Assembly: GCA_905236395.1 (NCBI GenBank)
Contig: CAJOPR010000010.1
Span: 1 to 33,173 of the forward strand
DNA: 33,173 bases
DNA from: an uncultured Bacilli bacterium
GTDB taxonomy: Bacteria; Bacillota_I; Bacilli_A; RFN20; CAG-826
Reading direction: 5' to 3'
How positions within the stretch are numbered: the first letter of the stretch is position 1; each line of letters starts with the position of its first letter. Below, in pieces: positions 1 through 33,173 of this stretch. The notes below the pieces were generated by a model, which had not been told where the DNA came from, ran no database searches, and worked only from the letters and a program-made list of their open reading frames with translations. The position numbers and the translations under genes are program-made.

Positions 1-182
1 AAAGTGCCACAGTGACGAAGCTTTATGGAAACATAAAGGTGGAACGCGGTAAACCCCACAAGCGAGAAACCCAAATTTGGTAGGGGAAATCAATCAAAGG
101 AACTGAACTGAGATTGGTAAGCTTTGCTTAGATAAATAATTATCCTAGACAAAACATGGCTTATAGGATCGAATACTCACTT
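1..182 (+). ncRNA. rnpB: RNase P RNA (B-type), 3' part, cut by window start
   Basis: This is the catalytic RNA of RNase P, which trims tRNA 5' leaders. The window opens inside it. Blocks that match the Bacillus-type RNA as I know it are AAAGTGCCACAGTGACGAAG (1-20), GTGGAACGCGGTAAACCCC (about 40-58), GCGAGAAACCCAAATTTGGT (62-81) followed by AGGGGAA, and the 3' universal block ACAAAACATGGCTTA (149-163). The segment between about 129 and 149 is much shorter than in B. subtilis, so the P19 region appears to be missing. The 3' end is estimated at about 182 by comparison; the 5' half and P1 partner are outside the window. No terminator separates it from pgsA, whose ribosome binding site starts at the estimated 3' end. 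Confidence 0.93.
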
Positions 183-193
183 AGGAGACAATA

Positions 194-853
194 ATGAATA
201 CACCAACCAAGATTACATTCTCAAGAATCATCGCTATTGTGGTTATGATAATCACTTTAGTGGTTCTTTACTTTATTGGTTTAGCCAATCCTGAATTTGT
301 GATTCCTAATATTGGTAACTCCGGTATTAACTGGTTATATTTTGGTTTATTCATTTTCTTTGTATTAGCGAGCTTCACAGATTTCTTAGATGGCTATCTC
401 GCCAGAAAGAACAATCAAGTCACGAAACTTGGAAAGTTCTTAGATCCTGTTGCTGATAAGTTATTAGTGAACTCCATGGTTATCTTCTTAATCGTCCCAG
501 CGAGCTACGCTCATAATGGACAAATGAATTTCTCCTTATGGTGCGCTCTACTTTTAGTAGCAAGAGACATAGTCGTTGATGCTTTAAGATTTATCGCTGC
601 TGAAAAAGGCGTTGCGATTGCCGCTAACATATTTGGCAAAGCCAAAACAGTTTTAGAAATGGTTGCGGTCTCACTTGTTTTATTAAATGGTTGGCCATTC
701 ATTTATTTTGATGCCACCTGGCCAGTGAGAATCGCTGATATATTCGTCTATTTAGCCACATTAGCGTCAGTTATTTCTGGTGTTATTTATATGGTTAAAT
801 ACGGTTATGTCCTCAAAGGAAGTAAGAAAGATGGAAGCGAAGGAAGTAAATAA
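194..853 (+). CDS. pgsA: CDP-diacylglycerol--glycerol-3-phosphate 3-phosphatidyltransferase
   Basis: This enzyme makes phosphatidylglycerol phosphate from CDP-diacylglycerol and glycerol-3-phosphate, the committed step to anionic phospholipids, in the membrane. The 219-aa product carries the full CDP-alcohol phosphatidyltransferase signature D-G-x2-A-R-x8-G-x3-D-x3-D: D66 G67, A70 R71, G80, D84 and D88. Hydrophobic segments lie near residues 10-30, 45-65, 90-102, 113-130, 152-170 and 180-200. The start is fixed by TAGGAG at 182-187, 6 nt before the ATG. That binding site touches the 3' end of the RNase P RNA and no terminator or promoter lies between them, so read-through from rnpB is the simplest source of mRNA. 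The tail overlaps the next gene by 23 nt. Placing pgsA before cinA and recA is usual in Bacilli. Confidence 0.95.
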   Translation: MNTPTKITFSRIIAIVVMIITLVVLYFIGLANPEFVIPNIGNSGINWLYFGLFIFFVLASFTDFLDGYLARKNNQVTKLGKFLDPVADKLLVNSMVIFLIVPASYAHNGQMNFSLWCALLLVARDIVVDALRFIAAEKGVAIAANIFGKAKTVLEMVAVSLVLLNGWPFIYFDATWPVRIADIFVYLATLASVISGVIYMVKYGYVLKGSKKDGSEGSK

Positions 854-1292
854 TCATCTTGTCGAAGAAGGATTAACTCTCGGTTCAGTTGAATCATTTA
901 CTGGAGGTCTTTTTGCTAGCCGTATTACTTCAGTTCCTGGAGCATCAAAACTTTTCAAAGGTGCATATGTGACTTATGCCACTGAAGAAAAGATTAGATT
1001 ATTATCTATTCCACAGTCCGTTATTGACCAATTTGGGGTCGTTAGCAAAGAAGTTGCTTACTACATGGCTAATAATGGAAGACAACTGTTAAACGTCGAT
1101 GTATGTGTCTCTTTTACAGGTAATGCTGGTCCTGACGCAATGGAAGGAAAACCAGTTGGAGAGGTACATATCGGTATTGCCACAAAAGATAATGCTCAAA
1201 TCTATAGCTTACTTTTAAGCGGATCAAGAAGTGATATCCAAGAGGCGGCAATAGACTTTGTCTTAAATAAATTAATTACATTAAAAAAATAG
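831..1292 (+). CDS. pncC: CinA C-terminal / PncC family amidohydrolase, single domain
   Basis: The family deamidates nicotinamide mononucleotide, a step of pyridine nucleotide salvage. In Bacilli the same domain is usually the C-terminal half of competence-damage protein CinA. Here only that domain is present (153 aa from the ATG at 831); the N-terminal MoCF-like half is missing. Recognisable blocks are VESFTGG near residues 18-25 (family form usually ESCTGG, so Cys is replaced by Phe), VPGASKLFKGAYVTY, and FTGNAGPD with GKPVGEVHIG. I chose ATG 831 over upstream in-frame ATGs (780, 807) because family similarity starts there and AAAGGA lies at 815-820. The gene overlaps pgsA by 23 nt and sits 50 nt before recA. 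The activity is a family inference. Confidence 0.87.
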   Translation: MEAKEVNNHLVEEGLTLGSVESFTGGLFASRITSVPGASKLFKGAYVTYATEEKIRLLSIPQSVIDQFGVVSKEVAYYMANNGRQLLNVDVCVSFTGNAGPDAMEGKPVGEVHIGIATKDNAQIYSLLLSGSRSDIQEAAIDFVLNKLITLKK

Positions 1293-1342
1293 TGTGAGAA
1301 AAAATCGCAGTTCGAGGCCTATTTATATATAGAGGTGCAATT

Positions 1343-2338
1343 ATGGCAAAAGAAAAAGAAAACACAGTCAGCTTAGAAGAAACGCTGAAAGAAATCCAAA
1401 AGATGTTTGGTAAAGGTGCTGTCATGAGATTAGGTGACAGACCAGCAGTGGATGTTGATGTCATTCCTAGTGGCTCATTACTTTTAGATGAAGCTTTAGG
1501 TGTTGGCGGATATCCAAAAGGCCGTATTATTGAAATCTTCGGCCCCGAAAGCAGTGGCAAAACCACATTAGCTTTGCACGCGATTGCGGAATGCCAAAAA
1601 CAAGGCGGCAGAGCCGCATTTATCGACGCGGAACATGCGATTGATCCTGTCTATGCGAAAAGCTTAGGAGTTAACATTGACGAATTAATTCTTTCTCAAC
1701 CGGATAATGGTGAAGAAGCATTAGAAATCGCTGAGATGCTCGCAAGTAGTGGAAGTATCTCCCTAATCATTGTCGACTCAGTCGCAGCATTAGTCCCACA
1801 AGCAGAGCTTGATGGTGAAATGAGTGATAACTCCGTCGGCTTACAAGCTCGTTTAATGAGCAAAGCCATGAGAAAGATCGCTGGCGTTTTAAACCAAAAC
1901 AAATGCGCGATGATCTTCATTAACCAATTAAGAGAGAAAGTTGGTGTCTTATATGGCAATCCAGAAACCACTTCCGGTGGTCGTGCATTGAAGTTCTACG
2001 CTTCTATCAGGATTGATATTCGCAGAACCGAAGCTATTAAGACTGGTTCCGATATTACCGGTAACACAGTGAGAGTGAAAATTGTTAAAAACAAAGTCGC
2101 TCCTCCATTCAAACAATGCGAAATCGACATCATCTACGGAAAAGGTATTTCCAGAGAAGGTGAAATTCTCGATAGAGCAGTGGAATACGGCCTAGTGAAA
2201 AAATCTGGTGCTTGGTATGAATACCAAGGCAATAAGATTGCACAAGGTAAAGACTCTGCAAAAGATTACCTTAAGAGTAATCCAGATGTGGTAGATGAAA
2301 TCCTTAAGAAACTTAAAGAAGCTCAACCAGAAGAATAA
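1343..2338 (+). CDS. recA: Recombinase RecA
   Basis: RecA is an ATP-dependent DNA strand-exchange protein that also triggers LexA self-cleavage in organisms with an SOS response. The 331-aa protein has Walker A GPESSGKT (residues 67-74), the Walker B strand [10 protein letters not shown] (about 140-149), the loop and ATP-sensing segment [18 protein letters not shown] with the DNA-binding loop L2 [13 protein letters not shown], and the C-terminal charged tail. It is slightly shorter than the usual 340-350 aa because the acidic tail is short. The ribosome binding site AGAGGTG lies about 5 nt before the ATG. I see no complete Bacillus-type LexA box (CGAAC-N4-GTTCG) in the 50-nt upstream gap, only a lone GTTCG at 1310-1314. 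A strong bidirectional hairpin follows directly after the stop. Confidence 0.98.
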
Positions 2339-2366
2339 AAATAGCGGCGACCCCGCTATTTTCTTT
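2339..2366. terminator. Bidirectional intrinsic terminator between recA and the XRE gene
   Basis: A 9-bp stem AAATAGCGG (2339-2347) / CCGCTATTT (2353-2361) has a 5-nt loop and is followed by a T-rich tail (TTTTCTTTT) on the plus strand. On the minus strand the tail is TTTTTATTC. The stop codon of the minus-strand gene (2356-2358) is inside the stem. Confidence 0.92.
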
Positions 2367-2973
2367 TACTCTTCATTGCGAACCATAAGGCCGCGATTGC
2401 TTGAAGTGGAATTCCTACAAGGAACAATACCCAGAAATTAGATTTGTCTGGAGCAAATAATAAGAAGTGGAGATACGTTCCAGCAAGAACTGACCATATT
2501 AATATGGATAGGCCGATTAATGTGACTACTTTTTGTCTTCTAAAAAAGAATCTATTTGTCACAAGCATAATAATTGCTGTTAGAGGGATAGCCCAGATGA
2601 AGATTAACCAATATCCAGTCTTCGCTTCTTTAAACAAAAATGGATAAACAAATATCAATGTGGCGATCATAAAAACGATCAAGCCAAACAAGATGGTAAT
2701 GATGATTCTGTTAATGAATGTTGCCTTATCTTTTGAGGTGTCATAATGCGGATTTTCGATGTTTTCTTCATGGACCAAATAGTCTAGTGAGACACCATAA
2801 AAGTCACATAATTGTTTTAATGTTTCGAGGTCTGGCATAGTCGCACCTTGCTCCCATTTTGAGACCGCTTTATCCGAATAATTCATCTTTTCAGCGAGCT
2901 CAATTTGCGTTAATTTCTTCGCTTTTCTGAGCGCCGCAAGGTTTTTTCCGACAGTTATTCTTAAATCTTCCAT
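2356..2973 (-). CDS. XRE-family HTH regulator with four C-terminal membrane segments
   Basis: A 205-aa transcriptional regulator. Residues about 8-66 form a Cro/CI-type helix-turn-helix: LRKAKKLTQIELAEKMNYSD, then AVSKWEQG, then LETLKQLCDFYGVSLDYL. A short linker leads to four strong hydrophobic segments at about 88-112, 121-140, 149-172 and 180-199, so the DNA-binding head is tethered to the membrane. Membrane-bound XRE proteins of this shape are common in Firmicutes and are usually thought to respond to envelope or small-molecule signals; the signal here is unknown. It is divergent from the two surface-protein genes at 3121 and 4118, which are obvious candidate targets. No Shine-Dalgarno sequence precedes the ATG; TATTAT ends exactly 6 nt before it, so the mRNA may be leaderless. 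Targets are inference. Confidence 0.85.
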   Translation of the reverse strand: MEDLRITVGKNLAALRKAKKLTQIELAEKMNYSDKAVSKWEQGATMPDLETLKQLCDFYGVSLDYLVHEENIENPHYDTSKDKATFINRIIITILFGLIVFMIATLIFVYPFLFKEAKTGYWLIFIWAIPLTAIIMLVTNRFFFRRQKVVTLIGLSILIWSVLAGTYLHFLLFAPDKSNFWVLFLVGIPLQAIAALWFAMKSKRK

Positions 2974-2979
2974 ACATAC

Positions 2980-2985
2980 ATAATA
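2980..2985 (-). promoter_or_regulatory. -10 element of XRE gene, leaderless geometry
   Basis: On the minus strand TATTAT is followed by 6 nt and then the ATG (2973), which puts the expected transcription start on the A of the start codon. The -35 region is only a T-run (rev. comp. of 3002-3007), so the promoter is weak by consensus. Confidence 0.5.
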
Positions 2986-3034
2986 CGCCTATTTCCGCGC
3001 GAAAAAAGGGTATTTTTTCCCGAAATTCTCTTTT

Positions 3035-3091
3035 TTGGAGAGTTGGAGAGTTCACTCTCTTAAAAATATCGCACAAGTAGCGCACAAAACG
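3035..3091. promoter_or_regulatory. Candidate operator region: tandem repeats and palindrome between divergent genes
   Basis: The 147-nt divergent intergenic region holds three ordered elements. TTGGAGAG occurs twice in tandem (3035-3042 and 3043-3050). The second copy runs into the palindrome GAGAGT-TC-ACTCTC (3046-3059). CGCACAA occurs twice (3070-3076 and 3081-3087) with an 11-bp period, one helical turn, over the -35 position of the promoter for the 3121 gene. A -10-like TATAGT lies at 3104-3109. Repeats and spacing are seen directly; protein binding is inference. Confidence 0.5.
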
Positions 3092-3120
3092 CTTGCATAC
3101 GTGTATAGTAGTTAACCGTT

Positions 3121-4116
3121 ATGCAAAACGAAGAAAAGCAAGGCATCGAACAAACCAATACTGAATCAGTTGTGAATAATGATTCTTCAACTGATGAAGT
3201 CATTGTGGATAAGCCAAAAAGAAAAGTTAAAGTCTCAACAATTGTGACAACCTCAATCGTTGTGACCACCGCCATTGCCGCTGGATTAGCGACAGGGATT
3301 ATTTTTGGTAAGCTCATGTCTACTGGCGACGTCGAATTGCCTCCAATTGAAGAGGGTGTGGAAATGGATTATGACGCATTGCTAGAACGCTATGCAGAAG
3401 ACAACGATCCAAACCACTACAAACCTCATGAATTAGCGAATATCTCTTGGAACTTATATGCCAAGAAGGAAAACACTTATTCTTGGGGTAGAGGAAAAGC
3501 TCACGCCGCTATCGTTGACCAATACACTTATTCCTATGATCTTAGAAGAGGCGATTTGTTTTATGGTGAATCCGTTTCTTCTAATAAAGGAATGAAAGTC
3601 AAACAGGTTGCTGTTAAGTATTACATGAACTCTGAAAACGTTAAGACTTACAAAGGCTCTGGAGCAGAGCTTGGACCTGTTCGTGCTAACTGGAATGAGA
3701 ATTCCGAAATCGTTGAAACATTCGAAGAATATGAAAATAAATGGGGCAAATTATTAGGTAGACCATGCATTTTCATTATTTCTCCAAGAACTGTTTTAAC
3801 TGAAACATTAACTAGAGATGCTGATAATAACTATGTTATTGAGATGGATATGGATTTAGTGAACTCTGTTCATAGATATATGAGACAGATGATTACTATG
3901 TCTGGATTAACATCCGCTCCAACATTCCATAAAATGCATCTCAAGTTTATTTTAGATGAGAACCTAAATTTGAAATATTTAAGATCTGAAGAATCTTATA
4001 CCGTTTATGTCGTGGGTAAAAATGACTCAGAAGGTTTCTTCGAAACATTCTTCTATCATGAAGCAACTCAAGATATCCCACCAATTCAATCAACATTTAA
4101 TTACGAGGAAATATAA
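3121..4116 (+). CDS. Single-pass membrane-anchored surface protein, function unknown
   Basis: I do not recognise this 331-aa protein. Residues 1-35 are a charged cytoplasmic tail (acidic, then KPKRKVK). One hydrophobic segment at about 37-64, rich in T, I, V, A and G, follows. The remaining roughly 265 residues should be outside the cell. The ectodomain alternates short strands and ends with a stretch (residues about 235-310, with IEMDMDLVNSVHRYM, then FHKMHLKFILDENLNLKYL) that recalls the beta-rich folds of LolA/LppX-type lipid-binding proteins; this is a by-eye resemblance only. No Shine-Dalgarno precedes the ATG, and TATAGT lies 11 nt upstream, so the leader would be about 4-5 nt. It is followed after 1 nt by the 1034-aa protein gene, implying one operon and probably one complex. 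Confidence 0.8.
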   Translation: MQNEEKQGIEQTNTESVVNNDSSTDEVIVDKPKRKVKVSTIVTTSIVVTTAIAAGLATGIIFGKLMSTGDVELPPIEEGVEMDYDALLERYAEDNDPNHYKPHELANISWNLYAKKENTYSWGRGKAHAAIVDQYTYSYDLRRGDLFYGESVSSNKGMKVKQVAVKYYMNSENVKTYKGSGAELGPVRANWNENSEIVETFEEYENKWGKLLGRPCIFIISPRTVLTETLTRDADNNYVIEMDMDLVNSVHRYMRQMITMSGLTSAPTFHKMHLKFILDENLNLKYLRSEESYTVYVVGKNDSEGFFETFFYHEATQDIPPIQSTFNYEEI

Positions 4117-4117
4117 T

Positions 4118-7100
4118 ATGAAAATTTGGAAGACGATTTTACTACAAACAGGCATATTTACTTCTGTATTCGCGTTGGGCGCAGGCGCAGGTTTCTTAAC
4201 CAACTACCATAGAGGCGAAACCAAACAAGCCGCTCCTATTCAAACTCAAGCTGAAGGTGATGAAATACCACCATATGTGGAAACTCCTACTGATAAGTTC
4301 CTCAATAATTTAGTCAACGCTAAAGCATTAGCTGGTGATATTGATTTACACATTTCTCCAGTTAAAGAATCTAATGATGAAATTCCATCATCCGCGAAAA
4401 GAGCTCTTACTGATTTCAGTATCAGCGATATTGACTTATCGATTAAAAATTTAGAAGTTTCTATCGCAGACTTCACAAACATCAAAGTCGCTGGTGACAT
4501 CAATGTCAAAATGGGTAACTTAGATATTACTGCTTCAGTTAAGTATATCGATAACACAATCTATTTAGATTACGCTGATACAAAGTATTACTTAGAAACA
4601 AGCGATATTACTGATGTTATGGGCATGCTCCCAACGGTCGGAACAACTTTAGAAGTTCCAGAAGAATTCCAAAACCTTGATATCGATGGCTTGACTAAAT
4701 CATTGCAAGGTATGGAGGAAGTTATTGAAGACGACAAACATTATTTCATCTTTAACTTCTCTGATGACATTCAAATCAACTTACTCTCTGATGATGAATA
4801 CCATATGGTGGGTGTTGAACTCCCAGGTATTAATCTCATGGGTATGAATATATCCGCGGAGAGCACATTACGCACATTAGATAAAGACATCGAAACCTTA
4901 GTGAAACCAGCAGATGGCCAATATAAGAAATTTAGACCTGCTTTCACTTTAGTGAATGATGTTATTGATTTAGTGAATAAGAGATCCGCGAACATCACAT
5001 TAGATGTTGATGTTAATAAGAAAGCTACGGTTGGCTATTCCAAATTCATTAGCTTGGACGGCAATGTTGATTTCAACATTAATGATCTCAAAGTTTTAGC
5101 GGACTTAACTGTTGGTTTTAATAATAAAGACTACAACGTCAAAGCCGCTTACGCTGATGAAACAATCTATGCTTCTTATAAGAACTTTAATTTATCCATC
5201 ACCAATCAATCCGTTTTATCTTTAGTCAAACTATTTGAAGATAAGATTCCAGCGGATGCTTTAGATGATGTTATGGATAAAGTTGGTAGTGTGGCAGATG
5301 AAATTGACATCGATCAAATTCTCCAATACGTCACCGACTTACCAACCTATGTCCAAAACTTTGATTTAACTGAAACAAGTTTATCACTTGATTTCGATCC
5401 ATCTTACTTTGGATTACCAGTTCAAAAGTTTAATATTGCAATTGAATTCGATAGCAATTCTATTAAGTCTGTCGCTGTTAGCGACCTCTGTTATGGTGAA
5501 TATCAAATCAATGTAAAATTAGATGTTGATAGTTATCAGACAATTGAAATCAACCCCGCAAACTATGTTGCAGTTGATCCTGCCTTATCTTTAATTGATA
5601 CAGTCACTGACTTAATCAGTTCTGATAAGTTTGGCGTTGAATTCACAGTCACCACAGATGATGGTGATAGCACCACAAATGATTTAGATGCTTCTGGTGT
5701 CTTCCATTTCGCTTTAAGAGATAAGACCGAAGAAGAATTTGCTAACACATTAATTAAGTCTCACCGTACATTTGACTACGGCGCAGGTGAATTAACAATT
5801 CATGATGGTGACGGCTATCCACACAACCTTATTGTCGATGCTGAACCATTTACTCAAGAATTTGACGGTCACGTTTTATTCTCCTATGGAGGAACAACAA
5901 CTCACAGAACCAACGCTAGAATTGACTATGCGACATTTGATGCGCTAGTGGATAAAGTAATTACTTTATTCGAAAGTGAAGATCCACACGTTATGGAAAT
6001 CTTTGGTGACATGCTTAAGAGCGCTGAAGATAGCCCATTAGCGGTTATCTTCGCCAGCAAGGAACCTGCTGATTATTTGAAATTACTTGATTACGATATC
6101 ATCACAAGTTTAGACATTACTCCAAGCGAGATTAAAGTTACCGTCAATGGTGCTATTCTCGGATTTGAAGAAATGAATCCAGAAATCACCATTAGATACT
6201 CTGAGAGCAGCTTAGATGGTATTGATATTGCTGGTATCAATTTAGGCGGAAAAACCATCAATTTCTCCGCAAATCTCTTACCTTTTAGCGAATCTGAGTA
6301 CGGAAAATACAATTTAGATGAAGATCCAAATACCTACATTGATCTATCCACAATTTCTAAGCTCGTTGAAGAAGTTCTCAACACATCTGAAATGAGCTAC
6401 TTCCACGCGAAAGGAACGATCGACTTTGACTTAGATAGTAGTTTCTTATCAGCCCTCAGTTCTGTTATTGGAAACAAAACAATGAAAGCTGATTTACAAA
6501 TTAATACCAATGGTGGCAGAACTAAAGTTCTCGCTCATATGACTGACATTCCTGTTATCATGGCGGTTTCAGAACACTACAGCACAGGTTTATTAGGTGA
6601 ATGTAGCAAAGAAAGCTATTTGATGTTTGATAATCAATCCAACAGTGCTTCCACAGTTGGCGAGACTGGTATCTTCCACATCTGGCGTCATGATAAGTGG
6701 TTCAATTGGGGCAACAAAACAGCAGACTTATATTCCAAATATGACACCCCGCACATGCTATCCAATATCGTTACAATTTTGATGTATGATTTCATGGGTC
6801 TTGATTTATCAAAATTTGGTGATATCACAAACATCGAAAGTAGTGGTGGTCAAATCCATTACGAAAACATCATTGAGACATATGAGTACAAGAAAAACTT
6901 CTCATTGCAAAATACTTACTACAACGGTGGCGCTGCTACAGCGGTTGATAAATACAAATTCGCTATTAACATTGGTGAATTAGCACAATCCGATGTTTTA
7001 AAGACATTATCAGTAACCATGTACTCCAGAAATGAAAAACTCTGTGGTGTTGAAATTGATATGACATTGAATCCAGCAGTCGCAATGACATTGAATCTCA

Positions 7101-7222
7101 AGATGTTCTTACAAGACGATACATCATACACACCAATTGATGATATGATGATGGCTAACGGAACATTAATGAGTGCTTATGCTGCCGCTCATGCTAATGA
7201 CCCATTAAACAGCATTAAATAA
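4118..7222 (+). CDS. Large modular secreted/membrane-anchored protein, function unknown
   Basis: A 1034-aa protein of unknown function. An N-terminal hydrophobic segment (residues about 5-27, Gly/Ala rich at its end) acts as signal anchor or signal peptide; there is no obvious lipobox Cys. The rest appears to be about four related modules starting near residues 58, 280, 490 and 725. Each begins with a short amphipathic helix (NNLVNAKAL, VNDVIDLVNK, SLIDTVTDLI, SKLVEEVLN) and continues as many short beta strands, as in NVDFNINDLKVLADLTVGF. Module ends also match (GINLMGMNISAESTL near 238-252; GINLGGKTINFSANLL near 697-712). The composition is acidic and Cys-poor. GAGGAA (4105-4110) lies 7 nt before the ATG at 4118, which rules out the longer frame that overlaps the previous gene. 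A terminator follows at 7231. Confidence 0.8.
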   Translation: MKIWKTILLQTGIFTSVFALGAGAGFLTNYHRGETKQAAPIQTQAEGDEIPPYVETPTDKFLNNLVNAKALAGDIDLHISPVKESNDEIPSSAKRALTDFSISDIDLSIKNLEVSIADFTNIKVAGDINVKMGNLDITASVKYIDNTIYLDYADTKYYLETSDITDVMGMLPTVGTTLEVPEEFQNLDIDGLTKSLQGMEEVIEDDKHYFIFNFSDDIQINLLSDDEYHMVGVELPGINLMGMNISAESTLRTLDKDIETLVKPADGQYKKFRPAFTLVNDVIDLVNKRSANITLDVDVNKKATVGYSKFISLDGNVDFNINDLKVLADLTVGFNNKDYNVKAAYADETIYASYKNFNLSITNQSVLSLVKLFEDKIPADALDDVMDKVGSVADEIDIDQILQYVTDLPTYVQNFDLTETSLSLDFDPSYFGLPVQKFNIAIEFDSNSIKSVAVSDLCYGEYQINVKLDVDSYQTIEINPANYVAVDPALSLIDTVTDLISSDKFGVEFTVTTDDGDSTTNDLDASGVFHFALRDKTEEEFANTLIKSHRTFDYGAGELTIHDGDGYPHNLIVDAEPFTQEFDGHVLFSYGGTTTHRTNARIDYATFDALVDKVITLFESEDPHVMEIFGDMLKSAEDSPLAVIFASKEPADYLKLLDYDIITSLDITPSEIKVTVNGAILGFEEMNPEITIRYSESSLDGIDIAGINLGGKTINFSANLLPFSESEYGKYNLDEDPNTYIDLSTISKLVEEVLNTSEMSYFHAKGTIDFDLDSSFLSALSSVIGNKTMKADLQINTNGGRTKVLAHMTDIPVIMAVSEHYSTGLLGECSKESYLMFDNQSNSASTVGETGIFHIWRHDKWFNWGNKTADLYSKYDTPHMLSNIVTILMYDFMGLDLSKFGDITNIESSGGQIHYENIIETYEYKKNFSLQNTYYNGGAATAVDKYKFAINIGELAQSDVLKTLSVTMYSRNEKLCGVEIDMTLNPAVAMTLNLKMFLQDDTSYTPIDDMMMANGTLMSAYAAAHANDPLNSIK

Positions 7223-7230
7223 TTACAATA

Positions 7231-7260
7231 GGGTTCGGATAACCGAATCCTTTTATTTTT
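7231..7260 (+). terminator. Intrinsic terminator of the surface-protein operon
   Basis: An 8-bp stem GGGTTCGG (7231-7238) / CCGAATCC (7243-7250), with one G-T pair and loop ATAA, is followed by TTTTATTTTT. It begins 8 nt after the stop codon. Confidence 0.93.
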
Positions 7261-7263
7261 AAT

Positions 7264-7293
7264 TTGATATTGTTTAGCGCATACATATATAAT
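7264..7293 (+). promoter_or_regulatory. Promoter of the rny operon
   Basis: TTGATA (7264-7269), an 18-nt spacer and TATAAT (7288-7293) form a near-consensus sigma-A promoter. It starts just behind the previous terminator. Transcription should begin near 7300, giving a leader of about 170 nt before rny. Confidence 0.8.
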
Positions 7294-7299
7294 TAACAC

Positions 7300-7462
7300 G
7301 TACCCGTCGGAAGGTACTTACCTATATATTCTCTAACGAGAACCTTATTATCAGGCTTTGCCTGTAAATATATATTTAAATCCAAAACCCCCTACGGGAA
7401 TAGTAGGATTTTTAGGTAATATAGTTACTTTGTAACTATTTTGGTGTAAACCTAAGAAAGGA
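7300..7462 (+). promoter_or_regulatory. Structured 5' leader of rny, candidate cis-regulatory RNA
   Basis: Helices readable by eye: GTACC/GGTAC (7300-7304/7313-7317); TTACCTA/TAGGTAA (7318-7324/7413-7419), a perfect 7-bp closing stem; TATATT/AATATA (7325-7330/7367-7372) nested inside it; CTC/GAG (7331-7333/7338-7340, loop TAAC); CAGGC/GCCTG (7352-7356/7360-7364); CCTAC/GTAGG (7391-7395/7403-7407) followed by five T; and ATAGTTAC/GTAACTAT (7421-7428/7432-7439) followed by TTTT. ACCTA at 7450-7454, touching the ribosome binding site AAAGGA (7457-7462), can also pair with TAGGT (7413-7417), competing with the closing stem. I do not recognise T-box, purine, SAM, TPP, preQ1, THF or ydaO-type signatures. 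Confidence 0.6.
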
Positions 7463-7470
7463 ATACTATT

Positions 7471-9042
7471 ATGATGGTATTATTTGATGCTATGACTATA
7501 GTGCTTCCAATAATTTGTGGCGTTGCCGGTCTTTTAATTGGGGCCGCAATTATCCTCTTTGTTCCTTTCTTTAAGAAACAAAGAGCAAACAAAAATGCCT
7601 CTAAGATTATTAGAGACGCTGAAATCAAAGCAGAACACATCGCTAAAAACGCACAGTTAGATGGCAAACAAGCTGTGTATGAAATGAAACAAGAAGCCAA
7701 TAAAGAAATTCACGAAAGAAAACAAGAAGTTATCAATCAAGAGAATAAACTCTCTTTGAGAGAACAAAACATCGATCGTCGTGATGCCGCTTTATTGCAA
7801 AAAGAAACCGCTCTTGAACAAAAGAACGAAATGTTAACTAGACGTCTTAAAGATGTCGACAAGAAAGAGCAAGATTTACAAGAGAAAATCGATAGTATTA
7901 TCGCCGAACTTGAAAAGGTCGCTCAAATGTCTACACAAGAAGCTAAAGATGAATTAATGCAACGTGTAGAAAGCAAAATTTCTAAAGAAATCTCCGCTTA
8001 CATCAAAGCGAAGGAAGAAGAAGCTAAGGAAACCGTTAACGATAAGGCTAAAGAATTACTCGGTATGGCTTGTGCGAAATACGCTCAAGAAGTCACAACT
8101 GAAAAGACCGTTTCCGTCGTCGCTTTACCAAGTGATGAAATGAAAGGTCGTATTATCGGTCGTGAAGGTAGAAACATTAGAACTATCGAACAACTCTGTG
8201 GTGTTGACTTAATTATTGATGACACACCAGAAGTTATCACAGTCAGTTGTTTCAATCCTATTAGAAGAGAAATCGCTCGTATGTCATTAGACGCTTTAAT
8301 CAAAGATGGTCGTATTCAACCAGGTCGTATTGAAGAAATTGTTGAAAAGTGTAAGAAAGAAGTGGAAGAAAGCATCCACAAGACTGGACAAGAAGTCGCA
8401 TTCAAACTTGGTTTACCAAGAATTAACAAAGAGTTACTCGACTACGTCGGTAGATTAAAATACCGTACCTCTTATGGTCAAAACGCTTTAGACCACTCTA
8501 TTGAAGTTGCCTACTTAGCAGGTACAATGGCCGCGGAACTTGGTTTAGATCAAAACTTAGCCAAACGCGCAGGCTTGTTACACGATATCGGTAAAGCCGT
8601 TGACTTCGAAGTCGAAGGCAGCCACGTCGAATTAGGCAGCCGTTTAGCCAAGAAATATGGCGAACCAGATGTCGTTATCAATTCTATTGAATCTCACCAC
8701 GGTGATGTTCCAGCGAAATCTGTTATCGCTAACTTAATTCAAGCCGCCGATACATTATCCGCAGCAAGACCAGGCGCTAGAAGTGAAATGCTTGAAAACT
8801 ACATCAAACGTATTGAACAACTCGAATCGATTTGTAAATCATACGATGGTGTATATCAATCCTACGCCTTACAATCTGGTCGTGAATTACGTGTTATGGT
8901 CATCCCAGATAAGATCGATGACATTGGCGCGTTCCACTTAGCCAGAGAAATCAGAGAGAGAATTGAAAATGAAATGACCTATCCAGGTCAAATCAAAGTC
9001 TCAGTCATCCGCGAATACCGCGCGGTTGAAACAGCGAAATAG
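7471..9042 (+). CDS. rny: Ribonuclease Y
   Basis: RNase Y is the membrane-bound endonuclease that starts mRNA decay and processes structured RNAs in many Firmicutes. The 523-aa protein shows the complete layout. The N-terminal membrane segment is at about 9-33 and a long charged coiled coil at about 38-195. The KH RNA-binding domain has [10 protein letters not shown] (216-225). The HD domain has H342 in ALDHSIEVA, the metal pair H371-D372 in [10 protein letters not shown], and ESHHGD near 397-402. The conserved C-terminal domain ends in [13 protein letters not shown]. Two ATG codons are adjacent at 7471; AAAGGA lies 8 nt upstream of the first. It leads an operon with ymdB, miaB and a YmcA-family gene, which in Bacillus are genetically tied to RNA turnover and tRNA modification. 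The structured leader suggests post-transcriptional control. Confidence 0.97.
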
Positions 9043-9071
9043 TCACCCTATTTCATAGAAAGAATTACAAT

Positions 9072-9854
9072 TTGAAAATTTTATTCATCGGAGATGTCGT
9101 CGGCAAGGTCGGTCGACGCATCATTAAAGAAAAACTCCCATACTTTGTTAAGAAGTACGATATTGATTTTGTTATCGCAAATGGAGAAAACGCCACACAT
9201 GGAAAAGGCTTAATTAAACATCATTACGATGAGTTAATAGATGCTGGTGTTGACGTCATTACATTGGGTAACCATTACGACAGTAAGAACGAAATTAATA
9301 AATACATCGGTTACGCGGATCGTTTAATCCGTCCACTTAACTTAAAACGCCCATTTCCGGGCGAAGGAAGCGCGGTATTTGATGTGGATGGTATTTCTAT
9401 TAGAATTACCAATGTTCTCGGCGCAGCCTTTATGAAAGAGGAAGTTAACGCTCCATACTTATCAACATTGGAGTTATTAGAGAACGAACAGCCGACAAAT
9501 ATCCACATTATTGACTTTCATGCGGAAGCCACTGGTGAAAAGCAATCTTATGCATATGCACTTGATGGTAAAGTGTCCGCGGTTATTGGAACCCACACTC
9601 ATGTGCAAACTAATGACGCAAAGATATTACCTAATGGAACTGCATTTATATCCGATGTTGGTATGACAGGATTTAATGATGGTGTACTAGGCTTTGATAA
9701 AGACTCAGTTGTCAGAGCAAACATGTATGGAGAAAAGAGTAAGTTTACTCCTCCAGATAATGGAAGAGGATTATTATCCGCGGTAGTTATAGACATTGAT
9801 GATAACACCGGTGTATCTAACTCCATCTTCAGTATCTACTATGTAGAAGAATAA
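9072..9854 (+). CDS. ymdB: YmdB-type metallophosphoesterase (TIGR00282 family)
   Basis: The family hydrolyses 2',3'-cyclic mononucleotides in vitro (B. subtilis YmdB) and influences biofilm and late adaptive behaviour. The 260-aa protein keeps the dinuclear metal motifs: D8 in IGDVVGKVG, E39 N40 in ANGENATHGKG, N67 H68 in LGNHYDS, H150 in DFHAEATGEKQ and the pair in GTHTHVQTND, then FISDVGMTG. Translation appears to start at TTG 9072, because the family's first beta strand (KILFIGDVVG) begins immediately after it and no ATG is available upstream in frame. The ribosome binding site is weak (AGAAAG near 9057-9062). It follows rny after 29 nt and precedes miaB after 2 nt. The rny-ymdB pairing is widely conserved, which supports the call. 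Confidence 0.93.
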   Translation: MKILFIGDVVGKVGRRIIKEKLPYFVKKYDIDFVIANGENATHGKGLIKHHYDELIDAGVDVITLGNHYDSKNEINKYIGYADRLIRPLNLKRPFPGEGSAVFDVDGISIRITNVLGAAFMKEEVNAPYLSTLELLENEQPTNIHIIDFHAEATGEKQSYAYALDGKVSAVIGTHTHVQTNDAKILPNGTAFISDVGMTGFNDGVLGFDKDSVVRANMYGEKSKFTPPDNGRGLLSAVVIDIDDNTGVSNSIFSIYYVEE

Positions 9855-9856
9855 TT

Positions 9857-11296
9857 ATGAAAACAAAAATTATTAACACTCCTGATCTTCTTAAAGCCGC
9901 TTCTCGTAAAAAAGAAGTGACTAACTTTTGTGTGGCTAATAGTAAACACATTGAAGATCTAAGAAAGATCTCTGGTGGCAAGAATTACTACATTCGTACT
10001 TATGGTTGCCAGGCTAACGTCAGAGACGAAGAAACCATGAGAGCAATGCTTGAAGATGCCGGCTATAAACTAGCGGAAGATGTTGAAAAGGCTGATGTTA
10101 TTATCATCAACACCTGTGCGGTTAGAGAGAACGCAGAAGATAAAGTCTATGGTGAAATTGGTAATCTTAAAAGATTACGTAGAGCCAATAAAGACTTAGT
10201 CTTAGCCATCTGTGGATGTATGGTGGAACAACCAGAAATCTTAGGCAGATTAATGAAGACGTTCCCAGAAGTTAATCTCTTCTTTGGAACTCATGAAATC
10301 GCTCAATTATTAGATTTAATTTACGAAGTAATCACCACAAAAGAGAGGATTGTTTCTATTGAATCTAAACAAGGTGAAGTTGTGGAGTTTGTTCCTGATT
10401 GCAGAAACAATCACTACAAGGCGTATGTGAACATTATCTATGGATGTAATAAGTTCTGCACCTATTGCATCGTTCCTTATACCAGAGGCAAAGAGAGAAG
10501 CAGACACTTCCAAGATATTCTTAACGAATGTCAAAGACTCATTGATAGTGGATATCAAGAAATCACATTGCTCGGTCAAAACGTCAATGCCTATGGCAAA
10601 GATTTAGATGAAGGTAAAGACTTCGCTGACTTAATGGAAGCGGTCGCTAAACTTGGAATACCAAGATTGAGATTTACCACATCTCACCCATGGGATTTCT
10701 CTAGCAAAATGATTGATGTTATCGCTAAATATCCAAACATCATGAAATTCATCCATCTACCAGTTCAATCCGGAAATGATGAAATTCTAAGAAGAATGGG
10801 CCGTAGATATACTAGAGAACAATATTTAAATCTCGTTAAAGAAATGAGAGAAAAAATTCCTGGATTATCATTGTCTACTGATATCATTGTGGGATTCCCA
10901 AACGAAACTGAAGAACAATTCCAAGATACCTGCTCCTTAGTGGATATCGTCCAATATGAAGCGGCATTTACATTCATCTATTCACCAAGAAGAGGAACTC
11001 CCGCAGCAAAGATGGAAGATAATGTTTCAAAAGAAACAAAGGTCAGAAGATTCCAAGAATTAGTGAAGCATTTAGAAAAGCATATTGAAGAATATTCCGA
11101 ATCAATGGTGGGTAAGACCTTCCCGGTCCTTGTGGATGGTGTTTCTAAAACCGATGAAAATATGCTTTCTGGATACACAGAAGAGAACAAACTTGTTCAC
11201 TTCAAAGGTGATATCTCTCTAGTGGGCACAATTGTTAGTGTAAAGATTAACGAATCTCACACTTATTCATTGATTGGAGAAATCGTCAATGGATGA
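9857..11296 (+). CDS. miaB: tRNA-2-methylthio-N6-dimethylallyladenosine synthase MiaB
   Basis: A radical-SAM methylthiotransferase that adds the 2-methylthio group to i6A37 in tRNAs reading UNN codons, acting after MiaA, which is also in this window (11607). The 479-aa protein has the N-terminal Fe-S cysteines in TYGCQANVRDEE (C51), INTCAVRENAEDK (C87) and CGCMVEQ (C121). The radical-SAM cluster is C197-x3-C201-x2-C204 in YGCNKFCTYCIVPYTRGKE. A C-terminal TRAM domain begins around TFPVLVDGVSK. The first 40 residues form the extra N-terminal segment typical of Bacillus MiaB. It ends in TGA, one of two direct signs that TGA is a stop codon here. The last 8 nt overlap the YmcA-family gene. Confidence 0.97.
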   Translation: MKTKIINTPDLLKAASRKKEVTNFCVANSKHIEDLRKISGGKNYYIRTYGCQANVRDEETMRAMLEDAGYKLAEDVEKADVIIINTCAVRENAEDKVYGEIGNLKRLRRANKDLVLAICGCMVEQPEILGRLMKTFPEVNLFFGTHEIAQLLDLIYEVITTKERIVSIESKQGEVVEFVPDCRNNHYKAYVNIIYGCNKFCTYCIVPYTRGKERSRHFQDILNECQRLIDSGYQEITLLGQNVNAYGKDLDEGKDFADLMEAVAKLGIPRLRFTTSHPWDFSSKMIDVIAKYPNIMKFIHLPVQSGNDEILRRMGRRYTREQYLNLVKEMREKIPGLSLSTDIIVGFPNETEEQFQDTCSLVDIVQYEAAFTFIYSPRRGTPAAKMEDNVSKETKVRRFQELVKHLEKHIEEYSESMVGKTFPVLVDGVSKTDENMLSGYTEENKLVHFKGDISLVGTIVSVKINESHTYSLIGEIVNG

Positions 11297-11564
11297 AGTA
11301 TTGAAACTCGCTAAATCACTAAGAGAGGACATTGATAATCTTCCAGAAATCCAAGAGTATTACAGACTCAAAAAGTTAATGGAAGAAGATGAACATCTAA
11401 AAGAGATGAGAACTCAAATTGCCAGACTTAAATCAGAAGGCAAAAACGAAGAAAGCAAAAACCTCTTAGAGCTCTACAATAATCACCCATTAGTGAACAA
11501 CTATAATATCGCTAGAGAGGAAGCTATTGAACTCCTTAAAAGTGTGAAGGAAATTATTGAATAA
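11289..11564 (+). CDS. YlbF/YmcA (RicA/RicF-like) family protein
   Basis: A 91-aa all-alpha protein. LAKSLREDIDNLPEIQEYYR, the DEHLKEM stretch, then PLVNNYNIAREEAIELL match the YlbF/YmcA family as I know it. In B. subtilis YmcA, YlbF and YaaT form a complex that directs RNase Y and affects competence and biofilm formation; ymcA lies next to miaB there too. This copy is short (Bacillus YmcA is about 143 aa) and contains no cysteine, so it cannot bind the Fe-S cluster described for the Bacillus complex. I chose ATG 11289 (TGGAGA at 11275-11280, 8 nt spacing) over an upstream TTG. It ends the rny operon, which supports a link to RNase Y. Confidence 0.8.
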   Translation: MDEVLKLAKSLREDIDNLPEIQEYYRLKKLMEEDEHLKEMRTQIARLKSEGKNEESKNLLELYNNHPLVNNYNIAREEAIELLKSVKEIIE

Positions 11565-11590
11565 AAATGCGATTAAATTCGCATTTTTTT
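11563..11590 (+). terminator. Intrinsic terminator of the rny operon
   Basis: ATGCGA (11567-11572) / TCGCAT (11579-11584) with loop TTAAAT, extended by AAAA/TTTT pairs and a run of seven T (11584-11590). The stem starts at the stop codon of the YmcA-family gene. Confidence 0.93.
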
Positions 11591-11591
11591 G

Positions 11592-11600
11592 TGCTAATAT
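11592..11600 (+). promoter_or_regulatory. Extended -10 promoter of miaA, leaderless geometry
   Basis: TGCTAATAT (TG, one base, TAATAT) sits directly behind the preceding terminator's T-run. Six nt separate it from the miaA ATG (11607), so transcription is expected to start on the start codon. There is no Shine-Dalgarno sequence. Confidence 0.65.
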
Positions 11601-11606
11601 ATACGC

Positions 11607-12473
11607 ATGATATATATCGTATGTGGTCCTACGGGCAGTGGCAAAACAGAAGTTGCAAAGATCCTTTCCGATCGTTTTAACGCACCGATCATCAATGCGG
11701 ATGCTTTTCAGATCTATAAAGATATGGATATTGGCACCGCTAAGATTAGTAAAGATGACCCATACTACCTAAGACATCACCTGCTAGATATTAAAGAACC
11801 TTCTGAGTCGTTCTCAGTTATGGAATATCAGAGGCTTTTTAGGGAAAAAGTGAGGGATTTGCAAAGAAATTACGCAAATATCATCGTCTGTGGAGGTACT
11901 GGATTATACATACGAGCATCGATATATGACTATGTATTTAACGAAGAAGAACCCGCTGATACATCTGATTTAGAGGGCATGAGTATTGATGAATTGTTCG
12001 AACTCTTAAAAGTGCTAGATGAGAAAGCGTGTGAATCACTCCATAAGAACAATCGAAAGAGAGTTATCAGGGCAATATCAATCGCGAGAAGTCAAAAGGT
12101 AACTAAGAGTGAGAACATATCCGCTCAAGAACATAAGCTTCTATATGATGTGAGAATATTGATGCTTAATCCTAACCGAGAAAAGCTCTATGAAAACATT
12201 AACGCTCGAGTAGATAAGATGTTTGAAGAAGGGCTTGTGGAAGAAGTTAAAGCATTAAGAAAGAGATTCAAGCTATCAAATACCGCTACAGCGGCTATCG
12301 GATATAAAGAAGTCATTGATTATCTAGATGGAAAGCTCTCTTTAGAGGATTGCAAAGAACTGATAAAGAAGAGAACTAGAAACTACGCAAAAAGACAAGT
12401 GACATTCTTCAAGAATCAATTCGATCTGGAGATGTATGAGAATAAAGAACAACTATTAGAGAAAGTGAAGTAA
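11607..12473 (+). CDS. miaA: tRNA dimethylallyltransferase MiaA
   Basis: MiaA transfers the dimethylallyl group of DMAPP to A37 of tRNAs that read UNN codons; MiaB (9857) then thiolates the product. The 288-aa protein has the P-loop GPTGSGKT (7-14), NADAFQIYKDMDIGTAK (family DSMQVYRGMDIGTAK, catalytic Asp kept at 32), GGTGLYIRA (96-104), AIGYKEVIDYL and the C-terminal TRNYAKRQVTFFKNQ. It is a little shorter than the usual 300-315 aa. The DMAPP would come from the MEP route suggested by ispF in this window. The next gene starts 5 nt after the stop, so miaA and the fhs-like gene are probably cotranscribed. The start codon coincides with the predicted transcription start. Confidence 0.97.
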   Translation: MIYIVCGPTGSGKTEVAKILSDRFNAPIINADAFQIYKDMDIGTAKISKDDPYYLRHHLLDIKEPSESFSVMEYQRLFREKVRDLQRNYANIIVCGGTGLYIRASIYDYVFNEEEPADTSDLEGMSIDELFELLKVLDEKACESLHKNNRKRVIRAISIARSQKVTKSENISAQEHKLLYDVRILMLNPNREKLYENINARVDKMFEEGLVEEVKALRKRFKLSNTATAAIGYKEVIDYLDGKLSLEDCKELIKKRTRNYAKRQVTFFKNQFDLEMYENKEQLLEKVK

Positions 12474-12478
12474 GAAAC

Positions 12479-14086
12479 ATGGAAAACATTTACAAAATTG
12501 CTGAGAAATTAAACATTGCTGACAAATACGTTATTCCTTATGGAAACGATAAAGCAAAAATTGATACTTCTATCATGGAAGAACTAAAAGATAAGAAGAA
12601 CGCTAAGTTAGTTTTAGTGACTGCGATTACTCCAACCAAAGCTGGTGAAGGTAAAACCACAACCACAATTGGCTTACACGACGGTTTAAGACGCATTGGC
12701 GTTAACTCCCTAGCCATTTTACGTGAACCTTCTTTAGGCCCTGTATTTGGCGTAAAAGGCGGCGCTGTTGGTGCATTAAAGTCCACAATCATTCCCAGTG
12801 ATGACATTAATCTTCACTTTACCGGTGACTTCCATGCTTTAACATCCACAATTAATCTTATTTCCGCCATCATTGAAAATAGTGTTTTCCAAGGCAATTT
12901 ATTAAATATCAATCCAGATAGAATTGTTTGGACAAGAGCCTTAGATATGAATGACCGTTCACTCCGTGAAATCACAGTCACAAGCGCAGACTCCAAACAT
13001 TCCATTACTCATAAGTCAGAATTCGTTATTACTGTTGCTTCTGAATTGATGGCGATCTTCTGTATTTCTAATGATGAAGAAGAATTCTTAGACAGGACCG
13101 AAAAGATTATCGTTGCTTATACATATGATGAAAAACCAATCACAGTTAAGGACTTAGGTATTAGGGGTGCTATTTATAAATTAATGCATGCCGCTATGAA
13201 TCCAAACTTGGTGCAAACATTAGAAGCTAACCCAGTGCTCGTTCATGGTGGACCATTTGCGAATATCGCACATGGATGTAACTCAGTTATCGCTACTAAA
13301 TTAGGTTTGAAACTTGCTGATGTGGTTGTCACGGAGGCAGGCTTCGGTGCAGACTTAGGTGCAGAAAAATTCTTAGATATTAAATGTCAAAGAGCAGGAT
13401 TAAAACCAGACGCAGTTGTCGTGGTTGCTACAGTCAGAGCTCTTAAATTACATGGTGGAGTTAAATTCGATGATTTAGATCAAGAAAATATCGAAGCCAT
13501 GAAAGCGGGTATCTGCAACTTAAAGAAACACGCTGAAAACATGAAAGGTTATGGTGTTCCAGTTGTCATTTCTGCGAATAGATTCCCAAGTGATACAGAC
13601 GCTGAGATTGCTGAACTTAAATCATGGTGTGTTTCCAATGGTTATAGATTCGCTCTTAATGAAGGTGCATTAAAAGGTTCCGGAGGAGCAGTGGAATTAG
13701 CTAATACAGTTAAAGAGATGTTAGAGAATGAAAAATCTAACTTCAAACCACTCTATCCAATCGGTGATGAAAAGTTCTCAATCAGAGATAAGATTGAATT
13801 AATCTCTAAGAAGATTTATGGCGCAGGAAATGTTGTTTATACAGATCTTGCTAACGAACAAATCGATCAATATGAAAAGATGGGCTTCAAAGGTTTAGCG
13901 GTTTGTATGGCTAAGACACCGAACTCCATTACTGATGACGCTAAAGTGTTAGGCGCCCCTACGGGATTCACTATTACAGTTAGAGAAGTCAGACTATCCG
14001 CGGGTGCTGGATTTATCGTTCCATTAACCGGTGCGGTTATGACAATGCCAGGTCTTCCAAAAGTACCTGCCGCAATGAAAATGTAA
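12479..14086 (+). CDS. fhs: Formate--tetrahydrofolate ligase homologue, divergent
   Basis: Family reaction: formate + ATP + tetrahydrofolate to 10-formyl-THF, feeding purine and formyl-methionyl-tRNA synthesis. The 535-aa protein (family about 555) keeps the P-loop TPTKAGEGKTTTT (51-63), REPSLGPVFG, DINLHFTGDFHA, VHGGPFANIAHGCNSV, the signature VATVRALKLHGG and the C-terminal GAPTGFTITVREVRLSAGAG. It departs from the family elsewhere. The first signature, G-[LIVM]-KGGAAGGGY, reads GVKGGAVGALK. The region usually VWAKGGEGG, with a Trp reported to stack on the pterin, reads GALKGSGGA. AKTQYSxSDDP reads AKTPNSITDDA. The ligase fold is secure, but the substrate site is altered and the activity may be. 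It lies 5 nt after miaA with only a weak ribosome binding site. Confidence 0.87.
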   Translation: MENIYKIAEKLNIADKYVIPYGNDKAKIDTSIMEELKDKKNAKLVLVTAITPTKAGEGKTTTTIGLHDGLRRIGVNSLAILREPSLGPVFGVKGGAVGALKSTIIPSDDINLHFTGDFHALTSTINLISAIIENSVFQGNLLNINPDRIVWTRALDMNDRSLREITVTSADSKHSITHKSEFVITVASELMAIFCISNDEEEFLDRTEKIIVAYTYDEKPITVKDLGIRGAIYKLMHAAMNPNLVQTLEANPVLVHGGPFANIAHGCNSVIATKLGLKLADVVVTEAGFGADLGAEKFLDIKCQRAGLKPDAVVVVATVRALKLHGGVKFDDLDQENIEAMKAGICNLKKHAENMKGYGVPVVISANRFPSDTDAEIAELKSWCVSNGYRFALNEGALKGSGGAVELANTVKEMLENEKSNFKPLYPIGDEKFSIRDKIELISKKIYGAGNVVYTDLANEQIDQYEKMGFKGLAVCMAKTPNSITDDAKVLGAPTGFTITVREVRLSAGAGFIVPLTGAVMTMPGLPKVPAAMKM

Positions 14087-14102
14087 ATTCTCTGCGAAAA
14101 AA

Positions 14103-14143
14103 TTCAATTTGCCCCCCCCTTATATATAATGGGGGGTATTTTT
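14103..14143 (+). promoter_or_regulatory. Combined hairpin and promoter with C8/G6 tracts before the ABC operon
   Basis: Eight C (14112-14119) and six G (14131-14136) can form a GC hairpin whose 11-nt loop contains TATAAT (14125-14130). It is followed by TATTTTTA, so the same bases can act as terminator for the fhs-like gene and as -10 region for the ABC operon. A weak -35 TTCAAT lies at 14103-14108 (16-nt spacer). The C-run lies in the promoter spacer, and the G-run lies 7 nt before ATG 14144, where it could act as a ribosome binding site. Confidence 0.6.
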
Positions 14144-16258
14144 ATGTACATACTTCGAATTTCTAATATCTCTAAGAAATTCAAAATCGATGACAACAAA
14201 GAAAGAATTGCCTTAGACAGAATGTCACTAATGTTTCCATCTAATGGATTAATTTCAATCGTGGGAAAATCCGGTAGTGGGAAGTCCACGCTTTTAAACA
14301 TTCTTTCTCTAATGGATGAACCTACGAATGGCGTGGTTTATTACATGAATAAAAGAATGGATAGGTGGAATAACAGACAAAAGGAGAAATACCGGAACAA
14401 GGAAATAGGGATGATATTTCAGCATTATCATCTATTAGAAAATGAAACTGTTTTATTTAACATTATGCTACCCGCTTTAATAGGTGGAAAAAGCGTAAAA
14501 GAAGCGGAAATTGCAGCGAAAAACCTATTAAAAAGCATAGATTTTAAGGAATATCTGTACGATCAAAAGTGTGCTGACCTCAGTGGTGGAGAGAAGGAAA
14601 GAGTAGCGATTTTAAGAGCGCTCATCAACGATCCAAAGATTGTATTTGCTGATGAACCTACTGGTGCGTTAGACGAAAAGAACTCATATCTAGTTATGGA
14701 TATTCTTAAAAAGATTAGCAAAGACCGATTAGTGATACTTGTATCTCATAACATGTCATTAGTGGAACAATACGCTGATGAGATTATTCACATCAAAGAT
14801 GGACATATCGAAAAGATTGAAGATAAAGAGGTCGTTACAGATCAAAGTAATGCTTCTGATGGCAAGGGCAAAACAATTAAGTCATCTAAATGGGTTTCGT
14901 TATTAACGAAAAGTAACTTTAAAAGAAGATTAAAGAGAAACATTGTCTCCATATCTTCTCTAATTATTGGACTAGTAAGTTCAATGTTGATTATTGGCTT
15001 TTCTAATGGAAGCAAGACCTCAGTACAAAACAAGAGCTACAGACAGTTTAATTACGGCGTTTCCACTTTCTACAAAGAAACAAAACAAGAAATACCGGGT
15101 AGCAAAATGTCATTAGTGCAGATGTCTAAGATTAACGAAGAGGAAATGACATTGTTGAATGACTATCTTTCTGTGTTTATTGTGGAACCCAATACAGATG
15201 CTCTGTTACCTTCCTGTCCCACAATCAAATGTGGTGAAGAGAAGCTAGAGGAATTGACTTACCAGCCAATATATTCATTTGAAAAACAATACGTGGACCC
15301 ATCTTTAGTTATTAATGGATATGTTCCGCAGGTAGATAATCCATTTGAAGTAGTTATTAATCAAAAGGCATATTCTTATTTAAAGTCAAAGTTTAATAGT
15401 GAGCCTATCGGATTAGAGTTCACTGTCCATTCAGATTTTGAGTATCACTATTACACAAATAATGACTTTAACCCAGTGATAACAGATTACTTTATCTATG
15501 ATAAGTCAGTCCATATTGTTGGAGTGGTAGACGATTTCAATTTCTTATCCACACCAAAAATGTATTATTCATATTCATCTTTTAAAGAATATTTAGAGGA
15601 ATCACTTCTTAATAATCTATCTTCATACTTAAATGAGGATATTTCTTGGTACGATCGAATATCGACATGTGATAATTCAGACACTATATCTTCTTATTCA
15701 AATAGATTGTTTTTAAAAGACATCTCAAACATACCTATATTAAAAGAATACATTTCATTCTTGTCCGAGCCGTATAAGATTGATTGTTTGGCTATAAGCA
15801 TTTCCGATACGTTATTTGATCTAATGGATGCAGCAACTATGGGAATGGAATTATTTCTAATCATCGCTTTAGCAGGGACCGCATTGATTCTTGGTATCAT
15901 TTCTTTTTCTTCATATTCAGAAGATAAGAAGACCAGTGCAATACTTACATGTTTGGGTGCAAATAGAAAGAGTATCTTTTCAATATATGCTAGGGAGAAC
16001 TTCTTAGTTGGTGGTGTTGCATTAATAGCATCGTTTGCCTTATCTCCATTATTGGCCTGGCTAGCAAACTTAATAATTAAGAACATAACGACGTTTGAAA
16101 ACATAATCCGGATTCCATTCCTATCTTTTATGAATGTTCCATTATTATTTCCTTTAATCATCATTTTAGGAACCTTAGTTATCGCTTTATTAGCGACGTA
16201 TATTCCTTTGATGTTTTCTAAGAAGATTTCACCAAGAGAGGAGTTGATGGATGAATGA
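14144..16258 (+). CDS. MacB-like ABC transporter, fused ATPase-permease (subunit 1)
   Basis: A 704-aa protein. The N-terminal ATPase has Walker A GKSGSGKS (41-48), Q-loop FQHYHLLENETV, signature LSGGE (146-150), Walker B IVFADEPTGALD and H-loop SHN (H202). It is followed by an FtsX/MacB-type membrane part: one membrane segment at about 268-288, an outside domain of roughly 270 residues, and three C-terminal segments. This is the mechanotransmission (type VII) ABC layout, which pulls substrates from the membrane or periplasmic side rather than pumping them through a channel. The substrate is unknown and no bacteriocin-like gene is adjacent. I prefer ATG 14144 over in-frame ATG 14129, since the latter is part of the TATAAT box and homology starts at YILRISNISKKF. 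The end overlaps the next gene by 4 nt (ATGA), and the stop is TGA. Confidence 0.9.
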   Translation: MYILRISNISKKFKIDDNKERIALDRMSLMFPSNGLISIVGKSGSGKSTLLNILSLMDEPTNGVVYYMNKRMDRWNNRQKEKYRNKEIGMIFQHYHLLENETVLFNIMLPALIGGKSVKEAEIAAKNLLKSIDFKEYLYDQKCADLSGGEKERVAILRALINDPKIVFADEPTGALDEKNSYLVMDILKKISKDRLVILVSHNMSLVEQYADEIIHIKDGHIEKIEDKEVVTDQSNASDGKGKTIKSSKWVSLLTKSNFKRRLKRNIVSISSLIIGLVSSMLIIGFSNGSKTSVQNKSYRQFNYGVSTFYKETKQEIPGSKMSLVQMSKINEEEMTLLNDYLSVFIVEPNTDALLPSCPTIKCGEEKLEELTYQPIYSFEKQYVDPSLVINGYVPQVDNPFEVVINQKAYSYLKSKFNSEPIGLEFTVHSDFEYHYYTNNDFNPVITDYFIYDKSVHIVGVVDDFNFLSTPKMYYSYSSFKEYLEESLLNNLSSYLNEDISWYDRISTCDNSDTISSYSNRLFLKDISNIPILKEYISFLSEPYKIDCLAISISDTLFDLMDAATMGMELFLIIALAGTALILGIISFSSYSEDKKTSAILTCLGANRKSIFSIYARENFLVGGVALIASFALSPLLAWLANLIIKNITTFENIIRIPFLSFMNVPLLFPLIIILGTLVIALLATYIPLMFSKKISPREELMDE

Positions 16259-19059
16259 TAACTTTTACAAACGTATCTAAATCTTTTAATGGACAAAAAG
16301 TCTTAAAGAACATCAATCTCAAACTACCTCGATATGGTCTAGTGGTAATACAAGGTCCATCAGGCTGTGGTAAAACGACATTATTAAATCTACTTTCGGG
16401 ATTGTTACCATTTGAGGGAAGTATTAGCCTTGATGGCCATAACATTGACTCTATGAATCAAAATCAAATGGATGAATTCAGATTAAAGAACTATGGATTT
16501 GTCTTTCAGGACTTCAAATTATTCGAAAATGAAAGCGTCATAAATAACATCATTTTTCCTTTGGAAAGTGTATCCACAGCGAGTAAAGAAACTAAATATC
16601 GGAAATGTACCGATCTAATAAATATGGTGGGTCTTAAAAGAAACGCTAAACAACGAGTGAACAAATTATCTGGTGGTGAAAAACAAAGGGTTGCAATTGC
16701 AAGAGCGCTTGTGAATTCGCCAAAGATAATATTAGCGGACGAACCTACTGGCGCACTCGACAGTGTGAATGCTGTAGAGATTATGAAAATATTACAAAAG
16801 GTTTCTAATAATGCTTTGGTAGTGGTGGTTTCTCATGATGAAGATCTTTCAAATGAATATGCAGATATGATTGTGAAAATGAAAGATGGTGAAGTTGTGA
16901 ATGTTACCCATCAAGAAAAGAGCAAAAAAGAAAAATATATACCAATATCTAAAATGCTATATTCCATAAAGAAGCCATCTGCCTCTTCTAGCTTCTTAAT
17001 TAATCACACAATTTCATCCATTAAACAGAAGAAGTGGAGAACAATGATATGTAATGCTATTACTTCGCTAGGGTTAATAGGCGTAGGATTAGCCACAACC
17101 TTATCATCGAGCATCTCTACAAATATCAAGAAATCATATTCGCAGATAGTGGATGATTCAAAGATAGCTTTAACAGTTAAAGACACTGATAAGTCAATCT
17201 ATGGACAATACGCTGCTAGCTATTACGAAGTTATGGATTTAGTGGAGAATCATCAAGACTACATCTATGATGTCGGTTGTACTTACTACAATGATTTTGA
17301 ATCCTTCTTTCCACAAACAAATTGTCTCGCTCTAGCGGATGTCGGATATTATTATCCTTTATCTGGAATTACCGCTAGAGATATTAATGAGTTTAGATGG
17401 TTAGATAAAGAACACCCAGACACCATTTATCCTGAGACAATAGAATCTCTAGAGGATGACGAGGTCGTTTTATCGTTAACAATAGAAATGATTAATAGTA
17501 TCTGCTATGGATTGAGAATAGAAAGAACGGTCACGTCGCTATCTAGATATCTTCAAACTAACAAATTGAGATTGTATTTCGATTTAAGGAACGACTATTG
17601 GCAATATAGTGATCAACAAATAGTTACAGTAGTGGGTTTTACCTTGGAAAAAGAACCGGGTATCTATCATTTCAATCATATGTGGAATGAATACATGTTT
17701 GAGGAGAGAATGAGATTTCCTACAATCGATAATTTAAGCGAGCAAACCACCCTTCCATGGTATCTAAAGAAAATATACTACCTATATTCTAATGTCGAAA
17801 TCGGAAAATTTCTGGATTATGCAAGGCATCAAAAGGCGTTCGATCAATACATATTAGAGGTTGCAAATAAAGCATATTATTATCGACTTTTAAAGGAAAA
17901 ATCCACAAAAGACACGCAAAGAGTTCTTGTTTTTGCTAACACTATGGGTGGGATACCTATGTCATATTACTCATTGATGCGTGATGTATCAGATGAAATT
18001 AATAGTCCAATCTACGGCTCACAATTTGGATATAGTATTTATCCTTCATCAATGATGTTTGGTTTCTCAAATTATATGTATTTCAGCGGTAGTGAAGAAT
18101 CACGTGACGAAACCATTGATATAAACACCAATTTAACTCCAGGAAGTAATGAAAACATTGAACTACCTAGTGATGTTTTGTGTGGTCACTTCTCTCAATC
18201 ACTTACTGGAGGAGTTAATTTTAGACATATAAGTCATGTTGATAGGGGTTTAACGCCGAACAGTCTTAGCGAAATTGTTATATCGTCAAATATGGAAAAG
18301 AAATTATTTGATGGAGACGCAATTGGGCAGACCATGTATATCGCTTATCTCTATTCGCAGACGTTAAACACTAGTGGTGACATTATTAAACAATACAAAA
18401 GCACTGAAGTAGAAGTGGTTGGGATTGTTAATGACGAAAAGAACATTATTTTTCATAACGACGATTGGACTATTGGTTTCTTTCAGGTCATGCTAGACGT
18501 ATCTGCTTATAATCTAGTTGTTAATTCTCCGATGGTGGATGTTTCAAACAAAAAGCATCTCACTCAAATTGCGGATAAATTAAGGAAGTCATTCCCGGAA
18601 CTAGAAGTCTTTGAACCGATGAGTGAAATCAATGGTTCTATTAACCAAGTTTGTTCATATATTCAAATAGCCTTAATGTGTTTTTCAATTATCGCGGTGG
18701 TGATATCAACTTTGTTGTTATCAATTTGTAATTACCTATATGTTTTAGAAAACAAAAAGGATATCGGATTAGTTAGGTGTATTGGTCTCAATAAGAGAGA
18801 GGCTAGGAAGTTTGTTATAACTCATAGTGTCATTATGTGTTTCATATCATTCGCGTTGTCTGCATTTGAATTGTTAGGCATTACATTCCTCATATCTTTT
18901 GAACTGGCAAAACAGTCTGGATCATCTATGGTATTCACGTTTAATCCAATGTCTTTGGTATATATGTTTGCCTTGGCTTTTGCCATCTCTTTAATATCCA
19001 GTATTTTCATATCTCATAAGCTCAATAAGTTAGATCCAATCGCCGCTTTAAAGGCATAG
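16255..19059 (+). CDS. MacB-like ABC transporter, fused ATPase-permease (subunit 2)
   Basis: A 934-aa partner of the preceding gene. The ATPase has GPSGCGKT (34-41), FQDFKLFENESV, LSGGE (138-142), LADEPTGALD (160-169) and H194. One membrane segment at about 262-283 is followed by an unusually large outside domain (about 510 residues, rich in Tyr, Asp and Ser) and three C-terminal segments (about 800-825, 855-878 and 895-920). The last part, KKDIGLVRCIGLNKREARKF, is the typical cytoplasmic coupling segment of FtsX/MacB permeases. The two subunits have identical layout but very different ectodomains, so a heterodimer is likely. GAGGAG lies about 10 nt before the start, inside the previous gene. 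The neighbours give no hint of substrate; peptide or lipoprotein export, or antimicrobial resistance, are family possibilities. Confidence 0.9.
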   Translation: MITFTNVSKSFNGQKVLKNINLKLPRYGLVVIQGPSGCGKTTLLNLLSGLLPFEGSISLDGHNIDSMNQNQMDEFRLKNYGFVFQDFKLFENESVINNIIFPLESVSTASKETKYRKCTDLINMVGLKRNAKQRVNKLSGGEKQRVAIARALVNSPKIILADEPTGALDSVNAVEIMKILQKVSNNALVVVVSHDEDLSNEYADMIVKMKDGEVVNVTHQEKSKKEKYIPISKMLYSIKKPSASSSFLINHTISSIKQKKWRTMICNAITSLGLIGVGLATTLSSSISTNIKKSYSQIVDDSKIALTVKDTDKSIYGQYAASYYEVMDLVENHQDYIYDVGCTYYNDFESFFPQTNCLALADVGYYYPLSGITARDINEFRWLDKEHPDTIYPETIESLEDDEVVLSLTIEMINSICYGLRIERTVTSLSRYLQTNKLRLYFDLRNDYWQYSDQQIVTVVGFTLEKEPGIYHFNHMWNEYMFEERMRFPTIDNLSEQTTLPWYLKKIYYLYSNVEIGKFLDYARHQKAFDQYILEVANKAYYYRLLKEKSTKDTQRVLVFANTMGGIPMSYYSLMRDVSDEINSPIYGSQFGYSIYPSSMMFGFSNYMYFSGSEESRDETIDINTNLTPGSNENIELPSDVLCGHFSQSLTGGVNFRHISHVDRGLTPNSLSEIVISSNMEKKLFDGDAIGQTMYIAYLYSQTLNTSGDIIKQYKSTEVEVVGIVNDEKNIIFHNDDWTIGFFQVMLDVSAYNLVVNSPMVDVSNKKHLTQIADKLRKSFPELEVFEPMSEINGSINQVCSYIQIALMCFSIIAVVISTLLLSICNYLYVLENKKDIGLVRCIGLNKREARKFVITHSVIMCFISFALSAFELLGITFLISFELAKQSGSSMVFTFNPMSLVYMFALAFAISLISSIFISHKLNKLDPIAALKA

Positions 19060-19076
19060 AAAAGTCATTACCTAAT

Positions 19077-19095
19077 AAACAAAATACTTTTGTTT
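19077..19095 (+). terminator. Weak AT hairpin after the ABC operon
   Basis: AAACAAAA (19077-19084) / TTTTGTTT (19088-19095) with loop TAC begins 17 nt after the stop. There is no clean T-run behind it, so termination is uncertain. Its right arm overlaps the -35 box of the ychF promoter. Confidence 0.4.
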
Positions 19096-19122
19096 GCTTA
19101 TAGAATGGGCTTTTCGTATAAT
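19094..19122 (+). promoter_or_regulatory. Promoter of ychF-ispF
   Basis: TTGCTT (19094-19099), a 17-nt spacer and a perfect TATAAT (19117-19122). The leader would be about 20 nt and contains AAGAGGT just before the ychF start. Confidence 0.75.
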
Positions 19123-19148
19123 AATACGGGTTATAAAGAGGTAACGTT

Positions 19149-20264
19149 ATGGGATTAAAAGCAGGAATTGTCGGATTGCCAAATGTTGGCAAATCAACAT
19201 TATTCAACGCGATTACGAATTCGCATGTAGAAGCAGCGAACTATCCTTTCGCAACCATTAATCCTAATACGGGTGTTGTTAACGTCCCTGACGAAAGACT
19301 TACTTTCTTATCTAACTTATTCAAACCAGAGAGAACCATTCCCGCGACAGTGGAATTCTATGATATTGCTGGATTAGTGAGAGGTGCCTCCAAAGGAGAA
19401 GGTCTTGGTAACCAATTCCTTTCTCACATTAGAGAATGCGACGCAATTGTTGAAGTTGTCCGTTGCTTTGAGAATCAAGATATCGTTCACGTTGAAGGAA
19501 ATGTTGATCCAATTAGAGATATTGAAGTTATTAACTTAGAACTCGTTATGGCGGACTTAGATACTGTCACCAAACGTATCGATAAAATCGCTAACAAAGC
19601 AAGAATTCAAAAAGATAAAGAATCCATGCTAGAAATGAGTATCTTAACTCCAATTCAACAAGCTCTTGAAGAAGGAAGACCAGCAAGAACTATTTCACTT
19701 AGTGAAGAACAAGAACAATATGCGAAGAGCTATCACTTATTAACTAAGAAACCAATTATCTATGTCGCTAATGTTAGCGAAGAAGATTTAATGGATTTAA
19801 CCACGGCTAGCAATTATCAGAAAGTCGTGGAATACGCTCATAAAGAAGGCAGTGAAGTTATTCCTGTTTCTTGTGAAATAGAAAGTGAACTTTCCGAATT
19901 ATCTCCAGAAGAAAGAGATGAATACTTAAAAGAACTCAATGTTACCGAATCTGGTTTGACTAAAGTTATTAAAGCGACATATCACTTATTGAACTTATCC
20001 ACTTTCTTTACAGTGGGCCCAGATGAATGCCGTGCATGGACATTTAAGAACGGATATTCCGCTCCTGAATGTGCCGGCGTTATTCACACTGACTTTCAAA
20101 GAGGTTTCATCTGTGCAGAAGTTTATCCATATGAAGCCATTCATGAACTCGGTAGTGAAACCGCAGTCAAAGAAGCGGGCAAATTAAGAACAGAAGGCAA
20201 AGGATATTATCCAAAAGATGGAGATATCATGTTCTTCAAATTTAATGTTTCAGGTAGAAAATAA
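19149..20264 (+). CDS. ychF: Redox/ribosome-associated GTPase-family ATPase YchF (OLA1)
   Basis: A 371-aa member of the Obg-related YchF/OLA1 group, which binds ribosomes and hydrolyses ATP in preference to GTP in characterised members. Visible motifs are P-loop GLPNVGKS (9-16), the switch region NYPFATINPN, G3 DIAGLVRGASKGEGLG, and an atypical G4 NVSE in YVANVSEEDL, which is the feature linked to ATP preference. A helical insert follows, then the C-terminal TGS-like domain (FFTVGPDECRAWTF, then HTDFQRGFICAEV). Length and motif order match the family. AAGAGG lies 7-8 nt before the ATG, behind a good promoter. The stop codon overlaps the ispF start (TAATG), implying translational coupling although the functions appear unrelated. 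Confidence 0.97.
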   Translation: MGLKAGIVGLPNVGKSTLFNAITNSHVEAANYPFATINPNTGVVNVPDERLTFLSNLFKPERTIPATVEFYDIAGLVRGASKGEGLGNQFLSHIRECDAIVEVVRCFENQDIVHVEGNVDPIRDIEVINLELVMADLDTVTKRIDKIANKARIQKDKESMLEMSILTPIQQALEEGRPARTISLSEEQEQYAKSYHLLTKKPIIYVANVSEEDLMDLTTASNYQKVVEYAHKEGSEVIPVSCEIESELSELSPEERDEYLKELNVTESGLTKVIKATYHLLNLSTFFTVGPDECRAWTFKNGYSAPECAGVIHTDFQRGFICAEVYPYEAIHELGSETAVKEAGKLRTEGKGYYPKDGDIMFFKFNVSGRK

Positions 20265-20740
20265 TGAGAATTGGTTTTGCAAGTGACATACACCGTTTGG
20301 TTGGCGGTAGAAAGCTAATGCTTGGTGGTGTGGATGTTCCACACTGGCAAGGAGAACTCGCCCATAGTGATGGCGATGTTGTTTACCATGCCTTAGCGGA
20401 ATCAATCCTCGGTGCTTTGGCTTTAGGCGATTTAGGAAAACACTTCCCAGATAGTGATCCAAAATATAAAGACATTAATAGCGCTTATATCGTTTCTGAA
20501 GTTGTGAAGATGATGGATGAAAAAGGATATGAAGTGAACAATGTCGATATTTCAATCACTATTGAAGAGCCAAAACTCAAAGGATATATTTCTCAGATGA
20601 GAAATAATATTGCTAAATTGTTAAATACAGACGTTGATAATGTATCTGTAAAAGCGGGAACAAATGAGAATCTAGATGATATCGGTATGAGACTTGCTGT
20701 TAAAGCGGAATCAATCATCTTATTAAAAGAAAAAGAATAA
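20264..20740 (+). CDS. ispF: 2-C-methyl-D-erythritol 2,4-cyclodiphosphate synthase IspF
   Basis: IspF forms the cyclic diphosphate intermediate of the MEP isoprenoid route, which supplies DMAPP for MiaA and precursors for undecaprenol and quinones. The 158-aa protein keeps the zinc ligands D8 and H10 (FASDIHRL) and H42, with HSDGDVVYHA (34-43), and LGDLGKHFPDSDP. The C-terminal active-site loop is altered. The usual KATTTEKLGFTGRGEGIA reads KAGTNENLDDIGMRLAVKA, which retains one Thr and the Glu but loses the GRGEG element that contacts the nucleotide phosphate. It overlaps the ychF stop by 1 nt. No other MEP genes are in the window. Assignment is firm; kinetic consequences are unknown. Confidence 0.93.
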   Translation: MRIGFASDIHRLVGGRKLMLGGVDVPHWQGELAHSDGDVVYHALAESILGALALGDLGKHFPDSDPKYKDINSAYIVSEVVKMMDEKGYEVNNVDISITIEEPKLKGYISQMRNNIAKLLNTDVDNVSVKAGTNENLDDIGMRLAVKAESIILLKEKE

Positions 20741-20745
20741 ATTCT

Positions 20746-20773
20746 TTGCCTATTTATAATCAATCAGTATAAT
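20746..20773 (+). promoter_or_regulatory. Promoter of argS operon
   Basis: TTGCCT (20746-20751), a 16-nt spacer and TATAAT (20768-20773). A second TATAAT occurs at 20755-20760. No terminator hairpin was found between ispF and argS, so read-through is possible too. Confidence 0.7.
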
Positions 20774-20787
20774 TAAAGGTCACGGTT

Positions 20788-22407
20788 ATGGATGTTATTG
20801 AAAGTTTAAAACTAAATATTCAAAAAGCGTTCCTCGCTCTCGGAGTGGAGGTCTCTTTAAACGACGTTATTATTGAACACAGCAAAGACACTGCTCATGG
20901 TGACTATGCTACTAACGCCGCAATGAAGAATTGCAGACTTTTAAAAATGAATCCAAGAGATGCTGCGGCAGCTTTAATTGAAAAACTCGATCAAGAAGGC
21001 ATTGAAAAGATTGAAATTGCCGGTCCTGGCTTTATCAATTTCTTTATGAAGAATGATTCACTTCAACCAGTTGTCAGAAAGATCATTGAATCTGGTGATA
21101 ACTATGGTAGAGGTGATGACAAACACTTCAAAGTGAATGTCGAATTCGTGAGCGCAAATCCAACAGGTGACTTACACGTTGGACACGCACGTGGCGCTGC
21201 TATCGGTGATTCAATTTGCCGTATTATGGAATTCGCTGGTTACAATGTAACTCGTGAATATTACATTAATGATGCTGGTAACCAAATCGACCATTTAGCG
21301 GAATCCATCTTAGCGAGATATAAAACTTTATTAGGTATTCCCACTGAAGTTCCTGAAGATGGATACCACGGACAAGACATTGTTGTTATCGCTCAAAAGA
21401 TTATTGATGAAGTCGGCGATAAACTTCTAAAAGAAGAAAACCCAATTCCATTCTTAAAACAAAGAGGCATGGAATTAGAACTCGATAAGATTCGTGAAGA
21501 CCTCGCTACATTTAGAGTTAGATTCGATATCTTCTCCAGCGAATTAAAAGTGAGAAGCAACAACGCAATCATTAAAGAATTAGAGTTCTTAAAAGATCAC
21601 GTTTATGACGAAGATGGTGCGAAAGTGCTAAGAACCACAGATTATCTTGATGATAAAGATAGAGTTATCGTTAAGAGCAATGGTGATTACACATACTTCA
21701 TGCCTGACATCGTCTATCACGTTAACAAAATCTCTAGAGGATACGACCAACTAGTGGACGTGCTAGGCGCAGATCACCACGGATATATCAATCGTATGAA
21801 GAGCGCGCTTATGATGCACGGATATAAACCAGATGCGTTAGAAGTGGAACTCATCCAAATGGTGAGATTTATCAAAGATGGTGTGGAAATGAAAGCCAGT
21901 AAGAGAACTGGTGATTCCATCACATTGCGCGAGATATGTGAGGAAGTGGGCGTAGATGCTATGCGTTATTTCTTCGCAATGCGTGCCGCAAGCGCACACT
22001 TAGACTTCGATATGAACTTAGCCTTAGAACAAAGCTCTAATAATCCAGTCTATTACGCTCAATATGCACACGCCAGATTATGTTCTATTCTAGAACAAGG
22101 CAAGGATATCGCTCTTGATTTAAGCGCTAGCGCATTAAAGGAAAACAGCGAAACCGCGTTATTGAAGTTCTTAGCTAACTTCCCTAACGCTGTTAATGAT
22201 GCTGCTAAGGAAAGAGCACCTTACAAAATTACCAATTATATTCATGAGTTAGCAGGTTTAATCCATGAATTTTATACAGAATGTCGTGTTATAGATCGCG
22301 ACAACATCGCTATTAGCTCATCACGTTTAGCGCTATGCAAAGCGTGTGAGCAAGTGATGAAAAACGCGCTTGATTTAATTGGCGTCAGCGCACCAACACA
22401 CATGTAA
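20788..22407 (+). CDS. argS: Arginyl-tRNA synthetase
   Basis: A class I synthetase that charges tRNA-Arg. The 539-aa protein has the N-terminal Add-1 tRNA-binding domain (residues 1-100, with DYATNAAMKNCRLLKMNPRD). The HIGH motif is in SANPTGDLHVGHARG (H130-V-G-H133) and is followed by EYYINDAGNQ. LGADHHGYINRMKSAL marks the core. The KMSKS-like loop reads MKASKRTGD, with Ala in place of Met. The C-terminal anticodon-binding DALR domain follows (YAQYAHARLCSIL, ending MKNALDLIGV). AAAGGT lies 7 nt before the ATG. The gene heads a unit with rpoE, nrnA and cysQ: the ribosome binding site of rpoE begins in the argS stop codon. Confidence 0.97.
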   Translation: MDVIESLKLNIQKAFLALGVEVSLNDVIIEHSKDTAHGDYATNAAMKNCRLLKMNPRDAAAALIEKLDQEGIEKIEIAGPGFINFFMKNDSLQPVVRKIIESGDNYGRGDDKHFKVNVEFVSANPTGDLHVGHARGAAIGDSICRIMEFAGYNVTREYYINDAGNQIDHLAESILARYKTLLGIPTEVPEDGYHGQDIVVIAQKIIDEVGDKLLKEENPIPFLKQRGMELELDKIREDLATFRVRFDIFSSELKVRSNNAIIKELEFLKDHVYDEDGAKVLRTTDYLDDKDRVIVKSNGDYTYFMPDIVYHVNKISRGYDQLVDVLGADHHGYINRMKSALMMHGYKPDALEVELIQMVRFIKDGVEMKASKRTGDSITLREICEEVGVDAMRYFFAMRAASAHLDFDMNLALEQSSNNPVYYAQYAHARLCSILEQGKDIALDLSASALKENSETALLKFLANFPNAVNDAAKERAPYKITNYIHELAGLIHEFYTECRVIDRDNIAISSSRLALCKACEQVMKNALDLIGVSAPTHM

Positions 22408-22421
22408 AGGAGAAAAGATAC

Positions 22422-22820
22422 ATGGCAAAATCATTATTAGATCATGCATATGACTATGTCAGTCAAAGCAAAGAACAAGTAAGCTTTAAAGATTTATGGG
22501 CTTATGTTTGTAAAGAAGCTGGTTTAGATGAAGCCGCTGCTTTAAAGAAAGTTTCTTCATTCTACACAAACTTAATGCTTGATGGTCGTTTCGTCACATT
22601 AGGTGAAAATATGTGGGATTTAAGAAGCCGTCACACATTCGATAAAGTCCATATCGATATGAAAGACGTCTATTCTGACGTTGAATCAGATGATGATGAA
22701 GACGTCGAAGAGGAAGACGAAGAAGAGAAGGAATACAACAAAGCCTTCAAAGAAGAAAAAGAAGAGGATTCTGAAGACGAAGAAGAATCTGAAGAACGTA
22801 AAGAGGAAGACGAAGAATAA
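22422..22820 (+). CDS. rpoE: DNA-directed RNA polymerase delta subunit
   Basis: Delta is a Gram-positive RNA polymerase subunit that speeds recycling and sharpens promoter selectivity. The 132-aa product has the globular HARE-HTH domain in residues 1-80 (LDHAYDYVSQSKEQVSFKDL, then FYTNLMLDGRFVTLGENMWDL). A disordered, extremely acidic tail of Glu and Asp with a few Lys follows from about residue 86, as in Bacillus delta, although this tail is shorter. A strong AAGGAG (22407-22412) starts in the argS stop codon. The gene ends in TAATG, sharing one base with the next start. Delta is characteristic of Bacilli and relatives, which supports the taxonomic placement. Confidence 0.95.
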   Translation: MAKSLLDHAYDYVSQSKEQVSFKDLWAYVCKEAGLDEAAALKKVSSFYTNLMLDGRFVTLGENMWDLRSRHTFDKVHIDMKDVYSDVESDDDEDVEEEDEEEKEYNKAFKEEKEEDSEDEEESEERKEEDEE

Positions 22821-23779
22821 TGTTTGAAGTCCTAAAACAAATTATTGAAGAACATAATTCGATAGTTATTTTTGGTCACATTAATCCAGATGGTGACTGC
22901 TATGGCAGTCAAGTCGGCTTAAGGGAGTTATTAAAACTCAATTATCCCGATAAGAAAGTCTATGCGGTTGGATCTGGTCTTCATCGTTTCTTTGATTTCA
23001 TTGGATACATGGATGAAGTCAGTGATGAATTAATTAAAGATTCTCTAGCGATCCTCGTGGATGGCAATGATTGTTCCAGAATGGAAGATCCCAGAGTCTC
23101 CACAGCGAAAGCTCATATCAAAATTGATCATCACATTGAAAACTTTAAGTTCACTGAAGGTCCATTTGTCATTGACAACAACGCAAATTCTACTTGTGAA
23201 TTAGTTGTAAAATTTGCTTTAGAAGCTAACTGGAAGCTTAATCCTACAATCGCAAATGCGTTATTTCTTGGAATTCTCACCGATTCTGGTAGATTCCAAT
23301 TTATCGAAGATTTCCCATCAGCATTCCACGAAGTAGCATTTTTATGCGAAAACGGTGCAGATCCAAAGCAAATCAACACGATATTGAACATCACAAACGA
23401 GGCCGCTTTGAAGTTTAAAGGCTATGTCTACTCACACTATAAGAAATCAGATGCTGGCGTTATCTATTTAACCTTCTCCAAGGAAACATTAGCTAAGCTC
23501 AAAGTATCCGCTAGTAAGGCTGGTAGCATGGTTAATCTCATTAGTAACGTGAAAGACTTCCCAATCTGGGCATTCTTCTGCGAACTTGAAGATGGTACAT
23601 GCCACGCTGAATTTAGAAGCAACGGTCCTGCTGTTCAACCAATCGCCGCCGGTTTAGGTGGTGGTGGTCACATGTTGGCTGCGGGTGTGACTATTGACAA
23701 AGTCAATGATGAAATCGTTGAAGGCATTATCAAGGATTTAGATAAAGCAATTATCGAATATCAAAAGGAGCACAATTAA
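22820..23779 (+). CDS. nrnA: DHH-family nanoRNase / pAp phosphatase (NrnA-like)
   Basis: DHH-DHHA1 phosphoesterases of this type degrade 2-5 nt RNAs and dephosphorylate 3'-phosphoadenosine 5'-phosphate; some also cleave pApA from c-di-AMP turnover. The 319-aa protein has the metal motifs HINPDGDCYGS (H20, D24, D26), VDGND (D81), IDHH (D103 H104 H105) and LTDSGRF (D155). Substrate-binding GGGGHMLAAG is near residue 285 in the DHHA1 domain. The start shares a base with the rpoE stop. The next gene is a CysQ-type pAp phosphatase 1 nt downstream, so two unrelated folds with overlapping pAp substrates are encoded together. Confidence 0.93.
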   Translation: MFEVLKQIIEEHNSIVIFGHINPDGDCYGSQVGLRELLKLNYPDKKVYAVGSGLHRFFDFIGYMDEVSDELIKDSLAILVDGNDCSRMEDPRVSTAKAHIKIDHHIENFKFTEGPFVIDNNANSTCELVVKFALEANWKLNPTIANALFLGILTDSGRFQFIEDFPSAFHEVAFLCENGADPKQINTILNITNEAALKFKGYVYSHYKKSDAGVIYLTFSKETLAKLKVSASKAGSMVNLISNVKDFPIWAFFCELEDGTCHAEFRSNGPAVQPIAAGLGGGGHMLAAGVTIDKVNDEIVEGIIKDLDKAIIEYQKEHN

Positions 23780-23780
23780 T

Positions 23781-24560
23781 ATGTGGGAAAAAGAATTAGA
23801 AGCTGCTATTGAAGCCGGTTTGAAAGCCAAAGTCAAAATCATGGAAATCTATAATCAAGGTTTTGATGTCGAAATCAAAGATGACAATTCTCCTGTCACC
23901 ATTGCGGATAAAACCGCTGATAGCATTATTCGTGAACATCTCCATAAGGCATTTCCAAGTCATGCCTTCCTTACGGAAGAATCAGAAGATAATGAAGAAA
24001 GATTATCCAATGATTATGTCTGGATTGTCGACCCAGTTGATGGTACAAAAGACTTCGTAGCTAAAGATGGTGGATTCACCACAAACATTGCGTTAGCGTA
24101 CAAACACGAATTAGTCGTGGGCGTGGTCGTTGTCCCTGTCACAGGTGATATCTATTACGCTTCTAAAGGTAATGGTGCCTTCCATAAATTATTCGATGGA
24201 AGAGTAAACCAAATTCATGTTAATGATAAGTTAGAAGACCTCACTTGCCTATGCAGTGTCTTCCACACTAACGAAACTGAATTAAAACTCATTGAAAAAC
24301 ACTCTGACAAAATCAAACACGTTATGAAGTTTGGTTCATCCTTAAAACCATGCCGTATTGCGGAAGGTCTTGCGGAAATCACATACCGTATGTCCGCGGG
24401 TACAAAAGAATGGGATACAGGTGCATGCCAGATTATCGTTGAAGAAGCTGGTGGCTTATTCGTCGAGCCTGACGGTAGTAGAATTACCTATAATAGAAAA
24501 GATGTCTATAACCGCAAAGGATATGTTGTGGTGAATAGAAAAGAAAACATTCTTCTCTAA
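23781..24560 (+). CDS. cysQ: Inositol monophosphatase-fold 3'(2'),5'-bisphosphate nucleotidase (CysQ-like)
   Basis: CysQ-type enzymes convert pAp to AMP, and pAp comes from CoA-dependent carrier-protein loading and sulfate assimilation. The 259-aa protein has the lithium-sensitive Mg-binding motifs: LTEES (E66 E67), DPVDGTKDF (D84, D87, G88, T89) and WDTGACQIIVEEAGG near the C-terminus. SPVTIADKTAD (37-47) matches the CysQ/bisphosphate nucleotidase branch better than inositol monophosphatases. AAAGGAG lies 10 nt upstream. It ends the argS unit before a bidirectional terminator. Activity on inositol phosphates cannot be excluded from sequence. Confidence 0.9.
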   Translation: MWEKELEAAIEAGLKAKVKIMEIYNQGFDVEIKDDNSPVTIADKTADSIIREHLHKAFPSHAFLTEESEDNEERLSNDYVWIVDPVDGTKDFVAKDGGFTTNIALAYKHELVVGVVVVPVTGDIYYASKGNGAFHKLFDGRVNQIHVNDKLEDLTCLCSVFHTNETELKLIEKHSDKIKHVMKFGSSLKPCRIAEGLAEITYRMSAGTKEWDTGACQIIVEEAGGLFVEPDGSRITYNRKDVYNRKGYVVVNRKENILL

Positions 24561-24595
24561 AATAAAAAAAGAACTAGCGATGCTAGTTTTTTTCT
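24561..24595. terminator. Bidirectional terminator between cysQ and tRNA-Gln
   Basis: AACTAGC (24572-24578) / GCTAGTT (24582-24588), loop GAT, has an A-rich left flank and a T-run on the right. It therefore serves cysQ on the plus strand and the nfu-tRNA unit on the minus strand. It is one base from the tRNA's CCA end. Confidence 0.93.
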
Positions 24596-24670
24596 TGGCT
24601 GGGGTGACTGGGATCGAACCAGTGAATGGTGAATTCAGAGTCCACTGCCTTACCGCTTGGCTACACCCCA
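24596..24670 (-). tRNA. tRNA-Gln (anticodon CUG)
   Basis: The reverse strand folds as a full cloverleaf. The acceptor is TGGGGTG/CACCCCA with discriminator G and an encoded CCA (24596-24598). The anticodon loop CTCTGAA contains CTG (24636-24638, reads CAG), and the T arm is ACTGG-TTCGATC-CCAGT. The T1-A72 pair and TGGGGTGTAGCCAAGCGGTAAGG-like start are typical of tRNA-Gln. The 5' end is 4 nt after the stop codon of the NifU-domain gene, so the tRNA is almost certainly cut from that gene's mRNA. Confidence 0.95.
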
Positions 24671-24674
24671 ATGG

Positions 24675-24905
24675 TTATTCGGCTAAACGGACTTCAACGA
24701 CTCCAGGAACTTCTTCCTGAAGAATAACTTCCACCAAGTCCTTAATGTCATTATTTGCATAGATACAATCTTGGCAGGCGCCAACCATCTTCACATAGAC
24801 AATTCCATCTTTAAAGGACACAAACGTGACGTCTCCGCCATCTTTTTGTAGGAAGTGTCTAATCTTATCTAATGTGGTAATAATGAGCTTCTCAGTGTCA
24901 TCCAT
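24675..24905 (-). CDS. NifU C-terminal-domain Fe-S scaffold/carrier (Nfu)
   Basis: A 76-aa protein consisting of the NifU C-terminal domain alone: DKIRHFLQKDGGDVTFVSF, then the cysteine pair in GACQDCIYA (C-x2-C, family usually GACSGCPSS), then EVPGVVEVRLAE. Such small Nfu proteins dimerise through the two Cys and carry a 4Fe-4S cluster to target enzymes such as MiaB. GGTGA precedes the ATG by about 7 nt. The promoter has an extended -10 (TGCTATTAT). The mRNA continues directly into tRNA-Gln. No other Fe-S assembly genes are in the window. Confidence 0.93.
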   Translation of the reverse strand: MDDTEKLIITTLDKIRHFLQKDGGDVTFVSFKDGIVYVKMVGACQDCIYANNDIKDLVEVILQEEVPGVVEVRLAE

Positions 24906-24923
24906 AATAATTCACCGGTAAAG

Positions 24924-24932
24924 ATAATAGCA
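24924..24932 (-). promoter_or_regulatory. Extended -10 of the nfu-tRNA-Gln unit
   Basis: TGCTATTAT on the minus strand. Transcription would start near 24917, giving a leader of about 12 nt containing GGTGA. No clear -35 was found. Confidence 0.55.
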
Positions 24933-24960
24933 CATTCAAAATAATTTGTTTACAAATAAG

Positions 24961-24996
24961 ATAATAAAAAGACCAAAACGAATTATCGTCTTGGCC
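24961..24996 (-). terminator. Intrinsic terminator of the lemA operon
   Basis: The minus strand reads GGCCAAGACGA-TAAT-TCGTTTTGGTC (24996-24971), an 11-bp stem with two G-T pairs, followed by TTTTTATTAT. It lies 20 nt after the lemA stop. Confidence 0.92.
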
Positions 24997-25015
24997 TTAT
25001 TACCTAAATGCTAGA

Positions 25016-25678
25016 TTAGAAGAAAACAGATCTAGCTTTTTCTTTAACTTCTTTACTTGCAGTAAATGGAATACGGGTTGTGTAACCACGTTGATGTGCC
25101 ACTAAGCATTTGCATGGCCATTCATAGATGGCTCTATTCCATTGATTAACGGTGTCGTTATAAACTTCACGAGCAGCGGTAATCTCTCTTTGTAAGTAAG
25201 AGTTTTGTTGCATTGCTTGAGCAATCTCTTGATGTGATTTGAGATCTGGATAGTTCTCTAAAGCCACATTGATCTTGCTAGAAACATTTTCAATTGCGGA
25301 ATTGAGTTCATTTCTACCAGCATCGCTTGGAGCACCTGCTCTTAAGCGTGCGATTTCTGTAAATGTTTCTTTATCTAAATTGACAGCCTTATTAACTAAA
25401 GCAGCGGTGTTTTCTAAGATGACCACTCTTTGTTCTAAATAGTTATCAATTTGAGAAGCATCGTGTTGAATCTTTTGTTGTAATTGGCTGAGATATTTTC
25501 CAGCGTGAACTTTACAAATCAAAAAGATAAGGCCTGGGATAATACCGAGGACGAAGAGAATGATCTCTAACACTAACGCGGATTTATGTCCGGTTGGGTT
25601 GAGTTGTTTTTCAATGACGTTAACGTCTCTACCTTCTTCTCTAACTGGTGCATTTGTTTCATCTAATTCATTAGCCAT
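25016..25678 (-). CDS. lemA: LemA family protein
   Basis: A 220-aa membrane protein with a short polar N-terminus, one hydrophobic segment at about 34-55 and a long helical domain. The LemA hallmarks are ENYPDL (141-146), and then AAREVYNDTVNQWN and AIYEWP (168-187). LemA proteins are widespread but their role is unresolved. They often sit beside membrane proteins or peptidases. AGGAGG lies 7 nt before the ATG, the strongest ribosome binding site of this strand. It starts 2 nt after the preceding gene, with which it likely forms a membrane complex, and it ends the operon. Confidence 0.9.
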   Translation of the reverse strand: MANELDETNAPVREEGRDVNVIEKQLNPTGHKSALVLEIILFVLGIIPGLIFLICKVHAGKYLSQLQQKIQHDASQIDNYLEQRVVILENTAALVNKAVNLDKETFTEIARLRAGAPSDAGRNELNSAIENVSSKINVALENYPDLKSHQEIAQAMQQNSYLQREITAAREVYNDTVNQWNRAIYEWPCKCLVAHQRGYTTRIPFTASKEVKEKARSVFF

Positions 25679-25680
25679 GA

Positions 25681-27513
25681 TTAATCCTCCTTATGACTAA
25701 ACATCTTTATTATTTCATTCTCATCTATAGAAGAGATGCCTTCTTTTAGTGGGAATGATAACAATCCTCTCTGGTAAATTATATCACTACTCATAGAGTA
25801 AGTAGATATAAATTGGAAAATACTGTCTTTATTAGCGATGTAATCCTGTTTGGTTCCACCGACAGTAACTACAGCGATAGGTGTGTCTTTTTGTACTTCA
25901 ATATATTCAAACCAATGGACTGGAACATCGTGCCAATAACCATCGCCACCCATTTTAGGAACTAAGGTGACGTGTGGAATCATTTGATATCCGTAGGAAT
26001 GGATATTAAAGATATCGACATTCTTCTTCGTCGCTACTGGTGTAGCTTTTAAGATAATCTCTGTATCACAATCTTCTGGTTTAAAGACTTGTGGATCCAT
26101 GAAGTTACAGAGGACTTCTGCTTCATAGAGACTGGTGTTATTTTTCACATTGCCCACTTTTGGATCATAGTCTTTATGTTGTTGATATAGAGGTATCGAT
26201 AATAGTGGGGCAAAGTCATAGTAGATGCCTTGGAAGTATCTCATGTTATAGCTAACAAAGTTATCTTTTGCTCTATCAACATCAAAATCATAGAAATGAT
26301 ATGGGTTACCATCAAACTTCAAACTCTGTGCGTGACTAGAATGGATGATATTAATCATTCCTTTCTTAGAGAATGAGAAGTCATCACCGTAAGGTGCCTT
26401 AGAAGTAATTAATGAGATTTCATTCTTTTGAGCTAGTGGGGTGAATAATAAACGGAATTCCACTTCGTTGTCTCTATTAAGGGCATTAAATAATGCTTCA
26501 AACTTTGTATTACCTAAAGGTGTGAAGTTGGAATTAATCTTATCTTGTTGCATCTTCGCTAGTTTCTTTTCAAATTTAGCGACGTGCTTTTCGATCTCTT
26601 TTTCATTCATGTGGCTAGCACCACTGGGTGCTCTTGAGAATGATAATTTAGGGGCCGCTTCATTACAGTAGATAAGTCTGGTATCTACAGAGTAACCAGA
26701 TGCTGGTTGAGTAACTTGCGCAGTTAATGTCTGACTGTGGTGGTGAACAACAGTGTTGCCTTTGCTATCTGTAGAAGTGGTGGTCCAGTGAATTGTTATA
26801 GAACCGGTATAGACCTTTTGATACATGTATTGGCTAAATCTTCTTTCAAACAAGAAAGGATTGCCGATAATAGTGCCGCTTTGCACAAAGATAGAAGATA
26901 CGTTATCGGCGTGTACTGGCAAGCCATAGTTATAAATCATGTAATTAAGAGTCTTACATGTACAGTTATCATCCATCTTGATGATTGGAGCGGTCTTAGT
27001 GAATAACCTAGAAGGAATGTTCCAATCATATAATCTGTTAAGAGGCACTAATTGATTTTGAGCTTCAATTTTAAGTTTCTCCGCTTTCGCTCTATGTTCG
27101 CTGACTATCTTTGACAGTCTTTCAATCTTCTTTGCTAATAAAGTGGAATTCATAATGATGGTGAAAATACCACCGAGAATTAAAAATGCGCCGATAGGAA
27201 TGAAAATATACGGATAATTAACCACCTTTAATAGTGGTAGTGCGATTAAAACAGTTCCAGCGACAAAACAGAGAATGGTTAAAAAGATGAAGAAACCTCT
27301 TAAGGATTTTCCGCCTGATAGTTTTTTATCGAATTGATTAGCGGTACTAGTTTCTGAATAGTATTGCTTGCAAGTCGCTCTATTCTCTTCTGGATCAATT
27401 CCAGACTTTGCTAAAAGATCATCAAAAAATGCTTCAACATTTTCTTGATGTCTATTCTTTAAATCGTATTCGTAATATTTTAGAGGTTCTAATAGTTCTT
27501 CTGGGGTTTCCAT
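25681..27513 (-). CDS. Two-TM membrane protein associated with lemA, DUF3137-like
   Basis: A 610-aa protein of unknown function. An acidic N-terminal 70 residues is followed by two adjacent hydrophobic segments (about 73-93 and 99-121), a short coiled coil (125-155), and a large soluble domain with many strands, including YTGSITIHWTTTS, then VVHHHSQTLTAQV. The hairpin topology puts both ends on the same, probably cytoplasmic, side. The pairing with LemA and overall shape recall the DUF3137-type partners often encoded next to lemA; this is a by-eye association. It starts 1 nt after the kinase-like gene and ends 2 nt before lemA, so all three are expected as one mRNA. No catalytic motif was seen. 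Confidence 0.72.
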   Translation of the reverse strand: METPEELLEPLKYYEYDLKNRHQENVEAFFDDLLAKSGIDPEENRATCKQYYSETSTANQFDKKLSGGKSLRGFFIFLTILCFVAGTVLIALPLLKVVNYPYIFIPIGAFLILGGIFTIIMNSTLLAKKIERLSKIVSEHRAKAEKLKIEAQNQLVPLNRLYDWNIPSRLFTKTAPIIKMDDNCTCKTLNYMIYNYGLPVHADNVSSIFVQSGTIIGNPFLFERRFSQYMYQKVYTGSITIHWTTTSTDSKGNTVVHHHSQTLTAQVTQPASGYSVDTRLIYCNEAAPKLSFSRAPSGASHMNEKEIEKHVAKFEKKLAKMQQDKINSNFTPLGNTKFEALFNALNRDNEVEFRLLFTPLAQKNEISLITSKAPYGDDFSFSKKGMINIIHSSHAQSLKFDGNPYHFYDFDVDRAKDNFVSYNMRYFQGIYYDFAPLLSIPLYQQHKDYDPKVGNVKNNTSLYEAEVLCNFMDPQVFKPEDCDTEIILKATPVATKKNVDIFNIHSYGYQMIPHVTLVPKMGGDGYWHDVPVHWFEYIEVQKDTPIAVVTVGGTKQDYIANKDSIFQFISTYSMSSDIIYQRGLLSFPLKEGISSIDENEIIKMFSHKED

Positions 27514-27514
27514 T

Positions 27515-28378
27515 TTAGATTTCCATTAGTCCTTTGTATGCATCTTTAGCGTTACTCAAGAAGAACGCGGCAACATCTAGGAAGTTAAAACCATGTGTTA
27601 CGCCTTCTCCACGGTAGTGTTTCACGATCGCGACATTATGCCATTGAAGAGAGACAAAGATTCTCCACAAATAGTAGCGTCTCTTTTCATCTTTACTAGG
27701 TTTGCCATCAAAGTATCTCTCTAATACCTGATATCCCTCTTTGACTAATCCATTACCGAATGTAGCGATATCGTATATAGGATCGTTATTACCCATGAAT
27801 TCGAAGTCAATTAAGAAGTAATTTCCTTGCAAATCCTTAACAATATTGCTCTTTTGCGCATCATTATGGCATAACACAAGCTTTTGACTTTCTAAGAAGT
27901 CTTTGCCTTCAAATAATGTCTTTCTGAGTAATTTATAATCATCACTTCTTAGGATATTAAATGTTTCCGCTTCTTGTTCGTAAGCGATAAATCTTTTGAA
28001 TGGTTGATAGTTGTCTCTAGATAAGACCTTGCTACTATGCATTTTCTTTAATAGCTCAGCGACTTTATCCGCATCAAAAGAATCTAGTTTATCTAGGGAA
28101 CTACCTTCGATGTATTCATTCACTTTAATACCTTTATCAGTATCAAAGTAAACATTCTTACTAGTTAGACCTAAATCGATAATGATTTTCTGATTGGCTT
28201 TTTCTAATGGACGATCAACCATTTCATTTGCCTGTTCTGTGGAAATGTATAAAACATATTTCTTTCCATTAGAAGAAACGATATAGGATTGATTCATCAT
28301 TCCACCCACAAGTGGAGAAATGACTTTAGCCTCATCCTTAAAAACCTTTTTTAACAATGTATCGATATCTTCGCGCAT
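27515..28378 (-). CDS. LicA/choline-kinase-like phosphotransferase (APH fold)
   Basis: A 287-aa protein with the aminoglycoside-phosphotransferase/choline-kinase fold. The glycine-rich loop is at about 23-31 (LVGGMMNQSY), then YVLYIS. The catalytic loop is LCHNDAQKSNIV (H171, D173, N178), and the metal motif is LIDFEFMGNNDPIYDIA (D191, E193). The last motif matches the choline/ethanolamine kinase branch (IDWEYAGNNDPxxDLA in LicA). The substrate could be choline, ethanolamine, thiamine or an amino sugar and cannot be decided from sequence. The mRNA is predicted to be leaderless. The gene precedes the membrane protein and lemA, which suggests an envelope role, but this is inference. Confidence 0.85.
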   Translation of the reverse strand: MREDIDTLLKKVFKDEAKVISPLVGGMMNQSYIVSSNGKKYVLYISTEQANEMVDRPLEKANQKIIIDLGLTSKNVYFDTDKGIKVNEYIEGSSLDKLDSFDADKVAELLKKMHSSKVLSRDNYQPFKRFIAYEQEAETFNILRSDDYKLLRKTLFEGKDFLESQKLVLCHNDAQKSNIVKDLQGNYFLIDFEFMGNNDPIYDIATFGNGLVKEGYQVLERYFDGKPSKDEKRRYYLWRIFVSLQWHNVAIVKHYRGEGVTHGFNFLDVAAFFLSNAKDAYKGLMEI

Positions 28379-28384
28379 GAAATA

Positions 28385-28412
28385 AATATAGCATTCTAAA
28401 AAATATTAGCAA
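28385..28412 (-). promoter_or_regulatory. Promoter of licA-like gene, leaderless geometry
   Basis: The minus strand carries TTGCTA (28412-28407), a 16-nt spacer ending in TGC, and TATATT (28390-28385). Six nt then lead to ATG 28378. There is no Shine-Dalgarno. The -35 overlaps the tail of the preceding terminator. Confidence 0.65.
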
Positions 28413-28439
28413 GAAAAAAGGACCTTATTGGTCCCTTTT
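28412..28439 (-). terminator. Intrinsic terminator after plsC-type gene
   Basis: The minus strand reads GGACC-AATAA-GGTCC (28434-28420) with A/T-rich extension, followed by TTTTTTCTT. The stem begins at the stop codon of the acyltransferase gene. Confidence 0.92.
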
Positions 28440-29259
28440 ACATTCTTGCTAAATGCTCTTCCATCATCTTATGAACAGTATCGGATAATTGCTTTGCGGG
28501 CATATCTTGATATTCCTCATAAGGAATGACGGCAACAACATCATACTTAACGAGTGTCGCTCTGAATGGCCAATGTTTGTGAACTTTGTCTGAGTTCTTC
28601 ATACAAGTCACAACGATTGGAGCTTTCGCGTGAATGGCGATATTGAACACGCCTTCATGGAACTCATCACCGATAACCTTTTCGGTTTGTCTTGTTCCTT
28701 CTGGGAACACACCGATGGAAACGGCATCATTTTGTAATAATGTCACAGCGCGTTTGAACGCTTGTAATGATTGAAGTTTATCTTCTCTATCAATTGGGAT
28801 ATAGCAGACCCCTGGGAAGAATGGGCCAACGATTGGAATTTTGGAGTTTTCCACTTTGGAGATGAATGCGATATCTCTGTTTCTGAATGTGAGAGAGATA
28901 ACAAAGTTATCAAACTTACTTCTGTGGTTACACACTAAGACGAATTTCTCTTTTTGCGGAACCTTATTTAAGCCAGTTGTTTTGACCCAAATATGAGCGT
29001 GGTTAGAGATGAATCTCAAACCATTCATGAGCCAGAATCTAGCCCAAGGGCTAACTTTGTTATATTCCTTTTTCTGATTGACGAATAAACCCGCTAACCA
29101 TTCAATAAAGAATAAGATAGCTAAACTAGCCACACATCCTGCCATAAATAGGAGTAATGGACGATAAAAATCGTACCAGTAGTGGACTGGCCAGAAGAAT
29201 AATGATCCAGTAACTGCAAGTCCTGCTCCACAGAGGAAGCAGATAATTTCAAGTAACAT
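28438..29259 (-). CDS. plsC: 1-acyl-sn-glycerol-3-phosphate acyltransferase (PlsC family)
   Basis: A membrane enzyme that adds the second acyl chain to form phosphatidic acid, the precursor of the CDP-diacylglycerol used by PgsA. The 273-aa protein has two N-terminal membrane segments (about 2-22 and 34-56). The acyltransferase motifs are NHRSKFD (N111, H112, D117), FISK and YIPIDRED in the middle, and FPEGTR (185-190). Later segments, as in APIVVTCM, complete the fold. It starts 2 nt after the diacylglycerol-kinase family gene, so both would be made together, and a terminator follows at its stop codon. Confidence 0.92.
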   Translation of the reverse strand: MLLEIICFLCGAGLAVTGSLFFWPVHYWYDFYRPLLLFMAGCVASLAILFFIEWLAGLFVNQKKEYNKVSPWARFWLMNGLRFISNHAHIWVKTTGLNKVPQKEKFVLVCNHRSKFDNFVISLTFRNRDIAFISKVENSKIPIVGPFFPGVCYIPIDREDKLQSLQAFKRAVTLLQNDAVSIGVFPEGTRQTEKVIGDEFHEGVFNIAIHAKAPIVVTCMKNSDKVHKHWPFRATLVKYDVVAVIPYEEYQDMPAKQLSDTVHKMMEEHLARM

Positions 29260-29261
29260 AA

Positions 29262-30188
29262 TTATTCAGGAATCGCTAATTTGATTGCACCTGGCACAAC
29301 TTTAACTGTGAAGTTGTTACCTTTGAACATTTCGCCATCAACGCAGACGTCGAATTCTCTTGGACCGGCCATCTTGATTTCTTTAGCGCGTCTATAGACG
29401 ATTTTACTTCTCTTTCTGTCTAAGTGTTTACCTTTGGTATAGGTACCGATAATCATACCTAAACCTAAGAATGTCATAGTCTTTAAAACACAGACATCGA
29501 TTAAACCATCGGTGTTGTCGCTTTTTGGAGCGCATTTGAATTTGCCACCGACGAATTGGCCTTGCGCTAAGGTGGCTAATAACATTTGTTTTTCATTGAG
29601 TTTTTCACCATCTGCCCAGACTTCAATGTTGTTGAAACGACCGTGTTTCATCGCATCGTTCTTTAATGCGTATTCGTATGGATCTAAGCCTTTCTTTTTG
29701 GCTTTTTCTGGTAATCCATTTTCTTTATAGAAGTTACCCATAGCACCGACGATGGCATCAAAACCAAAGTTGATGACGTTAATGGAATATAAATCTTCTT
29801 TAATACCTTCGCCTTCGAGTTTGCTTAAGTCGATTGGTCTAGCTTCTGCTTCGATCAATTTCTTAAAGTCTTGGAATTTTTCAAGACCGCCATAGATCTT
29901 AACGAAGTCATTGCCTGTACCGATTGGGTAAATAGCTAATTCAGCATTTTTTGCACCCGCTAATCCGTTAGCGACTTCGTGAATTGTGCCATCACCGCCA
30001 CAAGCGTAAACTCTGACTGTGTCTTTTTCGTGTTTTTTGAGATATTCCTTAAGGAATGGAATGACGCTTCTTGGTCCTGTGGTTTTGTAAACTTCGTGTT
30101 CAAGACCTTTGAAGGCTTCTTCAATATTGCTTTCGAATTCAGGAGTAAAATGTCCTGCGTTTCCGTTAACAACAATTAAATGTTTCAT
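29262..30188 (-). CDS. Diacylglycerol/lipid kinase (DagK/YegS-BmrU family)
   Basis: The family phosphorylates diacylglycerol (DgkB) or related lipids, recycling diacylglycerol into phosphatidic acid. The 308-aa soluble protein shows GNAGHF near the start, GGDGTIHEV (64-72) and PIGTGNDF (88-95). A C-terminal beta domain includes LATLAQGQFVGGKFKCAPKS, then DGLIDVCVL. AGAGGA lies 6-7 nt before the ATG. A possible -10 (TATATT) lies about 26 nt upstream in the 60-nt gap behind yfhO, with no convincing terminator, so expression may also come from yfhO read-through. It is paired with plsC, a logical lipid-remodelling unit. Specificity is a family inference. Confidence 0.92.
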   Translation of the reverse strand: MKHLIVVNGNAGHFTPEFESNIEEAFKGLEHEVYKTTGPRSVIPFLKEYLKKHEKDTVRVYACGGDGTIHEVANGLAGAKNAELAIYPIGTGNDFVKIYGGLEKFQDFKKLIEAEARPIDLSKLEGEGIKEDLYSINVINFGFDAIVGAMGNFYKENGLPEKAKKKGLDPYEYALKNDAMKHGRFNNIEVWADGEKLNEKQMLLATLAQGQFVGGKFKCAPKSDNTDGLIDVCVLKTMTFLGLGMIIGTYTKGKHLDRKRSKIVYRRAKEIKMAGPREFDVCVDGEMFKGNNFTVKVVPGAIKLAIPE

Positions 30189-30248
30189 ATTTAATCCTCT
30201 TTCACTAACTCTTAATATATACCCTTATTTAAGAAATAAAAAAAGTAT

Positions 30249-33020
30249 TTATTCTTCTCTTTTCCTCTTTTTGAATAACAAATTTTCAATTTTGTTATAG
30301 TAAATCGCTAATGGGAAGATACCCAATAAAGAGGTAATTGAGATAGGCAAAGATAAGACAAAAGTATCGTCTTGATATTCAATACGAACACTGTGTGTTC
30401 CTAATTCTAGTGAAGATAAATCAACACCGGTGAAGATGTTCCATTTAGTCTCCGCTTTCATGAGTTTGTTATCAATATAGACTCTAATACCTTTTTCGTA
30501 AGGAAGTGTGAATAATAAGTCCTTATTGTTATCAACAACTTCTAAAGAACCGTTAAAAGATTTCTTGGTTAATGAATTGCTGATGGATTCTAACTTGAAT
30601 TGATTGCTTCTTAAAGCGGATAGATATTCATTGGTGACGCTTAGATCTTCGTAATAGAATTCTGGTCTAATTGATATATGGTCGAACGCTTCATTGAAGG
30701 TGATGAGAAGATCGTGTGTAGGAGTATTGGTATTTTTAACTGAATAGATACCTTTATGGAAATAGGAATTAACAGTCACATATCTTCCATCTACACGATA
30801 TAAGACATCTTCCTTACCGTTTTTCTCTGAGAAATAAAGTGGACAGTTATATCCTTCGGAAGGAAGCGTATATGAAATAATCACCTTATCACCTGGCTGG
30901 ACATTGTGGTATGTTCTGAATCCGTATTCATCTTCGGTATATGAAACAGTAGTGGACACACTGTTAACCGTAAGAGGTTTGAAGATATCTTTATCGATTG
31001 ATTTTATAAACGATTTAAAAATCTGATTTTGATATTCAAAGTGATCGAACCAATAAACAGAGCTTTCTCCTTTGATACCTTCATTGATGAAATAACTACT
31101 AGTTTTGTCTATGACAAATCCTAATGAAATATCATTGGGATTCTCATAGAATTTCATCTCTGAATAACCATCGATAGATATTTCATTAAATGTATTTAAG
31201 TCAACAAAATATGGGTGGATATTTCTTGATGTGTTTGGATCCTCAACAAGATATTTCATTCCTAATAGTGAATTTAGTGCGTAGGTAGAGCCACCATCAT
31301 AGCTAGCGTAAAAACCATTAGATTGAAAACCCAGCTTACCCATATAAGTTCTTACTTCATTCTTCGTGGATGAAGAGAAGTGACTTAATCCGTTATAGGA
31401 ATAGAACATTGTGTTGTTATTGTTGGAGTTATAGTTACCTGGTCTATTGAAAGTCATTTCCATTCTGTAGAACGGAGAATTATATTTCTCTTTGTCATAC
31501 GCTTTGACTGCATCTATGGCCCCTTGGTATTCACAGTCTTTTAAATACACTTCATATTGTTGATAAGCGTTTTCTTTTTGATTAACACGTAACACCTTAT
31601 CCGCACCTCTATAGGATGATGCAATTTGCACGATCACAAGAGCGCACAACGCGTAAGGCAAGTATTTCTTAATGTTAAGTTCATCGAGCTTGTTTATCTC
31701 TAGATAATTGAATAGTGAAACCACTGATGCAAACAAGATAGTTACATAGAAAATAATTAGTGAAGGAACACTTATTTGATACTTAAGCAATCTATCGGAA
31801 TGCTTCACGAATGAAACGATTATAATCGCAATGCCACCGATACCTGCAGGGACTAAATAATAAAGTGGATGCAACTTATGTGTTTCAGAGAATGATCTAG
31901 CCCCAAGCAAGCAAATGATAAAGCTGATAATAAATGCATATCTAGATGGGAACCACGTTGGTTCTCTTCCACCATGTAATAGTGCGTATGTTCCACTGAA
32001 TAATGAGAACACTACGTAAATAACAACTAAAGTGCCAACACTGATACGATCAACAACTGAAAATTCTTTGTTGCAGAAGTAAGTAATTGCGAACACTAGT
32101 GGAACCATACCTACGAACATAGATATATATTGACTGTTCTGTCTGATGAGATTACCAGCGGCATAGTTGTTCTCCAATAATCCAGAGATAAACATAGATA
32201 TGGAATAGATCTTGAATTCAGGTTGATTTATGAATCCTTTCGTGCCACTTAGATGGACAAATGCCACTAACCAATAAGAGATGGAAAGTAGGCCTGCAGC
32301 AAGTGAAAACACTGCAAATCTCAACAAAAACTTATAAAATTCACCATTTTCTTTCTTGAAATTAGTAACAAATAAATAGAGGAAATATAGGACTATAAAT
32401 ATAGCGATCATGAATGCTATATACCATGAAGTCATCAATGCATAGGCTAACGCTAATGGATATAACCAGTAGTGCTTCTTATCTTTAAGGAAATGTAACC
32501 CTAAGATAACAACTGGTAATATCATCACCCCATCTAACCACATATAGTTAAGGAAGTAGATCATGCCGTAGGACATCAATCCATAACCAATAGAGAAGAT
32601 GACATGACTATATGAGAACTTATAAGAGAATCTCATTAAGAAGTAGAATGAGAGACCTGCTAAAGATAGTTTTATGATATTAATCCAAACAAAGAATAGT
32701 GGGATGGCTTCTTCTTTGAAGAAAACCACTAATAAGTTAAATGGAGAACCTAAATAGAAATCAAATAAGGAAAGATAGTCTCCTCCAAATGATTTCTCTG
32801 TGGTGTATATCAAAGATTCATCACTTAAAAGAATCCTTCTAAAGTCTCTCATGTAGGCGATGTATTGGCCTTGCATATCGGACATCAACACTGTGTCTTG
32901 GTTATATCCGCTTAAAGATATGCCGTTAACGGAGAACAATATTATTAATAATATAAAAGGAATAATAAAAGATAATGAGGCAGTGATAATCTCAATAAAT
33001 AATTTCTTATTGAATTTCAT
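30249..33020 (-). CDS. yfhO: YfhO family multi-pass membrane protein (GT-C fold)
   Basis: A 923-aa membrane protein. The YfhO hallmark regions are the first membrane segment (about 9-30), a loop with GYNQDTVLMSDMQGQYIAYM (acidic residues expected at the active site of GT-C glycosyltransferases) and KSFGGDYLSLFDFYLGSPFN. About a dozen further hydrophobic segments follow to residue 500, then a long extracellular domain (about 515-885) and a last membrane segment near 893-912. In Bacilli YfhO is linked to glycosylation of lipoteichoic acid or related polymers. I start at ATG 33020; the longer open frame runs through tRNA-Leu. There is no ribosome binding site, and TAGAAT lies 7 nt before the ATG (leaderless). 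Confidence 0.9.
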   Translation of the reverse strand: MKFNKKLFIEIITASLSFIIPFILLIILFSVNGISLSGYNQDTVLMSDMQGQYIAYMRDFRRILLSDESLIYTTEKSFGGDYLSLFDFYLGSPFNLLVVFFKEEAIPLFFVWINIIKLSLAGLSFYFLMRFSYKFSYSHVIFSIGYGLMSYGMIYFLNYMWLDGVMILPVVILGLHFLKDKKHYWLYPLALAYALMTSWYIAFMIAIFIVLYFLYLFVTNFKKENGEFYKFLLRFAVFSLAAGLLSISYWLVAFVHLSGTKGFINQPEFKIYSISMFISGLLENNYAAGNLIRQNSQYISMFVGMVPLVFAITYFCNKEFSVVDRISVGTLVVIYVVFSLFSGTYALLHGGREPTWFPSRYAFIISFIICLLGARSFSETHKLHPLYYLVPAGIGGIAIIIVSFVKHSDRLLKYQISVPSLIIFYVTILFASVVSLFNYLEINKLDELNIKKYLPYALCALVIVQIASSYRGADKVLRVNQKENAYQQYEVYLKDCEYQGAIDAVKAYDKEKYNSPFYRMEMTFNRPGNYNSNNNNTMFYSYNGLSHFSSSTKNEVRTYMGKLGFQSNGFYASYDGGSTYALNSLLGMKYLVEDPNTSRNIHPYFVDLNTFNEISIDGYSEMKFYENPNDISLGFVIDKTSSYFINEGIKGESSVYWFDHFEYQNQIFKSFIKSIDKDIFKPLTVNSVSTTVSYTEDEYGFRTYHNVQPGDKVIISYTLPSEGYNCPLYFSEKNGKEDVLYRVDGRYVTVNSYFHKGIYSVKNTNTPTHDLLITFNEAFDHISIRPEFYYEDLSVTNEYLSALRSNQFKLESISNSLTKKSFNGSLEVVDNNKDLLFTLPYEKGIRVYIDNKLMKAETKWNIFTGVDLSSLELGTHSVRIEYQDDTFVLSLPISITSLLGIFPLAIYYNKIENLLFKKRKREE

Positions 33021-33027
33021 ACTACTG

Positions 33028-33036
33028 ATTCTACCA
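33028..33036 (-). promoter_or_regulatory. Extended -10 of yfhO, leaderless geometry
   Basis: TGGTAGAAT (TG, one base, TAGAAT) on the minus strand, then 7 nt, then the ATG at 33020. It lies 12 nt behind the T-run of the tRNA-Leu terminator. Confidence 0.6.
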
Positions 33037-33048
33037 CGCGCAAAATAA

Positions 33049-33074
33049 CAAAAAAACTGACAATTGCTTGTCAG
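33049..33074 (-). terminator. Intrinsic terminator of tRNA-Leu
   Basis: The minus strand reads CTGACAA-GCAA-TTGTCAG (33074-33057), a 7-bp stem, followed by TTTTTTTG. The tRNA's CCA end is 12 nt upstream. Confidence 0.92.
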
Positions 33075-33086
33075 TATTTTTTCATC

Positions 33087-33173
33087 TGGTGCCCGGGACC
33101 GGAATCGAACCGGTATGGTATCGCTACCGCAGGATTTTAAGTCCTGTGCGTCTACCTGTTCCGCCACCTGGGC
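33087..33173 (-). tRNA. tRNA-Leu (anticodon UAA)
   Basis: The reverse strand gives an 87-nt class II tRNA ending in an encoded CCA (33087-33089). The anticodon stem-loop CAGGA-CTTAAAA-TCCTG has anticodon TAA. A long variable arm (GGTA-GCGA-TACC) and T arm ACCGG-TTCGATT-CCGGT follow. The acceptor arms GCCCAGG and CCCGGGC leave an A5-C68 mismatch where other bacterial tRNA-Leu(UAA) genes have G-C. The 5' end coincides with the window end, so upstream tRNAs may exist. TTA is a very common Leu codon in these genes. Confidence 0.95.

Follow-up and report, generated by a model that had tools for sequence, protein, structure and literature searches.

The stretch of DNA analyzed here (the window, 33,173 nucleotides [nt]) is contig C10 of the genome of an uncultured Bacilli bacterium (978 kb in 85 contigs). 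On its forward strand, positions 7471 to 9042 encode ribonuclease Y (rny, 523 amino acids; TIGR03319, 683 bits against a cutoff of 454), the enzyme that initiates mRNA decay in these bacteria, and a search of 58 relatives gave an rny match in every one. On the 3' side of rny lie a ymdB-type phosphoesterase gene (TIGR00282) and then miaB, and the gene on its 5' side, which has no family match, ends at position 7222. Between recA and rny, positions 3121 to 7222 hold two large open reading frames without any NCBIfam match; the second has a signal-peptide-like start, and the two probably encode secreted or anchored proteins. The window itself begins with the 3' part of a class B RNase P RNA (positions 1 to 168), cut by the window edge. 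The relatives that a pattern scan of GTDB brought up are metagenome assemblies deposited under the names Erysipelotrichaceae, Bacillales, or Bacilli, and many of them come from samples of animal guts, including the rumen.

The rny gene appears to have a transcript of its own. An intrinsic terminator of the preceding gene (7230 to 7251, forward strand; a nine-pair stem with five G-C pairs, followed by TTTTATTTTTA) would insulate it, and a strong promoter follows at 7264 to 7293 on the same strand (−35 box TTGATA at 7264 to 7269, an 18-nt spacer, and −10 box TATAAT at 7288 to 7293; 11 of 12 matches), in agreement with an earlier note on this DNA that had placed the transcription start near 7300 on the basis of a well-formed promoter. 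Given this terminator and this promoter, with a predicted start at about 7300, rny is most likely transcribed separately, with a leader of about 170 nt. Many relatives have a similar hairpin and T run 5' of the promoter, and in relatives a −10-like box lies about 6 to 10 nt 5' of the first leader hairpin. As there is no ATG within 7300 to 7470, no leader peptide is evident.

The leader, all on the forward strand, consists of a 5'-terminal hairpin (P0), a closing stem (P1) that encloses three hairpins (P2, P3, and P4), two further hairpins (P5 and the short P6), and the Shine-Dalgarno sequence. P0 (7300 to 7317) pairs GTACC at 7300 to 7304 with GGTAC at 7313 to 7317 and covaries in relatives, where pairing is kept as GTACC/GGTAC, GTATC/GATAC, GTGC/GCAC, or GTAGC/GCTAC; nearly all family leaders examined have it at their predicted 5' end, even those whose remaining sequence has diverged. 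The 5' arm of P1, TTACCTA (7318 to 7324), is near-invariant in the clade, gives way in sister genera to different sequences that also pair, and pairs here with the 3' arm TAGGTAA (7413 to 7419). It is followed by a conserved AU-rich junction segment, TATATAT (7325 to 7331; UAUAGAU in many relatives of the alignments), whose last letters also begin the 5' arm of P2 (7329 to 7342; TTCTC at 7329 to 7333 with GAGAA at 7338 to 7342). In P2, 94% of cells are paired, mostly by conserved or G-U pairs, and the hairpin is altered or missing in some genera. P3 (7346 to 7370) combines an upper stem, CAGGC/GCCTG (7352 to 7356 with 7360 to 7364), with an AU-rich lower part (7346 to 7349 with 7367 to 7370) and conserved flanks (UUAUUAUC and GUAAAUAUA), and it shows compensatory changes (CAGG/CCTG, CGGG/CCCG, CAGC/GCTG, and CAAGC/GCTTG). 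P4 (7378 to 7411; AAATCC at 7378 to 7383 with GGATTT at 7406 to 7411, from folding) is variable, with only 54% sequence conservation in the genus, and is followed by a short U run.

Downstream of P1, P5 (7421 to 7439) pairs ATAGTTAC at 7421 to 7428 with GTAACTAT at 7432 to 7439; a hairpin occurs at this place in 47 of 55 leaders, in about 30 different sequences, against 5.3 expected from shuffles. P6 is a mini-hairpin (GGT-GTAA-ACC, 7443 to 7452) that reads GTC-loop-GAC in most congeners. The Shine-Dalgarno sequence, GAAAGGAA (7456 to 7463), has a counterpart in nearly all leaders as GAAAGG or a similar purine-rich site. The seven-pair closing stem with its enclosed helices and hairpins, and the run of five T after one hairpin (TTTTT at 7409 to 7413), had been described in the earlier note and are indeed present; P0 and P5 are additions to that structure. 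A further hairpin lies around the rny start codon itself (7462 to 7481; AATACTAT, a loop with the ATG, and ATGGTATT); it is kept in five of the six genus leaders checked, whereas the sixth and the leaders of other genera lack it. The rny mRNA of Bacillus subtilis has likewise been reported to be structured around its start codon.

Sequence conservation points to selection on the leader. Between congeneric species, positions 7300 to 7377 are 85% identical, compared with 59% at third codon positions of rny, 59% in the promoter, and 40% at the end of the upstream gene; the segment containing the 3' arm of P1 (7412 to 7420) reaches 97%. Folding of single sequences is less clear. The window leader folds better than its shuffles to a moderate degree (z = −2.3), and the mean z of the core over 56 leaders is −3.0. 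The free-energy minimum of the window (−47.4 kcal/mol) does not include P1 and contains instead an alternative pairing with ACCTA, whereas the fold with P1 enforced is nearly isoenergetic (−46.1 kcal/mol), so that single-sequence folding does not decide between the two.

The comparative support for the structure is much stronger than that from single-sequence folding. In a model-fitted alignment of 72 distinct sequences, which leans towards the structure, 97% of cells were paired and the covariation score was 0.259, compared with 0.130 after shuffling and at most 0.068 after sliding, and higher than in any control of either type. A structure-blind alignment of 32 sequences gave 0.098 against 0.063 for shuffles (0/500), with P1 to P3 96% paired and few changes. 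An R-scape-like, tree-based test yielded zero significant pairs on 57 close sequences aligned in a structure-blind manner, as the stems hardly vary among these sequences and P0 is badly aligned; we therefore turned to deep relatives and to a shuffle test at the level of helices. The segment directly after P0 is swapped in sister genera for other sequences that still pair with a segment 5' of the start codon, namely TTATTACC/GGTAATAA, TTAAAGTCATAGA/TCTGTGACTTTAA, TGATATATAGAA/TTTTATATATCA, CCTAAACATTTAT/ATAAGTGTTTAGG, AAAAATCG/CGATTTTT, CCCATAGA/TCTGTGGG, and TAACTATA/TATAGTTA. Against dinucleotide shuffles, P1 pairing in 19 genera outside the seed clade gave a Fisher combined p of about 3e-6, with 11 of the 19 individually not below 0.1, anchors set by eye from the promoter position, and g4 scored on a truncated leader. 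On these comparative grounds, we regard the replacement of P1 in sister genera as the decisive evidence for structure. Lack of support for the closing stem in relatives had been named beforehand as an outcome that would speak against the proposal, and P1 passed this check, its pairing being kept in the sister genera. The structured leader is real. In g18 and g25 (L121, L122, L123, L127, L217, L219, and L220), a CCCA directly after P0 has two possible partners, a TGGG close by, at the position of P2, and a segment with GGG farther off, at the position of P1; these pairings might be true exclusive helices.

The element is exclusive to rny and to one bacterial family of uncultured gut Bacilli. 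By BLAST, each of the six genomes of the genus has the leader, and a covariance model (R1) built from 18 leaders matched 76 of 224 family genomes, in 74 of them in front of rny. There was one match per genome except in G005, where two rny genes and two leaders (L033 and L037) lie on different contigs, possibly as a result of a mixed assembly. We regard the two weak matches away from rny (L131 and L132, E of about 0.01) as chance hits. Scanning about 85,000 species for the pattern returned 44 matches, 43 of them rny leaders: 40 stand in front of rny by tblastn, and three (L141, L152, and L178) are cut off at the locus edge and have flanks that match known rny leaders. The remaining match, from Nitrospirae (L156), had neither rny by tblastn nor a model match and was rejected. 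Outside the family, R1 found nothing at an E value of ≤0.001 among 279 genomes of the order and 395 of the class (sets that include family members), and on inspection the fold was absent from the rny leaders of other families. In another family of the same order, three rny leaders (L027, L064, and L065) instead have ATGGA...TCCATTCCGTAT in common, a conserved motif located where their 5' end is predicted; separate leader types may therefore exist.

With strict and permissive searches of Rfam, the leader gave no match at the gathering score, either in the window or in the relatives, which bears out the statement in the earlier note that no known riboswitch consensus was recognizable, and no match to rne5 (RF00040) was found in 7200 to 7500 even at E values up to 10. 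Nor does rny appear in the main text of either of two large surveys of noncoding RNAs in bacteria. Judged from sequence comparison, the leader is best read as a previously uncatalogued, family-specific cis-acting RNA element. Structured autoregulatory leaders of decay endonucleases are already known from Escherichia coli rne; the leader described here differs from it in fold, gene, and lineage.

The earlier note had further proposed a two-state switch, in which the 3' arm of P1 would pair instead with ACCTA (7450 to 7454) beside the ribosome binding site. This pairing is possible in the window, but mutually exclusive helices could not be confirmed across relatives: complementarity of the P1 3' arm to the ACCTA site was no better than shuffled (mean p of 0.61 over 56 leaders; p of 0.22 for the window). 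Most of ACCTA falls within P6, whose 3' arm is the ACC, and congeners have at this site the unrelated small GTC-loop-GAC hairpin. A conserved switch would be expected to keep the complementarity, and since no enrichment was seen, the switch is unsupported. Shine-Dalgarno occlusion was not seen either, accessibility being slightly above that of shuffles (mean rank of 0.64). P4 was rejected as a terminator, as it lacks a strong stem, its U run is mostly 3 to 5 nt (in 46 of 56 leaders), which is too little for strong termination, and its strength is not conserved. Overall, we found no conserved expression platform, that is, no terminator or Shine-Dalgarno occlusion exclusive with an aptamer, and by its unkept ACCTA pairing, free Shine-Dalgarno sequence, and weak P4 U run the element does not resemble a riboswitch acting by termination or occlusion.

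The conserved structure, the exclusive link to rny, the promoter context, and the absence of a conserved terminator or occlusion switch are directly supported by these data. From them, and from precedent, we infer recognition and cleavage by RNase Y, a protective role for P0, and negative feedback. We hypothesize, at about even chances, that the leader is an RNase Y autoregulatory target limiting the enzyme's own production, a possibility already raised in the earlier note. P0 at the 5' end of the transcript would shield it from RNase J and pyrophosphohydrolase, while the P1-closed junction would present conserved AU-rich single strands beside P2 and P3 and leave the Shine-Dalgarno sequence free. 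RNase Y in excess would recognize and cleave the AU-rich segments of the leader, removing P0 and giving entry to RNase J, so that the amount of rny mRNA would fall. As long as other RNA keeps RNase Y occupied, the leader would stay intact and rny would be translated. The genome encodes two RNase J-like proteins, one of them over the TIGR00649 cutoff. Autoregulation by RNase Y seems the simplest reading because the element belongs to a single gene, lies at the 5' end, has AU-rich strands and a free ribosome site, co-occurs with RNase J, and has a precedent in B. subtilis.

The RNase Y of B. subtilis cuts the 160-nt leader of its own mRNA, mostly within the first 50 nt, which opens it to RNase J1 (PMC10303841). 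RNase Y cleavage is governed by the sequence immediately 3' of the site together with a structure a short distance of a few nucleotides beyond (PMC11321564). The gene and the possession of an own promoter are the same in the two cases, and the lengths are similar (about 160 nt there and 170 nt here). However, A+U makes up 76% of the rny 5' region of B. subtilis, which has one stem-loop (Korobeinikova et al. 2023, PMC10303841), no family-wide conserved fold has been described there, and regulation by RNase Y, inferred here, is proven in that species. The E. coli rne 5' untranslated region (rne5, RF00040) is likewise a structured leader of a single gene, that of the main endonuclease initiating decay, and feedback through mRNA stability is a further proposed similarity; the enzyme (rny, TIGR03319, rather than rne/RNase E), the phylum, and the fold all differ. 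According to work cited in PMC10303841, a stem-loop of the rne leader is bound and not cleaved.

Several points weigh against autoregulation. Known B. subtilis RNase Y sites share a weak consensus (PMC11780869), so that binding is unpredictable from sequence. Autoregulation also works in B. subtilis, for which no fold of comparable conservation is described, so that a large structure would be needless for mere cleavage, and the strongly conserved unpaired bases would suit another protein or a ligand too. A bolder proposal, to which we give somewhat less than even weight, is that the leader represents a new class of RNA, an "rny element" through which the specific recognition of a leader fold shared across the family would control a decay endonuclease. 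Bound by RNase Y or a degradosome partner, it would possibly be a dedicated sensor of that protein's own free activity and not just any leader open to cleavage.

Among the alternatives, it is unlikely that another protein (a degradosome helicase or an RNA-binding or ribosomal protein) binds the leader and adjusts the translation or stability of rny. A conserved hairpin with conserved flanks in front of a single gene, as in P3 here, is typical of autoregulatory protein-binding leaders such as those of ribosomal proteins. However, such leaders usually block the Shine-Dalgarno sequence or cause termination, neither of which is seen here, and there is no candidate protein. To a constitutive stabilizer, in which the 5' hairpin and compact fold would protect an important mRNA without feedback, we assign the same low probability: it would account for the persistence of P0 in otherwise diverged leaders, but it has no need for near-invariant unpaired bases or a conserved P1-to-P3 junction. 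A ligand-binding riboswitch controlling rny, the resemblance raised in the earlier note, is improbable. The multibranch junction with strongly conserved unpaired segments and the near-isoenergetic alternative fold of the window would fit such a device, but its restriction to rny in one family, the lack of a conserved terminator or anti-Shine-Dalgarno, the unconserved alternative pairing, the AU-rich conserved loops, and the absence of an Rfam match do not favor it. That the fold is a functionless chance structure of an AU-rich leader, as the z of −2.3 and the window minimum without P1 might suggest, is hardly credible given conservation above third codon positions, the exclusive position before rny, and the replacement of P1 and P5 with pairing kept.

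The rules by which RNase Y selects its targets are hard to read from the weak consensus of the known B. subtilis sites (PMC11780869), and the rny leader offers a compact test object for recognition by RNase Y or its partners, since across many genera the sequence of P1 is free to change and P3 and its flanks stay. The finding also suggests that structured leaders serve for self-limitation in decay enzymes of distant phyla, RNase E in one case and RNase Y in the other.
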